Shown here: piece after piece, positions 1 through 64,000 of the stretch
How the letters are laid out: the number at the start of each line of letters is the position of its first letter
Position numbering within the stretch: the stretch's first letter is position 1
DNA from: Ruficoccus amylovorans
GTDB taxonomy: Bacteria > Verrucomicrobiota > Verrucomicrobiia > Opitutales > Cerasicoccaceae
Direction: 5' to 3'
Assembly: GCF_014230085.1 (NCBI RefSeq)
Contig: NZ_JACHVB010000013.1
Location: forward strand, 248,001 to 312,000
Length of the DNA stretch: 64,000 nt
Program-made: the position numbers and the translations under genes
The notes under the pieces: generated by a model
The model's database searches: none
What the model saw: only the letters and a program-made list of their open reading frames with translations
What the model was told of the DNA's origin: nothing

Positions 1-1
1 C

Positions 2-85
2 GATACCGTCGAGTGGTCGGACTTCTATACCCAGGAACTCAAGCGCCGCAACGTCGTCATAGACAGAGATGTTTTCGGCGGATAG
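2..85 (+). CDS. 3' end of an unidentified gene
   Basis: One open frame enters from the left edge and ends at TAG (83-85), giving 27 residues that end in NVVIDRDVFGG. The composition is protein-like and the stop lies 8 bp from the end of the convergent AraC gene, as expected of a compact gene end. Too little is left to assign a family. Confidence 0.45.
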   Translation, partial: DTVEWSDFYTQELKRRNVVIDRDVFGG

Positions 86-93
86 GGAGAGCC

Positions 94-960
94 CTATCCG
101 GCACGATGCCTGGCGCGAAACTCTCGCGGGGAAACGCCTGTAATCTGGCGGAAGCAGCGGTTGTAATTTGAAATACTCCCATAGCCGCATGCGAACGCAA
201 TCTCAGCCACCGTGCTTGAAGTCTCGATAAGATCCCGGCACGAGCGCGAGACGCGCAGTTCGTTGATAAAATCGGTGAAACGCTTCCCCGTCATCCGGCG
301 AAAGTAGCGGCAGAAAGCCGATTCGGTCATTCCTGCGGCGCGGGCGGCTTCCCCCAGCGAAATGTCCGAGGCAAGCTCCCTGAATATATACTGATAGATT
401 CTGGTCATCCGCTGACTCGCCTCCGGGTCCAGCGTCGGCATGAAGCCTTCGCTGCTGAGCCCGACCAACCCGTCTTCGGCTCTGCTGAGTTCGTCGAGCA
501 GGTGAAACAGCTCAAACAACCGTTCGGCTCCGCTCTGCCTGCGCATGCGCCGCATGCGGGCAACTGTCGAAGCCAATGCCACGCCCTTGACTTGGAACCC
601 TGCCCGCGCCCTTGTCATGAAACGCCGAACCGCACCCATCTCGGAGAGCCCCCAGAAATCCCGTCCGAAAACATCCGGCAGAAACTGCACCACAACCGCC
701 CTCGCCCGATTCCTTTTCGACCGGCCCTCTGAGTTGTGGAAATAATGCGGCAGCGAACACCCGAAGACATAAACCTCCCCGCTGTCAAAAGGCCGAATCC
801 TGTCTCCCACGAAAAGTTCCCCGACGCTGGATTCAATCAACGTGATCTCGAACTCCGGGTGGTAATGCCACGGAGACGTGAAACGCGCCTGGTCGAACTC
901 CCGGAAGGCAAAGGTTTCATGCCGGGTTTCATGAATCGTCTCAAGTGCAGCTTTCATCAT
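94..960 (-). CDS. AraC-family transcriptional regulator
   Basis: Likely a sugar-responsive activator or repressor. The N-terminal part looks like a cupin ligand-binding domain (HYHPEFEITLI). The C-terminal ~100 residues are a typical AraC double helix-turn-helix: ISLGEAARAAGMTESAF (about residue 200) and STVAEIAFACGYGS (about 250), ending with the family-typical GVSPREFR. The frame is open to a GTG at 999, but the first ATG pair is at 960/957 and gives a normal 287-288 aa protein, so 960 was chosen. It is divergent from the isomerase-kinase-aldolase operon that starts about 160 bp away, so it is the obvious candidate regulator of that operon (inference). Confidence 0.88.
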   Translation of the reverse strand: MMKAALETIHETRHETFAFREFDQARFTSPWHYHPEFEITLIESSVGELFVGDRIRPFDSGEVYVFGCSLPHYFHNSEGRSKRNRARAVVVQFLPDVFGRDFWGLSEMGAVRRFMTRARAGFQVKGVALASTVARMRRMRRQSGAERLFELFHLLDELSRAEDGLVGLSSEGFMPTLDPEASQRMTRIYQYIFRELASDISLGEAARAAGMTESAFCRYFRRMTGKRFTDFINELRVSRSCRDLIETSSTVAEIAFACGYGSISNYNRCFRQITGVSPREFRARHRAG

Positions 961-1121
961 GGGCAACGCATCAAACAAACTATGCCTATAGTTTAACACA
1001 AAACCAATCTCAATCCACCTTTGAGAGCAATATCTTGTTAGTTTTAGTCAACCGGCAGGTAGTTTTTAACATGCCCGGAATGCTACAATCCCAGCCATCA
1101 GAACCCCCGATTGAAAACACT

Positions 1122-2627
1122 ATGAAAGATACCCAAACATTCCCCGCAAATGGCGTTGCCTGCCAAGTTATCAACGATCTCGTCCCTGCCCGTCCCAAAG
1201 CCGCTCCGACTAAAATCGGCATGGTCGGCGTCGGCCTGAAAATGCATTTTGTCTGGGCGGAAGCTTCCCGCCTGTACCGGGCGGCCTGTGAGCAGGTACG
1301 AGCCCTCCTGCCTGCGGACCAGTTCGAGCTCTGCGCTTCCGAGGAGGCTTATGAGTCTCCCGAAGAGCTTTTAAAAACGCTGGACAAGCTCAAGGCCGAG
1401 GGCATCGAAGGGGTTATCCTCTTCCACGGCTCGTACACCGCGGGCGAAATTGGCTCGCAGATGGGCCGCTGGTTGCGCGACCACCGCATGCCGCTTTTCA
1501 GTTGGGCCTACCCGGAGGTCAAAGGCGGACGCCTGACCGCCAACAGCCTCTGCTGCCAGAACTTCGTGCTCAATGCCTTCAAGCGCCTCGGCGTGCGCTA
1601 TACCTGGATGTTCAAAAGCCTCGAAGCTCCCGGCAAAGAGGAACTGATCGGACGCTTCGCCCGCAGCGTGCGTGCGTATCAACGCTTCCGCAACGGCAAG
1701 GGCCTCATCGTCGGAACCGGCCGTGTACCAGGATTCTATGACGCGGAGTGCGACGAGCTCTCCGTCATGGACCGCTTCGGTTTTCGCTTCGATCGCATCG
1801 GCCTCGAATACGCCTTCGACGAGGGAGACAAGTTCTCCGACGCCGATGTCGAGCGCGTCCGCAAGGCCTTGACCGAAGCCCCCCAGTGCGGCTACGACAA
1901 CGTCCCCGCCGAACAGGCCTACAAGACGATCCGTCTCGCGCTGGGCACACTCCGGATCGCTGGAGAGGGCGGCCACATCGGGTGCGCCCTGAAGTGCTGG
2001 CCCGAACTCTTTGACCTCTACAAGTGCGCCGCCGACGGTGCCCTGTCCATGATCAACGACTACGGACTGCCTGCCGCCGACGAGAGCGACATGAACGGCC
2101 TCATCTCCATGTGCGCCATGCATCTGGTGCGCGAGGGCGAGTCGATTCCGACCCTGATGGACATTTCCCTGCTCGACCCGCAACGCAATGTGCTCGGTTT
2201 CTGGCACTGCGGGGGCTCAGCCACCCGCCTGCTGCGCCAGGGCACCAAGTACGAGTGCCGCCGCCACTCCATCCTGGAAAACGCCGACGAGGAAACCGCC
2301 TGGGGGCTGCTCGTCGAGTCCCTGCTGGAGCTGGGACCCGTCACCGCAACCCGCTATCTCTCTCCCGACAGCAGCCGCGCCTTTACCTTCGAGGGTAACG
2401 TGGTCGATTCACCGATGGCTTTCCGCGGAGCCTATGCTGATGTCGAACCCTCCGGCCCCCACACCGCCGAACAGTTGATGGGCACTATCCTCGACAACGG
2501 CTTCGACCACCACTGGGTCATGGGACGCGGACACTTCGCCAAGGATCTTTCCATGCTCAATCATTGGCTGGACGTCAAGGACCAGCCGGTAACCAATAAT
2601 GGCGGCTCCTGCGGCTTGAGCGCCTAA
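1122..2627 (+). CDS. L-fucose/L-arabinose isomerase-like sugar isomerase
   Basis: Predicted aldose-ketose isomerase, about 501 aa. The C-terminal half carries the Mn-site arrangement of the L-fucose isomerase family: an acidic motif ESDMNG (about residue 321), then LMDISLLD, then a His in GFWHCGG (about 361). The frame is open back to 945, inside the AraC gene. ATGs at 1071 and 1122 are possible, and 1122 is preferred because the conserved domain begins soon after it (KIGMVGVGLK). There is no obvious Shine-Dalgarno. It is first in a four-gene operon, 18 bp before a PfkB kinase. The family is sure; the substrate is not known. Confidence 0.8.
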   Translation: MKDTQTFPANGVACQVINDLVPARPKAAPTKIGMVGVGLKMHFVWAEASRLYRAACEQVRALLPADQFELCASEEAYESPEELLKTLDKLKAEGIEGVILFHGSYTAGEIGSQMGRWLRDHRMPLFSWAYPEVKGGRLTANSLCCQNFVLNAFKRLGVRYTWMFKSLEAPGKEELIGRFARSVRAYQRFRNGKGLIVGTGRVPGFYDAECDELSVMDRFGFRFDRIGLEYAFDEGDKFSDADVERVRKALTEAPQCGYDNVPAEQAYKTIRLALGTLRIAGEGGHIGCALKCWPELFDLYKCAADGALSMINDYGLPAADESDMNGLISMCAMHLVREGESIPTLMDISLLDPQRNVLGFWHCGGSATRLLRQGTKYECRRHSILENADEETAWGLLVESLLELGPVTATRYLSPDSSRAFTFEGNVVDSPMAFRGAYADVEPSGPHTAEQLMGTILDNGFDHHWVMGRGHFAKDLSMLNHWLDVKDQPVTNNGGSCGLSA

Positions 2628-2645
2628 CCTTCACCAACGCTTCCC

Positions 2646-3620
2646 ATGGAAAAGAACAGCGCGTTCGATGTGATCGGGGTCGGGCTGGTCGCCGTCGATG
2701 TCTTATGGCGCACGCCCGAGCAGGTAACGGTCGGCAGCAAAAACGAAGTCAAGGACATGGTGCTGCAAGGCGGAGCCCCCGCCGGCAGCACCACCAGTCA
2801 ACTCGGTCGTCTCGGCTACCGGACCGGCTTTCTGGCGAATCTGGGTGAAAACACCCTCTCGGCTATCGCGATCGAGGAGTTCAAACGCTGCGGCGTACGC
2901 AACGACCTTTTCAATATGCACGAGGGTGCCGCCCCAGCCCTGGCGCTGTGCGAGATAAATCCGCAGACAGCCGAGCGCACCGTCTATTACAACCTTAGCC
3001 ACTACCGCGGACTGAAAAAAGAGGACATCCCTCTCGATGTCATTCGTCAGGCCCGCCTTCTCATCATCGACAGTTTCGAACTGGAGGCGATGGAAGTCAT
3101 TCTCGAAGCAGTTCGGGGAAGCGCTGTAAGAACTGTGCTTGATCTCGAACACGGTGACAGTGACACCCTCATCCGCTGCCTGAAAATGGGCACGGACATG
3201 ATCTTGCCCTGGGAAGCCGCCGAGACGATCACCGGCTGCAACGACCCCGAAACCGCCCTCGCCCGCATGGCCGAGTGGACTTCGGGCAATCTCCTCATCA
3301 CGGACGGGATCAAAGGAAGCTGGGCCTGGAACGGCGGTAAAATCCTGCATCAGCCATCTTTCCGGGTACAGGCAGTCGATACGACCGGCTGCGGCGACGC
3401 CTATCATGGCGGCTACGCCGTCGGCCTGCTGGAAGGCTGGGACCTGCCCACGCGTATGGAATATGGCGCCTGGATAGCCGCTAATGTGGCCACCGCCCTT
3501 GGAGGCCGCACACGACTTCCAGACCGGAAAATGCTCTCGCAATTTGACCAGTCGATGCTGAGCGGCACTACCCGCGATGCCGTTCAAACCCTCATAGCTC
3601 AAGCCTCCCTTGTCTCCTGA
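2646..3620 (+). CDS. PfkB-family carbohydrate kinase
   Basis: Ribokinase-like sugar kinase of 324 aa, the usual length. The N-terminal glycine-rich sugar-binding stretch (LQGGAPAGSTTSQLGRLG, about residue 40) and the C-terminal ATP/anion-hole motif DTTGCGDAYHGG (about residue 246, with the catalytic Asp in GCGD) are both intact. Its place between an isomerase and two aldolases implies that it phosphorylates the ketose made by the upstream isomerase before retro-aldol cleavage (inference). Only 6 bp separate it from the next gene. Confidence 0.88.
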   Translation: MEKNSAFDVIGVGLVAVDVLWRTPEQVTVGSKNEVKDMVLQGGAPAGSTTSQLGRLGYRTGFLANLGENTLSAIAIEEFKRCGVRNDLFNMHEGAAPALALCEINPQTAERTVYYNLSHYRGLKKEDIPLDVIRQARLLIIDSFELEAMEVILEAVRGSAVRTVLDLEHGDSDTLIRCLKMGTDMILPWEAAETITGCNDPETALARMAEWTSGNLLITDGIKGSWAWNGGKILHQPSFRVQAVDTTGCGDAYHGGYAVGLLEGWDLPTRMEYGAWIAANVATALGGRTRLPDRKMLSQFDQSMLSGTTRDAVQTLIAQASLVS

Positions 3621-3626
3621 AGCAGT

Positions 3627-4622
3627 ATGCAAATCATCCACAATCGCCGCGAGGTCCTCACTTGTCTCGAAGAGGCTCGAAAAGCCGGAGCACCTGTCTT
3701 CTGCCCCAATGCGGAGACGCCCGACGAAATCGAAGGCGTCCTGAACGCCGCCCAATCGTTCGCCCAACAGCGCAAGTTGCCGCACATCTCGGTCGGCCTC
3801 GGCATCACCGCCTCGTACCCGGACCATCCGCAACTGCGTCGCCTCGACCTGAACTCGCAACTGACCGCCGAGGGGATTTGCCAATCAGAGCCCACCTGCT
3901 CCGTCGTTGACCGGGCGCTCATCTGGCTGGACTGGATAGCCGCCTATGCCCGCCCGGATATTTTCCCATCCGTGCGCGCCATTCCATTTCTGGATCACGG
4001 TTGGGTGCCCATCCCCCAGGACCGCGAGTTGATGGAGAACGACGAATTCATCGATCGGATGGGGATCATCATGTTCGACGCCAGCGGCTACGACCTGGAC
4101 GCGAACATAGCCCGTACTCAGGACTATGTGAAGCGGCATGGAGAGTCCGTTGTCGTCGAGGGTTGCCCGGATAAAATCCTTTCCCAGGCGGACCTCGCCA
4201 AGAAACCGCAGGACTCCTCGCCCTTCCTGACTAATCCGCAGAGCGCCGCCACCTTTGTCAGCAAGACCGGGGTTGACTTGATCGTCCCCAGCCTGGGAAC
4301 CGAACACCGGGGGCAACCCGGCGAACATATTTACTACCGCCGTGAACTGGCCCGCGAGCTCACGCAAAAAGTCGGCCCCATTCTCGCCCTGCATGGCACC
4401 AGCAGCCTCGGTGATAAACTCTCCACCGTGGCGCAGGACGGAATCTGCAAGGTGAACTTCTACACCGCAATGGCCCGGCAAGCCAGCCATAGCCTGCAAA
4501 ACGCCTGGGCCTCAGCAGGGACCGACAGCATCCATACGACTTGCGGCAGTTACCTTCACCACACCCGGCGTTCAGCCGTGCAGGCGACCTGCACGCACAT
4601 GCTGAACCTGCTGACGCCCTAA
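3627..4622 (+). CDS. Class II (metal-dependent) fructose-bisphosphate-aldolase-like protein
   Basis: 331 aa in the class II aldolase fold. The landmarks appear in the expected order: PFLDHGW (about residue 122; the LDHG metal/catalytic loop), MGIIMFDASGYD (about 147; equivalent of the MxDGS segment), VVVEG (about 173; the metal Glu), HGTSS (about 256) and KVNFYTAM (about 275; equivalent of KxNxxT). Sequence between motifs is far from housekeeping FbaA, so the substrate is probably the phosphorylated ketose of this operon rather than fructose-1,6-bisphosphate (inference). Confidence 0.78.
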   Translation: MQIIHNRREVLTCLEEARKAGAPVFCPNAETPDEIEGVLNAAQSFAQQRKLPHISVGLGITASYPDHPQLRRLDLNSQLTAEGICQSEPTCSVVDRALIWLDWIAAYARPDIFPSVRAIPFLDHGWVPIPQDRELMENDEFIDRMGIIMFDASGYDLDANIARTQDYVKRHGESVVVEGCPDKILSQADLAKKPQDSSPFLTNPQSAATFVSKTGVDLIVPSLGTEHRGQPGEHIYYRRELARELTQKVGPILALHGTSSLGDKLSTVAQDGICKVNFYTAMARQASHSLQNAWASAGTDSIHTTCGSYLHHTRRSAVQATCTHMLNLLTP

Positions 4623-4658
4623 CCCCCGCTTTCGACTCCTTAAATTGACTCCCAAGCC

Positions 4659-5714
4659 ATGATACATTCCCAGAAAACCCTCGACCAAAAGCTCAAGCGC
4701 ATTGCCGCCGGTAATGACACGCGAAAGGACTTCATCCTTGCTGACGCCAAGGACGCCGACATGGCCTTCGGCATAACCGCCCCCGGCCCTAACCGCGCAG
4801 GCTCGTGCCCTCATGGCTACGACCCAAAACAAAAGTGCTACAAAACGCTCGACGATTATCAGCAGCAGATTCGCGAAGTCATCAAGCAACAGCTCGTCGA
4901 TATCGTGCTGCTGTCCGCTTCCAACCTGGAACGGCTCGGGATCAATGAAGGACTCTTCAAGAACTCCCCCATCACCCCCGCCGCGCGGGCCAATGACACC
5001 ACCGATGTCTGGGCTGTGCGCGGAGGCAAGTATCCCAGCCAGCCCTCCCGCCATTTCCGTACGGCGACACTTGACCACATCAAGTACGGCAAGCTGGAAA
5101 ACAATCACCACCGTCCCTACATCGGCGCCGACCTCGGACTATACTCGGTGACCTTTACCAACAATATCGATTGGGACTATGCGGCGCTGGAGGCTTTTCA
5201 CGAGTTTCGCATCGAGGCGGAAAAAAAGAAATTCCGTTACTTCCTCGAAGTCTTTAACCCGAATGTCGATCCCGGCATTGATGCGGCGACAGTCGGCGGC
5301 TTTCTCAACGACAGCATTATCCGCTGCCTGGCAGGTGTCACCTCAGCCGGTCGGCCGCTGTTCCTGAAAATCCCCTACAACGGACCCGGTCCCCTGGAGG
5401 AGCTCGCCTCCTACGACAGCAACCTGGTCATCGGTATTCTTGGAGGAAGCGCCGGCACGACGCTGGATGCTTTCCAACTCATCCATGATGCTCAGAAACA
5501 CGGCGCGAAAGTCGCCCTCTTCGGCAGAAAAATCAATCTGTCCGAGCACCCCCTGGCCTTCATCGAAATGCTCCGCCGCATAACAGACGGCGATGTCGGC
5601 CCGGTCGAAGCCGTCAAGGCCTACCACGGCACACTGCAAAAAAATGGCATCTCTCCGCAACGTCCACTAGACGAAGACCTCACAACAACGATCGGAAAAC
5701 TCAGTTACAGCTAG
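4659..5714 (+). CDS. LacD/DeoC-like class I aldolase-family protein
   Basis: 351-aa TIM-barrel protein resembling tagatose-bisphosphate (LacD) / DeoC-type aldolases. YFLEVFNPN (about residue 195) and FLKIPYNGP (about 235) match barrel strands, with the Lys in FLKIPY at the expected Schiff-base position. It is last in the isomerase-kinase-aldolase operon, 36 bp after the class II aldolase. Two mechanistically different aldolases in one operon is unusual: one could act on a different intermediate or serve as an epimerase-like or regulatory partner. Family assignment is moderately sure; the reaction is unknown. Confidence 0.65.
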   Translation: MIHSQKTLDQKLKRIAAGNDTRKDFILADAKDADMAFGITAPGPNRAGSCPHGYDPKQKCYKTLDDYQQQIREVIKQQLVDIVLLSASNLERLGINEGLFKNSPITPAARANDTTDVWAVRGGKYPSQPSRHFRTATLDHIKYGKLENNHHRPYIGADLGLYSVTFTNNIDWDYAALEAFHEFRIEAEKKKFRYFLEVFNPNVDPGIDAATVGGFLNDSIIRCLAGVTSAGRPLFLKIPYNGPGPLEELASYDSNLVIGILGGSAGTTLDAFQLIHDAQKHGAKVALFGRKINLSEHPLAFIEMLRRITDGDVGPVEAVKAYHGTLQKNGISPQRPLDEDLTTTIGKLSYS

Positions 5715-5773
5715 GGCTCCAGGGATGCAGTTCTAGCGGTTTCACAGCCCCCTGCCCATGAGCATAACCGGCC

Positions 5774-5961
5774 GCTCGACCCGGTCTCGAAGCTCTCGCA
5801 CAGCGGCTGGAAGGCAGCCCCGACAGTGGCCCCGTCCCGCGCAAGCTGTACGCTACCGACGCCTCGGAATATCGGGAACTGCCGCTCCCAGTCGTCTTCC
5901 CAGGTCCGAGGTCGAGATCTCCGAACTGATCCATTTCGCAGCTCGGTATAATAGCGATTAG
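5774..5961 (+). pseudogene. Remnant of an FAD-linked oxidase/dehydrogenase N-terminus
   Basis: Reading from 5774 gives LAQRLEGSPDSGP followed by RKLYATDASEYRELPLPVV, which is characteristic of the N-terminus of GlcD/DLD-type FAD-linked dehydrogenases. A single-base loss near 5900 shifts the frame, and the next frame continues with RSEVEISELIHFAARY up to TAG at 5959. Nothing of the rest of the protein follows. This is a decayed fragment of about 60 codons and accounts for most of the otherwise geneless 5715-6044 stretch. Confidence 0.6.
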
Positions 5962-6044
5962 ACATAATTACTGGACACACAAACAACACTCACCCTGCTG
6001 CCCAACTCAACAATAGAATTTAAGTTTCAGCCCAAAGATCGTTA

Positions 6045-7208
6045 TCAATAACAATTCATCCAAGCACCTGAAAGCGAACTCAAGAGCGCTTGTTCTGTTT
6101 GCGCGTCGAAGAGGTGGATGTGCTCCACTTTGACGTGAAGCTTCACCTGCTGTCCGCATTCATAATGGCCGCCGGGGTGCACGCGGGCGACAAACAAAGT
6201 ACCACCGGCCACGCAGTATAAATAGGTTTCCGCCCCCATGGGCTCGCGCACATCCAGGCGTGCCGTAATACTGCGCAGCAGCCCTTCGTCCGGGGAAGGC
6301 GTCGCCTCTGAGATGTCCTCGGGGCGAATCCCGAGCACAACCTCCCGATCGACATGCCCGGTTACCTGGCTCGCCACTGCCTCAGGCAGCATGAGCCTGA
6401 CCGGGTCGGCGTCGCCCTCGGCCCCGGCAAAGACCAGCCCTCCGTCCGATTTGCGCAAAGTACCTTTGAAGAAATTCATGGCCGGACTGCCGATAAAGCC
6501 CGCCACGAACATATTGTCCGGCTTGTTGTAGAGGGCGAGTGGCTCGTCCACCTGCATGATGCGGCCATCCTTCATGACGCAGATGCGGTCTCCCATCGTC
6601 ATGGCCTCGACCTGGTCGTGGGTCACATAGATCATCGTCGCATCCAGGCGGGCGTGCAGCTTGGATATCTCCGCGCGCATCGACACCCGCATTTTCGCGT
6701 CGAGATTCGACAACGGTTCGTCAAAGAGAAAGACCTTCGGCTTCCTCACAATCGCCCGCCCGACGGCGACCCGCTGCCGCTGCCCGCCGGAGAGCGCCTT
6801 GGGCTTGCGCGCCAGGTACGGGTCCAGCCCGAGCATGGCCGAGGCCTCGCGCACCCGCTGGTCGATTTCGGCCTTAGGGAACTTTCTCAGCTTCAGCCCA
6901 AAGGCCATGTTCTCGTACACGCTCATGTGTGGGTAGAGCGCGTAGTTCTGAAAAACCATGGCGATGTCCCGCTCCTTGGGCAGCACGTTGTTCACGACAC
7001 GGTCGCCGATTGACACACTGCCGCCGGTGATGTCTTCAAGTCCGGCAATCATGCGCAGCGTCGTGGATTTACCGCAGCCGGAAGGACCGACCAGCACCAT
7101 GAACTCCCCGTCGCGGATCTCCAGGTCGATGCCATGCACGACCGTTACGTCGGGGCCGCCGCTGCCGGGATAGGTCTTGGTGAGTTTGCTGATACTTACG
7201 TTTGCCAT
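6045..7208 (-). CDS. ABC transporter ATP-binding protein, MsmX/UgpC type
   Basis: Cytoplasmic ATPase that powers CUT1-type sugar importers. Walker [10 protein letters not shown] (about residues 41-49), Q-loop [10 protein letters not shown], signature LSGGQRQRV (139-147), Walker B VFLFDEP (159-165) and the H-loop VTHDQ are complete. The C-terminal ~130 residues form the OB-like regulatory domain of MalK relatives. The ATG at 7208 is chosen over an upstream codon at 7214. It lies last in the minus-strand transporter operon, after the GntR gene, and can be expected to energise the two permeases upstream. Confidence 0.93.
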
Positions 7209-7270
7209 AAACACTGAGCGCTGAAATCAGGAGATCGCAGGCGCGATAGACTTTATTGTGAGGGGGGGGG

Positions 7271-8002
7271 TTAATCGCCGGTATCGGCCCGAAATGGCCG
7301 TTTGACCAGGATACGATGAATCCGGCTGCTGAGACTGGAAAGATGAGCGCGCATAGCAGTCGAGGCCGAGGCGCTATCACGCTCACCAATCATACGCACG
7401 ATGTCCCGGTGCTCTTTGGCCACCGCGTGAACATGAGTAGAGAGCGACAGATTCGCATTTTCATCGGTGTTTCTTCCATCGCTGTGGAGGTGATAAAAAA
7501 CATAATTGCATTCGACCATGAGCAACGCGAAATCGCTGATGAAACGCGCGTTTCCACTGGCCAGAACGATGCTCTGGTGGAAGCTCCATTCAAGTTCCAG
7601 ACGACGCGTCGTGTCCAGATGTTCCGCCCCGGCATCAAGCTCATCACAGAGCAACTCGAGTTCGACCAACTGTGTTTGGGTACGGTGCTGACAAGCCGCG
7701 TGGATGGCGGCCAGCTCGATGGCCTCGCGATATTCATAAAGGTGAAGCACCTCGGTCGGTGTGTAATCACGCAACCGCATCCCCCGGCTAGAGTCATCCT
7801 TCAGAATCAACCCTTTGGCGGCGAGCATAAGCAAGCCCTCGCGGATGGGGATGCGGCTCAGGTTTAACTGAGCGGCTAAATCACGTTCGACCAAACGGTC
7901 TCCAGGTAGGTATTTCTCCGAAAACACCAGGCGGACAAGGCGATTCAGGTGCGACGATACGCTTTCGTTCGCGGATGTATGAGCAGGCATAACAGGCATC
8001 AT
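7271..8002 (-). CDS. GntR-family regulator, FadR/FCD subfamily
   Basis: About 243 aa. N-terminal winged helix: RLVRLVFSEKYLPGDRLVE, then LNLSRIPIREGLLMLAAKGL. All-helical C-terminal FCD ligand domain with the metal/ligand residues expected for this subfamily (YEYREAIELAAIHAA, EWSFHQSIV, HVHAVAKEHRDIV). It lies inside the ABC importer operon between a permease gene and the ATPase gene. FCD regulators of the ExuR type bind palindromes of the form TGGTATACCA. Three such sites occur at 12.36 and 18.7-18.8 kb, so this protein is their probable binder (inference). The start is ATG 8002 or 7999; the frame is open to 8053. Confidence 0.88.
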   Translation of the reverse strand: MMPVMPAHTSANESVSSHLNRLVRLVFSEKYLPGDRLVERDLAAQLNLSRIPIREGLLMLAAKGLILKDDSSRGMRLRDYTPTEVLHLYEYREAIELAAIHAACQHRTQTQLVELELLCDELDAGAEHLDTTRRLELEWSFHQSIVLASGNARFISDFALLMVECNYVFYHLHSDGRNTDENANLSLSTHVHAVAKEHRDIVRMIGERDSASASTAMRAHLSSLSSRIHRILVKRPFRADTGD

Positions 8003-8049
8003 CAGGGGGGCGCAGCCTTTGGCAAACCCGATTTTTGATCCTATCGCCG

Positions 8050-8955
8050 TCATCCCTTCACCCCTCCCAGCCGAACACCGGCGACAAAGAATTTCTGCCC
8101 GAAGAGAAAGATGAACACCACCGGCAAGATGGACAGCAGGCTAGCCGCCATCAGGAGCGGCCAGTTCGCGGAATAAGAGTCCATGAAGTCAAGCAAGCCA
8201 AGCGAGAGGGGTTTAAGCGCGTCGCGATTGATCTTCACGAGTGGACCGAGCAGGTTCTGCCAGGTTCCCAGAAAGGAGAATATGCCCAAGGCCGCCAGAG
8301 CGGGTCCCGAAAGCGGCAGCACGATCTTGAAATAAATGCGGACAGGACCGCACCCATCCAGGATGGCGGCTTCTTCCAGTTCAGTGGGCAAACCGAGAAA
8401 GAACTGCCTTAGCATAAATGTGCCGTAGGCCGTGAAAATGGACGGGACAATCAGAGCGAAATAGGTGTCGATCAGCCCAATCCCCGACAGCAGGATAAAC
8501 GTCGGAATAAGAGTAACCGTGGCCGGGACCATCAACGTAGCCAGGTAGAAAAAGAACAGCACATCTCTGCCCCTGAATTGCAGACGGCTGAAGGCGTACG
8601 CGGCCATTGAGCTGGTAACAACCTGCCCGATCGTTACTGCGAGCGAAACAAAAAGACTGTTAAAAAAGTACCGGGCAAAAGGAACTTGCCGAAAGACTTC
8701 GAGGTAATTCTCCCAATGCCAGACGCGCGGGAACAGGTTTTTTACGACTCCGGGTTCCGCAGGAAACACGCTGGAGGACGGTCCTTCGATAGCGATCAGC
8801 GACGGGTCGGTGGTTTTCACTGATGTACCAAGCATCCAGAGCAGAGGATAGAGCATGGTCACCGCCAACCCTGCCAGGACAATCCAGGCCAGCCATGTGC
8901 CCATACGCTTGACCAGAGGCGAGTGAAGAGAGTGATGAGTAGCTGAAGATGACAT
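8050..8955 (-). CDS. Sugar ABC transporter permease, MalG type
   Basis: Inner-membrane half-permease of about 301 aa with six predicted membrane segments starting at WLAWIVLAGLAVTMLYPLLW. The cytoplasmic EAA loop (EEAAILDGCGPVRIYFKIVLPL, given here only as its landmark ends, about residue 193) contacts the ATPase. The long upstream extension of the open frame overlaps the partner permease and is not hydrophobic, so ATG 8955 was taken as the start. Second permease of a CUT1 importer. Confidence 0.9.
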   Translation of the reverse strand: MSSSATHHSLHSPLVKRMGTWLAWIVLAGLAVTMLYPLLWMLGTSVKTTDPSLIAIEGPSSSVFPAEPGVVKNLFPRVWHWENYLEVFRQVPFARYFFNSLFVSLAVTIGQVVTSSMAAYAFSRLQFRGRDVLFFFYLATLMVPATVTLIPTFILLSGIGLIDTYFALIVPSIFTAYGTFMLRQFFLGLPTELEEAAILDGCGPVRIYFKIVLPLSGPALAALGIFSFLGTWQNLLGPLVKINRDALKPLSLGLLDFMDSYSANWPLLMAASLLSILPVVFIFLFGQKFFVAGVRLGGVKG

Positions 8956-8980
8956 AGGAAGCGTGTCCACCAGGCAGAGG

Positions 8981-10030
8981 TTAATAATGGATACGGTTAG
9001 CCGACAGCTTCCAGTTGAGCCAAGTGCAGCCCAGAACGATGGCGAACAGAATCCAACTGGCTGCCGCCGCGCGGCCCATGTAGAAGAAATTAAACGCGTT
9101 TTCGTAGATGAAGTAGCTGAGCGTCGTGGAGGCACCCGCGGGACCGCCGCGGGTCATGACATAAGCCGCGTCGAAGCCGCTCTGAAAGCCCTGGATGATT
9201 CCCATGACCAGGATAAAGAACGTGGTAGGTGAAACCATCGGCCAGGTGATTTTCCAAAACCGGTGCCAGGCGTTGGCCCCGTCAATGTCGGCCGCCTCGT
9301 AGAGTTCAGGATTAATGTTCTGAAGGGCCGCCAGATAAAGAAGCATGTTCATACCTCCGACCCGCCCCCAGAAGTCCATCATAACAAGAGCTGGCTTGAC
9401 CCAGGTGGTGGACTCCAACCAACGCGGCCCAAAGACCCCGATTTGGGCGAGCGCGGCGTTAATCAAACCGTAGTCTGGCTGGAAAATCCATTTCCACAAC
9501 AGGTAGATTCCCACACTGCTCACAATGGAAGGAAGAAAAAATGCGAGACGAAAGAAGTTTTGCCCGAAGTACTTCTGGTTGAGCAAAGACGCCAGCACTA
9601 GCGAGCCGATCATCGAGAAGGGCAAGCCGATCATTAGGAAAAGCGTGTTATACACATAGTACCAAAATCGCGGATTAACCGGCTCATACCACTGCAAGGC
9701 ACCCGCGGCCACGCATGCCATTCCGGCCATAGCCAGCAACCACCGAACTGTATGGTTGAGCCCCGAAACCTTGCGAGACCACACTGTCACGAGAAACAGC
9801 ACCCCCATAACGATCAAAAGCCCGCCCCGAAGGGGTTCCACATTCTCCCGAAGACGAAATCCGATGATAAACAGGTAATTATCAGCGCCCACGAACCGCG
9901 GAGGACTGAACAAATCCCAGGCATAAAAAGACAGCAGAAGCGCAGCTCCAATCGGGATGAGCGTAAAGATCATAAACCCGATCAGGTTCGGCGCCAGAAA
10001 CGAAAAGATAGTGATGGGGCGGGCTTTCAT
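8981..10030 (-). CDS. Sugar ABC transporter permease, MalF type
   Basis: 349 aa membrane protein. It is longer than minimal MalF-type permeases because extra hydrophobic and periplasmic sequence lies between the first membrane segment (LIGFMIFTLIPIGAALLLSF) and the core. The EAA loop YEAADIDGANAWHRFWKI is present (about residue 243). ATG at 10030 overlaps the stop of the binding-protein gene (ATGA), indicating translational coupling. It forms the heterodimeric channel with the next gene. Confidence 0.9.
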   Translation of the reverse strand: MKARPITIFSFLAPNLIGFMIFTLIPIGAALLLSFYAWDLFSPPRFVGADNYLFIIGFRLRENVEPLRGGLLIVMGVLFLVTVWSRKVSGLNHTVRWLLAMAGMACVAAGALQWYEPVNPRFWYYVYNTLFLMIGLPFSMIGSLVLASLLNQKYFGQNFFRLAFFLPSIVSSVGIYLLWKWIFQPDYGLINAALAQIGVFGPRWLESTTWVKPALVMMDFWGRVGGMNMLLYLAALQNINPELYEAADIDGANAWHRFWKITWPMVSPTTFFILVMGIIQGFQSGFDAAYVMTRGGPAGASTTLSYFIYENAFNFFYMGRAAAASWILFAIVLGCTWLNWKLSANRIHY

Positions 10031-11301
10031 CGGCTGATTTCCTTCCGGTGAAACTCGAGGATACGATTGATGCCTTTCTCAGCCTGCGAGAGGGCCTCTT
10101 CCGGTGATATTTTTTTGTTCAAGGCCAGCTCCTTCCAATGCTCCCATTCCGCTTCAACCTCATTCAGCGCGCGCAAGCGCGGCTCTGGCTGCATGTAGCT
10201 CAACATCGCTACGAGTGGGCGAACATCCACGCCATGCTCTTGCTGCCAGGCGATATATTCATCCAGCAGCGCGGGGGAGGCCGGGATGGTGCGGTTGAAG
10301 AGATCGCGCTGAAACTCCTCATCGGTCAGGTACCGCAAGAGCTCACTGGCCAGCTCGGGATGCCCGGTGTGGCCCGCCACTGAGAAACCTGCGCTGGATG
10401 CCCAGGCGACCCGCGGGCTGTCCGCATCAGGCTGGGGAACCGGCGCCAGCGCCCATTCAAAAATGGCCTGGCGGCTGAGCTGGGGCATGTCCCACGTCAT
10501 CACATCGATAATGGCGATCTGGCCATTCAGAAAGCCCGTCAGGCGATCGACGGACTCCTGATCCGACCCTCTTTGCAGAATACCCTCATCGTGAATCAGT
10601 TCATCGTTGGTCTTGAGCCAGGAGAGGCCCTCCGGCGTATTCAGCGCAAAGCGCTCCGCCGAGGGATCCAGCAGCGAAAGGCCCGCGTAATTGAGCGGAA
10701 ATTCCTGAAATCCCAAACCGACAACCGTGCCCCCGGCCTCTCGGCTCCGCGTAAGCTTGCGCCCCATCTCCATCAGGTCTTTGCCAGTCCAATCCCAGTT
10801 GGGTGCAGGGAGAGACTTTGCCTCGACCAGCTCGCGGTTGTACACGATGGCCTGGACATCGATCCCATAGGGAATGCCGTAGAGGTGCCCATCCAGCCGA
10901 TACCAATCAAGCACTGGCGGACGGATGGGCATCTCATCGGGATTAACGCCTTCGGCCTCCAGATAAGGATTGAGGTCTAGCAAAGCTCCCCGTGTGGCAA
11001 ACATACCGAACCCCTGCCCCATCCAGAGCAGATCGACGGACGCATTCCCGGCCAGCATGGTCAGAGACTTCACGTAGTAGTTCTTGCTGGGCGTGGAGAC
11101 GACTTCGACGTCCACCTCCGGATGTGCCAGCAGGAAACGCTCCACAGCCTTATCCACCGCCAGGCGAATATCGCCCCCCGGCGTCAACACAACCAGCCGG
11201 GGTCGCTGGTTACTCCGCTCGCAGCCGAACAAGCATACGAGGCTGAGGAGTAACCAGACGAGCAGGCAACACCTGGAGGGGACGCTGGAGCGGGTAGGCA
11301 T
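10027..11301 (-). CDS. ABC transporter sugar-binding lipoprotein (family 1 solute-binding protein)
   Basis: 424 aa. The N-terminus has basic residues, a hydrophobic run and a lipobox ending LFGC (Cys about residue 27), so it is exported and lipid-anchored. The mature part has the family 1 layout: LVVLTPGGDIRLAVDKAVERF, then YYVKSLTMLAGNASVDLLWMG, then LYGIPYGIDVQAIVYN. It captures the substrate for the two downstream permeases; its gene overlaps the first of them by 4 bp. The substrate is unknown. The linkage to a GntR of ExuR type and a NanA-like lyase suggests an acidic sugar (inference). Confidence 0.9.
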   Translation of the reverse strand: MPTRSSVPSRCCLLVWLLLSLVCLFGCERSNQRPRLVVLTPGGDIRLAVDKAVERFLLAHPEVDVEVVSTPSKNYYVKSLTMLAGNASVDLLWMGQGFGMFATRGALLDLNPYLEAEGVNPDEMPIRPPVLDWYRLDGHLYGIPYGIDVQAIVYNRELVEAKSLPAPNWDWTGKDLMEMGRKLTRSREAGGTVVGLGFQEFPLNYAGLSLLDPSAERFALNTPEGLSWLKTNDELIHDEGILQRGSDQESVDRLTGFLNGQIAIIDVMTWDMPQLSRQAIFEWALAPVPQPDADSPRVAWASSAGFSVAGHTGHPELASELLRYLTDEEFQRDLFNRTIPASPALLDEYIAWQQEHGVDVRPLVAMLSYMQPEPRLRALNEVEAEWEHWKELALNKKISPEEALSQAEKGINRILEFHRKEISR

Positions 11302-11344
11302 ACGTGGTGACTGTGATTCGGGTATAGTACGACGGGCTTAAGCG

Positions 11345-12265
11345 TCAACGCACGTCGCTTGTTTCTTCATAGGGGATACCCTGCCCGACCATCGGGGTCA
11401 TCCGCGCAAAACGATCCGTCTGGGTCTCGTTACCGCGCTGCTGCTCATCCACGGTAAAGGGAAGGTAGTGGCAAACCTGCACGGTGTGGCGCATAAAAGG
11501 TTCGGCATAAGCCATGCCCGCCAGACGCCCGAAGTGCCCGTCCACCGTTTCGATACGCTTACGGGCATAAGGGCCGGCATAACGTTGACTGCGAATCTGG
11601 TCCAGCGCCCGCACCTTGCGGTCCATCGTGTCAGAACAATCCACGATAAAGTCTACCTTGGGATGAAACGTGGCTTCAATGCTGGAGAGGGCAACACCCG
11701 CCGAGGGAATACCCATGTAGTAGAGCTGAGGCGTACGGTGAATTTTACGCGAGTCTCCCTGGCGGGCCGTGGAGGCGTAATGGATCGCGTGCAGAGTCGC
11801 GTGCGCGGTCGTCGCGTGGGCATAGGCGATGCCACCACCTTCGAATGGATAATGAGTGATGATCACGTCAGGCCGCAGGTCCAGAATCAGGCTGCCGAGC
11901 TTACGCACGAGCTCGGGGGTAATCAGGAAAATGTCGTCTTCCATCACGAGGAAGCGCAGATCCTTGATTCCCATGATCTCGCAGGCATCGACGACCTCAC
12001 GGTTCTTCTCGCGCGCCCAGAACTGGGTTTTTTCTTCGATCTCTTCCTCCGAGAGGGCGACATCGCTGGTCAGAATTTCATCAAGAAGTACGTTCGAATG
12101 AGAGCGGACTCCATGAGTCATCACCACGCAGGTCACATCATCTCCGCGGTCGATATGGTGAATAAGAGTCCCCCCAGCATTGTCGAACGCATCCGTCGGG
12201 TGGGCTCCGATCAGAAGAATCCTCAGTTTTGAAGGCAGGGTTGAGTAGTCACTTTTTTTATTCAT
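11345..12265 (-). CDS. PIG-L (LmbE)-family deacetylase with altered active-site motif
   Basis: 306 aa, first gene of the importer operon. The N-terminus LRILLIGAHPTDAFDNAGGT is the PIG-L fold signature, but the usual AHPDD is AHPTD: H22 and D25 (metal ligands in the family) remain, while the Asp that acts as general base is Thr. A downstream His-rich segment (AYAHATTAHATLHAIHY) supplies the third ligand region. The normal role is removal of N-acetyl groups from amino sugars. Here the chemistry may be altered, or a different residue may act as the base. Divergent from the BNR gene across a shared palindromic operator. Confidence 0.82.
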   Translation of the reverse strand: MNKKSDYSTLPSKLRILLIGAHPTDAFDNAGGTLIHHIDRGDDVTCVVMTHGVRSHSNVLLDEILTSDVALSEEEIEEKTQFWAREKNREVVDACEIMGIKDLRFLVMEDDIFLITPELVRKLGSLILDLRPDVIITHYPFEGGGIAYAHATTAHATLHAIHYASTARQGDSRKIHRTPQLYYMGIPSAGVALSSIEATFHPKVDFIVDCSDTMDRKVRALDQIRSQRYAGPYARKRIETVDGHFGRLAGMAYAEPFMRHTVQVCHYLPFTVDEQQRGNETQTDRFARMTPMVGQGIPYEETSDVR

Positions 12266-12354
12266 GGAATTCCTATTTTGTTAAAACTTAAATCATTGTT
12301 TATTAATCATTAAATTAAACTCAATTAGGGCCAAAACAAATTTATCTTGCATTT

Positions 12355-12364
12355 TGGTATACCA
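12355..12364. promoter_or_regulatory. Palindromic operator TGGTATACCA (site 1)
   Basis: Perfect 10-bp palindrome in an A/T-rich context between the divergent PIG-L/ABC operon (ATG at 12265) and the secreted BNR gene (ATG at 12438). It has the form recognised by ExuR/UxuR-type FCD regulators. The open frame of the BNR gene runs back into it from a TTG, which is why that upstream start is rejected. It would control both directions. Confidence 0.6.
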
Positions 12365-12437
12365 TTTGTCAAGTATTCAGTTCATACAAATTATGCAGGC
12401 CCAAGAAAATAATACCCGCCCCGCAACTCTCACTCGG

Positions 12438-14153
12438 ATGCCTCGTTATTTCCAGTACACCACGACTCTCGCCTACCTGTTATGCGCGTGTGTGCCTGCC
12501 TTTTCCCAAGCCGAGGAATCCGCAACACTGATCCAAAGCTATGAGGCAACTTCGCTCCCCTCGGAGCAAGGCTGGGTCCAACAGGTCGCCGATGGCGACA
12601 CCCTGGAGTTAACCCCGGACGGACTCCACATCAAGCGCGCGAAAGCCTCTGGTTGGAATGCGTTTACCAGCGCTTCGTTTCGGGCTCCCCTCGCACGCGC
12701 TGAGCGCATAGATGTGATGGCGCGGATGCGCACCGTTACCGCCTCACAGCCGGGCGTTGCCTCGCTCGCTCTCTCCGATGGCTTTCATGAGGAGTTTATA
12801 ACGTTCTTTCCGGACAGGGTTTACTTTCACCGCCTGAAGCGAACCGTTCCCGTGGACATGACAGGGTCAGCCCACGAGGTGGATCTTGTCCTCGCCGATG
12901 GGCACCTCTCGGTCTCGGTTGACGGCAACCCCCTGCTGGCTGGAAGCCCCTCCCTTCCCGGCTATGCCATGCGCACCCCCTGGGTCACATTTGGAGCTGT
13001 TACCGGCGGGGGTACCGGCGAGTCGTACTGGGAGGAAGTGGATGTCATGATGGAGCCCGCTCCCGAAGACTCTCTGGATATGCCCCCGTCGGTAACGAAC
13101 GCCGAGTCGGTCGAAATTTACCACCAACCCGGCATCTTTGCCCTCTTCCCCCAGATGATGAGAGCCGAAGACGGCTCACTCTACATCAAAGCGCCCCTGC
13201 GCCGAACCTCCAGCCACATGGAAGCCGGACCGAGTGCCCTCATCCTTCGGTCTAATGACGAGGGGAAAACGTGGGAGCCGGCGGAACGCTATCCCGTCCT
13301 GCCGGCCTGGAAAACAGGCGAGCACAGCTATGTCCGCGTTGGCGCCGTGGGGTGGCGCTACAGCACCGATCAGCAGCTCCTAAAGAAGCTCAAGGCCGAA
13401 GGCGTTGAGGTGCGTGTAACTCCTGACAATCCGAACAAATACGCCTATGCCAGCGGGTACTTCATCGATCGCTCCACGGACGGCGGAGCAACCTGGAAAC
13501 AGGAGACTGCCAACATCCCCGGGTACGCCCTGCTGATGAATTACTACGAAGCGCTGAACACCGTACGGGTCAACGATCAGACCCTTCTACGCGGGATTTA
13601 CGGCAAGCCCAACGCGAGCAAGCCGTACTATGAGTCAGGCGTCCTGCGCAGCACGGACAATGGCGCGACCTGGGAATTCATCCCCATTTACTCCGACCCG
13701 GAACAAAAGCTCGGTTTCGGCGAGACGGCCTTCGCCAAGGCGGCCAATGGCGACATCGTGGCCATGCTCCGGCAGGAACCGGCGAACGCCAGGGCGGGCC
13801 TGTGGGTGTCCCGCTCGAGTGATGGCGCACGCACCTGGACGAAGCCAGAAAGCACGCCGATGGTCGGACACCCCGCATCGCTGACCCTCCTGCGCGACGG
13901 CTCGCTCCTATGCACCTACGGCTACCGCTCCTCCCCGATGGGGGTACGCGTGGCCCTGAGCCGGGACAACGGCAAAACCTGGCACCAGGAAGACATCCGC
14001 ACGCTCCGCGCGGATGGTTATGGCGGCGGTGGCGACAACGGCTATCCGACCACCCTCCAGATGGAGGACGGCTCACTCCTGACGGTCTGTTACCTCACCG
14101 ATTTGCAAGGTGTAGCTTACATCGCCGGCACGCGTTGGCGTTGGGACGACTAA
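12438..14153 (+). CDS. Secreted BNR/Asp-box beta-propeller protein (sialidase-like)
   Basis: About 571 aa from ATG 12438, which gives a signal peptide (YFQYTTTLAYLLCACVPAFSQA); ATG 12393 is an alternative. Residues ~25-215 look like a lectin-like beta-sandwich. The rest is a six-bladed propeller with at least five Asp-boxes: SNDEGKTW, STDGGATW, STDNGATW, SSDGARTW and SRDNGKTW. No clear RIP-type arginine motif of true sialidases is visible, so sialidase activity is unproven. It is led by the operator at 12355 and lies in a NanA/NanM-like cluster, which suggests an exo-acting glycosidase on an acidic glycan (inference). Confidence 0.75.
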   Translation: MPRYFQYTTTLAYLLCACVPAFSQAEESATLIQSYEATSLPSEQGWVQQVADGDTLELTPDGLHIKRAKASGWNAFTSASFRAPLARAERIDVMARMRTVTASQPGVASLALSDGFHEEFITFFPDRVYFHRLKRTVPVDMTGSAHEVDLVLADGHLSVSVDGNPLLAGSPSLPGYAMRTPWVTFGAVTGGGTGESYWEEVDVMMEPAPEDSLDMPPSVTNAESVEIYHQPGIFALFPQMMRAEDGSLYIKAPLRRTSSHMEAGPSALILRSNDEGKTWEPAERYPVLPAWKTGEHSYVRVGAVGWRYSTDQQLLKKLKAEGVEVRVTPDNPNKYAYASGYFIDRSTDGGATWKQETANIPGYALLMNYYEALNTVRVNDQTLLRGIYGKPNASKPYYESGVLRSTDNGATWEFIPIYSDPEQKLGFGETAFAKAANGDIVAMLRQEPANARAGLWVSRSSDGARTWTKPESTPMVGHPASLTLLRDGSLLCTYGYRSSPMGVRVALSRDNGKTWHQEDIRTLRADGYGGGGDNGYPTTLQMEDGSLLTVCYLTDLQGVAYIAGTRWRWDD

Positions 14154-14216
14154 ACCTTTCTCCTCATCATGATTCTCATCGTCGAACATCTACAAAACTC
14201 AAAACCTGATAACATC

Positions 14217-15011
14217 ATGCACACACAGACATTGTCTCGTCTCAGCGCAGCAGCCTTGCTAGCATCCTCTCTGCTCGTTCTCTCTCCCGTCGCCCAGGCC
14301 GATATTACCTTTGATTACGAAACGGCATTCACAGATAATTTCACTGTCGAATACACGCAGAACGCCAATGCGACCCCACAGATGGACCCGACCAACAGCT
14401 TTCTTGAACAACCGGCGCTGGGCACGGCCAACGTACTATACGCAGGGGAAACTCTTTTCCAGACCGAGACGATTTCCTCCACGTTCAAGATCAGCGAACT
14501 CGGATCATCCCAGTCATTAGGGTTCTTCCTGCGTGTCAATACAGACAGCGATACGGGTGTTCTTGTCATGCTGAGCTCCGACGCCGCGGGCACACCTTTG
14601 CTGCGCATGTGGTACGGAGCCTCAACCACAAGCGCTACGCTCGGCACACTGTTTTCCCAGACAACCAATTCCGGCTGGCCCAAGCTGGCGGCAGACCAAA
14701 CCTATACGGTCTCAGTCGATCAGGGGATAGACGGAGAGGGACAGTCGTTCTTCAATCTCTCAGTCCTCAATAGTGAAAATAGCGTCATTGCCACATCCGG
14801 GAACCAAACCCTCTCGGCGACCACGGATTTTGACGCCGCGGGCGCAGTCGGCATGCGCCTGTTCAGCGGAACCCGCTTCGAGATCAACAATCTTGCCGGG
14901 GATGGAATTGTACCGATCCCCGAGCCCTCCTCCAGCCAGATGGTCATCGGCTCGGTCTGCCTGATGCTGCTCCTGATCGGCAGCAGATCCCGCCGCAGCA
15001 AGCTCATGTAG
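14217..15011 (+). CDS. PEP-CTERM sorted secreted protein
   Basis: 264 aa. Signal peptide (LSRLSAAALLASSLLVLSPVAQA), a beta-rich Thr/Ser-rich middle without a recognisable catalytic motif, and a C-terminal sorting signal: IPEPSSSQ, then a hydrophobic helix, then a basic tail SRSRRSK. PEP-CTERM proteins are processed by an exosortase and linked to exopolysaccharide production or cell-surface display. The middle resembles lectin-like sandwich proteins, but this is not certain. ATG 14217 is used because the signal peptide begins there. It lies 63 bp after the BNR gene, so co-transcription is likely. Confidence 0.8.
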   Translation: MHTQTLSRLSAAALLASSLLVLSPVAQADITFDYETAFTDNFTVEYTQNANATPQMDPTNSFLEQPALGTANVLYAGETLFQTETISSTFKISELGSSQSLGFFLRVNTDSDTGVLVMLSSDAAGTPLLRMWYGASTTSATLGTLFSQTTNSGWPKLAADQTYTVSVDQGIDGEGQSFFNLSVLNSENSVIATSGNQTLSATTDFDAAGAVGMRLFSGTRFEINNLAGDGIVPIPEPSSSQMVIGSVCLMLLLIGSRSRRSKLM

Positions 15012-15042
15012 CCCCGAAACTCTCAGCTTTTATGTGATTCGA

Positions 15043-15693
15043 ATGCACTTCCGTCACACACGATCCCGTCGTCGCGCTTTCACGCTGATGCAGCTGCTGG
15101 TTGTGATAGCTATCATTGCCATACTCGTTTGCATCACAATCCCGATAATAGGGTCGGTACGTGAAAGCGCGGCGCGGAGCGTGAGCCGCTCCAACCTCCG
15201 CCAGTGCCTGATGCTGTTCCATACGGTTGCGACGGAGAACAACGGAAAAGTCCCCTACCAGAGCAATACGACAGTCCCCTGGGTCATCAACATGTGGGAG
15301 TATGCCATGCCCGGCATTCCCTTTCCTGCGTGGACGAACGACTCTTCAAACCTGAAGAACAGCATCTTTTACTGTCCGGGGATTCCTTACGCGGACACAG
15401 CCCCCGGAGCGATCATCCGCCCCTTCGCGGCCAACATCTACCTGCATTCTCCGTACTCGAACATGGAGCACTTTCAGCCAAGCCTGCTCCCAGACCCGTC
15501 CCGCACCATGCTGTTGATTACCGGCACCTCATCCTCGGTGGCGACCCGAACACAGATCGGCTTCCGCTTTGGAGACGGCACGCTCGCCAATGTCGGGTAC
15601 GTGGATTGCCACATAGAAACACAGAGCCGGGACGATCTCCAACCCCAGATCGATAGCTATAACAGCGTCTTCTGGAAAGGTGATCTTCAGTAA
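15043..15693 (+). CDS. Type II pseudopilin-like protein with prepilin N-terminus
   Basis: About 216 aa. Basic leader, then a prepilin peptidase site followed by the hydrophobic helix (AFTLMQLLVVIAIIAILV); Met replaces the conserved Glu at position 5 of the mature protein. The C-terminal NVGYVDCHIET matches the end motif of the large families of lone pseudopilins in Planctomycetes/Verrucomicrobia (usually written NVxFxDGH). These proteins are found next to glycan-utilisation genes and their role is unclear. A GTG start at 15034 is also possible. It lies 31 bp after the PEP-CTERM gene. Confidence 0.75.
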   Translation: MHFRHTRSRRRAFTLMQLLVVIAIIAILVCITIPIIGSVRESAARSVSRSNLRQCLMLFHTVATENNGKVPYQSNTTVPWVINMWEYAMPGIPFPAWTNDSSNLKNSIFYCPGIPYADTAPGAIIRPFAANIYLHSPYSNMEHFQPSLLPDPSRTMLLITGTSSSVATRTQIGFRFGDGTLANVGYVDCHIETQSRDDLQPQIDSYNSVFWKGDLQ

Positions 15694-15695
15694 TA

Positions 15696-15713
15696 ATCCC
15701 CCTCCTTGGGGAT
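15696..15713 (+). terminator. Small GC hairpin after the pseudopilin gene
   Basis: ATCCCC and GGGGAT separated by six bases, starting 3 bp after the stop codon. The position fits a transcript end, but there is no clear T-tract, so it is only a weak terminator candidate. Confidence 0.3.
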
Positions 15714-15847
15714 GCTTCATCCAGGCGAACCTCGGTAGCCGTCCGGCTCTTTGTACGGTCATTGCCATCCCCTCCCCCCTTTGACAGAACCATCAGATAT
15801 CCCTGAAGCCCGCGAGTACCCAGGGTGATTACGAGCAAAATCAAGCC

Positions 15848-16729
15848 ATGACGATCCCATCCTTTAACCTCTCTGTCAGCATCGCCGCCATCCTGTTACT
15901 CTTGGGGTTATCTTCGGCCCACGCGGCTGCCTCGGGAACCTCTGACCTTAAAATCAAAAAGCTGGAACCACGCATCTGGCAATGCGACTTCGCCAGCACC
16001 GCGCTCAGCCGGTCGGGACGGTTCATTGTCATCCTGCCGGAGGACACCCTGACACCCGCCGACACCTCGAGCCAAGAATTCCCCGTGATTTATTTCCTTC
16101 ATGGCCGGGGGCGAAACGAACGCTCCCTACTTGAGTCTCCAGCGACCAAATCCCGCCTGCTCGATTCACCCTGCGCGATTGTGCTGCCACGTGGCGACGA
16201 TGGTTGGTACATAAATTCGCCCGTTCGCTCCGCCGACCGATATGCGGACTACATGGATGAAGTCATCACCCTGGCCGAGGAGGAATTTCATGTCTCGTCT
16301 GATGCCAGGCACCGGGCCATCGGCGGTTGGTCGATGGGCGGTTATGGCGCGGCCATGACGGTCACTCGCCTCCCGGATGATTTTTGCGCGCTGGCGACCA
16401 TTATTGGACTTCTCGATTTTCCGCGTCTTCCGATCCCGGATAAGACACAAAATTATCGGGTTCCAGAGGACCGCTTCGGTAGCGATCCGACGGTGTGGAA
16501 CAAGCTGAACCCGCGCCTCCATGTCGAGCGGGTGAAAGATGTAGCGCTCATGACCGTGATCGGAGAGATGGCCTTTGATCGTCAGATGAACGAGGCCTAC
16601 ATTCAAGCTTCGACGGCGGCAGGCAACCCGCCTCAAGTCGTGCGCCTGCCCGGCGGGCATATCTTCAAGACGGTGGAACAAGGCGTCCCCCCCGCCTTTG
16701 ATTTTCTGGAAGCGCAAGCGACACGTTGA
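15848..16729 (+). CDS. Secreted alpha/beta-hydrolase esterase (EstA/esterase D-like)
   Basis: 293 aa with a signal peptide (SVSIAAILLLLGLSSAHA). Alpha/beta-hydrolase landmarks: oxyanion loop YFLHGRGRNERS, nucleophile elbow GGWSMGGYG (Ser about 162), an acid in the region of VIGEMAFD and the catalytic His in LPGGHIF near the C-terminus. It is similar in layout to S-formylglutathione hydrolase/tributyrin esterases and to exported acetyl-xylan or sialate O-acetyl esterases. In this cluster, de-O-acetylation of a glycan is plausible (inference). Convergent with the kelch gene, 17 bp apart. Confidence 0.8.
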   Translation: MTIPSFNLSVSIAAILLLLGLSSAHAAASGTSDLKIKKLEPRIWQCDFASTALSRSGRFIVILPEDTLTPADTSSQEFPVIYFLHGRGRNERSLLESPATKSRLLDSPCAIVLPRGDDGWYINSPVRSADRYADYMDEVITLAEEEFHVSSDARHRAIGGWSMGGYGAAMTVTRLPDDFCALATIIGLLDFPRLPIPDKTQNYRVPEDRFGSDPTVWNKLNPRLHVERVKDVALMTVIGEMAFDRQMNEAYIQASTAAGNPPQVVRLPGGHIFKTVEQGVPPAFDFLEAQATR

Positions 16730-16746
16730 ACAGCAACGGCAATCCG

Positions 16747-17760
16747 CTATTGCGCCGGTTCCGCCGTCCCAAGCTCCAGGCTCCAAACGTCAGCCGCACG
16801 GCTGCGCGGCTTGTCCTCTCCCCCCGAGATAAAAACGCGACCGGCCGTACTTGCCATGGCTGCCCCCAGACGCGCTTCGGGCAGATTTGGCCCCGTGGAC
16901 AAGTGTCCGTTTCGCGCATCATAGATCCACACATGCCCTTCGATCGTGGCGGCAGAGGAGGAAGTGACAACGCCACCGGCCAGGCAGACCGCTTTCTGCC
17001 CGAGTGCAACGCCGCTCATCGCCCGGGGCAGAGACACCTCGACCGGCACGACCTCCCAGGCTGACTGGTCGGGAGAGAAGACAAAAACGCCTTCAAACGG
17101 AATCAGTCTTTTCGCGTCAACCGACCACCGGCTTCCAGGGAAAGCATACAGCTTTCCTCCAACGCAAAGAAGAAGCGGATTCACCCATCCACTTCCCGGC
17201 GCCGATGCGTATTCGCGCAGTGTACCGTCGGCCAGATCAAAGCGAAAAACACGCGTATCCGCTTGCGACAAGTCGTCGGCATTCTCTGAGCCGCCCATGA
17301 TCCATAGTCCGCCATCCATCACCGCCGCCGCACAGTAGGCCCGGCCCGCCAGCAAAGCTCCCATTTGGGACACGTGACCTGAAACCAGGTCGATACGCAG
17401 AATATCCGCACGAAGCCCGTCAGTTCCGATCCCTCCGGCCAGATAAAGAGCATCCCCCTCGACAGCCCCTCCCCCATAGGCCCAGCCACCAGGAATGCCG
17501 CCGCGGTGCTGCCACTCAGCCCCTCCCGGCTGTAGATACCTGATCTCATCCTGTATTACCTTGACGCCGTCTCGCCAGAGACTACCTCCGGCAACCCATA
17601 ATCCCTCGCGGGCATCGGAGGCCATGGCATGCCCCGCCACACCTTCAGGCAGAGGGGCAAGGGCTTTCCAGGATTCAGAAGTATCCATCACAAGTATGGA
17701 CGGGGGCAGCCCGGAGTAAGTTATCGCCGCAATCATAAGTGTTGCTGGGATGTTGATCAT
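16747..17760 (-). CDS. Kelch-repeat beta-propeller, N-acetylneuraminate epimerase (NanM)-like
   Basis: 337 aa of kelch repeats; glycine-pair motifs recur about every 50 residues (LWVAGGS, LYLAGGI, LWIMGGS, VCLAGGV, VFISGGE). NanM converts alpha- to beta-sialic acid for import or lyase action. This protein has the same repeat architecture and lies directly behind a NanA-family lyase gene (the stop of the lyase abuts this ATG), which is the basis for the suggestion. It could instead be a mutarotase for another ulosonic acid. The N-terminus is mildly hydrophobic but not a clear signal peptide. Confidence 0.7.
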   Translation of the reverse strand: MINIPATLMIAAITYSGLPPSILVMDTSESWKALAPLPEGVAGHAMASDAREGLWVAGGSLWRDGVKVIQDEIRYLQPGGAEWQHRGGIPGGWAYGGGAVEGDALYLAGGIGTDGLRADILRIDLVSGHVSQMGALLAGRAYCAAAVMDGGLWIMGGSENADDLSQADTRVFRFDLADGTLREYASAPGSGWVNPLLLCVGGKLYAFPGSRWSVDAKRLIPFEGVFVFSPDQSAWEVVPVEVSLPRAMSGVALGQKAVCLAGGVVTSSSAATIEGHVWIYDARNGHLSTGPNLPEARLGAAMASTAGRVFISGGEDKPRSRAADVWSLELGTAEPAQ

Positions 17761-18708
17761 TCAGGACTTTGGGATGTGAGGGAGGTGCGCCTCGATAAAG
17801 GCGGCGATGCGAGCGTCAAACTCCTCTGCGTAGCGTACACCTGGGAGCGAACAATCCGCCCCGGCAATGACCCCCCACTGCTGGAGCGGCAATTTGAGCG
17901 TACGCAGAAAATGAAAGAACGACTGCCGAACGCCGGGCTCGGAGAAGACGCCCCAAAGCGAAGTAATTCTTTCCTGAAAAGCCTCAGCCATCTGGATGTC
18001 ACCTCGCCCCCAGGCATCCAACAAGGAACGGAACAAACCAGGAGCGATACAAGCCTGGGCGACCACGCAGCCCGTGGCTCCCGCCCGCATGGAGCGTAGC
18101 ACCAGGCTTTCCACGCCTTGGAAGAACTGAAAATCGGGACGACCGCTTTCATACGCAGCGGAGAGCACCTCCTCGCAGCGTTCGCTATCACCGCCATTCG
18201 TATCCTTGAGCCCGTGGATATTGGGATGGCGCACGAGCTCCTTCAGCACCGGAACAGAGAATGGCGAAGGCATGCGCAGATGATGATAGAGGAGCACCGG
18301 ACACGGGCTCGCATCCGCAACCGCCGTGCAGTAGCAGACAAGCTGCTCCTCGTCCAGAGCCAGAAAGAAGGGACTCATCAGGACGACCGCATCCGCTCCG
18401 GCCTGATACGCAGCCTTGGCATTGCGGATCGCATGCCGGTAGCCCATGCCACTCACCCCCGCATACACAGTCCCAGTTCCGGAAGCCTGCCTTGTCGCTT
18501 CAATGACTGCCAGCCGATCTTTTTCATCGAGCAGGGCAAGCTCTCCGGTGGACCCAACCACAAACAGCTCATCGACGCCTTCCGACCGGAGCCAGCCAGC
18601 CAAGCGTACCGTGCTGCCGACATCCACGCTGCCCTCCTTGGTAAAGGGCGTGACCATGGCCGCCACGAGTTTTCCGCGAGGGGTATCATTTCTGTACTCA
18701 GTTTCCAT
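17761..18708 (-). CDS. DapA/NanA-family aldolase (N-acetylneuraminate-lyase-like)
   Basis: 315 aa class I pyruvate aldolase. GSTGE at 52-56 (pyruvate carboxylate loop), Tyr141 in LLYHHL and Schiff-base Lys168 in GLKDTNG are all in place. Members split 2-keto-3-deoxy acids or sialic acids to pyruvate plus a sugar. The frame is open to 18804, but the ATG at 18708 fits the family N-terminus and leaves the operator at 18717 upstream. Followed without a gap by the kelch protein gene. Substrate not fixed by sequence; the neighbourhood favours a sialic-acid-like ulosonate. Confidence 0.85.
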
Positions 18709-18716
18709 TTTAAATT

Positions 18717-18726
18717 TGGTATACCA
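18717..18726. promoter_or_regulatory. Palindromic operator TGGTATACCA (site 2)
   Basis: Perfect copy of the 12355 palindrome, extended symmetrically to TTTGGTATACCAAA, 9 bp upstream of the lyase ATG. Bound regulator would block transcription or ribosome access of the lyase-kelch pair. Confidence 0.6.
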
Positions 18727-18781
18727 AAATAAATTGATTTTTAAAACAAATTTTGGCAAAACCAAGATGTTACTAAATTTA

Positions 18782-18791
18782 AGGTATACCA
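18782..18791. promoter_or_regulatory. Palindromic operator AGGTATACCA (site 3)
   Basis: One-mismatch copy of the same palindrome, 12 bp before the ATG of the truncated FAD oxidoreductase gene and 56 bp from site 2, so the divergent pair has one site per direction. Confidence 0.5.
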
Positions 18792-18802
18792 TAATAACCT
18801 CC

Positions 18803-19168
18803 ATGCAAAGAACTAATCTTCACTGCGATCTGCTGGTGGCAGGGGGCGGCCTCTCCGGCACCTGCTGCGCATTGGCGGCCGCGCGTCTGGGAGCCCGTGT
18901 CATCCTGTGCCAGGACCGCCCGGTCTTAGGGGGCAATGCCTCCAGCGAAATCCGGATGCACATCGTCGGCGCGAATGGCCTGCATGCCGGTTTGGCCGAC
19001 TGCCTGGAGACACGCGAAGGCGGCATTATCGAAGAAATCCGCCTTGAACAGGCTGTCCGCAATCCTCAACGATCACCGCACCTGATGGACCTCATGCTCT
19101 ATGAGTTGTGCCGGGCTGAGCCCTTGGCGCAACCTCCTGGAACCGTACCATTGCGTTTGATATACTAG
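18803..19168 (+). pseudogene. FAD-dependent oxidoreductase, truncated after about 105 residues
   Basis: The N-terminus is a clean FAD_oxidored-type Rossmann start: [21 protein letters not shown], with [18 protein letters not shown] following. Similarity stops at about [10 protein letters not shown] (near 19120). The frame then runs into unrelated sequence and ends after 121 aa, against 450-750 aa normally. The break coincides with the decayed transposase sequence downstream. Promoter operator and start are intact, so a useless N-terminal fragment may still be made. Confidence 0.75.
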
Positions 19169-19204
19169 TGAGTCACTTGACCTGCTCACGATCTTCAGTC
19201 CAGC

Positions 19205-19420
19205 GTTGTTGTCAGGTTCCTCTGGTTGTGTCGGGCGGTTATCCAGACTCAGATCAGCGACTGGCTTACGCAGCTCGGTGATCCCCATCCTCGTGGACTG
19301 TTTTTCCAGCGATGGTGTAAGTCTGCCCACGCACTCCCATCTCACGACAGACCAGCTTTACAGGAGCAGGTCAATGCCCTGCTGCACTTCGGGAGCATAG
19401 CCAGCCCTGTCTCATCAAGA
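19205..19420 (-). mobile_element. Decayed IS3-family transposase OrfA remnant
   Basis: On the minus strand, three short frames read in order resemble an IS3-group OrfA: PEVQQGIDLLL, then KLVCREMGVRGQTYT (helix-turn-helix segment), then STRMGITELRK joined to VADLSLDN (the leucine-zipper end). At least two frameshifts and an internal loss separate them. No OrfB and no clean terminal repeats were found. It fills the 19169-19494 interval and probably caused the truncation of the FAD oxidoreductase. Confidence 0.5.
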
Positions 19421-19494
19421 GAATTTTACTCTTGAAACATCTCTCAATATATCAATATTAAAGCCAGACACTAACCCCTCTTTTACTTGTTCCC

Positions 19495-20250
19495 ATGTCC
19501 CCATCCACCCAAACCAGTGCGCATCCCCCACGCAATGCATCCCACTGGCGATCAGGTTTCTCGCTGACTGAGCTCTTGGTCGTTCTCTCTATCATCGGCG
19601 TACTTTCAGCAATCATAATTGCCGCAGTAGGCTCGATCAAAGAGCAAGCCTGGGCCACCAAATCCATTGGGAATAAACGAACGATTTACACCGCGCTAAG
19701 CATGTATCATGCGGACCACGGAAACCTGCCTCCGCTGATCAGCGCAGATTCTGAGACTCAGCAAAGCTGGAATACCAACACCGCCTGGCATACGATTATC
19801 GCCCCCTATCTCGAACACAATGAAATCGTCAACGGGAGAAGGACCGAAGCATCGGAGGTTTTCTATGATCCAGCCCAGGCTGTTCACTCTGTGCGAGGAG
19901 ACTATGGCATCGGCTACAGCCAACAGTATGGGCCGATCAAGAAGTGGCTGACCGACAGTCAGGGGGTCAGTAACCCCGCTTCCCGCTCGCTTTCGTTCGC
20001 CGAGATCAACAACCCCGGAAAAACTCCATTGCTGGCGGACTGCGAGGCCCAGAATAGCGCAGGAGAGGTTGTGGGCAGCTGGTATTTTATCATGACCAGG
20101 ACAAGCCTCCCTCCTCTGTCCGGCTCACCGCGACTCTCCTTCCGACACAATGATCGGGTGCAGTTCCTCTTCGCCGACGGAAGCAGCGGCTCCTATACGC
20201 TGGACCAGGTCTACGGAGAGGATGGCATACTCCCTTGGTCAAACGAATAA
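19495..20250 (+). CDS. Type II pseudopilin-like protein
   Basis: 251 aa. Canonical prepilin signal: basic leader, cleavage at G|FSLTELLVV with the conserved Glu at +5, then the hydrophobic helix. The C-terminal half contains FRHNDRVQFLFADGSS, the H-x9-DG type motif of planctomycete/verrucomicrobial lone pseudopilins. No secretion ATPase or secretin gene is nearby, so it must use a machine encoded elsewhere or act as a surface protein. The ATG is at 19495. Confidence 0.8.
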   Translation: MSPSTQTSAHPPRNASHWRSGFSLTELLVVLSIIGVLSAIIIAAVGSIKEQAWATKSIGNKRTIYTALSMYHADHGNLPPLISADSETQQSWNTNTAWHTIIAPYLEHNEIVNGRRTEASEVFYDPAQAVHSVRGDYGIGYSQQYGPIKKWLTDSQGVSNPASRSLSFAEINNPGKTPLLADCEAQNSAGEVVGSWYFIMTRTSLPPLSGSPRLSFRHNDRVQFLFADGSSGSYTLDQVYGEDGILPWSNE

Positions 20251-20446
20251 GTCCAATACGCAGTCGAGGTAACGGCTTGGGCCCGGCATTGTAATCGACC
20301 ACGACGGCTGTGCCATCCCCTAATTGAGTCCAACAGCTATAACCGTTGTGGGCATGACAGTAGGGTTGTAGTCCAGACAGAGGACGGAGCGCCGCGAAAG
20401 GCATACGGGAAGCCTTGCGAAGCGCACCTCTTCCAGTCGATGGCAT
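20251..20446 (-). pseudogene. Fragment resembling the C-terminus of a BNR propeller gene
   Basis: The minus-strand frame gives HAHNGYSCWTQLGDGTAVVV followed by DYNAGPKPLP, very like the last blade of BNR proteins (compare DNGYPTTLQMEDGSLLTVCY of the 12.4-kb gene). The frame runs past this into the antisense of the pseudopilin gene without a proper end. No start or upstream blades exist. Probably the scar of a deleted paralogue of the next gene. Confidence 0.35.
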
Positions 20447-20482
20447 GATCGGAAACGTTTCGGACCTGCGCCAGGGAGTCCG

Positions 20483-21763
20483 CTAGGGCTGGGTATCGAC
20501 TAGATCGCTGCGGGCAGGCAGGCGGTCAAGATCCTGACGGGTCAGGCGGACATGGATGACTTGTCGCATCTGATGGTCGATAAACAGCTCGAGCTGATCG
20601 CCATTTACCAGCAAGTCCGCGTACGAGACCATCGGAGTCACGCCGCCCCAGCCATTGAGCACGGCGGGTTCGCAGGCGTTAACCGCAACGAGACGGGGCT
20701 CGCTCCAGGTGCGACTGCCATCGGTCGAAAGCGCACACCACAACTCGACACGCGCCTCATGGGCAAAGATATGGGCTCCTCCATCCGCCGGGCGGCGCTT
20801 GTTGTGAAAAAAGGCCACGAGGGTTTTACCATCGGCTAACATGAAAAGCATGGGCGGCGCGTCAAGGTGGACCAGCGGCGTCGGCTCAAAGGCCGACCAG
20901 GTCAGCCCGTCGTCATCGCTACGACTCTGCCACAGGCGTCCTTCCGGCGTCCGCGCCATGAGCAGGATTTGCCCGTCGGGAAGCAGGATGGGCCGGGCTT
21001 CGTCCATTCGGCAGGTGCCGGGGCACTGCCAGCCGTTCGGCCGGGCCGCAGGCAGGACCGTCCAGGTTTTCCCCTGGTCGGTGCTACGCAGCAGGTACTG
21101 ATGCGTGACGACATGCTCTCCAGCCTCGTCCGCGGTCCAGTGGGAGGCATGAGCGCCGACCAGCCAGGCGCCGCTGCGCGTTTCGCACATGCGCATGGCG
21201 GACATACCGCAAAAATCTGGATCGTTCTGCGGGCGGATGATCTGCGCCGGGCTCCAGGTCCGACCGTCGTCGTCCGAGAACCGGTAACCGATGGGGGCAT
21301 TTTCTGTGCCGTCATGAAATTCCACGACAGGCTCCGTCCCGAAAGCGTAAATTCTCGAGCTTCCTCTCGGGACGAAGGGCACCGCCGCGTGCATACTGTA
21401 GGGGACCTCCCAAGCCACCGCTCCCGGCGTCCAGGAGCAACCGCCATCGCTGGAGCGGTACTGGTACATCCGGTTAGCCATCTTACCCCGTCCGGCCCAG
21501 ACATAGTGCATGGGTCCGGCCGGATGCATCAGCAAATAGTCGCCCCCCGGCGTGATGATGCTACGCGGATGGCAGACAAAATCATCCAGGCAGATGCGAC
21601 GGGCTGTGAGGTTTCCAGCCAGGATGACACCCAGCTCTTTTTCCAAACGAAGACCCTCCGGCAGAACAGCGGTCGAGAATTTCTCTCCGGCAATCTCCAC
21701 CGTATCCAGACAGTGGATACTGTGCGCGGAGGCCGGGCGGTAATTGGATGACAGATCGGACAT
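20483..21763 (-). CDS. Cytoplasmic BNR/Asp-box beta-propeller protein
   Basis: 426 aa without a signal peptide. Five Asp-boxes mark the propeller blades: SSDGGCSW, SDDDGRTW, STDQGKTW, SDDDGLTW and STDGSRTW. The N-terminal segment VCHPRSIITPGGDYLLM takes the place of the sialidase RIP motif but has only one candidate Arg, so a glycosidase role is uncertain. It is third in a minus-strand operon after the SSS symporter and a hydroxyacid dehydrogenase, so it likely processes the imported compound. Confidence 0.75.
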   Translation of the reverse strand: MSDLSSNYRPASAHSIHCLDTVEIAGEKFSTAVLPEGLRLEKELGVILAGNLTARRICLDDFVCHPRSIITPGGDYLLMHPAGPMHYVWAGRGKMANRMYQYRSSDGGCSWTPGAVAWEVPYSMHAAVPFVPRGSSRIYAFGTEPVVEFHDGTENAPIGYRFSDDDGRTWSPAQIIRPQNDPDFCGMSAMRMCETRSGAWLVGAHASHWTADEAGEHVVTHQYLLRSTDQGKTWTVLPAARPNGWQCPGTCRMDEARPILLPDGQILLMARTPEGRLWQSRSDDDGLTWSAFEPTPLVHLDAPPMLFMLADGKTLVAFFHNKRRPADGGAHIFAHEARVELWCALSTDGSRTWSEPRLVAVNACEPAVLNGWGGVTPMVSYADLLVNGDQLELFIDHQMRQVIHVRLTRQDLDRLPARSDLVDTQP

Positions 21764-21801
21764 GGGTAAGTTTTTGGGAAAGGTTGGAGATAGAAAAAGA
21801 T

Positions 21802-22779
21802 TCAGGCGTTAACAACATGCTGCGGGGTTCCACTGAAAAAAGACTGAAGGTTGTCGCGGGTGATCTCCAGCAGGCGCAGGCGGCTTTCTTCGCTGGCCCA
21901 GGCCAGGTGCGGCGTGATGTAGCAGTTTTCCAAAGTCAGCAGCGGATTATCCGCATGCATCGGCTCAACGCCGACCACATCGACCGCCGCCGCGGCGAGC
22001 GGACCCTCCCGCAAGGCCGCTGCGAGGTCCTGTTCGTTAATGAGTCCGCCCCGGGCGGTATTGACGAGCATGCTGCCGGGCTTCATTCGGCCCAGCAAAG
22101 CGGCGTTAACGAAACCACCATTAGTCGGTGTCTGCGGACAATGCAGTGAAACCAGGTCCGCTGACTCGAACACCTCCTCGACCGAGTTCGCCCATGCAAA
22201 CTCCGGCCAATCAAACCCGCCCCGCCGGCTGGGGGAATAGGCCAGCAGGCGGACCCCAAAGGGCCGGAGACGCTCCGACACCGCTCGGCCAATCTCGCCC
22301 AAGCCGACCAGTCCCACCGTCATGCCCGCAAGTTCTCTGGGCGGACTCAGCCAGTAGGAGAAAACGGGCGATCGGGCCCAATCCCCCGCTCTGACGCCGA
22401 CCGCATGGTCGCCGACCCGGTTGCACATTTCCAGGATGAGGGCGACGGCGTGCTGAGCCACGGAAGTGGTGCTGTAGCTGGGCACGTTGCACACGGTCAC
22501 GCCCTGACGGCGGGCCGCCTGCACATCGATAATATTGTATCCAGTCGCCAATACAGAGACGAGTTTCAATTCGGGGAGCATGCGCAGGGTTTCCGCGTCG
22601 AGCGGCACCTTGTTGGTCAGGACGACCTGAGCTTCCCGGCAACGCTCGACGATCTGCGCCCGGTCGCGTCCCGTCCGGTCATAGAGGGTGAGCTCCCCGT
22701 AAGGCTCCAATATCGACCAGGAGCTGCGGTCGGAGAAATGAAAAGTCTCTGCGTCGAGAATGGTAATGTTGGGTTTCAT
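21802..22779 (-). CDS. D-2-hydroxyacid dehydrogenase (glycerate/hydroxypyruvate reductase-like)
   Basis: 325 aa NAD(P)-dependent oxidoreductase. Rossmann motif GLGEIG (159-164); catalytic Arg243 in NTARGGLI, Glu272 in VGVEPM and His291 in TPHLAW form the family triad. Reduces a 2-keto acid or oxidises a D-2-hydroxy acid. The true ATG (22779) overlaps the symporter stop (TGATG), so the two are translationally coupled. The frame's longer version starts at a TTG and is not needed. Confidence 0.9.
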   Translation of the reverse strand: MKPNITILDAETFHFSDRSSWSILEPYGELTLYDRTGRDRAQIVERCREAQVVLTNKVPLDAETLRMLPELKLVSVLATGYNIIDVQAARRQGVTVCNVPSYSTTSVAQHAVALILEMCNRVGDHAVGVRAGDWARSPVFSYWLSPPRELAGMTVGLVGLGEIGRAVSERLRPFGVRLLAYSPSRRGGFDWPEFAWANSVEEVFESADLVSLHCPQTPTNGGFVNAALLGRMKPGSMLVNTARGGLINEQDLAAALREGPLAAAAVDVVGVEPMHADNPLLTLENCYITPHLAWASEESRLRLLEITRDNLQSFFSGTPQHVVNA

Positions 22780-24761
22780 CAATCGTTTTGCCGTGAAGGG
22801 TTGAGTGTTTCGCCGGGAGCGTTTTCGTCGCGATTGATCCCCGCACTGACGGTGCCGTCATCGAGCGGGTTGCGCTTGGCGTGCCGAAGCACATCCATCA
22901 GCTCCCGCAAGTTGATCGCGCCACCGACCAGGAACCAGACCGTGACGATAACCGCCTTCACGAGCCCGATGCCGAGGAATATTTTCCAGTAGCTGAACCA
23001 CCAGTCGTCACTCCAGCGCTCGTGCAGATTCAGGGCGGTGATGATCACAAAGGCGCTGAACAGGCTCAGCGACCACCCAATCGTCAGATAAAAGATGATG
23101 CGGTCGCGTCGGTTGAAATCCCGGCCCGGTTTCAAAGCGTGCCAGCCCAGACGCGGCTTGGGCTGGCCGTAGTTCTCGGGATGGTCGGTCATCTCCGCGT
23201 ACTCGCCCCGGTGCAGCATGCGGTCGAGGTTGAACTGGCGCCGCTGGGCGAGCGAGACAATGATGTACAGGCTGAGGGAGGTGATCATCGCCGCGAACAG
23301 CATCTGCTGACCGTCAAAGGGAAAGGCCGGGTCAAACTGCTTGATGAGAATCCCGCCACAGCCGATGACGCTCCCGGTGATCATGGCGACAAACGCCGCC
23401 GGAGTTGTCCCCCGGCGGGAGTACAGTCCGCCAATAATCGCCGCCCCGGCTCCGCCGAGAAAGATCGCTCCGGTCAGCGACATAAACAACAGGATATACT
23501 GCGTTTGACGGAAGAACAGGCTGAAGACAAAGGCAAAGATCGCCACCCCCAGGATAGACACCCGCAGCCACAACATGTGCTGCTTCGGGTTCAGCGGACG
23601 CCCGCGCCACGGCACGATCACGTCCTGGATAAGGATGCTGCCCCAGGAGTGCATGTAGGTGTTATCGGTGGAGATGGCAGAGGCCAGCATGACCGTCGCG
23701 AACAGCCCAAGCATGCCCACCGGGAGCAGTTCGCGGATGACCAACGGGGTCGTCAGTTGCTTTTGCAGTTGCGCGTCGCCGACCGCTCCGAGCGCCTCGC
23801 TCGCCGCCTGTGCCTGGGCCGAAAAGTCCGCGCTGTGCATGACCACCAGCGCGGCAATCGGCAGAAAAATCGGAAGCAGCGTCGTCACCGCTGTGCGCCA
23901 CTGCGCCAGCACTTTCCCCATCCTCGCCTCATGCGGTGAGCGCGCGGAGGAGTTGTACGCCTGTCCCCCCTGCCAGGCCATCGTCCAGTAGAACGCCCCG
24001 AAGAGATTCACCAGAAAATAGAACGCGTTAAAGTGCTTCACTTCTCCCGCATCGAAGGGATTGATCCGGGATTGGCCGCTGCCCCCCACCGACTGAAGGG
24101 CTTCCTTGACGGTGTCCATGTTGAAATGAAGCACCAGAAAGATGAGGACGGCAACCAGCACGACATTCACAAATTGCGCCTGCACAAAGTCTGTCACCAT
24201 GATCACGATCTGCCCGCCCGTCAGGGTGAAAAACAACGCCGTGGACAACAGCAGAATCATAACCACCGGGTAGGTCTGCATCTCCAAAGAGCCAATCGTG
24301 AAGCTCTGCGGCAACCCACAGAAATACACAAAGAACCGCGCGGTAACGGCGGGGAAAATACCGTAGTTGATGATGCCGGAGAAAAACGCGAGCCCCCCGG
24401 CGAAAATGCGAAACTTACGCCCATAGCGCAGCTCGAAAAACTGCCCCAGCGTCATAGCCCGCGTCTGCCGGTAGCGATAGATCACCCACCCGCTCGTCGA
24501 GATGATGAGGGCCGCCGGCAGCAACATCAGTTGCCAGAAGGCCGGCACAAACCCGGCCAGGTAGTACATCTCGAAGTACGCAATCAGGTTAATCGCGCCC
24601 AGCCCCGAGGCCCCCTCGGCCATCGTCACCAGGTAGCGCCCCGCCGCACGATTCGCCGAAAGGAAATCAGCGACACTGCGCGTATAACGCTTGAAGAAGA
24701 CGACGATTCCAAAAAGCAGGAGCGTAAATACAATCAGGATTATCCAGTCGAGTGGTGCCAT
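22779..24761 (-). CDS. Sodium:solute symporter (SSS family)
   Basis: About 660 aa with 13-14 predicted membrane helices from PLDWIILIVFTLLLFGIVVFF onward, including the family segment GASGLGAINLIAYFEMYY and the GGQIVIMVTDFVQAQF segment of the sodium-site helix. C-terminal cytoplasmic/membrane extension of about 150 residues. ATG 24761 is preferred over an upstream in-frame codon because the first helix begins directly after it and the operator at 24798 stays outside. It imports the substrate of this operon, probably an organic acid or sugar (inference). Confidence 0.88.
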   Translation of the reverse strand: MAPLDWIILIVFTLLLFGIVVFFKRYTRSVADFLSANRAAGRYLVTMAEGASGLGAINLIAYFEMYYLAGFVPAFWQLMLLPAALIISTSGWVIYRYRQTRAMTLGQFFELRYGRKFRIFAGGLAFFSGIINYGIFPAVTARFFVYFCGLPQSFTIGSLEMQTYPVVMILLLSTALFFTLTGGQIVIMVTDFVQAQFVNVVLVAVLIFLVLHFNMDTVKEALQSVGGSGQSRINPFDAGEVKHFNAFYFLVNLFGAFYWTMAWQGGQAYNSSARSPHEARMGKVLAQWRTAVTTLLPIFLPIAALVVMHSADFSAQAQAASEALGAVGDAQLQKQLTTPLVIRELLPVGMLGLFATVMLASAISTDNTYMHSWGSILIQDVIVPWRGRPLNPKQHMLWLRVSILGVAIFAFVFSLFFRQTQYILLFMSLTGAIFLGGAGAAIIGGLYSRRGTTPAAFVAMITGSVIGCGGILIKQFDPAFPFDGQQMLFAAMITSLSLYIIVSLAQRRQFNLDRMLHRGEYAEMTDHPENYGQPKPRLGWHALKPGRDFNRRDRIIFYLTIGWSLSLFSAFVIITALNLHERWSDDWWFSYWKIFLGIGLVKAVIVTVWFLVGGAINLRELMDVLRHAKRNPLDDGTVSAGINRDENAPGETLNPSRQND

Positions 24762-24797
24762 GGCAGGGGTATTAGAATCAGAACAACAAAATTCACG

Positions 24798-24807
24798 TGA
24801 TATATCA
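24798..24807. promoter_or_regulatory. Palindrome TGATATATCA before the symporter operon
   Basis: Perfect 10-bp palindrome 36 bp upstream of the symporter ATG, inside the 93-bp gap to the FAD oxidoreductase gene. The same word lies before the RraA gene and near-copies lie before the FAD oxidoreductase and the large glycosidase gene, so it is a probable operator of the nearby GntR protein. Confidence 0.5.
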
Positions 24808-24854
24808 ATAGGAATCTGCAAAAATTCCTGCTATCGTACTTATAATCGAGCGCC

Positions 24855-26246
24855 TCAATGAGCGGCCCCGACGACCGCCTGAGCATCGACAATCGCGCCT
24901 GTCTCACGCAGACGGTCCCGTAGTTTCTCGCTATCGATCTGCGCGGCATTGCCACAGTTGTCGAGGGCCATGACGGCTGCCTGGCCCGCCGCCTCGCCCA
25001 TCGCGTAGCAGGGAGCCATGACCCGCAGCGGTCCCAGGAGCAAACGCTCAACACTTACCGCCCGCCCGGGGCAGAGGATGTTCCTCACCGGACGCGGAAG
25101 CATGATCCTGTAGGGGATGGCAATCACCTCCGGCGCTCGCACGCCCTGCTCATCCAGTGGCTGGTAGCTGGGTTTCTGAGGATCAGGCAGGTCGAAACCG
25201 TAGCCGCTGAAACCAATCGTGTCGGGAAACTCGATACGTTTCATGACATCCTCCACCGTATAGAGAAAATCTCCGCGAATACGCCGCGTCTCGCGGATAC
25301 CCAGCGACGGCGAGATCTCGATGATACGACTGTCCGCGAAGCCGGGGAAATGCTTCCGCATAATAGAGAAGAGCTGATGGACTTGGGAGCGCCCTTCCAT
25401 CATCCCACGCGAAATGGACCGGCCGTCGGTTCCGTCCACCCCGCATATCCGCGTGGTGTTGATCATAAAGGTTCCCCTCTCCGGTGCCTGCTGGCTGATG
25501 AAGATATCAAAGGAGAACGGCCACTCTCCCGATTCGCGCAAGCGCTGGATAATGTCCTTGAGCCGGATCGATTCGTGAGCCCTCATATAGGCTTCGAGCG
25601 CGTCCTGATCCACCCGGTCCACCCGGAACATCAGGGTAGCGGGCGTCATCAGCCCGTCCTCCTCCCTGCCTTTGACAAACTCACATCCGCTGCGGGCCGC
25701 GACATCGGCGTCCCCGGTCGCATCGACGACGACCCCGGCCTCGACCGCCTGGAGCCCCGCCTTGTTAAAGAAAATCACCTGGCGGACGCGTTCGTCCTCC
25801 ACCACCGTATCCACAAAGCTCGTGAAAAAGAGCACATCCACGCCAGCCTTGACCATCATCTCGTCCAACAGCGAGACCATCTCGCGGGGCTCAAAATAAA
25901 AGCCCACCGCCAAATCGCCCGGCGCCCATCCGAAAGGCTGATAATACTGGTTGGGGATAGACGCCGGGTCGATACCGGCCCCGCGGGCGATCAAGATCTC
26001 CGACATCTCACGAAAGATACCCCCGACGCAGGGATGCCCCTCGCTACGTGTGCGGCCGCCGAGCAGGCTTGTCACGCCGGCACTGGTGCCGACACCTCCC
26101 AATTGCCCGGTCCCTTCCAGCAAGAGCACACGCGCCCCAGAGCGCGCCGCCGCCAGAGCCGCCGGAATCCCCGAGGGGCCTCCACCACACACCACCACAT
26201 CGTACTGGCCCAGAACCGGGATTCGCTCAAGCCTCTCAATATTCAT
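24855..26246 (-). CDS. FAD-dependent oxidoreductase (FAD_oxidored type)
   Basis: 463 aa. N-terminal dinucleotide motif VVVCGGGPSGIPAALAAARSG (landmark GGGPSG at 21-26), LLLEGTGQLGG, and a second conserved VVVDATGDADVAARSG. The C-terminus has ILCPGRAVSVERLLLGPLRV, then AMGEAAGQAAVMA, typical of this family. Members are common in glycan and inositol loci of Verrucomicrobia/Planctomycetes and oxidise unknown hydroxyl substrates. It is an intact relative of the truncated gene at 18.8 kb. Directly upstream is an operator-like palindrome. Confidence 0.85.
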   Translation of the reverse strand: MNIERLERIPVLGQYDVVVCGGGPSGIPAALAAARSGARVLLLEGTGQLGGVGTSAGVTSLLGGRTRSEGHPCVGGIFREMSEILIARGAGIDPASIPNQYYQPFGWAPGDLAVGFYFEPREMVSLLDEMMVKAGVDVLFFTSFVDTVVEDERVRQVIFFNKAGLQAVEAGVVVDATGDADVAARSGCEFVKGREEDGLMTPATLMFRVDRVDQDALEAYMRAHESIRLKDIIQRLRESGEWPFSFDIFISQQAPERGTFMINTTRICGVDGTDGRSISRGMMEGRSQVHQLFSIMRKHFPGFADSRIIEISPSLGIRETRRIRGDFLYTVEDVMKRIEFPDTIGFSGYGFDLPDPQKPSYQPLDEQGVRAPEVIAIPYRIMLPRPVRNILCPGRAVSVERLLLGPLRVMAPCYAMGEAAGQAAVMALDNCGNAAQIDSEKLRDRLRETGAIVDAQAVVGAAH

Positions 26247-26248
26247 CG

Positions 26249-26258
26249 TGATATTTCA
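26249..26258. promoter_or_regulatory. Near-palindrome TGATATTTCA before the FAD oxidoreductase
   Basis: Differs by one base from TGATATATCA and ends 3 bp before the ATG on the minus strand, overlapping the place of a ribosome-binding site. Confidence 0.4.
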
Positions 26259-26320
26259 GCAAAAGCCTACTGCAATGCCAACACTAAAAACAGGAAAAAT
26301 GCAAAAGAGCGATGCCGCCG

Positions 26321-26992
26321 TCAGGGCAGACCGCGGAAGAGCGCCTCTTTCCCACAACGGATGTGGTGCCGCACGAGACGCGCCGCCTCATCGGCCTTGG
26401 CCACCGATAGAGCCTTCAGCAACTCGATGTGGCTATCACGCATGCTCTCGGGATGAACCGACTGATAAAGCTGAATGCCCATGAAGAGCTTTTTACGCAT
26501 CACATTCCCAAAAGCTGTCAGCAACATGGGAATCCCCGTCAGGGCCACCAAGGCAGAATGGAATTCGTTTTCGATGTTCCAGGCCAGACGAATATCCTGG
26601 TAGTCTTTATCGGCCGCAGCCGCCAGGCGCTCCAACTCAGCGTAATGCCCCTGGACGAGACTTCCGGCGTAAACGCGTGCCGCTTCGCATTCAAGGGCCT
26701 CACGCAGAATGAACTGTCCGCGCAGATCCTCCATGCGCACACCGCAAACGCGGGTACCCTTTCGCGGGATGGATTCGAGGATGCCATCGGACTCCAGTTG
26801 CACGACCGCTTCCAGGACGGGCGCGACGCTGATATTGAGCTCCTCCGCAATCTGCCTGCGGTTGAGCAGATCCCCCGGTGCCAGCTCGTTGGCCATGAGC
26901 TTCTCCATCAAATAGTCGTAGGCTTTCTGGGAAAGGCTGACCTTGGGAGTATTTCCAGGGATTCGAGCGGGTTTGGATTTCACACGGGTCAT
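26321..26992 (-). CDS. GntR-family regulator, FCD subfamily
   Basis: 223 aa. Winged helix: KAYDYLMEKLMANELAPGDLL, with the recognition part QIAEELNISVAPVLEAVVQL, then a wing (GILESIPRKGTRV). The FCD domain shows LREALECEAARVYAG and ENEFHSALVALTG. Flanked by genes carrying TGATATATCA-type palindromes, and its own leader contains a degenerate copy (AAGATATGTCAA, 27021-27032), consistent with autoregulation (inference). Confidence 0.88.
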   Translation of the reverse strand: MTRVKSKPARIPGNTPKVSLSQKAYDYLMEKLMANELAPGDLLNRRQIAEELNISVAPVLEAVVQLESDGILESIPRKGTRVCGVRMEDLRGQFILREALECEAARVYAGSLVQGHYAELERLAAAADKDYQDIRLAWNIENEFHSALVALTGIPMLLTAFGNVMRKKLFMGIQLYQSVHPESMRDSHIELLKALSVAKADEAARLVRHHIRCGKEALFRGLP

Positions 26993-27076
26993 TGCGACTG
27001 GAATCCATAGGATATATGTAAAGATATGTCAAGTGTACCTACCTGACTATATCTCGCCGATAACTGTACCGTAAGA

Positions 27077-28081
27077 TCAGGCCAGCAAGGAGCGCAAGAC
27101 GGGAGCAAGCCCCCGGGCAATTTTGGTCATGCCGTAATCGGACGGATGTATCAAGTCGTCCAGAAGGTCCGCGTAGTCCGTCAAAACCCGCTCCCCGCTG
27201 AGGTACTGCACCCGGGCATACCGACCGCACAGACGAGACAGAACCTCGCGATACGAACCGGCTAAAGCGCGGCGCGGAGACTCCCCCAAGTCCCCAAAAT
27301 GCGGCACTACCGAAAGACACAGAATCGGGCGCCGCCGCGCCGTCAGGCGTTCCAGCATGTAGCGGACTCGTCGCTCAAACTCTTCCGCCGGGATACCATG
27401 GCCCACCATATTGACAGACACGCACAGCAGCGCGACATCCCAGCCGGACATCGCCGCCATATAGTCGCTGACCGCCTCCTCGCACAGCGCCGACCCGCCC
27501 GAGCCGAGATTGACAACATCCCAGCCCAGTTCTCGACAGACTTGATTCACATAGCAGGCGTGCTGGTGAGACGCTCCAATGCCTTGCGTGATGGATGTCC
27601 CGTAAGCCAGGAGCCGGACCCGCGGCACCTCTCCCTGCCTCGGCAAGCGCACATCCCCCTCCCCTTCGATGAAGAGCACCGGATCCCCCCGCATCAGCAG
27701 ACGACACACCCAAGGCTTGAACGCATGGTCCGCGAATCTTTCAGGACCGATTTCCCGCATCCGCTCATGCATCACGAACTCCAGCGTCGTCGGCTCCGGG
27801 CCGATTTTGCGCGGGAAACGCTCCGCGAACATCCCCCAAAATGGCCACAACTCCGTCTCCTTCCCCAGCGACCGGAAAGTCAACCGAACCGGGCGAGTCC
27901 AATCCTGCGGGACGAAGCGGACTTCCACACCGTACGGCTCCTGCATCCGCTGCTGCGCAATCGGGTTCAACCGTGCCCGAACGTCCTCCGGCACCCGCTG
28001 CAAAAGCCAGCCTCCGGCCTGTTGCGCACGGAATTCCGCCACATTATGAAAGCTCAGGTGATCAGGACTCAGCCGGTTCAT
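27077..28081 (-). CDS. SGNH/GDSL-type hydrolase with N-terminal beta domain
   Basis: 334 aa. The N-terminal ~145 residues look like a beta-sandwich. The SGNH catalytic domain begins at LLAYGTSITQG (nucleophile Ser163 in GTS, a common variant of GDS), with the Gly block NLGSGGSA (about 191-198), VSVNMVG, and the acid/His pair D309/H312 in LDDLIHPSDYG. Probably an ester hydrolase acting on an O-acylated sugar. No export signal. ATG 28081 overlaps the polysaccharide deacetylase stop (ATGA). Confidence 0.83.
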   Translation of the reverse strand: MNRLSPDHLSFHNVAEFRAQQAGGWLLQRVPEDVRARLNPIAQQRMQEPYGVEVRFVPQDWTRPVRLTFRSLGKETELWPFWGMFAERFPRKIGPEPTTLEFVMHERMREIGPERFADHAFKPWVCRLLMRGDPVLFIEGEGDVRLPRQGEVPRVRLLAYGTSITQGIGASHQHACYVNQVCRELGWDVVNLGSGGSALCEEAVSDYMAAMSGWDVALLCVSVNMVGHGIPAEEFERRVRYMLERLTARRRPILCLSVVPHFGDLGESPRRALAGSYREVLSRLCGRYARVQYLSGERVLTDYADLLDDLIHPSDYGMTKIARGLAPVLRSLLA

Positions 28082-28884
28082 TTCCAGGAAAGACTCTCAT
28101 CAGGCAGCAGGCGGCACAGCTGGCCGTTACGCGAAAGAAAGATCTCCGACGCGGAAGCATTGCGGATGATACCGCCGTCTTGATCGACATGAAGCCGTCG
28201 CAAAGCCGCCAAGTAACGAGCGACCTCACTCAGCGTACACCACCAGATGTCCTTCTGGCGCGCGCAGAGCAGGTCCAACTGCCGCTCCAAACCGTCCCAC
28301 CGTTTTTCTTTGTCCAATTCCACAGCATGCCCCCAGACCAAAAGGAAGCGACCTCGACTCTCATTGGCGGGATGGAGAAACCGGTTAATGAGCGCATCGC
28401 TCAGGTTGCGCTCATGGCACGTCGGGTGGAGCGTAAACTCCTCCGCGGCCGGGAAGGCGATATCCTGCGTCGAAACCGTACTGCGGGCGTAGGCACATCC
28501 GGCCTCCCGGGCCGCCTGCTCGACATCTCTGTTATAGTAGCCCCCTGGGTAGGCCAGGCCCACAACCGCCTGACCGGAGAGCTCCTCCAGCGCCAGACGA
28601 TTCCGCCGAATCTCGTCCCGGCGCAAGACCGGAGGCACCAGCGTCAGGTAGCTGTGGCTATACCCGTGAGCGGCGACCTCGTGCCCTGCATAGACCTCCC
28701 GTATTTGAGCGGCTGTCACATACCCCGGCGAGCCGAGGAAGGCGTTCGAGAGGTGAAAGGTTCCCCGCGCGCCGTGCGTATTCAGCCGCTCGATAACGGC
28801 GGCATCGCCGGCAAAGCCGTCGTCAAAGGACCAGGCTACCGCCAGCGACTTACCCTCGGGCCAACGGTCAAGCACGACTGACAT
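28078..28884 (-). CDS. Polysaccharide deacetylase-family (CE4/NodB-like) protein
   Basis: 268 aa. NodB motif 1 SFDDGFAGD (Asp21/Asp22) and motif 2 AAHGYSHSY (His73, His77) provide the base and metal ligands; a later GLAYPGGYYN matches motif 3. No signal peptide, so it acts in the cytosol, which argues against peptidoglycan or chitin and for a small imported N-acetylated sugar or a related amide (inference). It lies between the RraA-like gene (24 bp upstream) and the SGNH gene (4-bp overlap). Confidence 0.85.
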   Translation of the reverse strand: MSVVLDRWPEGKSLAVAWSFDDGFAGDAAVIERLNTHGARGTFHLSNAFLGSPGYVTAAQIREVYAGHEVAAHGYSHSYLTLVPPVLRRDEIRRNRLALEELSGQAVVGLAYPGGYYNRDVEQAAREAGCAYARSTVSTQDIAFPAAEEFTLHPTCHERNLSDALINRFLHPANESRGRFLLVWGHAVELDKEKRWDGLERQLDLLCARQKDIWWCTLSEVARYLAALRRLHVDQDGGIIRNASASEIFLSRNGQLCRLLPDESLSWK

Positions 28885-28908
28885 AACGCGGTCAGGGAAA
28901 AGCGCGCA

Positions 28909-29709
28909 TTACCACTCTCCGCGGCGGCCAAACTGTTCCTTGATCGCCTGCCCCGAGCGCATGCCGGCCTGCTTGATGGTTTCGAGTAGCTGCGGGATAG
29001 TTTTCCCTGTCGCGGAGCGGCCGGACGGGATCAACGTATTACACTCGTTGCGGTCCATGAACTCGGCAGCCTCCAACAGCCCGACTTCGTCCTCAGGGGG
29101 GATGACCAGAAAGCCGTGCTTATCCGCATGGATCAAGCGTCCGGGCTCGACCTCGACCCCGAACACCTCCACGGAGACACCCCAGCGCACCGGCGTGCTG
29201 TAGGCGTGGCCGACACACATGCCACGCGCCAGGGCCTTGAACCCGGCGTTATTCATCTCATCGACATCCCGGATGGCACCATCGACAATCGTGCCGATAC
29301 ACCCCAGAGACTTGTGGATATTACTGTTCACTTCGCCCCAGAATGCGCCCTTCATCACAGGCTTGTCCAAATCCTGCACCACGGCGATTTTGGGGCCGGG
29401 CACGGAGGCCACATAGGCGTAGTACTCGCTCCACGCCGACGCGTTCTCGCGGTGCTTGGGGTTGCTGGGCTCAAATACAACGGTGATGGCCCGTCCGACC
29501 ATGGGTCCCATCTGGGGCATGAAATCGCGGACAGGTTCCAGGTTAAAGCATTCCCGGGCGATATCATGGTCAGTGACCTGCTCCCAGCCATTGTAAATGG
29601 TCGGCGTGTTCCATCGCTTGAGCGCTAGCATAGTGCAATGGTCGATGCCGGCCAGCTTGCCGTTCACGTCGGCAACTCCATTGGTTTTATCAAGATATGC
29701 GCTTTTCAT
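28909..29709 (-). CDS. RraA-like / HMG aldolase-family protein
   Basis: 266 aa. Contains IAVVQDLDK, FWGEVNSNIHKSLGCIGTIV and DGAIRDVDEM, matching the RraA/4-hydroxy-4-methyl-2-oxoglutarate aldolase fold (GExxxxxA-like loop, then DGxxRD). These use Mg and pyruvate enolate chemistry, or act as oxaloacetate decarboxylases. Longer than the 160-aa RraA. First gene of the RraA-deacetylase-SGNH operon, with the palindrome TTGATATATCAA 55 bp upstream. Confidence 0.8.
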   Translation of the reverse strand: MKSAYLDKTNGVADVNGKLAGIDHCTMLALKRWNTPTIYNGWEQVTDHDIARECFNLEPVRDFMPQMGPMVGRAITVVFEPSNPKHRENASAWSEYYAYVASVPGPKIAVVQDLDKPVMKGAFWGEVNSNIHKSLGCIGTIVDGAIRDVDEMNNAGFKALARGMCVGHAYSTPVRWGVSVEVFGVEVEPGRLIHADKHGFLVIPPEDEVGLLEAAEFMDRNECNTLIPSGRSATGKTIPQLLETIKQAGMRSGQAIKEQFGRRGEW

Positions 29710-29763
29710 AGATTACTAGATATATTACAAAAACAAGCCGGCCTGTCCACAATAAAATGTCTA

Positions 29764-29775
29764 TTGATATATCAA
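29764..29775. promoter_or_regulatory. Palindrome TTGATATATCAA before the RraA operon
   Basis: Perfect 12-bp palindrome. It overlaps the stop codon of the large gene that starts at 32951 and lies in the promoter region of the RraA gene. It is the longest perfect copy of the putative GntR operator. Confidence 0.5.
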
Positions 29776-32700
29776 AAATCTGTATCCATCAACACTTCCA
29801 GAGATGCCAATGTGACATCACTGCGGCAGGCCTTGGCATCAAGAGTCAGGCTCAGCAGGCCGACACCACCCGGGATATCGACCGGCTCACTGCGGAAAAC
29901 AAAGGAGCCCGGCTCCTCTTCCTCTTGATGGAGCGTGATCCGGTGGCCGTTCCACCGCAACTCCAGCTTGAGCTGGGGACTCGGAGCCGCCAATGACAGA
30001 TCGATCTCCACCACGACCGGAGAGGTAAGCTCCTGCAGGCTCAAGGGGATATCTACACGAACCACCGAGCCAGCCGGAACAATCGCCCGGCTCAGCCGCG
30101 GCAACGTCAGCCCGCCGCGCTCGCCCTCGACGTAACCGTAGCGGTCCATGACGGTATAGGCCACGGGCGCCTCATCCAGGACCCCCGGCACCTCGGCGGG
30201 AAAGGGCGCTTGCGCGAGAAACAGCAAGCAATCGGGCGTGGGCAAACCGGACGCCAATCGCCGATCACCCTCCTGCGGCAGTTGGGCGATCTCCATCAAC
30301 TCCCCGTCCACGGCCAACCAGCGCCACGGGCTCTTCCCCGACACAAAGGCCAGAGCGGAATCTTCTGCTCCCGGGGCAGACGTCACAATGCGCGGATGAT
30401 ACCAGAGGCCCTGGTCCTTCGTGGCGTCATTGGCCGGACCTGCTCCCGCCAACAGGGTGACGGTCACCTCGCGTCCGGCAAACGGTGCCAGATCGAGATT
30501 AAGCGGCTGACGGGCGCCCAGGGCGGTGAAGACTGTCTTCGTAGCCGTCCGTTCACCATCCGAGACGACGACCGTAAAGTCCATGCCATCGCTCTTTTTC
30601 TCGGCCCGACCGTCCATGCCCACCTCCGAGAGGAATTGCGCGGGCCCCTCCGGCAGGGTCAAGGTGCAACGTGCAAAGACCTCTCCCAGCCCCTGTGCCT
30701 TGTTGACCAGGTCGCCCTCCGCATCCGTATCCATGGGGGCGGTCCCCGGAGGCGTCAGGCGCAAGACGCCGCCCCCGCCCAGCAAGCTGGCGTTACTGCG
30801 CCCCTCAATGGGCAACTCCAGCAGGGTTTCCTGCCCCGAGGTGTCACGCAGCCCGCCGGTCAACCGCTCTGGCATATTCCCCAGGTCCACCAGCACACCG
30901 GAGTCATCGGCCTCCAGTTCGACCAGCAGACTGGCGACCGAAGCGGTCACCGCCACCGGGCGCACCCCCTCGGGCAACTGCTCAATGTGGAAGGCCGAAA
31001 GATCGCGAGGCTCTTTGAAGTACGGGTACCATTGCACCGGATTAAGACCAAAGATCTCATCCTTGTTATAAAAGAGCCACCCTTCGACATGGCCGGGTAA
31101 ATCCGTCGCCGTGATATCGGACAAAGTCCGGCTGATCTCCTCCCCGGCGCAAAGGGTGGAGCGGTCTTTCATGCGGTAAACCGGCCGTCCGTCCGCAGTG
31201 AGAAAGGGGAATGCCACGTCCGGCGGCCAGCGGCCATCCACGTCCTGATCGACGCGGTTTTCCGTCCAGAAGCGCGCCTCGTCCATCTGCTGCTCGAAAA
31301 ACCCCTGCGGTTCCAACAGGTCGTCCGGGGCACGCCGCAGGACCTTGATCGAGGGGATCACGCCCCAACTGCGGTAGTCCTCCCACCAGGCCGCGTAGAG
31401 CTGCGGCTGCTCATAGCCCGAGGGATACCCCGGCCACCCCACGAACTTGACATAGGGGCGGAACAGGTAGGCACTGACGGGGTGCCCGTTGCCGATACTC
31501 GAACGGTCGATCGTGCCCCGCATAGCCGACCACACGGTGCGCTGCGCAAAGCTCAAGTAAGGGAACGTCAGCTCGTTCACGCCCTCGCCGCAAAGCGCAA
31601 CCTGGGGCAGCGCCTCGCGCAACTCGCGGTGAAGCGCCTGCACGCCCTGGACATAGGTCATGCCATCGATGAGGCCGTTATAGTCATTATGCACGTGAAC
31701 ATTCTGATCCAGGTGCAAGGCATCAACGCCACTGAGTTCAACCAACTCCTTCATCCGGCCAACGAAATCCTCACGCCACGCCCGACTGGCCGGATTCACG
31801 TAATAGTTTACAATCGGCGGCTTGATGCGGGTATTTTTGTACGCGAGCATCTCATGCTGGCCAAACGGGCTGCGCGTGATCACATCCGCGTACTTTTCGC
31901 GGAAGCTCGAATGCGTATCCGTGACGGAAAAGTGGTTAACATGCAGCATGACGCGGAACCCAAGCTCATGCGCGCGCTTGATCATCGGCAGGGTAGTCTG
32001 CGCGAACTCCGAGTACTCCGGATAGTCCCGGTCAAACTCCTGCTTTCGCCAATGCAGGATATAAAGCAACACCTGAGAAGGGTCGAGCTGCTTGGCCAGC
32101 GCTTCCAGCCGATCCGTATCGCCGTCATTGAGCACCTGCACCCGCGTGTTCGCCACCCAGGAGGGCTGCTGTCGGGTAAGCGGCAAGGGGTGCATGAACG
32201 CGTCCCGCCAGTCGCGGTAGGCCTTGGCCGGCACGCGCCAGTCCCCCTGATAAACCCCGATGCGCCAGGGGGGCGTCCGGGCCGTGGTCAGTGTGTCGAA
32301 AGGTGCATAGTTATAAACCGTCAGATTCATCATCCAGCCCGCATCCGTGCGCACGAGCTGCAGGCGCTTGAAACAGTGTTCGCTGTCTTCGCTCCAGAGG
32401 TAAAACCCCTTATCCGGTGTGATCTGAACAATCGCCAGCTGCGCCTCCCAGAACATGGGATAGTTAAAAGACAGGACTCGCTCGGGAGTATCCGCATCGA
32501 TCTGGGTACCGCCTCCCGCCGGAATGATAATCTTACTCTCCAGCGGAAGGGGGCCGACCGACCACTCCACCCCGGCCAGTCCGGGCTGGGGTGAGGACGC
32601 CTCCTGCTCGACCACCAGCTCATTGCGTTGGGCATCCAGAGTAAAACGCGTGTTTACCCGCAGTCCGTCCACACCGGCAAAAGATGAGGCAACCGCCGTC

Positions 32701-32951
32701 CCATCAGCCCCCCAGCGCACATCCCCCGGGGCGGCACGGAGCGTTTTCTCATCGAGCACCACCCCCGGTCCATACGGAGCCGACGGTGCCTCCCACAACG
32801 GGCGACCGTCAGGGCCAGTCAAACCGGTGAGCGTGCCAGCATCCACCGTCGCCGACCAGCCGTCGGCCTCCAGAGTACGCACCGTGTCCGCTTGCGCCGT
32901 CTGAAGCAGCACAAAAACACCGGCAAAAAAACAAGACAGAGGGTAATGCAT
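29772..32951 (-). CDS. Large secreted glycosidase-like protein (DUF6259-type)
   Basis: About 1059 aa from ATG 32951, which opens a signal peptide (YPLSCFFAGVFVLLQTAQA). N-terminal beta-sandwich (DGWSATVDAGTLTGLTG), then a TIM-barrel-like core: LLYILHWRKQ, ELGFRVMLHVNHFSV, SGVDALHLDQNVHVHND and VALCGEGVNEL, where D and E residues sit at strand ends as in GH13/GH36-like clans. C-terminal beta-sandwich modules from about residue 700, possibly carbohydrate-binding. The layout resembles DUF6259 proteins of Verrucomicrobia. The substrate is unknown. Divergent from a LamG gene across a palindrome-rich region. Confidence 0.7.
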   Translation of the reverse strand: MHYPLSCFFAGVFVLLQTAQADTVRTLEADGWSATVDAGTLTGLTGPDGRPLWEAPSAPYGPGVVLDEKTLRAAPGDVRWGADGTAVASSFAGVDGLRVNTRFTLDAQRNELVVEQEASSPQPGLAGVEWSVGPLPLESKIIIPAGGGTQIDADTPERVLSFNYPMFWEAQLAIVQITPDKGFYLWSEDSEHCFKRLQLVRTDAGWMMNLTVYNYAPFDTLTTARTPPWRIGVYQGDWRVPAKAYRDWRDAFMHPLPLTRQQPSWVANTRVQVLNDGDTDRLEALAKQLDPSQVLLYILHWRKQEFDRDYPEYSEFAQTTLPMIKRAHELGFRVMLHVNHFSVTDTHSSFREKYADVITRSPFGQHEMLAYKNTRIKPPIVNYYVNPASRAWREDFVGRMKELVELSGVDALHLDQNVHVHNDYNGLIDGMTYVQGVQALHRELREALPQVALCGEGVNELTFPYLSFAQRTVWSAMRGTIDRSSIGNGHPVSAYLFRPYVKFVGWPGYPSGYEQPQLYAAWWEDYRSWGVIPSIKVLRRAPDDLLEPQGFFEQQMDEARFWTENRVDQDVDGRWPPDVAFPFLTADGRPVYRMKDRSTLCAGEEISRTLSDITATDLPGHVEGWLFYNKDEIFGLNPVQWYPYFKEPRDLSAFHIEQLPEGVRPVAVTASVASLLVELEADDSGVLVDLGNMPERLTGGLRDTSGQETLLELPIEGRSNASLLGGGGVLRLTPPGTAPMDTDAEGDLVNKAQGLGEVFARCTLTLPEGPAQFLSEVGMDGRAEKKSDGMDFTVVVSDGERTATKTVFTALGARQPLNLDLAPFAGREVTVTLLAGAGPANDATKDQGLWYHPRIVTSAPGAEDSALAFVSGKSPWRWLAVDGELMEIAQLPQEGDRRLASGLPTPDCLLFLAQAPFPAEVPGVLDEAPVAYTVMDRYGYVEGERGGLTLPRLSRAIVPAGSVVRVDIPLSLQELTSPVVVEIDLSLAAPSPQLKLELRWNGHRITLHQEEEEPGSFVFRSEPVDIPGGVGLLSLTLDAKACRSDVTLASLEVLMDTDF

Positions 32952-33100
32952 TTCGGAATCCAAATAGGGGTTAGCATATATGTCCACTGCGCCTGAGGCG
33001 AGCGTAACGATGGCCGCGTGACCGCACTAGCCATCGCAAGGGGCGGGTTGGACAGGCCGATCGTTACGACAGTATGGATCCCCAAATCACTGAAATGTCA

Positions 33101-33187
33101 ATTAAAATATCAATAAGAACTCCAGATGCAGCGCTACAATACGATTGTACCTGTAGCCACTTCTGATATTTTTATTGATATTTTAAA
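33101..33187. promoter_or_regulatory. Pair of inverted operator-like repeats between divergent genes
   Basis: ATTAAAATATCAATAA (33101-33116) and TTATTGATATTTTAAA (33172-33187) are inverted copies of each other (15 of 16 bases) about 55 bp apart, between the glycosidase-like gene and the LamG gene. Each contains TTGATAT, the half-site of the TGATATATCA operator family. One site would serve each direction. Confidence 0.45.
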
Positions 33188-33234
33188 AGCGCAAACTAAA
33201 GATGATGCCCCCAATACAATCTAAACCAGCTATT

Positions 33235-33993
33235 ATGAGAAATCCAATGCCCCCTACCCTCTTGACCACCGTCCTGGCCAGCCTGCTGTTGCCAGCCGCG
33301 CTCGCAGCGGAAACCGTCATGGAATGGACCTTCTCCAACCAGACGCCCGGCAGCCTTATCCAAACGGCCACCAGCACGGGAAGCCAGCAGGTACCCCTGA
33401 CCTCTCCGGTAGCCTTCGAGCCAGAAGCGGTGCAGACCGGAGAAACCGTCTCGGCCGGCTTTACGGCGGCGAAGCGCCAAATGCTGCTGAGCGAGGCAAC
33501 CAATGTACTCGCCTTTGAGGCCAACCAGCCGTTCACGATAGAACTCTGGTTCCAATACCACAGCACCTCCGACAGTGGCCGCTCCATGTTGAGCAACCGC
33601 GCCTTCAAAAGCCAGGACCCGGCAATGCCGGGCATAACGCTCATGATCAGAGGCACCGGATCGTCAGGGGCAAGAGGAGTCGGAGCGTTTATTGATTTCG
33701 GAGACCAGGATGTATTCCTGACCTCCACCACCCCGCTGGAACCTGACACCTGGCATCATCTGGCTGTACGCCGCGACGAGAAAGGCCGCCTCGACCTCGT
33801 GGTGGACCACAAGAGTGTGGACAGCGCAAAGACCACCCAGAATGGCCCCCTGCACTCTCCCCAACCTCTCTTCATTGGCCGCACCGCCAACAGCACCAGC
33901 GCCGACGGGTACTTTGACGGCATCATCCAGGCGGTACGGGTCTCGAACGCGTTCGTGTACGCAAAGGATTTTCTGACCAACCGGGCTGAATAA
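33235..33993 (+). CDS. Secreted LamG/concanavalin-A-like domain protein
   Basis: About 252 aa. Signal peptide TLLTTVLASLLLPAALAA, then one LamG-type jelly roll (FTIELWFQYHS, PDTWHHLAVRRDEKGRLDL, PLFIGRTANS, YFDGIIQAVRVSNA). It ends in DFLTNRAE without the PEP-CTERM anchor found on its convergent paralogue at 34410. Probably a glycan-binding or lyase-like surface/secreted module. ATGs at 33202, 33205 and 33247 are possible; 33235 best fits the signal peptide. Confidence 0.75.
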   Translation: MRNPMPPTLLTTVLASLLLPAALAAETVMEWTFSNQTPGSLIQTATSTGSQQVPLTSPVAFEPEAVQTGETVSAGFTAAKRQMLLSEATNVLAFEANQPFTIELWFQYHSTSDSGRSMLSNRAFKSQDPAMPGITLMIRGTGSSGARGVGAFIDFGDQDVFLTSTTPLEPDTWHHLAVRRDEKGRLDLVVDHKSVDSAKTTQNGPLHSPQPLFIGRTANSTSADGYFDGIIQAVRVSNAFVYAKDFLTNRAE

Positions 33994-34026
33994 CTTCAGC
34001 CGGTCGGCTTAGGGATAACATACGGT

Positions 34027-34064
34027 CAAGCCCCGGAAGCGCGTGCTCCGGGGCTTGTTTGTGT
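34027..34064 (+). terminator. Rho-independent terminator of the LamG gene
   Basis: Perfect 11-bp stem CAAGCCCCGGA / TCCGGGGCTTG with a 9-base loop, followed by TTTGTGT, 33 bp after the stop codon. Confidence 0.75.
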
Positions 34065-34339
34065 CTGAGGGCGAGTCGCGCTGGACCAAGCTTGCCACCG
34101 GTTGCTTCCCCAAAACACGATGACCACGGGTTTCGTGCGGTCATCAAGTGTCGTGACAGCCACACCCCGCGTGCTTTTCCCCTCCCCCCGGGAACATCCC
34201 CTTTTCGCCCAAAGGATCACCTGGTTTTGACATTAAAATGCTTTAAGCAGTGTCAACGCGGCAGCTTTCCGACGTCCATGATGGTTAATAACGTGTCAGC
34301 CCAGACCTCGCTTACTTACGCTGGAGGATGAGCCGGCGG

Positions 34340-34375
34340 AAAACAAAGCACCCTGCCCGAGCATTCGGACAGGGT
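34340..34375 (-). terminator. Rho-independent terminator of the PEP-CTERM LamG gene
   Basis: On the minus strand a stem of ACCCTG/CAGGGT plus CCGA/TCGG with one mismatch pair, followed by GCTTTGTTTT. Lies 35 bp beyond the stop. The remaining 270 bp between the two terminators (34065-34339) hold no gene I can recognise. Confidence 0.7.
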
Positions 34376-34409
34376 ACCCATTGATTGACTTGGATTACTA
34401 AAAAACCTT

Positions 34410-35264
34410 CTAGCTGCGCCGACGGCGGACATAAACAAACAGAAGCGTCATCAACGCGGCTGCCGCGGCGAACTGCGAGGGCTCGGGGATTGCCGCCTGC
34501 AGCGCGACAAAGTTGGCTGGTGCCAGCGCCGCATCCGATATCCGTACGACATTGATCCCGCCATCCCACATGGAGTTTACATCGCCACTGTTTGCGGCAC
34601 GACCAATATAGGTGCTGTCTTGGGATACGATTGCTCCAATATTGGAAGCTGTATTCTGGCCGACGACACTACCATCCAGATAGAGAGTGATGACACCTGT
34701 CTCGGTGCGTGTAACAGCCACATGGTGCCACGTATCCAATGACATCGCAGTACCCGTCGAATTCACCACGACGGCCGCAGAACCGAAATCAACAATAAAG
34801 CCAAGCTCACCGGAACCCGAACCAGCAGCGGTCCCACGCTGATAGAGCGAGAAGCCGGGATTAGTCGGGTCGATAGAGCCAACGGTGCGGTTACTGAGAA
34901 TATTCCGTCCAACCGAAGAAATGGACTCAGCATAAACCCAAGCCTCAATGGTGAAGGCGCTGCTGGCAGCGAAATTCAGGTACGGCACCACGCCTGAGGA
35001 CTGCAACCAGTCGCCCGAACCCGAAGGGTTGAAGCTGGTACCGGCATACTCGCCGTACATGGCCCCGGACGGCTCGTTGCCGCTGGGAGCAGTTACGGTC
35101 GTGGCATTGTCGCCGGTGCTGGTCACGCTGTTCACGGTGCCGGAGGGATACGAGAGTATCCACTCTGCCAAGGTTGTCTGAGCACTCACTTCTGGCAGAG
35201 CGACCGCCGTGAGAGCGAAAGAAGCGGCAAACACTGCCGGAATATGAGGGATTCTATTCTTCAT
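34410..35264 (-). CDS. PEP-CTERM LamG-domain surface protein
   Basis: 284 aa. Signal peptide (AVFAASFALTAVALPEVSA), LamG domain (FTIEAWVYAESIS, LDTWHHVAVTRTETGVITLY, STYIGRAANS, MWDGGINVVRISDA) and a C-terminal exosortase signal: IPEPSQF, hydrophobic AAAALMTLLFVYV, basic RRRRS. It is clearly paralogous over the whole jelly roll to the convergent gene at 33235, which lacks the sorting signal. Expected to be displayed on or released from the cell surface after exosortase processing. Confidence 0.85.
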   Translation of the reverse strand: MKNRIPHIPAVFAASFALTAVALPEVSAQTTLAEWILSYPSGTVNSVTSTGDNATTVTAPSGNEPSGAMYGEYAGTSFNPSGSGDWLQSSGVVPYLNFAASSAFTIEAWVYAESISSVGRNILSNRTVGSIDPTNPGFSLYQRGTAAGSGSGELGFIVDFGSAAVVVNSTGTAMSLDTWHHVAVTRTETGVITLYLDGSVVGQNTASNIGAIVSQDSTYIGRAANSGDVNSMWDGGINVVRISDAALAPANFVALQAAIPEPSQFAAAAALMTLLFVYVRRRRS

Positions 35265-35406
35265 AGGGAGGTTTCAATTGGGGTTAGTCAATGATAGATA
35301 TTTCTTCTATTATATCAGTCAATAGAACGTCAAGGCAATTTTCCAGAATCATGCAAGCCGGACTTTGCTCTGCGCAGAGATCCCTCCCCCCCCTTGTCCC
35401 AGTCAG

Positions 35407-36492
35407 CTAAATGCTGCCTAAAACTCGTCCAACCAGACAGACCGGAGTTCCGAGGGGGAATGTCTGCTGCGCGATCCACGCGCCGCCGCGGCCTTCGCGA
35501 CGCAACACCTCGATCGTGGAGGAATCCTGACCGGCCGCGAGCAGCCACTTGCCATCAGGGGACAGGATAAAGTCGCGGGGGCAACGGCCCGCACAGGGGA
35601 TCATCTCACGCAGTTGCAGATGGCCGGTGAGTATATTGCAATCAAGTCGGGCAATGGCATTGCCCCCGCGGTGAGAGACGTAGAGTTCGCCGCCGTCCGG
35701 GGAAAAACGGATCGCGGCCGCACTGATGGACCCGGCGTGATCCGCGGGCAGCGTGCGCGCGGACGCAACCAGTTCCCAGCGCCCGTGATGCCTTCGTAAT
35801 AAAGAAACAACCCCCGTCAACTCCCCCACCACGGCTAGATGGTTTCCGTCAGGGTGGCGGGCAAAGTGGCGCGTGCCGCTCCCCGGCGGCAACGCGAGCG
35901 CAACGTCAAGGCTCCACGCCGCGCCGTCACGCCGGTAGGCTCGCAGCGAGTCCGTGCCCAGGTCCGTGGCCAGGAGTGAATCGCCATCGAGGTAGTGAAC
36001 CATGTGCGCATGCGGCCCCTCTTGCCGGACTGGATGCGGTCCGCTGCCGCAAGCGCGCAGCACCTGGCTGACGGCTCCCAGCTTCCCGTCTTCGGCGATC
36101 GGCAGGAGGCAGACACTTCCCCCCTCATAGCAGGCAACGGCGAGCTCGCGGCCATCCGGAGACACCGCCAGGTGGCACGGGTAGCCATCCGGCAGCGGCT
36201 GAGCGTTCAGCAGCACGGGCAAAGACGAAGTCGCATCCATCCGGTAGGCACAGACGGCGGGACCGCCTTCGAGCGAACGCTCCTGCACCGCGTACAGATG
36301 GGTTCCTGACGCATTCAGAGCGAGGTAGCTCGGGTTGATCGCCGGCACGCTTCCAACGAGATCCAACGCCCCCGTCCTTTCCGAAAAAGCCAGGACGGAG
36401 ATCCCTGCGCCCTGGGGAGCGGGGGCCGGTGACGGCGCCTCGGTGTAGCTGCCGACATACAGGTGCAAAACCTCCCCGGCGGGCGTGCTCAT
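35407..36492 (-). CDS. Lactonase-family seven-bladed beta-propeller (6-phosphogluconolactonase-like)
   Basis: 361 aa, typical for the YbhE/Pgl lactonase family. Repeated blades contain GSYTEAP, NPSYLALNASGTHLYAV, GYPCHLAVSPDGRELAVA, GSGTRHFARHPDGNHLAVV, AIRFSPDGGELYVSHRG and PRDFILSPDGKWLLAA. Hydrolyses sugar lactones to aldonic acids. Its ATG overlaps the LacI stop (ATGA), so it is co-translated with the regulator and divergent from the CoA-type operon. No signal peptide, so cytoplasmic. Confidence 0.85.
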   Translation of the reverse strand: MSTPAGEVLHLYVGSYTEAPSPAPAPQGAGISVLAFSERTGALDLVGSVPAINPSYLALNASGTHLYAVQERSLEGGPAVCAYRMDATSSLPVLLNAQPLPDGYPCHLAVSPDGRELAVACYEGGSVCLLPIAEDGKLGAVSQVLRACGSGPHPVRQEGPHAHMVHYLDGDSLLATDLGTDSLRAYRRDGAAWSLDVALALPPGSGTRHFARHPDGNHLAVVGELTGVVSLLRRHHGRWELVASARTLPADHAGSISAAAIRFSPDGGELYVSHRGGNAIARLDCNILTGHLQLREMIPCAGRCPRDFILSPDGKWLLAAGQDSSTIEVLRREGRGGAWIAQQTFPLGTPVCLVGRVLGSI

Positions 36493-37550
36493 CCGAGTTC
36501 CTCCGTGAAACGGCCTTTGTTGTCATAGGGATGCGTCATGGCCGGGGAAAGACGTACCGTCCCGCCCTCGCGCCAACTGGCCGACACCAGCAGCCGATCC
36601 GGGCATTCCGGCAAGCCACGCTCACCGAACTGGAGCATCTGCGCCAAGCGGTCCACCGCCAGTTCGCCGACGCGGGCGTGATTATGATAGATGCCGGACA
36701 GGCGCGCGTGCTCGCCGGGCAAGGTGTAGGCGGCGACTCCGATTTGCTCCGGGACGCGGTAGCCCGCCTGCGTCAGCCAGTCCAGCGGGGTCGCATCGCG
36801 CACCACCACCGCGTCCAGTTCATGCTTGTTTACCCAGTCCAGGAAGCGCTCCCGCTCCAACTGCTCGTAGAGCGCCACCGTCACGTCCAGCCCCTCGCTG
36901 TAGGCCAGGAAGGCCGACTGCGCCCGGCGGTCCATCCGCTCGTTGTCCTCGCGCCAGAGAGCGAGCCCGATCCGGCGGTAGTCCCGCTTGCGGAGGGTAT
37001 CCAGCAGCGAGGTCATGGCGCGGAAATGATCCGTCGCCACCACCGGCAGCTCCGGCTCCAGCAGGGTGTGGCCGATGCTGACCGCCGCCAGGCGGTGCCA
37101 GGGCAAGTGCAAAGGCGTGCCCCGGCGCATCTGCGGCGCGATGACCACGCCCGCGATGTGGCGGGTGTCGAGGATGGCGGCCAGGCGCTTTTCACTGAGC
37201 CCGTCCTCATGCAGCCAGAATTCATCCACGGCGTACCCGAGCCGCCGGGCCCGTTCCCGCGCCCCGCGCAGGATGTCGGCGTAGCCGGGAAAAATGCTCA
37301 TGTCGGTCTGGCGGTCATGGTTGAAAATCCAGCCGATACTGGCGCGATAGGCGGTGCTTTTGCGCTGCCGGTAGGCGATGAGCGAGGACAGCGCCGGGTC
37401 CGGCACATAGCCGATGTTTTCCGCTTCGCGCCGGATCCGCTCGCGGGTGGCCTGGGCGATGCGCTCGTCTCCGCGCAGCGCCTTCGACACGGTCGTGACG
37501 TGAAGGCCCAGCCGTTCGGCGATGTCCCGTTGTGTCCTGCGCGGAGCCAT
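36489..37550 (-). CDS. LacI-family transcriptional regulator
   Basis: About 353 aa from ATG 37550. N-terminal HTH TQRDIAERLGLHVTTVSKAL, then the hinge-like RIRREAENIGYVPDP. The periplasmic-binding-protein-like effector domain is recognisable by GVVIAPQMR, RIGLALWREDNER and VVVRDATPL. A GTG/ATG further upstream (37577) is possible. Divergent from the SDR-CoA transferase operon with about 167 bp between starts; likely represses both directions (inference). Confidence 0.9.
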   Translation of the reverse strand: MAPRRTQRDIAERLGLHVTTVSKALRGDERIAQATRERIRREAENIGYVPDPALSSLIAYRQRKSTAYRASIGWIFNHDRQTDMSIFPGYADILRGARERARRLGYAVDEFWLHEDGLSEKRLAAILDTRHIAGVVIAPQMRRGTPLHLPWHRLAAVSIGHTLLEPELPVVATDHFRAMTSLLDTLRKRDYRRIGLALWREDNERMDRRAQSAFLAYSEGLDVTVALYEQLERERFLDWVNKHELDAVVVRDATPLDWLTQAGYRVPEQIGVAAYTLPGEHARLSGIYHNHARVGELAVDRLAQMLQFGERGLPECPDRLLVSASWREGGTVRLSPAMTHPYDNKGRFTEELG

Positions 37551-37717
37551 ATGACCGCAAAACCTACCCCACGCCATCGCCCAAGGAAAACCTAAATGAG
37601 TTCACATATTAGAAATCCGTGTTTTACTGGGCCACAGGGTCACTTTTGACCGTCATTTCCCATGTATGAAATCGCCACCTCTTGCGATTTCCACCCCTTA
37701 ACGCCAAGTTACTTCCC

Positions 37718-38503
37718 ATGAGCCTGCTTCTCGGAAAAACCGCCGTGATCACCGGCGCGGCCCACGGCATCGGCCTCACCATCGCCCAGACCTTCGCCCG
37801 CGAGGGCGCCCGTATCGCCATGGGCGACATCGATCTGCCCGCGCTGGAGCGCGAGGCGGCGGCCATCCGGCAACAGTACGCCGTCGAGGTGCGCGCCGTT
37901 GCCTGCGATGTAACCTCCAGCGCCGAGGTCGGGCACTTGATCGCCACGGCGGTCGAAAAGCTGGGCGGCTGCGATATTTTAGTCAACAACGCCGCCGTCG
38001 CCCTCGGTGGCACGATCACCGACATGTCCGAGGAGGACTGGCAGCGCGTGCTGAACACCAACCTCACCAGCGCCTTCCGGACGATCCGCGCCGCGCTCCC
38101 CCACATGCTGGCAAAAGGCGTGGGCAGCATCATCAACATGGCCTCCACCCAGGCCCACCGCAGCTGGCCGCACTGGACGGCCTACGCCGCCGCCAAGGGC
38201 GGCCTGCTCGCCATGACCACGCAGCTCGCGGGCGAGTTCGCCGCCCGCGGCATCCGCGTCAACGCGCTCTCGCCGGGCGCGATCAACACCCCGATGAACG
38301 AACGCCGCATGCGCGAAGAGGGGCCGCAGCTGCGCGAACGCCTCAGCGCGATGCACGCGATGGAGCGCATGGGTGAACCGGACGAGGTCGCCGCCGCCGC
38401 GCTTTTTCTGGCCAGCGACGCCGCCAGTTTCATCACCGGACAGGACATCAAGGTCGATGGCGGTCTGTGCACCCTGCCCCGCTACCACGAACCCGAACAG
38501 TAA
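37718..38503 (+). CDS. Short-chain dehydrogenase/reductase (SDR)
   Basis: 261 aa classical SDR. Cofactor motif TGAAHGIG (about 12-19), NNAA in LVNNAAV, catalytic Tyr156 and Lys160 in YAAAK with the Ser in MASTQ, and the C-terminal SFITGQDIKVDGG. Oxidises or reduces a hydroxyl/keto group with NAD(P). ATG 37718 fits the fold. First gene of the four-gene operon; 7 bp before the CoA-transferase. Confidence 0.92.
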   Translation: MSLLLGKTAVITGAAHGIGLTIAQTFAREGARIAMGDIDLPALEREAAAIRQQYAVEVRAVACDVTSSAEVGHLIATAVEKLGGCDILVNNAAVALGGTITDMSEEDWQRVLNTNLTSAFRTIRAALPHMLAKGVGSIINMASTQAHRSWPHWTAYAAAKGGLLAMTTQLAGEFAARGIRVNALSPGAINTPMNERRMREEGPQLRERLSAMHAMERMGEPDEVAAAALFLASDAASFITGQDIKVDGGLCTLPRYHEPEQ

Positions 38504-38510
38504 TTTTCCC

Positions 38511-39734
38511 ATGCCCCAAGCCCTCGAAGGACTCAAGGTCCTGGACTTCACGCAACTGCTCCAGGGCCCTTACGCCACGCAGATGCTCGGCGACCTCGGC
38601 GCCGATGTCATCAAGATCGAAAAGCCCGGCAGCGGGGACATCTACCGCAAGCTGACCTTTTTTAACGAATGGATCGGCGGCGACGAGAGCCTGTGCTTCC
38701 TGCCCTGCAACCGCAACAAGCGCTCCCTCGCCCTCGACCTGAAAAGCCCGGAAGCCGCCGACGTCATTCAGCGCCTGGCCCGCGAGGCGGACATCGTCGT
38801 GGAGAACTTCCGGCCCGGCGTGATGGACCGCCTCGGCTACGGGTACGAGGCCCTGCACAAACTTAACCCGCGGCTCATCTATTGCTCGGCCACCGGCTGG
38901 GGACCGGACGGCCCCTACCGCGACCGGCCCGGACAGGACCTGCTCGTGCAGGGGCTGGCCGGCGTGGTCATGGCCAGCGGCCAGCGCAGCCACGGCCCCG
39001 TCGCCGTGGGCACGGCGCTCAGCGACCAGCTCGGCGCACTGCACATCGTTTACAGCGTGCTGGCCGCGCTCTATTACCGCGAAAAAACCGGCCACGGCCA
39101 GCGCATCGAGGTCAACCTGTTGCAATCCGTGCTGGCCTACTGCATGCAGGACTTTTTCACCGTGCACAACGGCGGGCGCAGTTTCGAGCGGCCCGACTCG
39201 GGCATCGCTCATCCCGGCAACGGCGCCCCCTTCGGCATCTACCGCACCGCCGACGGCTACCTGTCCATCGCCATGAACCCGTGGCCGAAGGTCGTCGAAG
39301 CCCTCGGCGAGCCCGACCTGCTGCGCTACGACGATCAGCAGGTGCTCTTCGACCAACGCGACGAGGTTTTTCACGCCATTGAGGCCGTCACCGTCACACG
39401 CACCACCGCCGAGTGGCTCGACATCATGCTGGCGCTCGACCTGTGGGTCGCCCCGGTCAACGAACAAAAGGACGTCGCCGACGATCCGCAGGTGCGGCAC
39501 CTGCATGCCTTTCGCGAGATCGAGCACCCCAAGGCCGGACGCCTGCGCGTGACGGACATTCCCTTTCGCATGAGCGAGACGCCCGGCGACATTCGCCGCC
39601 CACCACCGCTCATCGGCGAGCACAGCCGGGAGATCCTCGAAGAGTGCGGACTCAGCCCCGAGCAGATCGACGCGCTTTACGAAAAGGGCACGGTGACGAC
39701 CGAAGCACTCACTCCCAGCCCCTCCCAGCCATGA
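38511..39734 (+). CDS. Family III CoA-transferase (CaiB/BaiF)
   Basis: 407 aa. N-terminal LEGLKVLDFTQLLQGPYATQ-type start, GADVIKIEKPG, NKRSLALDLK and catalytic Asp143 in RPGQDLLVQ. It transfers CoA between carboxylic acids through an aspartyl-CoA anhydride. Transcribed from ATG 38511, directly after the SDR gene. Its stop overlaps the ATG of the hydratase by 4 bp. This makes an acyl-CoA that the next enzyme can hydrate. Confidence 0.92.
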   Translation: MPQALEGLKVLDFTQLLQGPYATQMLGDLGADVIKIEKPGSGDIYRKLTFFNEWIGGDESLCFLPCNRNKRSLALDLKSPEAADVIQRLAREADIVVENFRPGVMDRLGYGYEALHKLNPRLIYCSATGWGPDGPYRDRPGQDLLVQGLAGVVMASGQRSHGPVAVGTALSDQLGALHIVYSVLAALYYREKTGHGQRIEVNLLQSVLAYCMQDFFTVHNGGRSFERPDSGIAHPGNGAPFGIYRTADGYLSIAMNPWPKVVEALGEPDLLRYDDQQVLFDQRDEVFHAIEAVTVTRTTAEWLDIMLALDLWVAPVNEQKDVADDPQVRHLHAFREIEHPKAGRLRVTDIPFRMSETPGDIRRPPPLIGEHSREILEECGLSPEQIDALYEKGTVTTEALTPSPSQP

Positions 39735-40510
39735 ACGAGACTCCCCTCCTCCTTTCGGTCGAAGACCGTGTGGCCACCCTCACCTTTAACCGGCCCGATA
39801 AGCTCAACGCCATGAACGCGCGCATGATGGACGCGCTGCTGGAGGCGCTGGAGCACACGCAGACCGACGAGGAGGTGCGCGTGGTCGTCATCACCGGCGC
39901 GGGCAAGGCCTTCATGGCCGGGGCCGACATCACCGAGTACGCGCAGCAGAGCCGCGCCGACTTCAACCGCTTCCAGTCGCGCGGGCGCTCCGTCTATGCC
40001 GCCATCGAGGGGCACCGCTGCCCGGTCATCGCCGCGGTCAATGGCTACGCCTTCGGCGGGGGGCTGGAGATCGCCCTGGCCTGCGACCTCGTCCTGGCCA
40101 CCGACGGCGCCCGCGCCGGCCTGCCCGAGATCCAGCTCAATCTCATCCCCGGCGGCGGCGGCACCCAACGCCTGCCGAAAAAAATCGGCCTCAACCGCGC
40201 CCTGGAGATGCTGGTCACCGGGGAGCCCGTCGAGGTGCGAACGCTCGCGGACTGGGGACTGGTCAACCATGTCTTTGCGAAGGAAACGTTCGCCGCAGAA
40301 GTCCGGGACTTTGCCCAAAAGATCGCTCAACGCGAACCCGCCCCCGTGCGCATGCTCAAGCAACTGGCCCACGCGGCCTGGGGCGGCGTGGACGCCGCCC
40401 ACCTGGCGATGGAGACCCAACTGCTGGAGGGCTACTACCTCTCCGAAGCCGGGCAGCGGCAGATCCAGGCGTTTTACCAGCGCAGCCTTCAGCGGCAGGC
40501 CCGGTCATGA
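39731..40510 (+). CDS. Enoyl-CoA hydratase/isomerase (crotonase family)
   Basis: 259 aa from ATG 39731. Oxyanion-hole segments AFMAGADITEY and GYAFGGGLEIALACDL, a catalytic Glu in LPEIQLNLIPGGGGTQRLP and a second Glu in NRALEMLVTGE. Hydrates or isomerises the acyl-CoA formed by the preceding gene. The frame is open far into the CoA-transferase gene, but the conserved N-terminus sets the start. Overlaps the next gene by 4 bp (ATGA). Confidence 0.92.
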   Translation: MNETPLLLSVEDRVATLTFNRPDKLNAMNARMMDALLEALEHTQTDEEVRVVVITGAGKAFMAGADITEYAQQSRADFNRFQSRGRSVYAAIEGHRCPVIAAVNGYAFGGGLEIALACDLVLATDGARAGLPEIQLNLIPGGGGTQRLPKKIGLNRALEMLVTGEPVEVRTLADWGLVNHVFAKETFAAEVRDFAQKIAQREPAPVRMLKQLAHAAWGGVDAAHLAMETQLLEGYYLSEAGQRQIQAFYQRSLQRQARS

Positions 40511-41658
40511 GCGAGCCCATCACCCTCCGCGGCATCACCTGGGATCATCCCCGCGGCTATGCACCGCTGCTTGCCTCGGCCGAAGCCTACGGGCGGGATC
40601 ACCCGGTCCGGATCACGTGGGACAAGCGCTCGCTCAAGGACTTCGGCGACGCGGACCTGCGCGAGCTCGCCGCCGCTTACGACCTGCTCGTGATCGACCA
40701 CCCCCACGCCGGGGTGGCCGCCGCCTCCGGCGCACTGATGCCGTTTGATGAATTCATCGCTGCCGACCAGTTGGCGGCGTTTGCGCAGGATTCGCTGGGG
40801 CCCTCCTTCGCCAGCTACCGCTTCGGCGGTCATACATGGGCCCTGCCGGTGGATGCCGCCTGTCAAGTCGCCGTGACCCGCCCCGACCTGCTGCCCGCCG
40901 AAGCGCTCCCGCACACCTGGGAGGAGGTAAGCGCCCTGGCAAAGCAGTTGCGGGCCAACGGGCAATTCGTCGGCATGGCCCTCTGCCCCACCGACGCGAT
41001 GTGCAGCTTCCTCACCCTGTGCGCGCAAAACGGCGCCCGCTTCGCCGACGACGCCTCCGCGCTGGCTTCGCCCGCGCGTATCGAACATTCACTACGCCAG
41101 TTACGGACGCTGGCCGGGGTTTGCCATCCCGATTGTCTTTCCTGTAACCCGATCGCCGTGTTTGAGGCCATGAGCAAAGGAGCCCCCATCGCCTACGCTC
41201 CGCTGCTTTTCGGTTACACCAACTACGCCCGCCCCGGCTACCGCCCCCACCGGCTGCGGTTTGCCGCCATCCCCGGCGCCTCCCGCGCGCTGCTCGGAGG
41301 AGCCGGGCTCGCCGTCTCTTCTCACTGTCAGCATCCGAGCGTCGCGGCCGCCTACGCCGCCTTTGTCTGCGGGAGCGAGTTTCAGAAGTCCGGCTACGTC
41401 ACCGCAGGCGGACAACCCGCCAGCCTCGCCGCCTGGGAAAACCCGCAGGCGGACGAAATCGCGGGCGGCTTTTTCACCCAGACCCGCACCACGATCCAAC
41501 AAGCCAGCGTGCGCCCCCGCGCCGCCTATTGGCCCCAGTTCCAGGAATGGCTCGGCGAGTGCATCCACCGCTTCCTCACCGAAGCAGAGTCGCCCGAAAC
41601 GACAGCGGCGGTGATTCTGAAAGCGCATCACGCTTGCGCCCTGGAAAGACATCGATAA
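40507..41658 (+). CDS. Signal-less extracellular-solute-binding-protein-like protein
   Basis: 383 aa. The overall pattern is that of ABC sugar-binding proteins (LRELAAAYDLLVIDHPHAG, YRFGGHTWALPVDAACQVAV, TWEEVSALAKQLRANGQFVG, LGGAGLAVSSHCQHPSVAAAYAAFV), but the protein starts directly in the first strand (MSEPITLRGITWDHPRG) with no signal peptide or lipobox, and no permease or ATPase genes accompany it. It is translationally coupled to the hydratase. Possibly a cytosolic sensor, a carrier, or a scaffold for the acyl-CoA enzymes. The fold call is good; the function is unknown. Confidence 0.7.
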   Translation: MSEPITLRGITWDHPRGYAPLLASAEAYGRDHPVRITWDKRSLKDFGDADLRELAAAYDLLVIDHPHAGVAAASGALMPFDEFIAADQLAAFAQDSLGPSFASYRFGGHTWALPVDAACQVAVTRPDLLPAEALPHTWEEVSALAKQLRANGQFVGMALCPTDAMCSFLTLCAQNGARFADDASALASPARIEHSLRQLRTLAGVCHPDCLSCNPIAVFEAMSKGAPIAYAPLLFGYTNYARPGYRPHRLRFAAIPGASRALLGGAGLAVSSHCQHPSVAAAYAAFVCGSEFQKSGYVTAGGQPASLAAWENPQADEIAGGFFTQTRTTIQQASVRPRAAYWPQFQEWLGECIHRFLTEAESPETTAAVILKAHHACALERHR

Positions 41659-42057
41659 TCCAGTCCCTAAGGTATTTACGGTTCAGGCAGACAACTGAAA
41701 GCTCACCTATCTCAGTTTGTTCGAAGGGGTTCCTCATGAAAGAGTAGGAACGCAGGCGTCAGTATGCGCGTCAGTGTGAAACGTAACAAGAGTGGGAAAA
41801 GATATTTTCTACCAAGCCCCCGGTAGAGGAGACACTTTTGGGCTGCATATGCCAACGCAAGCATTGATACGAATGCCTGCACGAATATGGAGGTGAGCTG
41901 AGTGATAATCGGGTAATTCGGAAGGTTGGGCTTTCCCTATTCGGGTGGGCGCGGGTGTAGTATGATGGCCTTACACGTAAGGGGTAAGGCGTCCCGCTCA
42001 AAAAAACGCCCAGTGCGTTTTAAAGACTAAAAAACCGCGCCTCGTCGCGCCCGGATC
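41659..42057. other. Non-coding boundary region before the relaxase gene
   Basis: About 400 bp without a credible gene. It separates the CoA operon from the mobile element and holds two strong inverted repeats close to the relaxase start, the expected place of a transfer origin. No tRNA or clear attachment repeat was recognised. Confidence 0.5.
41969..42021. other. Candidate oriT hairpins upstream of the MobF relaxase
   Basis: CCTTACACGTAAGG (41969-41982) is a perfect 6-bp-arm inverted repeat. AAAACGC-CCAGT-GCGTTTT (42003-42021) is a second, 7-bp-arm hairpin ending 36 bp before the relaxase ATG. MobF relaxases usually cut next to such repeats close to their own gene. The nic site itself cannot be named, and the second hairpin could instead be a terminator. 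Confidence 0.35.
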
Positions 42058-44544
42058 ATGCTCACGCCTAAGGCACAGTTCAACCTCAAGAATGCGAAGC
42101 AATACTTTCGTGAACACTTGAAGGTGGGCGATTACTACGCCCATGATAATGCCATTCAAGGTGAGTGGTTCGGCCAGGGTGCCGAGCGCTTGGGGCTGCG
42201 CGGTGCAGTCGGTGAACGCGAGTTCATGGAGCTGTGTGAAGGCAATAATCCGGCGACGGGGATGCGCCTGACGTTGCGCAAAAATACCACCCGCCAGGTC
42301 GGGGATCGGGAGGTAGCCAACCGAAGAATCTTCTATGACTTTACGATCAGCCCGCCCAAAAGCGTCTCGCTGATGGCGCTCTTTCAAGACAAACGACTGG
42401 TCAAAATCCACGACGAAGCCGTGCAAAAAGCGATGCGGGAACTGGAGACATTCGCCATGACCCGTGTGCGCAAATTGGGCCGTAGCGACGATCGCGAAAC
42501 CGGCAATGTGATCGGCGCGGCCTTCCGCCACGAAACCAGTCGGGCGCTCGATCCGCACCTGCACACGCACTGCGTGATCATGAATGCGACCTTCGACCCG
42601 GTGGAGAAACGCTGGAAGGCGTTGCAGAATTACGAGATGCTGAAGGCCCAAAAGTTTGTGGAAAATTACTACTACCACGAACTGGCCAAGGGGCTCCATC
42701 GCTACGGCTATCCGATCAAAAATAATGCCCGAGACTTCGAGTTGGAGGGTGTGTCCCCCGAGTTGATTGAGCGTTTCTCGAAGCGTCATCTGGAGATCGA
42801 TGAAGGCGTCAGGGAGTATCTGTCGAACGGTGAACGACCCGGCAATATCAAGGAACTGCGGGCGCAGATTGCGCATCAAAACCGTGCCCGGAAAATCCAC
42901 GCCTTTCCGCCGGAAAAACTACACGATCTCTGGCGGGAGCAAATGTCCGATGAAGAACGCGTGTCGATTGCGGTCGGCAGCCTGACACAGGGTGATCTGA
43001 AAGATGAGGCTGATGTACCCGCGCTGGTGGACTGGTCCGAGGCGCACGTTTTCGAGCGCAAATCCGTGACCGAAGATTACCGGCTCAAGGCCGCCGCGCT
43101 CGCCCGTGGCCGTGGCAAAACTTTTACGCTGGAGGAGCTCAACGCGGAGATGGAGCGGCGCGATTATCTGCGCGATGCCTATCACCCGCACTGGGTGAGC
43201 ACGAGCCAACTGCGAGAGCGTGAACAGGAGATCGTCAACATGGCGGTGCTGGGCGTGAACAGCCACCCGCCGTTCTGTGAAAATTACCAACCCTCCCCCG
43301 CCCTTTCCGATGAGCAAAAAGACGCCGTCCGGTCGCTGCTGGCGAGCGAGCATTTCGTGACGCTGTTCCGGGGCGGAGCCGGAACCGGCAAGACCTTCAC
43401 CTTGCAGGAAGTGGACCGGGGGCTGCGGCAGGCAGGCTTCCAGACGCTTGCCCTGGCCCCGCAGCGTCAGCAGGTGCTCGGGCTGCAACGCGACGGCTTC
43501 GAGGCGCAGACGCTGGGCCGGGACGAATTGGAACGCGCCTTCATCGCCGAATACCGCAATGTGGTCAAGGCGGCCTCTGAAGGGAAAGCGTTCGAATCTT
43601 TCGAGCGGCTGGACGCGATGGATTGCATCGAGGAAATCGACGGTGACGAACGCCGGGAGGCTCTGGCCTTCGATTACGTCGAGGCACGGAAGGCCGGAGA
43701 AAAAACGCTCGTCGTTTCGCAGACCTGGGACGAAATTCACGCTGTCAATGCTGCGGTGCGCCAGCGCCTCAAGGAAGAGGGCCTGCTCGGCAAGGATGTC
43801 CCGGTGACGCTCTACGAAAGCCGCGATTTGGACTCGGCCCAAAAGCAGGATGCTCGGTACTACCACCCCGGCGATCACGTTTATTTCATCCGCAAGTACG
43901 GGCGTTTCGCCAAAGGCGATCTGGTGCCGGTTGAATCCGTCGATGAAAACTCCCTCTCCCTCTGCAAAGATGGCAAGCTGTCCGCCGTCAGCCTGAAGCA
44001 GGCCGAACACTTCGTGGTGGTTCGGCCTCACTCCATCGAGCTGGCCCGGGGTGACCGACTCCAGTTGAAGTTCAACGGACGCTCCGAGGACGGCAAACCG
44101 CTGGACAATGGCGAACTCGTCACCGTGGCGCGGATTTTCAAAAACGGGCACCTGTCCGTGGTAGATGACCGGGGTGTCCGCAAGACGCTCGCGGCCAATC
44201 AGCACTTGGCCAACCTCGGCTACGCCGTCACCTCCTACGCCTCGCAGGGCAAGACCGTGGATACAGTGCTCTTCAGCGATTCTCAGAACCGCGCCGCCAC
44301 CGATCGGCGGCAGTGGTACGTCACCATTTCGCGGGCGCGGCGAAAGATCAAAATCTACACCGCCTCCAAAGAGTCCCTGCGCGAGAATCTCCTGCGCTCC
44401 GGCGACGAACCCCTCGCCATGGACCTGGAGTGCGCTTCGCCAAGGAAAGACGTGGCGGTCAAGCTGCCGCCGCGCCGGTCGCGAATCGATGACGACTACC
44501 CACTTCCTTCCGGCCCAAGCCAGTCGCACGGGATCAGTCTTTAG
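42058..44544 (+). CDS. MobF-family relaxase (TrwC-like) lacking the helicase motif II region
   Basis: 828 aa. N-terminal relaxase: Tyr16 and the Tyr26-Tyr27 pair (KQYFREHLKVGDYYAHDN) and the metal triad in DPHLHTHCVIMN (about 166-170). It nicks one DNA strand at oriT and stays bound to it. The C-terminal SF1 helicase has Walker A FRGGAGTGKTFTLQE (about 439), then jumps from GFEAQTLGRDE (about 480) to YRNVVKAASEGKAFESFERL. In relatives, about 80-90 residues with the DEAG Walker B and GDxxQ motifs lie between these points. Later helicase motifs remain (GYAVTSYASQGKTVDTV, WYVTISRARRKI). Nicking may work; unwinding should not. Confidence 0.88.
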   Translation: MLTPKAQFNLKNAKQYFREHLKVGDYYAHDNAIQGEWFGQGAERLGLRGAVGEREFMELCEGNNPATGMRLTLRKNTTRQVGDREVANRRIFYDFTISPPKSVSLMALFQDKRLVKIHDEAVQKAMRELETFAMTRVRKLGRSDDRETGNVIGAAFRHETSRALDPHLHTHCVIMNATFDPVEKRWKALQNYEMLKAQKFVENYYYHELAKGLHRYGYPIKNNARDFELEGVSPELIERFSKRHLEIDEGVREYLSNGERPGNIKELRAQIAHQNRARKIHAFPPEKLHDLWREQMSDEERVSIAVGSLTQGDLKDEADVPALVDWSEAHVFERKSVTEDYRLKAAALARGRGKTFTLEELNAEMERRDYLRDAYHPHWVSTSQLREREQEIVNMAVLGVNSHPPFCENYQPSPALSDEQKDAVRSLLASEHFVTLFRGGAGTGKTFTLQEVDRGLRQAGFQTLALAPQRQQVLGLQRDGFEAQTLGRDELERAFIAEYRNVVKAASEGKAFESFERLDAMDCIEEIDGDERREALAFDYVEARKAGEKTLVVSQTWDEIHAVNAAVRQRLKEEGLLGKDVPVTLYESRDLDSAQKQDARYYHPGDHVYFIRKYGRFAKGDLVPVESVDENSLSLCKDGKLSAVSLKQAEHFVVVRPHSIELARGDRLQLKFNGRSEDGKPLDNGELVTVARIFKNGHLSVVDDRGVRKTLAANQHLANLGYAVTSYASQGKTVDTVLFSDSQNRAATDRRQWYVTISRARRKIKIYTASKESLRENLLRSGDEPLAMDLECASPRKDVAVKLPPRRSRIDDDYPLPSGPSQSHGISL

Positions 44545-44582
44545 CCTTTTTCACCACAACACACCCTCAACCCATCCCAATC

Positions 44583-44961
44583 ATGTCATTAGCCGAAAAC
44601 GTCAAAAAATAAACTCGAAGCCTACCGCGCCGACGGGAGCCATTGCCACGCCTCCGGGCTTCACCGGCAGAAACGAACATCGCTCGCCATCATCACCCGC
44701 GACGGGCGGCGCTGGAACATGCCGTGGGCGCATCTGTTCTTCTCCTACTTCGATGCCCAGTCGGGCGCGGAGAACATCCATCTCAGCTACCGGACGCACG
44801 AGGTCACGGTCGAGGGGGAGCACTTGCAGGACTTGGCCGCCGAAATCGGGCGTTCCGAAGTCGAATGGATGCAGGCCTGCACGCAGGCATCGGACCAAGC
44901 CCGAGACTCGGACAGCCCCTTCATCACCAAGATCACTGTGTCAGAAAAGGGTAAACTTTAG
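44583..44961 (+). pseudogene. Small element protein, frameshifted in an A6 run
   Basis: ATG 44583 opens MSLAENVK and meets TAA after a run of six A. Skipping one base gives a continuous ~125-aa protein (NKLEAYRADGSHCHASGL, then TSLAIITRDGRRWNMPWAHL, ending VSEKGKL at 44961). The continuation is clearly protein-like and lies between the relaxase and coupling-protein genes. I do not know its function. The lesion is either real, a slippage site, or a homopolymer error in the sequence. Confidence 0.55.
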
Positions 44962-45018
44962 AACTGCTGGCCGCATAGCCTTGTCCCCGCCCGGCAGGCG
45001 GCATAGACGTACTGCGTC

Positions 45019-46556
45019 ATGCCTTATGGGAACCTTATCCTGAGCCTGTTCAGCGGCTCGGTAGCTTACGTGCTGCTCGGGCGCTCTTCGCCCCTGATCC
45101 CTCCGTCCACCGGCTACATTTTCGGAACGCTCTCCGCCTGGCAGTTTTTCCGCGAATGCCTGCGCCTGCATCTCGCGACGAGCGCAAAAGCCAAGACCAA
45201 GCCGGAGAGTAACCCGGTCGTTTTCCGCCTCGGACGCTTCACCTGGCGGCAGTCGGAGGCGTGCCGCCACTGGTTCGTCTCCGGTCAGACCGGCAGCGGG
45301 AAGACCTTCTTCTTTCGGCGCATGATCTGGCAATTGTGCGAGCATGTCCCCAACTGGGGCGGCCTCGTGCTCGATGAGAAGGGCGCGTTCATCGAAGTGT
45401 TGCGCGGTATCTTCAAGCACCATCCGACCAAAGAGGAAAGTGACCTGATCGTCATTGAAGTGCGCTCGGACGACAGCCCCGCCGACTGGCAGCCGCCGGT
45501 CACGTTCAACTTCCTGGAGGTGCCGGGCATCCCCTACTCCAACCACGCCAAGACCATCGTTGATGTCGCCAGTTCGCTGCTCGGCAAGGGCAGCGAAAAC
45601 CCGTATTTCCCGCAGCAGGCCACGATCCAGATCGAATGGGGCCTGCGCTGCCTGAAGGTCATCCGCGAGCCGGTCACGCTGAAGCGCTGCTACGAGTTGC
45701 TGACTAACGACGAGAACCTGAAGACGACCATGGATTTGCTCGAAGAGTTGAAAACGCCGGAGGCGCGAACGGTCTGGTCGCACTTTCAGTCGAGCTACCT
45801 CAGCCTCAATGAAGACACCTTCCGGGGCGTGCAATCGAGCATCGCCGGATACCTGAGCTATTTTACCAGCCCGGAGATCGCGGAGGTCTTTTGTCCGAAA
45901 GGGCCTTCGACCCTCCGCCTGTCCGATCTGGACGCGGGCAAAGTCGTCACCGTCTCCCCGCCCCAGAAATACGCCGTCGAGCGAAAATACATCTACACGC
46001 TCCTGAAGCTGACGTTCTACAAACACGGGATTCAGCGCTTCGACCGGACGCAGAGCGAACGCGACGGACACAACCTGCTGGTCGGGCTCTTCGACGAATT
46101 TCAGAAGGTGGCGACGGCCAGCGGGGCCGGGCTCAGCGATTACAACACCGTGGACACGCTCCGCGAGGCCAAGGTCATGGGTCATGACCGGCACGCAGTC
46201 CACGCAGAGCCTCGTCCCGCCCATGGGCGCGGACAAGGCCAAGGTCTTTATCGCCAACATGGCCAACCGGGTCATTTTCAAGGCCGCCGACGAAGAGAGC
46301 GCCAAGACCGCCGCCGACTGTCTCGGCAAGCACGAGGTCTGGCGCAAATCCCATGGCGTCTCCGGCGGCAAGCGCTCCTTCAACAAGCACAGGGAAGACC
46401 GCTACTACGTCCAGCCGCATGAGTTCCCGCAAGCTGCGGAAATTCGAGTGCGTCCTCCAGCACTGCGAAGGCCCTTGGCAGAAACTAACCCTCCCGCCCA
46501 TCGGCCTCGACGGCCAAGTCTGCGAGTGGTGGTCCAAAGCGAGACGGCAACGCTGA
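45019..46556 (+). pseudogene. TraD/VirD4-like coupling ATPase with two C-terminal frameshifts
   Basis: Frame 1 (45019 to about 46180) encodes two N-terminal hydrophobic stretches, Walker A GQTGSGKTFFF (about 89), LVLDEKGAF, and a C-terminal TVDTLREAKVMG. An extra G near 46180 moves the reading to a second frame (TGTQSTQSLVPPMGADKAKV to about 46420), and an extra C in CCC moves it to a third (RKLRKFECVLQ, GLDGQVCEWWSKARRQR, stop 46556). Coupling proteins bring relaxase-DNA to the secretion channel. No channel genes are present. The gene end overlaps the convergent helicase gene by 72 bp. Confidence 0.75.
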
Positions 46557-48572
46557 ATCAGCAACAGGCTCGGCCAAGAGGCAGGCCCGCGTATGGGCAT
46601 TTTTGTAGATCACGACAAGCTTCTGCGCGGCCCGGGTGATCGCGACGAAGACCTTTTTAGTATTCTTGCGGATCAACTCCTCCCGGTCAGTGTCGTCCAA
46701 GCTCAGGGCTCCTTCCTGCTCGAACAAGCGATCCAGACCAATGACAACAACGATCGGCGACTCAATCCCTGTACAGGCGTTGATCGTGGTGATTCGCATC
46801 TGGGTACGATCCGTCGCATCTGAGGCTGAGACAATGCGCCCCTTAAAGTGAGCCTCCAGATGCGCCCGCTCATGCAGCTCACCGAAGCCGGAGGCGTCGA
46901 TCAGGAGCACATTACCCGGATTGAGTCCGCTCTCAAAGAGCTGCTTGAGCTGCTCGATCAAGACATTCTGGACTGACCGGCTACCGGCTTGAATGAGCTG
47001 CGGCTCCTCCCCGGCTGGCATGGAATCGATGTAGGCCTGATCCGGCAGGTTGACCTCATCTTCCTCGCTGCCCACACGGCTCATGTAAAAGCGTTTGGCC
47101 AGCGCCATGATAGGCCGCGTGTTGCGGTAGGGACGGGTCAGCCGCTGGGAGCGTCCCCGCATGTCGCCGCCCAGAACCTGCACCCAGGATTGACCGCTAC
47201 GCAAGAATCCCTGCGTGGGATCGGCGGCCATAAAGAGACGCCCGCAATCTGGATGCAGCGACTGGCGCACACATTCGAACCAGATGGGGGCAAAGAACTG
47301 CGCCTCATCGATGTAGATCGTGTGGTAGGTATTGCCCGTGATTTCACCCTCACGCAGCTTTTTCAAAAAGAGCCGGGGCACCACGGGCCAGTCCACCCGC
47401 TTGTCCTCATCGAGCATCTTGCGGTAGTTCAGATACAGGCGATAGACGCCGTGCCGCTGCGTAGCTTGAAGCGCCCGCTTACGCCCCGTTCGTTCACTCT
47501 GCAAATACCAGTCAAGGGTGGGATTCTCCAGCGCGTTGTCCGAGATCCATTCAAACTCTTCGAGCAGAAACTCTCGCGTGAACTGCCCTTCCAGTTTGGC
47601 GTCCTTCAATGCCTGATCCAGATAGTCATTCCGCGTGGCCGGGTCGATGGTTTCGAAATGCATCATTGAGCGCAGCCAACTGTAAAAGGTCCGCCATTCA
47701 ATGTTGCCCGACATCCCCAACTCGCGTGCCCGGTTGGCCAGATCCGCCCGCAACGGCTTATTGTGCATCAAAACCAGGACGCGCTGGCTGGTATCAAGGC
47801 TGGCGGAGAGGCGGGCGCGAAAAAGCAGGATGAGGGTTTTCCCACAGCCAGCCGTGCCGGTAACCAAACGCACATGCCCGGAACTAGCCGCCTTGAAAGC
47901 TTCACTGGAAAGCTCCAGGTCACGCTTCATCGCCGCCTCCTGATCATAGTCCAGCAGAAAGTCCATCTGCTGAGGAACCGCTTTATCGGCCAGTCGCTCC
48001 GCCCGCGTCACCCAATGTGCCGGGATCGCCGCCTCCGGCGCAAAGCGACCCACGATCAGATTGAGCACCTGCTGATCCAGTTCCCGGTCATCGGCGGATT
48101 TGAGGTGGTGCAACAGGGCTTCACTCCGACAGGCCTGCTTGCCCAAAAACAAATAGGGAGCCCCCTGCCAGCTTTGCGCCAGCCGCCCCACCGAGTCATC
48201 GGAAGCCTTGGGAAAGAGGACCCAGTGTTGCAGAGGAATGTCCGCCCCGGCCCCGAGTTCTTCAAGCACCAGGCGGGTAAACGCATCCAGACTGTGCGCC
48301 TGCTTCAGGCCAACGGGCGGCTCCCCGCGATCCTCCAGCAAGTCTCCCTGAAAATACCGCTCCACGTCTTCTGTGTCTGCACTGCTGACAGCCAACAAAA
48401 AGGCCGCCCGGTTGCGGTAGATAACAAGGAAGTCCGGGTAATCCGCATTTCCCACCTGAAAACTGATGCGGCAAATCAGCTCGTCATCGTCGATCGCCTT
48501 CAATTGCCGCCATACCTTCACGAGGTGCTCGGGAAGCTTCAGGGGCAGTCGGTCTGGTAACATACGGGCCAT
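46485..48572 (-). CDS. UvrD/Rep-like SF1A helicase with N-terminal extension
   Basis: About 695 aa from ATG 48572 (an in-frame extension to 48617 overlaps the upstream gene). The first ~190 residues (ISFQVGNADYPDFLVIYRNR) resemble a NERD/nuclease-like beta fold, but I cannot see a clear catalytic set. Helicase motifs: Walker A LVTGTAGCGKTLILL (about 238), IYIDEAQFF (about 418), AADPTQGF, RLTRPYRNTRPI and motif VI VFVAITRAAQKLVV. DNA-dependent ATPase/translocase. Starts 2 bp after the stop of the other helicase, so one operon. Its last ~20 codons lie antisense to the coupling-protein gene. Confidence 0.8.
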   Translation of the reverse strand: MARMLPDRLPLKLPEHLVKVWRQLKAIDDDELICRISFQVGNADYPDFLVIYRNRAAFLLAVSSADTEDVERYFQGDLLEDRGEPPVGLKQAHSLDAFTRLVLEELGAGADIPLQHWVLFPKASDDSVGRLAQSWQGAPYLFLGKQACRSEALLHHLKSADDRELDQQVLNLIVGRFAPEAAIPAHWVTRAERLADKAVPQQMDFLLDYDQEAAMKRDLELSSEAFKAASSGHVRLVTGTAGCGKTLILLFRARLSASLDTSQRVLVLMHNKPLRADLANRARELGMSGNIEWRTFYSWLRSMMHFETIDPATRNDYLDQALKDAKLEGQFTREFLLEEFEWISDNALENPTLDWYLQSERTGRKRALQATQRHGVYRLYLNYRKMLDEDKRVDWPVVPRLFLKKLREGEITGNTYHTIYIDEAQFFAPIWFECVRQSLHPDCGRLFMAADPTQGFLRSGQSWVQVLGGDMRGRSQRLTRPYRNTRPIMALAKRFYMSRVGSEEDEVNLPDQAYIDSMPAGEEPQLIQAGSRSVQNVLIEQLKQLFESGLNPGNVLLIDASGFGELHERAHLEAHFKGRIVSASDATDRTQMRITTINACTGIESPIVVVIGLDRLFEQEGALSLDDTDREELIRKNTKKVFVAITRAAQKLVVIYKNAHTRACLLAEPVADSALPSRFGPPLADLAVEADGREG

Positions 48573-48574
48573 GG

Positions 48575-50338
48575 CTAGACTTCGATAAAGTGGCTCGCCT
48601 CCCGCAAGCTTCGCCAATGCTCAATGGCCTCCCGTGCCTCGTCGCTGGCGCCCTCGGTCTTCAGAAAGTTATCAGCCGCCAGCACAATCAGCTTCACCTT
48701 GGCACGGCTGACAATGACATTCAGACGCGAAGGCAGGTAGATAAACTCCTGGATGGCGCTCAAGAACCGGACATCGGCTGCCGCCGTGCTCATGATAATG
48801 ACACTGCGTTCCTGGCCCTGCATACGCTCAACGGTATCAACCACCACCTGTTGTAATTCTGCCGGGTCCCACACGCGGTTCTGCCTCAGACGCTGCCGAA
48901 TGACCCGCCCTTGCCGACGAAACGGCGTAATCACGCCGACATCCCCGATCGGATGGCCCCGCCGGTGCAGTTCCGTCATCAACTGATTGACGAGGTCGGC
49001 CTCCTCCATCGAATAGTGACGGGTGGCCTCTACCTGAGTCGGAACCCATACCAGGCTGTGTTCTTCGCTCAAGGCCTCCCCTAACCAAGGCTGGCCGGGA
49101 TGGCTGCTCAATCGCAGGGCCTTGTCACGGCAACTCTCGTGGGGCTCCAGCTCGCCCGCATAAAACTCCGAACTGACCCAGCGGCAAATTTCTCCATTCA
49201 GACGGTGAGTGACGGTCAACATCTCGCGATCGGCGGCAGAACGCAGCCGCTGGAAAAGTCCGTAGTCCTTCGCCTCGAACGAACTCTTGGACGCCAGCAC
49301 CGGTGGCAACTGCTTTTCATCTCCGATCACAACATAGGTGTCCGCGCTGAGCATAGCCATGACCGCCAAGGGAAGCGTCATCTGACTGGCCTCATCAATA
49401 ATCACGCAGTCAAAATCCGCCCGCTTGAGCCGCTCGCTAAACGCGGCAAAGGGCGTCGCCCCGATGACGTAACCCTCCGTACGGTCATCAAAGCCGCACT
49501 CGGCAAAGTTTTCATAGACGGGTGCCTCCAGCGTCTCGTCATAACCGGCCACACCGACCTTAGCGACCCGTTCGAGCTCCGGATTCATCTCACACACCTT
49601 GTTCAGGGCCTCGTGAATGGCCCGGTGCGTACAAGCCGTGACCAGAATACGCTGGCCCAGAGCCAGCCGCTGCCGGACGATTTGGGCCAGCACACGCGTT
49701 TTCCCTGTTCCAGGGGGGCCCTGAATCAGCGCGCACCAGTTAGTGGCTGCGCCCATCCCCACGGCCTCCTGCTGAGAATCGTTAAAACCAGCCTCGGTGG
49801 CGGCAGAGGCCGCCGCGTCGTACTCGTAAGGATCTAACCCGTCGGACTGCGCATGGCCTTCGATCAGGGGAAGAATCCGGCTCCGCCCACGCTCCGTCGC
49901 CCCCATTTCGTCCAGGGCCCGATTCAATTGCGGGGCTAAATCGATGAAGCCCGCATCCAGCGTAAAAACGCCCTGCCCCTGGGTGATATGCTTGGCGTCG
50001 GACTCGGAGAAAGAGACCTCAATGAATTCACGTCCGCTCTGGGTCGGACCATCGCCCACCCAAAATCCCAGGGCCAACGGCTCAAAGGGATTACCCGTAT
50101 GGAGCATAATCCGATCCCCCTCGCGAAACTCGGACAGGTTCTCCTCACACTCGAAGCGCAGGATATTGCCCTCTCGCCGCTGTCGGCAGCTTATCTTCTC
50201 CAGACACTTGCCTTGCAGCACCCGCTCCCCCACGGTCATCCGCAGCAGCTTTTCATGGCTCGCCTGCTGCGCCCGGGATTCTTCGGCAACCAGCTCTTTA
50301 AGCTCCTGAAAGATGGCTAGATAGTTCTGCGTCGACAT
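48575..50338 (-). CDS. DNA2/UPF1-like SF1B helicase
   Basis: 587 aa. N-terminal OB/stalk region, Walker A LIQGPPGTGKTRVLAQ (about 208), CVIIDEASQMTLPLA (about 314), GDEKQLPPV, LTVTHRLNGEICRWVS, VGVITPFRRQ, DTVERMQGQERSVIIMS and SRLNVIVSRAKVKLIV: a complete AAA_11/AAA_12 helicase. Relatives unwind DNA or RNA 5'-3' and recur in several anti-phage systems. It directly precedes the UvrD-like helicase gene. Function here is inferred from the pairing and mobile location only. Confidence 0.85.
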   Translation of the reverse strand: MSTQNYLAIFQELKELVAEESRAQQASHEKLLRMTVGERVLQGKCLEKISCRQRREGNILRFECEENLSEFREGDRIMLHTGNPFEPLALGFWVGDGPTQSGREFIEVSFSESDAKHITQGQGVFTLDAGFIDLAPQLNRALDEMGATERGRSRILPLIEGHAQSDGLDPYEYDAAASAATEAGFNDSQQEAVGMGAATNWCALIQGPPGTGKTRVLAQIVRQRLALGQRILVTACTHRAIHEALNKVCEMNPELERVAKVGVAGYDETLEAPVYENFAECGFDDRTEGYVIGATPFAAFSERLKRADFDCVIIDEASQMTLPLAVMAMLSADTYVVIGDEKQLPPVLASKSSFEAKDYGLFQRLRSAADREMLTVTHRLNGEICRWVSSEFYAGELEPHESCRDKALRLSSHPGQPWLGEALSEEHSLVWVPTQVEATRHYSMEEADLVNQLMTELHRRGHPIGDVGVITPFRRQGRVIRQRLRQNRVWDPAELQQVVVDTVERMQGQERSVIIMSTAAADVRFLSAIQEFIYLPSRLNVIVSRAKVKLIVLAADNFLKTEGASDEAREAIEHWRSLREASHFIEV

Positions 50339-50475
50339 CGCGTGGGATTATTGCACAAAAAGACTCTCAATCGCCACCATGTCCAGGGCACGAAGCATCG
50401 AACTAGCATAACGATCCATTACGCCAGTAGATTGTTAATTCCCCGCACTTTCAATCGCTTAGTGAGTTCAAGAGC

Positions 50476-51243
50476 CTATTTCTTGCCCTTTCTTTCGGTC
50501 TTCCTGGGGGCACCCGGGCTGGAGTCCAGAGTAATCCCCACCGAACGGCAGAAGTGACGCAGGGTCTTGAGAGTCGGCATGGCAGTAGCCCCGACCTCTG
50601 CCTCAAAGTATCGAACAAATTCCCGCATCGGGTATTTATCCTTGGGATGCTCCGGCACATAGAGCAGCAGGTGAAATTGCCACCACTGCCCCGGGTCATG
50701 ATTCCATTGGCCGTTAGCGTGAAATTCCTCTTTCTGGAGAAAAGTCAGCGTGTCTTTAATCTGCTGAAAGAAATCGGTCCGATTCTCGGCGATAGCCCGC
50801 CCCAGATAGTCGAGAGTCAGTTGCCTCAGACGAGGGTCGTTAGATGCATTCTCCCCAGCCATGGACTTTTTCCAGGCGCGTACCAACAGATAGACCCCCA
50901 AGTCCCGATTGCCTGACTTGTACCGCTCCAAGAAAATCAGCAGCTCTTTACGAGTCAGGCCGCCATAGGACTGGGACAGACGCTCTTCAACCTCAGTGGC
51001 AAAGATGGCACTTCGCTCGTGAGCCAAATACTCCTCTTCCGGTGAGCTCACCGCCCCGCCCCCTACACCGCTCGCTGACGTCCCTCCCGCATTCTCAACG
51101 AATTGCCGGATAAGCAATTGCACCCCCTCTGAGGATCGCCAAAGGGACAGAAATTCCACAAAACCGGCCTCGATTTCGCTGCCCATAGTGCGAGCTAGGA
51201 AATCTTCAAAGGTGATTAACGAACGTTCTTCAGAAACGGACAT
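50476..51243 (-). CDS. Hypothetical protein beside the helicase pair
   Basis: 255 aa, not recognised. Predicted mostly helical, with a Gly/Ser-rich linker near residues 50-65 (GGTSASGVGGGAVSSPEEEY) and a C-terminal basic tail (PRKTERKGKK). The segments FLSLWRSSEGVQLLIRQFV and LTRKELLIFLERYKSGNRDL look amphipathic. No catalytic motif is visible. It is encoded on the same strand, 137 bp upstream of the SF1B helicase, and is a plausible third component or regulator of that operon (inference). Confidence 0.6.
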   Translation of the reverse strand: MSVSEERSLITFEDFLARTMGSEIEAGFVEFLSLWRSSEGVQLLIRQFVENAGGTSASGVGGGAVSSPEEEYLAHERSAIFATEVEERLSQSYGGLTRKELLIFLERYKSGNRDLGVYLLVRAWKKSMAGENASNDPRLRQLTLDYLGRAIAENRTDFFQQIKDTLTFLQKEEFHANGQWNHDPGQWWQFHLLLYVPEHPKDKYPMREFVRYFEAEVGATAMPTLKTLRHFCRSVGITLDSSPGAPRKTERKGKK

Positions 51244-51405
51244 AGGCGAGAAGGCGGACAGGCAGTTTGTATGAAGCCCACTTCAGGGGCAACCCCTGCC
51301 CCAACCGTCCGGCCATCCCCATGGCCTTTAACCCTTTTTTAGCATGCAGGGCCTGGCAGTCCCATGAACATGTCGAAACTGTCCTACTGCCTACGGCCAA
51401 GACGA

Positions 51406-52050
51406 TCACACCTGCCCATTCGTGCTTATGGCCGCCGCTACAATGGGCTTCGCCCACTCTGGGGTCCGAGATAGATCACCTGGACCAAGGATCTTCTGAG
51501 CACCAACATCCAGCAGAAGCATCGGTTGGGGCTGTTGTCCCTCACGGGGGTCCGCTTGCCATGAATTGTCAAACAGCCGTAAGCTGTGTACATAGGGAAG
51601 CAGGCGAATCAGGTTTCGACGGCTGCCATCCCAACGCTCACGAATCTTCTCCTCGGAAATCGGATGCCCGCCTTGCTGGACGCGCTGATGCACCCGCTCA
51701 ATATTCAATTCGACCGATTCCAGCCCCACATACCAGATTTTGACATGCGCCCCCCTCTTTGCAGCCTCAATGAGTAAAGCCGGAATGGTCTGCCCTCCCA
51801 GAGTGGTTTCAAACGCATAAGTTGCCTTGTTCGAAATCGCATTCTCAAGCAGTGCCTTTCCCAAGGCCCATGCGTGGCTATTCGCCATGGACTGAGAAGC
51901 ACTCGGGTTGTCGTCCAGAAATCTGCGGGCGACTTCATCTGGATTGTAATACTCCACTCCTTTGGCACGAAACGTCGCGCCAGCGACACTGCTCTTACCG
52001 GAGCCATTGACTCCCGCAAGAACGTAAATCACCGGCTGCTTGACAGCCAT
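51406..52050 (-). CDS. Zeta-toxin-family kinase
   Basis: 214 aa. Walker A GVNGSGKS (13-20) right at the N-terminus, NPDEVARRFLDD (the Asp/Arg substrate loop) and IRERWDGSRRNLIRL with the conserved arginines, as in zeta toxins that phosphorylate UDP-N-acetylglucosamine or related small AAA kinases. ATG 52050 overlaps the stop of a Phd-like antitoxin gene (TAATG), so the two are coupled. Canonical zeta toxins pair with an epsilon antitoxin, so this partner is atypical. Confidence 0.82.
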   Translation of the reverse strand: MAVKQPVIYVLAGVNGSGKSSVAGATFRAKGVEYYNPDEVARRFLDDNPSASQSMANSHAWALGKALLENAISNKATYAFETTLGGQTIPALLIEAAKRGAHVKIWYVGLESVELNIERVHQRVQQGGHPISEEKIRERWDGSRRNLIRLLPYVHSLRLFDNSWQADPREGQQPQPMLLLDVGAQKILGPGDLSRTPEWAKPIVAAAISTNGQV

Positions 52051-52403
52051 TACCTTGTCGGTTGAGAGCCAATTGCCGCCTTGCCCAGTTCATCAGGCGG
52101 CGCATTGAAAGCATCCTCGTAGGCCTTCTGAGCCTTACCAGACTGCATCTTAGCAAACCGCGCCTCATACTCCTTTCGAAAGACTTCCAGCGGGTCCCTC
52201 GCCGCCAGTTCTTCAATCATCTGATCGTAGAGCTCTACCGGAAGTAGAATCGCCTCGGGCTTACGACTGCGTGTGATCGTGACCGGCCCTGACTGTAAGA
52301 CCTTCTGGTAAACGCTCTTGAATGCATTTTTCAGGTCTGATGCGGGCGCCGCAGGCAGACTCTTTGAGCGATGCAAGGTATGGATGTCATGAATGGCCGG
52401 CAT
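52050..52403 (-). CDS. Phd/YefM-like antitoxin
   Basis: About 117 aa from ATG 52403. The core ASDLKNAFKSVYQKVLQSGP, then VTITRSRKPEAILLPVELYDQMIEEL (two parts of one Phd/YefM fold), binds DNA. The C-terminal part (EVFRKEYEARFAKM and the following Lys/Ala-rich stretch) would wrap the toxin. ATG 52421 is an alternative but lies inside the inverted repeat at 52406-52429. Coupled to the zeta-type toxin gene. Confidence 0.8.
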   Translation of the reverse strand: MPAIHDIHTLHRSKSLPAAPASDLKNAFKSVYQKVLQSGPVTITRSRKPEAILLPVELYDQMIEELAARDPLEVFRKEYEARFAKMQSGKAQKAYEDAFNAPPDELGKAAIGSQPTR

Positions 52404-52405
52404 AA

Positions 52406-52429
52406 TGGCAATATTTGTCATTATTGCCA
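52406..52429. promoter_or_regulatory. Inverted repeat at the antitoxin start (auto-operator)
   Basis: TGGCAATA and TATTGCCA, perfect 8-bp arms with an 8-bp spacer, directly before or over the antitoxin start. Position and symmetry fit autorepression by the Phd-like protein. Confidence 0.55.
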
Positions 52430-52864
52430 ATTTGTCAAGATAGATCAGGATTCAAACAGTGGCAATAGAGTCTACCGGGGAATTTGCTCGGCATTCCAGC
52501 TGACGCTTCAGGGAAAGGGTCGTTCTATTCTATCAACATTTACTATAAGGCATTCAATATTCGCCACGATCAACATCTCGTTCCGATGGTATAACGACAA
52601 GGGCCAGCTAAGACCTCCTCCCGCTTTTGGCCTCAACGAAATCACGGTGTACGCGTCCTCATTCTCGTCGCGATAACCGGATAAATAGTTCTCGCTTGAG
52701 CCACTATGCCACGTAAGTAAACAGGTCCAAAAGCTCCTCAGAAACATACCCAACGGGTTGGTGGTCGGGCTACGGCCACAGGTGTCAGATACGAGGTTAA
52801 CGTGGCCACAACATACCCGGGGCAGGAAATACGCCAAGAAGAAGAACGGAGAGCCCGTAAGAGC
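52430..52864. other. Interval without a recognisable gene
   Basis: Short open frames on both strands (one of 109 codons on minus) look neither conserved nor protein-like. Apart from the TA promoter at its left end, I see no structure here. Confidence 0.4.
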
Positions 52865-53542
52865 TCAATTTCGAAACCTCATCCACTGGCGAGTTGCGTT
52901 CAGCGCGACGCCTTCTTTCGCAAAAATTTCAACTTCTTCCTGCAGTTCATTTTCTTGTTCGGACTTTGTTTGTCCGGCTGGAGTGGATAACCATTCGTCC
53001 GGTGATATCCTGGAGCCAGTATCTGCCGAGAACAATGGCCATGTCGCTTGTGAGAGGCTTGCCGAGAGGGTTATGTCCGAATCGACCGGGGTGTTCGAAA
53101 CGACGGTATACCGCTCTTCTAAATGCAGGGGGATGGCCCCAACATTGACGGCTAGTCCCTCTCCACAATTGATAACGACTGCGCACCAGGAACGCCCGAA
53201 GTACAAGCAGAAATATCCTTCCGGTTTTGCCGCAGACAACTGGCCTCGCTCAAGAAGCGTAAACATGGCCAGTCTCGCTGCCATCCCGTAAGTGATCGGG
53301 AATTGATCTGCACTGGGTTGCCCAAAATTAAGTAGCCCCAAGTTCCTCCAACGCTCCAGAGATCGATCAAATGAAAGGCGATAGTTTGTCGATCTAGCGC
53401 ATACTTGCTTGGTTTTTCCGCTGGCAAACTCGGCAGACCAGACTATCCATCTTAATTCAGAGAGCAGGAGGGGGCCATCGACAAGAGCATCCCAACAGGC
53501 TGCCCGTCGAAATGTATTGCGAGGTTTTGGGGAAGCAGTCAC
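52865..53542 (-). CDS. Hypothetical protein at the island edge
   Basis: 225 aa, family unknown. Contains RSLERWRNLGLLNFGQPSAD, which suggests a winged-helix-like N-terminal part, and an acidic C-terminal coiled stretch (KSEQENELQEEVEIFAKEG). No catalytic or membrane motif was seen. Same strand as the TA and helicase genes but separated from them by over 400 bp. The AT-richer composition fits the island rather than the flanking glycan loci. Confidence 0.5.
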   Translation of the reverse strand: MTASPKPRNTFRRAACWDALVDGPLLLSELRWIVWSAEFASGKTKQVCARSTNYRLSFDRSLERWRNLGLLNFGQPSADQFPITYGMAARLAMFTLLERGQLSAAKPEGYFCLYFGRSWCAVVINCGEGLAVNVGAIPLHLEERYTVVSNTPVDSDITLSASLSQATWPLFSADTGSRISPDEWLSTPAGQTKSEQENELQEEVEIFAKEGVALNATRQWMRFRN

Positions 53543-53736
53543 GATCTTAGCTGGTGATTTCTATATGTTCGATACCTGTTACAATAAGAACGTCATGCCC
53601 CTTAAGCGTTGCTTGAAAACGAGGCCTCTAGATTATTTCGGGTCCTGAGACTGCTTGAGCATGGGCGAAAAGGAGAGCGACGTCATGCTTTGTTTTTCTG
53701 CTTAATGTATAGTAACAAAGCAAAAATTCGTAGGCA

Positions 53737-54897
53737 ATGGGTCAAAAAACGTCAAATCGAATCGCACTTCTGCTTGGGAAGGAACTGGGGTACTGTCGGC
53801 GTGTGCTTGCCGGGGTTTTGAGCTATGCTGATTCTCATAAACTTCAGTGGATGTTCCACCATGCTCCGCCGGATGTCCGTGTTTTGCCTGCGTTGGAACG
53901 TTGGCAGCCGGATGGAGTGATTTTATACAGGTGGGACCGGGGCATCGTTGAGCGTTTGCATGAACTCGGGGTCAAGATTGTTTCTGTGGGAGATACCACC
54001 CCAGACCTGACGATACCTTGTTTCGATGTGAACAATGAGGCGGTTGGGCGTGTAGCTGCGGATTACTTTTTGGGCTTGGGCCATCGTTTCTTTGCTTATT
54101 ATGGGAGCCGTTCGATCCAATCTTCTATTAATCGCGAGAAAGGATTTCGCGCTCGTCTGGAAAGCCTGGGCTATCCCGTCTCAAGCCTGAATGCCGATTC
54201 TCTAGCAAGCTCCCCGTTTGGGCAGGACTGGAATTATATCGATCGCGGAACTGAGCGCTGGCTCAAGCAATTGCCCAAGCCGACTGGCGTATTGGCATCT
54301 AATGACATACCAGCCAAGTTGCTATGCGAAGCGTGCTGGCAATTAGGGATTCAGGTCCCGGATGAGATATCCATCCTTGGCGTGGACAACGATGTTTCTG
54401 AATGCCAAATGAGTGTCCCCGCCCTTTCCAGTATTGAGGTGCCTGCCGAGCAGATTGGGAGCGAGGCGGCAGCCTATCTGTTTCGGCTTCTAGAGGCGGA
54501 TGGAGAAATGAAATGTTCGGCCAAGTTCCTGCCCCCTCTGGGGGTCATTGCCCGTAGGTCAACTGATTGCCGGGCGACATGCGATGAACGCCTGAGGGAT
54601 ATCTTAAATTTTATCGAAGAGACGGTGGAGCAGGGAACAACAGTGTTGGACGTGTGCCGATATAGCGGGCTAAACCGACGTTCGGTCGAACGCCTGTTCA
54701 AGTCGGAACTAGACTCAACGGTCTTCCAGCGCATTCAGGAAGTACGGATAACACGGGCGAAACGATTGCTATTGGAAACAAGAATGACGATGGACGAAAT
54801 CGCTGGGCAATCCGGTTTTGGAAATACGCGCCGACTGGATCGCGTGTTTCGCCAGGTTGAAGGAGTTTTGCCGTCAGCCTATCGTAGTGAGGTTTAA
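53737..54897 (+). CDS. XylR-type regulator (sugar-binding domain plus AraC HTH)
   Basis: 386 aa. N-terminal LacI-like effector domain (RRVLAGVLSYADSHKLQWMF, KIVSVGDTTPDLTIPCFDVN, GHRFFAYYGSR, GVLASNDIPAKLLCEAC, EISILGVDND). The C-terminal ~100 residues are an AraC domain (VLDVCRYSGLNRRSVERLFK; MDEIAGQSGFGNTRRLDRVF). Same architecture as E. coli XylR. It lies convergent with the galactan locus that ends at 54944, so it is the likely regulator of it (inference). Confidence 0.88.
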   Translation: MGQKTSNRIALLLGKELGYCRRVLAGVLSYADSHKLQWMFHHAPPDVRVLPALERWQPDGVILYRWDRGIVERLHELGVKIVSVGDTTPDLTIPCFDVNNEAVGRVAADYFLGLGHRFFAYYGSRSIQSSINREKGFRARLESLGYPVSSLNADSLASSPFGQDWNYIDRGTERWLKQLPKPTGVLASNDIPAKLLCEACWQLGIQVPDEISILGVDNDVSECQMSVPALSSIEVPAEQIGSEAAAYLFRLLEADGEMKCSAKFLPPLGVIARRSTDCRATCDERLRDILNFIEETVEQGTTVLDVCRYSGLNRRSVERLFKSELDSTVFQRIQEVRITRAKRLLLETRMTMDEIAGQSGFGNTRRLDRVFRQVEGVLPSAYRSEV

Positions 54898-54943
54898 GCT
54901 TTACGCTGATGGACCCTCAAGGAGAAAGCGATAAGCGAGCGTG

Positions 54944-55864
54944 TTAATCCAGCAGCCCATGTAACGCTGGGCGTGCCTCCAGAGCCTTGATGACTTCGCC
55001 CACTCGTTTGATGTCATGGTCGATGAAGCCGCCGAAAGGAGAGGCGAGGTGGCGCTTGCAGAGTCCTTTGATTTCGAGTGCGCCCTTAATGCCTTTGATG
55101 ATGCTGGAACCATGCTTCCCGATAGTGAAAAGCCGACAGGAAATCTCCATGACCTCCTGCTGCAATATCTCGGCTTCGTGCACTTTGCCAGCTTGCATAA
55201 GCTCATAAATCTTTACGTAAACTTTCGGGAAAACATTTGCCCCTCCATTAATTCCTCCATTCCCGCCAGCCAGCATGGATTCCGCCAGTATTTCTTCCGG
55301 TCCGATCAAGAGGCTCAGGTCGCGGTCCCCGATGAGGCGTTTGACTTTCTTGAAGTAAATCAGGTCGCCAGAACTGTCTTTGAGCCCGAGACAGTTCTCC
55401 ATCGAAAAGCCCATCTCCACAACATACAGCGGAATAGAGGACTTCGTCAGCGCCGGCATGTTGTAAAGGAAAAATGGCAGGCTGATGTGCTCCGCAATAC
55501 GCTTGAAGTAGTCATACAATTCGGGCGCGCCCGGAACGAAATAGAAGGGAGGAGTGAAAGCCACGGCATCGGCGCCGGCTTTCTTTGCGTGCTCTGCCAG
55601 AGAGAGTGTTTCAGCATAGGCGGTATCACTGATGCTTACGATAACCGGAACACGCCCATTAACTTTCTCGGTGACAAAATCAATATATTTTCGGCGCATG
55701 TCATAGCCTAGATTCGGTCCCTCTCCAGTGGTTCCGAGTATGAAGAGGCCATGCACACCGCCTGCGATGACATGCTCGATCAACTGTGCCGCGCCTTTTA
55801 AGTCGAGTGATTCGTCAGCCTTGAGGGGAGTGACGAGGGGGGGGATAATGCCTTGTATTTTCAT
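54944..55864 (-). CDS. DapA/NanA-family aldolase
   Basis: 306 aa. LGTTGEG (44-50), Tyr134 in FFLYNMP and Schiff-base Lys162 in LGLKDSSGD are intact. Substrate could be a 2-keto-3-deoxy sugar acid; in galactan loci the 2-keto-3-deoxygalactonate branch is the obvious candidate (inference). Last gene of a minus-strand series of GH110-like, GH2 and sulfatase genes. Distinct from the 17.8-kb homologue (TTGE versus STGE loop). Confidence 0.87.
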   Translation of the reverse strand: MKIQGIIPPLVTPLKADESLDLKGAAQLIEHVIAGGVHGLFILGTTGEGPNLGYDMRRKYIDFVTEKVNGRVPVIVSISDTAYAETLSLAEHAKKAGADAVAFTPPFYFVPGAPELYDYFKRIAEHISLPFFLYNMPALTKSSIPLYVVEMGFSMENCLGLKDSSGDLIYFKKVKRLIGDRDLSLLIGPEEILAESMLAGGNGGINGGANVFPKVYVKIYELMQAGKVHEAEILQQEVMEISCRLFTIGKHGSSIIKGIKGALEIKGLCKRHLASPFGGFIDHDIKRVGEVIKALEARPALHGLLD

Positions 55865-55932
55865 GGGGAGCTAAAGCAGATACATTGAAGCTATCTAACG
55901 ATAGGGATAGCCTGCTCCATAGGCAAGCTGGA

Positions 55933-57747
55933 TCAGTTTCCCTCAAAACCGTTGTTATCGCCTATCTTCACATTTGTGCAATGGGTGCATGGACGAATAA
56001 TAAGCGACCGCCCAAAGCCGTTGGCCTTGTTTCCGCTGATGCTCACAGTATCGCAGTAGGATAGATCAATCGCGGGAAATCCCGTCACCTCAGGATAATC
56101 GGCGCTGAATTCAATGCTATTGTCTTCGATGGTCAGTCCGCTGACTGACCGGGCAAAGACGAGGCTGCCGCTGAAACTCCTGATTGTATTATTGGCAAAC
56201 GTGATATTACGGTGGTACCGTTCGTCCCCTTGGCGTTGCTTTCCGGTGAGTTTGGGTGAGGCGTACAGGGGATAGCGTTCGGCGCCGTCGAAGCCGACGT
56301 TGACGAAGGTGTTGTTGCGAATCGTCACATCTTCGACGCCACCGGATTCATACCAGACGTTGTTATCACCTTCGATCAGTATGCCGTGCATTTGCGAGGC
56401 GATGATGTTGTTTTCAATCAGCACTTTTCCCTTTGTGCTTACAAGCAAACCCCGTGCACGATTCTCACGGATAATGTTATTGCGGAAAACCAAGTCAGGG
56501 TACCACGATAGATTCTCCATCGCAAGGGCTCCTTCGGGCATATCCTGTGGCATATCGGCGAGAGTGACCAGAAAGCGTTTTTCATTGAGAGTTCTGGTCT
56601 CAATCACGGTCGTTTGATGGAATGGCTGGAGATTTACGGACGACAGCAGCGCGACCCTGTCGCCTGCTTCGGCAAAGGTAATACCCCATTGCTGGAAGTG
56701 GCTGATCTCGCACAGAAAGGTGTTGTTACCCAGATATTCGACGATCTTGACATAAGCGCCATGAACGTTGATGCCATCGTCGAGCATGTGCTCGAAAAGG
56801 CAGTTCTCGACCCGTATCTGCCCTTTGCACCCGAGGAAATGGGTGGCGTCGGCGCGTGTAGAGATAAGACGTTCCTGAGTCGATGTCACAGTCATCGCAT
56901 CGACATGGATATTTTCGACGCGCTCGGCGATAAGCCCCATCCCCCCGGCCGCATAGATGGTGACGTTCATGACGGTTATATCTTTGGAATTGGCTAAGTG
57001 AATCGCCGGGCAAAGACGGCTGGTCGGACGGGCACCATACGAAATTAGAACGCTGCCGACCGGTGGCGCCGCTTTACCGAAATTTGCCTCTAACCTGTAG
57101 CGGTTATCCCCTGCCCGGGTGGCCGTGTGCTTGCTCAGGCCTGTTGCATAGTCTTGTGTGTTGATGATCGGTGAGCGGGTTTTGGGGTCCCAGACAAGAC
57201 AGGCGCTCATATCGTCTTTCCAGTCGTACTTTATAGATCGCAACCGACCACGTTCGATCGTTTGCGGGTACCGCGTTGGATCGGCCTCAAGAATGGCGAA
57301 CTTCCCGTTCTCGTCACTTTCAATGACACGCAGCTCATCATGGAACGCACGTGCCCAGTCGATGCTGAAGTTTTTGAGTGTGACACCATCCGCCCCGTCC
57401 ACGACAAATGGAACGATGCGCCCATGAAACATGAACGTGGAGCCGCCGCCGTCGATCGTAATGTTTTTACAGCCAAAAAGCGGGAATCCCATACGCTTGA
57501 GACTGTTGTCGTGATTGGCCACCCGCCGGTAAATCTCCTGCGCATCCTCCGGATAGAATTCATAGGTCCCTTTGGGGAAAATGAGTGTCACGTCCGCTTC
57601 GTCTTTGATCGATGCCATGAGCAGATTCAACCGGAGCGTGACATCGGCTCCCGGCACAATTCCTTCGTCGGCAACATTGATCACACGCGCACAGGCCAAA
57701 GGCATCCAGGCCGCGGCAATGGCAGTGATCACTAGAAGTTTTCGCAT
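55933..57747 (-). CDS. Secreted parallel beta-helix enzyme, GH110-like (alpha-1,3-galactosidase family)
   Basis: 604 aa, the usual GH110 size. Signal peptide LLVITAIAAAWMPLACA, then GCKNITIDGGGSTFMFHGRI and GVTLKNFSIDWARAF, followed by many helix coils (DITVMNVTIYAAGGMG, NCLFEHMLDDGINVHG, NIIRENRARGLLVST, NNIIASQMHGILIEG). The HMLDDGINVHG coil carries Asp residues placed as GH110 catalytic acids. GH110 removes terminal alpha-1,3-galactose from blood-group-B or carrageenan-type chains. Exact specificity uncertain. Confidence 0.7.
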   Translation of the reverse strand: MRKLLVITAIAAAWMPLACARVINVADEGIVPGADVTLRLNLLMASIKDEADVTLIFPKGTYEFYPEDAQEIYRRVANHDNSLKRMGFPLFGCKNITIDGGGSTFMFHGRIVPFVVDGADGVTLKNFSIDWARAFHDELRVIESDENGKFAILEADPTRYPQTIERGRLRSIKYDWKDDMSACLVWDPKTRSPIINTQDYATGLSKHTATRAGDNRYRLEANFGKAAPPVGSVLISYGARPTSRLCPAIHLANSKDITVMNVTIYAAGGMGLIAERVENIHVDAMTVTSTQERLISTRADATHFLGCKGQIRVENCLFEHMLDDGINVHGAYVKIVEYLGNNTFLCEISHFQQWGITFAEAGDRVALLSSVNLQPFHQTTVIETRTLNEKRFLVTLADMPQDMPEGALAMENLSWYPDLVFRNNIIRENRARGLLVSTKGKVLIENNIIASQMHGILIEGDNNVWYESGGVEDVTIRNNTFVNVGFDGAERYPLYASPKLTGKQRQGDERYHRNITFANNTIRSFSGSLVFARSVSGLTIEDNSIEFSADYPEVTGFPAIDLSYCDTVSISGNKANGFGRSLIIRPCTHCTNVKIGDNNGFEGN

Positions 57748-57816
57748 TATTGGGTCCGTTTGTGAGGTTGTGTATGGCGAGGATGGCCATGCATCGGGGA
57801 GGCCTGAGAGAGGAGC

Positions 57817-60750
57817 TTAATTGGTCCGGTGGTAAATTTGCGGGTTTTCCCCCTTGTAGATCAAAAGCTTATCCGCGTCCTGGTTTTCCAACTTCACTTT
57901 TGACGTCGCAGTCCCGAGCGGCAGCCAGCAGACCTGTCCGCTGCCGGCATTTTCGTGCCCAGCCTCAAAGGGGTCGAGGGGGTAATCGTAGACCCAGTAG
58001 GCAAACGGCTTCTCGTCAGGGGTCCCAGGGCTTTCATACATGACCCCGTCCTCGCGAATTTCGTAGAGAGTGCCACCCCGCTCCCATGTGCCTGTGACTT
58101 GCGGGTCGTGTGGCCCCCGGTATCCTTCACCGGCCTGAAATTCCCACCCGGACTCTTCGTAATCCGGCGACCATCTAATATCACTGACCCTCGGCTTTTT
58201 GCCTTTTACGAATTCTTGTTCCAGAACCATCAGCGGTGTGCCGTCGCGGACAACAACGGCCCGAACGGTGGTCGAATCACGGAGCGTGAATGGTTCTTTG
58301 TAGAGGTTACCCGACAACGGATCGCTGCCGTCAGTGGTGTAGCGTATTTCGATGTCGGCCTCCGGCAGCTTGCCTCGAAGCATGACACGACCTACATCGA
58401 TGGCCACTTGCTCCGAGTCCTCGAACAAGGTGTCACCCAAAATAGTCGCCGCGGTGATCTGGATAGGTGCATCGCCGTCGGTTCCCTGAAAGAAACCGCG
58501 AGCGTATCCATAGAAAAGATCGCGGTAATCTACCCGATGTGGATTCACATCGACGGGATCTCCGTTTTCGAATCCTAGATTCTCCACCGGTCCTTCGATC
58601 GTGAATGAGATACGGTTCATCGCCCACGGGACATTGTTGCCGTTGGCGTCCAGTGCCTGAACGGTCAGTGTCGCCGTATCGAGACGGTCAGCCTTCAACT
58701 CAATGTTGTTAGTCTCAAGTCCCAATGTAATCGGTGGGCCTGCCGTCTTCCATACTTTTTCGGCAACGGGTTTGCCATTGTCGTAGCCAACAGCCTTCAG
58801 TTCGCCTGGGATATAGGGGACCCTCCAAATAAACTCCAGCCATTCGGGGTCTTCCGACTTTCGGCCCAGCGACTCGCCGTTGAGAAAAAGCTCAACCTCA
58901 TCGCAATTGGAGTACGCCACCACGGGGACTGGAGTGCCAGGCTCGAGAAAGCGATGGGTCCAGTGTGGCAGGATATGCACCATCGGTTCCTTTGTCCATT
59001 GGCTCTGGTAGAACCAATAAAGATCCTTCGGAAAGCCGGCGAGATCAATGATGCCGAAATTCCAAATGCGCGCCGGGAATTCCCCATCCCCAAAAGAAGC
59101 TTCACCAAGGTAGTCAAAGCCGGTCCAGCGAAATTCGCCAATGACCCAAGGCATGTCACGGGTTTCACGCCAGCTCGTACGCGCGGAGATGCGTACCCCG
59201 CAGTTGTCATAACTGGAGCTATAGCGCGGATGACCGTCAAAGAATATTTGCTCGGCCCCGTACTCGGGAATCTCGTTTCGCGGGCGGTCCTTGTCGCGCC
59301 ACCAGGTCCGTACACGGTAAAATCCCCGGGTCTGCAAAGTGTGTGGAACCTCGGTACGCACACAGAGCTCGTTCGGGTATTGTTCGTGAAATTTCTGCAT
59401 CGCTCCCGGCATGCCACCAGGGCCGTTAAAGCCCTGAATATCGACTCCTTGAAACACGCTTCCACCTGTTGTCGGCCGAGTGTCATCAAACTTCTTGATG
59501 TAGCCGGTAATATCATGCAGGTCATCTTGCCCGGTCTCATTACCGATAGAATACATGACAATACATGGATGGTTACGGTTGGAGCGGAGCCATTCTTCGA
59601 CGTCGATTTTCCACCATTGGCGGAAGAACCGGGCGCCGTAGTCTGCCTCAGCCTTTTGATGCCATCCGTCAAAGATCTCATCCATCACCATGATTCCCAG
59701 TGCGTCACACAGCTCGTAAAACTCTTGAGTGCGCGGATTATGGGATGTGCGAATCGCGTTGCAACCCATCGCCTTGAGCAACTCCAAGCGCTCTTTCAAT
59801 ATCTTTCGTGGGATGGCCCCGCCGACTGGCCCGCCATCATGGTGCTCGCAGACCCCCTTCATTTTCATGGGTTCGCCATTGAGGGCAAAGCCGGTATGTG
59901 GATCGAATGTCAACGTACGAATGCCCACCTGAGTCTCGATGGCATCGACCTCTTTACCCTCGGATGTCACCGTGGTGCGTAGCGTGTAGAGGTTGGGCTC
60001 ATCCACCCCCCACAGTTTCGGCTGGTTGACCTCGAACTGTTGTTTCCCGGCACCGAGGGCCTCTCCTGCGACCTTGCCGTCATCGGAAATAAGCTGATTG
60101 AGGACTGTGGCCTTCTCATCGCCGACGATTTCCGTTTCAACCTGCACCAGCGCCCGTTCTTTATCGGCTGTCAATGTCTGAAAGAAAATGCCTCCGCGCT
60201 TTACATGCACTGGATCTGTGGCAAGGAGGGAAACGCTCCCCAAAATCCCGGTGCTCGTGTACCAGCGGGCGGAGGGCTGTTGCTCGTTATCCACGCGTAC
60301 GGCGATGACATTCTTACCCGACCTGAGGTAAGGCGTGAGATCGTAGGCGAAAGTCACATAGCCGTAGGGACGGCTTCCGAGTTCCACGCCATTAACCCAG
60401 ACGGTGCTGTTCATGTACACGCTGTCAAACTCAATGGACACGTCCCTGCCCTTCCAGTCCGAGGGGATGTCGATGGTTTTACGGTACCACACGATTCCCG
60501 TAGGCAGATAGGCTCCACTTCCTCCTGCGGGGGCATCTGCCGAGTATTCGCCCTCGATGGACCAGTCATGCGGGACATCCAGGGTACGCCAGTCCGCATC
60601 GTTGTAGTCGATCGACTGCGCACCGGTTTGCTCTCCTGCTTTGAATTTCCAGTCGAAATCAATATTTACACGTTCACGCTCAGCTTGTGCAGCCGAAAAA
60701 ACAAACATACTTATCCCGGCAAACGCTGCCAGCTTAAGAGGGGTAATCAT
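57817..60750 (-). CDS. Secreted GH2 beta-galactosidase
   Basis: About 977 aa from ATG 60750 with signal peptide LKLAAFAGISMFVFSAAQA (an upstream TTG start is rejected). GH2 layout: sugar-binding jelly roll (VPHDWSIEGE, VWVNGVELGSRPYGY), immunoglobulin-like domain, TIM barrel with acid/base Glu in MYSIGNETGQ (about 404) and nucleophile Glu in WVIGEFRWTGFDY (about 540). The C-terminus adds Big-like and a chitobiase-like beta domain (IRYTTDGSDPLSG). Releases beta-linked galactose in the periplasm or outside. Confidence 0.9.
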   Translation of the reverse strand: MITPLKLAAFAGISMFVFSAAQAERERVNIDFDWKFKAGEQTGAQSIDYNDADWRTLDVPHDWSIEGEYSADAPAGGSGAYLPTGIVWYRKTIDIPSDWKGRDVSIEFDSVYMNSTVWVNGVELGSRPYGYVTFAYDLTPYLRSGKNVIAVRVDNEQQPSARWYTSTGILGSVSLLATDPVHVKRGGIFFQTLTADKERALVQVETEIVGDEKATVLNQLISDDGKVAGEALGAGKQQFEVNQPKLWGVDEPNLYTLRTTVTSEGKEVDAIETQVGIRTLTFDPHTGFALNGEPMKMKGVCEHHDGGPVGGAIPRKILKERLELLKAMGCNAIRTSHNPRTQEFYELCDALGIMVMDEIFDGWHQKAEADYGARFFRQWWKIDVEEWLRSNRNHPCIVMYSIGNETGQDDLHDITGYIKKFDDTRPTTGGSVFQGVDIQGFNGPGGMPGAMQKFHEQYPNELCVRTEVPHTLQTRGFYRVRTWWRDKDRPRNEIPEYGAEQIFFDGHPRYSSSYDNCGVRISARTSWRETRDMPWVIGEFRWTGFDYLGEASFGDGEFPARIWNFGIIDLAGFPKDLYWFYQSQWTKEPMVHILPHWTHRFLEPGTPVPVVAYSNCDEVELFLNGESLGRKSEDPEWLEFIWRVPYIPGELKAVGYDNGKPVAEKVWKTAGPPITLGLETNNIELKADRLDTATLTVQALDANGNNVPWAMNRISFTIEGPVENLGFENGDPVDVNPHRVDYRDLFYGYARGFFQGTDGDAPIQITAATILGDTLFEDSEQVAIDVGRVMLRGKLPEADIEIRYTTDGSDPLSGNLYKEPFTLRDSTTVRAVVVRDGTPLMVLEQEFVKGKKPRVSDIRWSPDYEESGWEFQAGEGYRGPHDPQVTGTWERGGTLYEIREDGVMYESPGTPDEKPFAYWVYDYPLDPFEAGHENAGSGQVCWLPLGTATSKVKLENQDADKLLIYKGENPQIYHRTN

Positions 60751-60922
60751 TCGAGGGTTCAGTACTTTATTTATGTTCAACTTCCGCGGTTAATGCACAG
60801 CTAAAGTATGCACGCTAACGGGGTAATGGAGGTTTATCGTTCGTATGCTGCCAGACTGAACTACAGCGCGGGAACGCATGCGAATGGTCATCCGTCTGGT
60901 GCTTGGGCATTAAGACGATACT

Positions 60923-62365
60923 TTAATTCTCTTGGAAATCGGATTCATTTTTATCCCAATCCGTGAAAGACCATTTGGGATTTGCGGATGGAACACGAGC
61001 CTGCTCCATCAGGGCATTTAATTCGGCGACAACGTCAGGGTATTCCCGGGCGAGGTCTCTGGTCTCTCCGGGATCGTTCGAGAGATCGTACAGTTCCAGT
61101 TCGGGGTGTGGGCTTTTGTTTATGCCGTAAATAACGCCTTTCCATTTCCCTTTGCGGATGGCCTTCCGCCCGTCCTTTTCTGTGAATTCCCAATAGAGGT
61201 AATCATGCTCTTTTTGGCCTTGTTCTCCGAGCAGGGAGGGAAGAAAAGAAATGCCGTCCACAGGGATAGGAATCGGTTGGTCAAGCAACTCCGCTACCGT
61301 GGGAAGGAAATCCCAAAAAGCGGAGATATGGCCGGACTCGGTTCCCGCTTCAATGGTGCCGGGCCAGGTGGCAATGAATGGCATATGAATGCCTCCTTCG
61401 TAGAGGTCGCGCTTATAGCCCCTGTATATGCCGTTGGAGTCGAAGTAGTCTGGGTCGGCCCCGCCCGCCTGGTGAGGACCATTATCGGAGCTGAAGATAA
61501 CCAATGTGTTATCGGCAATTCCAAGCTCTTCGAGCTCGGCCATCACTTCGCCAACGTAATCATCAAGGATATTAACCATGGCCGCGAATGCGGCGTGCCC
61601 CTCCGGTTGTCCCTTGTAATAGCCTTCTTTGTACACTTTTTCAGGCATGTATTTTCCGCGGTGCTTTTCCATATACGACTCAGGGGCGATCAGGTCTGCA
61701 TGCGGTTGTATGATCGCGTAATAACAGAAGAACGGACGGTCTTTATTCTCCCGGATGAAATTCAGAACCTCGCTCTGAATAAAGGCCGGGGCGTAATCCT
61801 TGCTAAAAGAGCCGACGTTACCCCACAGAAACTCTCGCTTGTTGTCGTTCCATAGCCAAGCGGGATAATAGGAGTGCGCAAGTAGTTGACAGTTATAGCC
61901 GTAAAAGCGGTCAAACCCCACGTTCAGAGGATCGCTTGCGCTCCCCGGATAGCCTAGCCCCCACTTGCCGAAAACCCCCGTCCGATATCCGGCTTGCTGA
62001 AAGAGATTGGCCACCGTGAACGTCCCCTCGGGCATTGGAAACTGTCCTTCCGGGCCCTCCCCTTGTTCATTTCCCCGGATCTGGGCATGCCCCATGTCCA
62101 TGCCTGTCATTAACGAGCAGCGAGAGGGGGCGCAGACGGTGCTGCCAGAGTAATGGTTCGTAAAGCGAATACCCTCCCCTGCCAGCCTGTCGATATTCGG
62201 CGTTTCGAATTTGGTCTGCCCCTGACAACTGAGGTCCCCATATCCGAGGTCGTCAGCAAGGATATAAATGACATTGGGGCGTTGTGCTTCGGCAGCGTCT
62301 GCTCCACCTGACGCTGCAACAAATAATGTGCACGACAGTAGAAATAGCCGAGGATTGATATTCAT
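60923..62365 (-). CDS. Secreted sulfatase (S1 family)
   Basis: 480 aa from ATG 62365 with signal peptide LFLLSCTLFVAASGGADA. Metal residues in ILADDLGYGD (Asp38/39) and the formylglycine site C78-A-P-S-R82 with the following CSLMTG, plus GKWGLG, IFSSDNGPH and the C-terminal YDLSNDPGETRDLA of arylsulfatase-A-like enzymes. Needs a formylglycine-generating enzyme, not in this window. Removes sulfate esters from the glycan attacked by the neighbouring GH2 and GH110-like enzymes (inference). Confidence 0.92.
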   Translation of the reverse strand: MNINPRLFLLSCTLFVAASGGADAAEAQRPNVIYILADDLGYGDLSCQGQTKFETPNIDRLAGEGIRFTNHYSGSTVCAPSRCSLMTGMDMGHAQIRGNEQGEGPEGQFPMPEGTFTVANLFQQAGYRTGVFGKWGLGYPGSASDPLNVGFDRFYGYNCQLLAHSYYPAWLWNDNKREFLWGNVGSFSKDYAPAFIQSEVLNFIRENKDRPFFCYYAIIQPHADLIAPESYMEKHRGKYMPEKVYKEGYYKGQPEGHAAFAAMVNILDDYVGEVMAELEELGIADNTLVIFSSDNGPHQAGGADPDYFDSNGIYRGYKRDLYEGGIHMPFIATWPGTIEAGTESGHISAFWDFLPTVAELLDQPIPIPVDGISFLPSLLGEQGQKEHDYLYWEFTEKDGRKAIRKGKWKGVIYGINKSPHPELELYDLSNDPGETRDLAREYPDVVAELNALMEQARVPSANPKWSFTDWDKNESDFQEN

Positions 62366-62523
62366 TGAATCTAAATTTATTCCCAATCTTTTCGGAGAGG
62401 GGCTCGGATAGGGTATACAGAGTTTATCAAGACATCCATGTTCCCTAACTTAGTTGCAAAATACGTAGATGTGTCCCCACCTTCGGATATACATTACTCA
62501 CATCGTGTTGTGCTTTGCTATCT

Positions 62524-63288
62524 TCACCGCTTTCTGCGATATATTTTCCTTGAGAAGAGGCTTGCGATTATGAGTGCGGCGATGCCGTATGTGGCGGAAG
62601 ATGTTTCGGGGATGTTGACGGCGGTGAGGGAGACGAGGTTGAGTCTTCCTGTATTGCTACCGGCGAGCGGTCCGGCTGCCAGTCCCGTGATGACGATGGT
62701 ACCGTCCGTGGGGGTGACGCTGGTCCAGGTGGCGACGGCGGAGACTGCGTCTGAGGAGGTGATGGTGATGGAGTCGGGGTCACCGGAGCCGGTGGCGATC
62801 TGCCAGAGGAAGTCGGTGGTGGTTCCGTCGCCCATGAGTACCATGATGTTGTAGGCGTAGTTGTCGTCGAGGTCGCTGAAGGTCAGGGTAAAGCCGAAAG
62901 CCTCGCCTCCGGCGGTGCCGGTGTTCTGGTTGTTGAACCAGATCCCGTCGGTTGTGGCGCTGACGGGGATGCCGGGGACCGGGTCGTGGTCATTGGACGA
63001 ATTGCTGCCGGCGACATTGCGGGTGCCATTGGAGACATTGAGCAGGAAGCTGGAGCCGGTCAGGTTGCCTGCGCTGTCTTCGAGGTTGGACAGGGACTGC
63101 TCGTAGAAGGCAACCGCTCCGGTGGCGGCAACCGACAGTTCGGTGAATCCTGCCTCAGGGGTCAGGGTCGATCCGAAATCGATGTAGACGCTGGCTCCTT
63201 CGACTGTTGCGGCCGAGAGCGGGGTGAGGGCGGGCAGCATCGCGGCCGAAGCGGTCAGCGCCAGAGTCCTGATGGAGTAGAATTTCAT
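62524..63288 (-). CDS. PEP-CTERM-like surface protein with IPET variant signal
   Basis: 254 aa. Signal peptide LALTASAAMLPALTPLSA; a beta-rich Thr/Gly-rich body (GIWFNNQNTGTAGGEAFGFT, LDDNYAYNIMVLMGDGTTT). C-terminal sorting-type tail: IPETSSATYG, hydrophobic IAALIIASLF, basic RKIYRRKR. Thr replaces the second Pro of the usual IPEPS. No enzymatic motif was recognised. Ends the sulfated-galactan block and is divergent from the BNR gene at 63.5 kb. Confidence 0.75.
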   Translation of the reverse strand: MKFYSIRTLALTASAAMLPALTPLSAATVEGASVYIDFGSTLTPEAGFTELSVAATGAVAFYEQSLSNLEDSAGNLTGSSFLLNVSNGTRNVAGSNSSNDHDPVPGIPVSATTDGIWFNNQNTGTAGGEAFGFTLTFSDLDDNYAYNIMVLMGDGTTTDFLWQIATGSGDPDSITITSSDAVSAVATWTSVTPTDGTIVITGLAAGPLAGSNTGRLNLVSLTAVNIPETSSATYGIAALIIASLFSRKIYRRKR

Positions 63289-63474
63289 AATGTAAACAAC
63301 TTATTTGTTATTAGCGTTGGGGGTTTTCAATTAAACTGAAAGCATTTAAGAAGGATCGTGCTTCTAATGCGACGGAATTTTAAGCAGATTATAGCCCGAA
63401 TAGTCAAGCGGTTTATTTGTGGATTCGATTTTGCCCGGGACTGTCGTTTTTTGGGTTGCGTATGTCGTAAAATA

Positions 63475-63498
63475 GGATTCTACCACTAGGTAAAATCC
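63475..63498. promoter_or_regulatory. Inverted repeat upstream of the last BNR gene
   Basis: GGATTCTACC-ACTA-GGTAAAATCC, arms matching 9 of 10, ending 30 bp before the ATG at 63529. Likely a regulator-binding site in the 240-bp gap (63289-63528), which otherwise shows nothing. Confidence 0.4.
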
Positions 63499-63528
63499 GC
63501 CATATTCCCCCAACCCGAGACCCTGTCC

Positions 63529-64000
63529 ATGAACTATTCGACCCGAACCAGGAAGGCTGCCTGCCTCTCGCTTTGCCTTTTAATGACCAGCGCGGTGCCC
63601 CTCTTGCGGGCCGCCGACCTGGCCGAACCCCTGCTGGAGCTCCAGGACGGCGACGTCAACATACATGGGGTCGAGGTGGTCAAAATGTGGACCGCCCCCA
63701 TGCCCCGGGCCGATGTCCTGGGGGCAGGCTACCCTCAGATCGAGGGCGTGCGCCACGCGCTGGTCTTTGCCGCCACGGACGAGACCGGCGGCTACAACCA
63801 CCATGCCCAAATAACCGTGCACAAGGGTACGATCTACGCCCTGTGGAGCAATAACCGCCACTTTGAGGACGCCCCCGGCCAGCGCGTCCTCTTCGCCACC
63901 TCCCCTGACGGCTTGCACTGGAGCAGCCATGCCGAGGCCTTTCCCTCGCCAGGCCCCTTTAAGGAGAAATCCGAAACCGGCCTGCTGTTGACGACCCTCG
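63529..64000 (+). CDS. Secreted BNR-type propeller protein, 5' part (runs off the window)
   Basis: 157 codons from ATG 63529 to the right edge with no stop. Signal peptide KAACLSLCLLMTSAVPLLRA, then a propeller start with GYNHHAQITVHKGTIYALWS and an Asp-box (SPDGLHWS). Relatives act as exo-glycosidase-like or binding propellers; no RIP motif is seen in the visible part. Third BNR protein of the window. Confidence 0.7.
   Translation, partial: MNYSTRTRKAACLSLCLLMTSAVPLLRAADLAEPLLELQDGDVNIHGVEVVKMWTAPMPRADVLGAGYPQIEGVRHALVFAATDETGGYNHHAQITVHKGTIYALWSNNRHFEDAPGQRVLFATSPDGLHWSSHAEAFPSPGPFKEKSETGLLLTTL

Follow-up and report, generated by a model that had tools for sequence, protein, structure and literature searches.

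In-frame loss of helicase motifs II and III from a MobF relaxase in a probably decaying conjugative module of Ruficoccus amylovorans

The relaxases TrwC of R388 and TraI of F and pKM101 combine an N-terminal HUH trans-esterase, a superfamily 1 helicase region and a translocation-signal-like part, and they are the best sequence and fold matches of a protein of Ruficoccus amylovorans that has the same three parts. Unlike these relaxases, the R. amylovorans protein has a single recognised helicase domain that lacks motifs II and III. According to PMC5422253, F TraI contains a vestigial helicase domain without Walker B and Walker A, which no longer drives unwinding and binds ssDNA, while a second helicase domain of the same protein is kept active. 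The helicase of the R. amylovorans protein resembles the vestigial domain, as described there, in having no Walker B, but it is cut inside the fold and Walker A is still present. A second point of comparison is TrwC N293, a relaxase fragment described in PMC6049929 as nicking, yet insufficient for site-specific integration in bacteria; it resembles the R. amylovorans protein as a nicking domain without a motor, but was engineered. No natural helicase-deleted MobF was described among the matches listed in a literature search, as far as their titles and the openings of their abstracts tell.

The gene lies in a stretch of 64,000 nt analysed here at its full length (the window), and the nearest relative of its product is the MobF of Verrucomicrobiota bacterium JB024 (locus L001; 92% identical, 913 aa). 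Both genomes have the same gene order with syntenic upstream genes, but JB024 differs from the window in having a complete helicase, a complete small gene and a complete TraD. The features concerned are, in window coordinates:

41932..42057, + strand: conserved leader directly 5′ of mobF, candidate oriT (5-locus alignment)
42058..44544, + strand: mobF, TrwC-type relaxase with a remnant superfamily 1 helicase, 828 aa (PF08751, AAA_30, NF041492)
43511..43512, + strand: point at which 252 bp are missing in frame, with the loss of 84 aa that hold motif II, motif III and the IRRQDP segment (alignment with JB024 and relatives)
44583..44961, + strand: small-gene remnant between mobF and traD (frameshift near 44604, ends after 9 codons)
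45019..46640, + strand: remnant of traD (type IV coupling protein), frameshifts near 46179 and near 46426
46485..48617, − strand: UvrD-like helicase gene, possible defence cargo (PADLOC C3a187 (NERD+UvrD) 91 bits, partial; weak UvrD/HelD matches)
48575..50338, − strand: SF1 (AAA_11/AAA_12) helicase gene, possible defence cargo (AAA_12, TIGR00376, PADLOC MkoA)

The mobF reading frame (42058-44544) is open throughout, with no stop or frameshift over 828 codons, and its product is a MobF/TrwC relaxase-helicase (NF041492, 230 bits against a cut-off of 100). The relaxase domain is full-length, matching PF08751 (TrwC) over profile positions 2-284 of 286 with 266.5 bits; the HUH motif DPHLHTH is present, and the N-terminal tyrosines Y16, Y26 and Y27, the candidates for the catalytic residue, are invariant across 13 aligned proteins. 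The TrwC nicking domain is complete, and nicking activity is predicted from its sequence. The helicase profile AAA_30, which matches the intact JB024 MobF with 131.8 bits over positions 2-188, gives 60.9 bits on the 828-aa protein and covers positions 2-74 of 191 only. Walker A (GGAGTGKT at residue 439) and the late segments TSYASQGKTVDTVLF and YVTISRARRK are retained. Directly upstream, an alignment of five loci showed conservation of roughly the last 130 bases before mobF only, with the DNA match of locus L003 to the window starting at 41932 and an inverted repeat (CCTTAC-AC-GTAAGG, 41969-41982) inside the conserved part, making this leader a candidate oriT.

At the DNA level both flanks align between the window and JB024, with a single 252-base gap at 43511/43512, so that the window protein passes directly from GFEAQTL to GRDELERAFIAEYRNVVKAAS with neither DEAG nor GDxxQ between. 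Among the 84 residues lost are IVDEAGQ (motif II), LSGDTRQHGAVEAS (motif III, reading SGDTRQ) and the segment IRRQDP, which we take to be motif IV; a further gap, of 3 bases near 44464, accounts for the one residue by which the length still differs from JB024. The left edge of the deletion reads ACGCTGGC in L003 and the right edge GGCTGGGCC in JB024, which makes it plausible that both edges shared GCTGG in the ancestor and that this served as a slip site. A search of the genome assembly (4.5 Mb, 64 contigs) did not find the missing segment elsewhere. The initial annotation, which had proposed a MobF protein without motifs II and III at an in-frame junction, with Walker A and the later motifs intact and with the nicking domain and C-terminal motifs still translated, is thus borne out by the ORF, which stays open to 44544 and by its sequence encodes all of these parts, and by the alignment with JB024. 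A superfamily 1 helicase needs residues held in the lost segment, and the motor of the 828-aa protein is almost certainly dead. We searched the DExx and GDxxQ strings of the protein for a substitute motif II or III and found none that was correctly placed: other DExx strings exist, such as DEAD at 316, which lies upstream of Walker A and is not kept in L001, L002, L003 or L009, and GDRLQ at 665 lies far downstream, at a position where G, D, L and Q do not vary among the 13 aligned proteins.

A search of 273 genomes sampled from the order, including that of R. amylovorans itself, gave a MobF match in 39, and among these 39 the window's own was the only one to match query residues 1-828 without a break. 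Motif inspection covered the matches whose locus was retrieved, and comprised 41 ORF rows besides the window, omitting L012 (same contig as L001) and L011 (the window itself). Four rows were fragments without the region (L020, L030 and one half each of L010 and L028), and six of the other 37 were loci fetched twice (L013, L014, L016, L018, L050 and the other half of L028), as checked by their shared sequence, leaving 31 distinct loci. Thirty of these have ORFs of at least 861 aa (that of L026 reaches its contig end), and in the remaining one, L010, the gene is interrupted at a point beyond the region. All 31 distinct loci with an ORF extending into the region carry motif II (as DEAG, DESG or DEYG) and motif III (GDxxQ), in a block of 82–88 residues with near-constant spacing, while the window has neither. 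This agrees with the expectation that the two segments lie between Walker A and the later motifs in TrwC/TraI relatives, and the alignment with full-length MobF proteins, proposed together with it as a check, confines the deletion to the window among the inspected loci; the same deletion was seen in no other inspected genome. Other broken or partial MobF genes do occur in the order (L010/L028, L020 and G020:C1:1016808-1017518), and relaxase decay is therefore not rare there.

The two genes that follow mobF in the operon, in the order mobF, small gene, traD, are also damaged. In the small gene a one-base difference from JB024 near 44604 shifts the frame, and homology continues in another frame from 44605. 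In traD there are two one-base changes relative to JB024, near 46179 (codon ~387 of 511) and near 46426 (codon ~469), with the TrwB/TraG-D C-terminal domain being lost through the shift at codon ~387. JB024 TraD matches TrwB_AAD_bind (PF10412, residues 380-492), TraG-D_C (PF12696, 357-473) and T4SS-DNA_transf (PF02534, 228-477), whereas the window traD ORF has none of these and matches DUF87 only, below its cut-off; the window therefore has no intact type IV coupling protein. Searches of the genome found no second copy of the window TraD and no second MobF, and PF02534, the one of the three TraD families that was searched genome-wide, gave no match at E 0.001. The shift near 46426 recurs in a 3′ fragment of traD in JB024 (L001 17588-17855), located at the contig end about 4.9 kb past the intact traD and 97% identical to the window over 269 bases, which is what remains of another traD copy at the same location; in JB024, L003 and L007 the complete TraD copies run in one continuous frame without this shift. 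Since it is present in an independent assembly, the shift is not a sequencing error and decay at the site is real. It most simply predates the split of the window and JB024 lineages, and being near the 3′ end it may have had a mild effect.

Upstream of mobF the picture differs, as all 17 genes at 20483-41658 are in one piece relative to JB024 (at least 89% of their length), compared with damage to all three operon genes (Fisher p 0.0009, with the choice of ORFs counted as genes being ours and the comparison picked after the lesions were known). One of the 17, at 33202-33993, has a JB024 match that begins at residue 33 of 299. Breakage is not limited to the operon, since a gene that borders the syntenic block on the left, and whose JB024 counterpart encodes 552 aa (C35 25911-27569), is also reduced to fragments (window 20264-20471); when this remnant and the adjoining intact gene are counted (1/19 broken), the excess in the operon is about p 0.003. 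Past 46603 the JB024 contig offers no match to the genes of the window. DNA difference from JB024 is mostly 11–17% in the relaxase part of mobF (83–89% identity), versus about 5% in the upstream block, and recombination near mobF is probable.

Substitutions were assigned to the window and JB024 branches using five sequences, of which three were outgroups and two of these (L002, L009) came from the JB024 assembly; the test rests on few sites, and excluded codons or sites with a gap in any sequence, with fewer than two outgroups agreeing, or where window and JB024 both deviated. In the helicase part the ratio of synonymous to replacement changes was 27 to 19 on the window branch versus 27 to 5 on the JB024 branch (p 0.024), and 30 to 26 versus 40 to 9 when the linker was added (p 0.003), while the relaxase part, with 26 to 10 versus 37 to 17 (p 0.82), had no replacement excess and a low dN/dS. 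The helicase-part excess is compatible with relaxed constraint on a motor that no longer works, but is suggestive only, because it is small and because of the probable recombination near mobF. AlphaFold models built from 13 sequences were of modest confidence (mean pLDDT 66.8 for the window protein and 72.3 for JB024) and serve as support only. In the JB024 model the first RecA-like subdomain has predicted strands at 434-438, 462-467, 499-503 and 527-531, whereas the window model, from residue 230 to 523, has no strand as long as three residues. Foldseek matched the window model to TraI and TrwC relaxase structures and to the TraI translocation-signal domain 4l0j, with low TM-scores (0.24–0.26 by query length) for the matches to full TraI.

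The helicase pair at 46485-50338, about 2 kb away, had been suggested as a possible source of unwinding activity in trans, a role which the profile searches do not favour. Neither gene has a TraI or TrwC family match, and the matches that they do have, to UvrD-like, IGHMBP2-like and defence helicases, are partial or below cut-off. The gene at 48575-50338 matches AAA_12 with 109.4 bits, TIGR00376 (IGHMBP2-like) with 195.7 bits, below the cut-off of 348.9, and PADLOC MkoA partially with 193.7 bits, about equal to the TIGR00376 score. The same position after traD is occupied by GajA and GajB (Gabija) in L003 (12812-16560) and by a CapP-like gene in L001 (12805-13629), and these different, partly defence-like genes suggest the traD 3′ end as a cargo site. 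The pair is thus better read as cargo than as transfer helicases, and may form a defence system.

The genome does contain T4SS ATPase and channel genes. These are located at the start of contig C12, include a TraC/VirB4-like ORF of 924 aa (VirB4 family below cut-off, P-loop_TraG over cut-off) and a TrbI-like ORF of 350 aa, and are unbroken relative to JB024, so the transfer channel may still be working. In JB024 the T4SS cluster is on the mobF contig, about 30 kb apart, and about 24 kb between cluster and mobF (L048-L050, G129:C35, about 25–49 kb) are mostly syntenic with window 19374-41658. A TraC-like gene lies <3 kb from mobF in G020 and G039, and is present in 6/10 genomes of the family (R. 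amylovorans included). The mobF module of the window most likely derives from an integrated conjugative element. A relaxase of a type different from MobF, the MobA/VirD2 type (PF03432), is encoded by a 375-aa ORF on contig C34 (L052, G000:C34).

The locus is most likely a conjugative module in decay (mobF, the small gene and traD), belonging to a Verrucomicrobiota element, and its only MobF relaxase has suffered an in-frame loss of 252 bp, for which slippage or end joining at a few shared bases is the probable cause. An open frame is the outcome of one deletion in three, and selection is therefore not required to explain it. Provided that it is expressed and stable, the protein could retain binding and nicking of its oriT, but productive ATP hydrolysis and DNA unwinding would be lost, and as the coupling protein is truncated, the module would not support self-transfer. 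Against decay count the mobF frame itself, without stop or frameshift over 828 codons, the unbroken T4SS genes on C12 and the conserved candidate oriT. The same observations would suit a specialised MobF which has lost its motor, has kept the nicking domain and the downstream translocation-signal region, and leaves unwinding to a helicase of the host or the neighbourhood, as would the retained HUH site and tyrosines, the C-terminal part matching 4l0j and the low dN/dS of the relaxase part. The small gene and traD are frameshifted, however, every other inspected genome lacks the deletion, the nearby helicases are not of the conjugative type, and the low dN/dS would mostly have been inherited from before the deletion, leaving such a specialised relaxase improbable. 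The fuller version of this idea, a natural helicase-dead MobF maintained as a nick-only, self-translocating relaxase served by the unbroken T4SS, an unrecognised coupling protein and a host helicase, is very unlikely. The earlier view of a relaxase that nicks but cannot unwind therefore stands as far as the complete nicking domain and the lost motor motifs are concerned, but not as a working system, given its broken partner genes.

An assembly or sequencing artefact that dropped the 252 bp is also unlikely. The junction does rest on one assembly of the genome, but the edges in relatives share a few bases only, too short for repeat collapse, and the missing segment was found on no other contig; furthermore, the genes just upstream of mobF have no net indel within their reading frames except for one base near the start of 37682-38503, and the nearby traD lesion recurs in an independent assembly. 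A helicase kept active by a motif II at another place in the sequence, for which the remaining Walker A, the late segments and the existence of other DExx strings could be cited, is scarcely credible, with AAA_30 ending at profile position 74, the near-constant spacing in relatives, a window model predicted without the RecA-like sheet, and the DEAD at 316 preceding Walker A and not being conserved.

As a decaying module, the locus is an example of an ordinary event in conjugative elements, which matters little as it stands. It does warn against taking every clean in-frame deletion between intact motifs for a new design. Should the protein prove functional, the question would arise whether MobF relaxases depend on a motor of their own for transfer.
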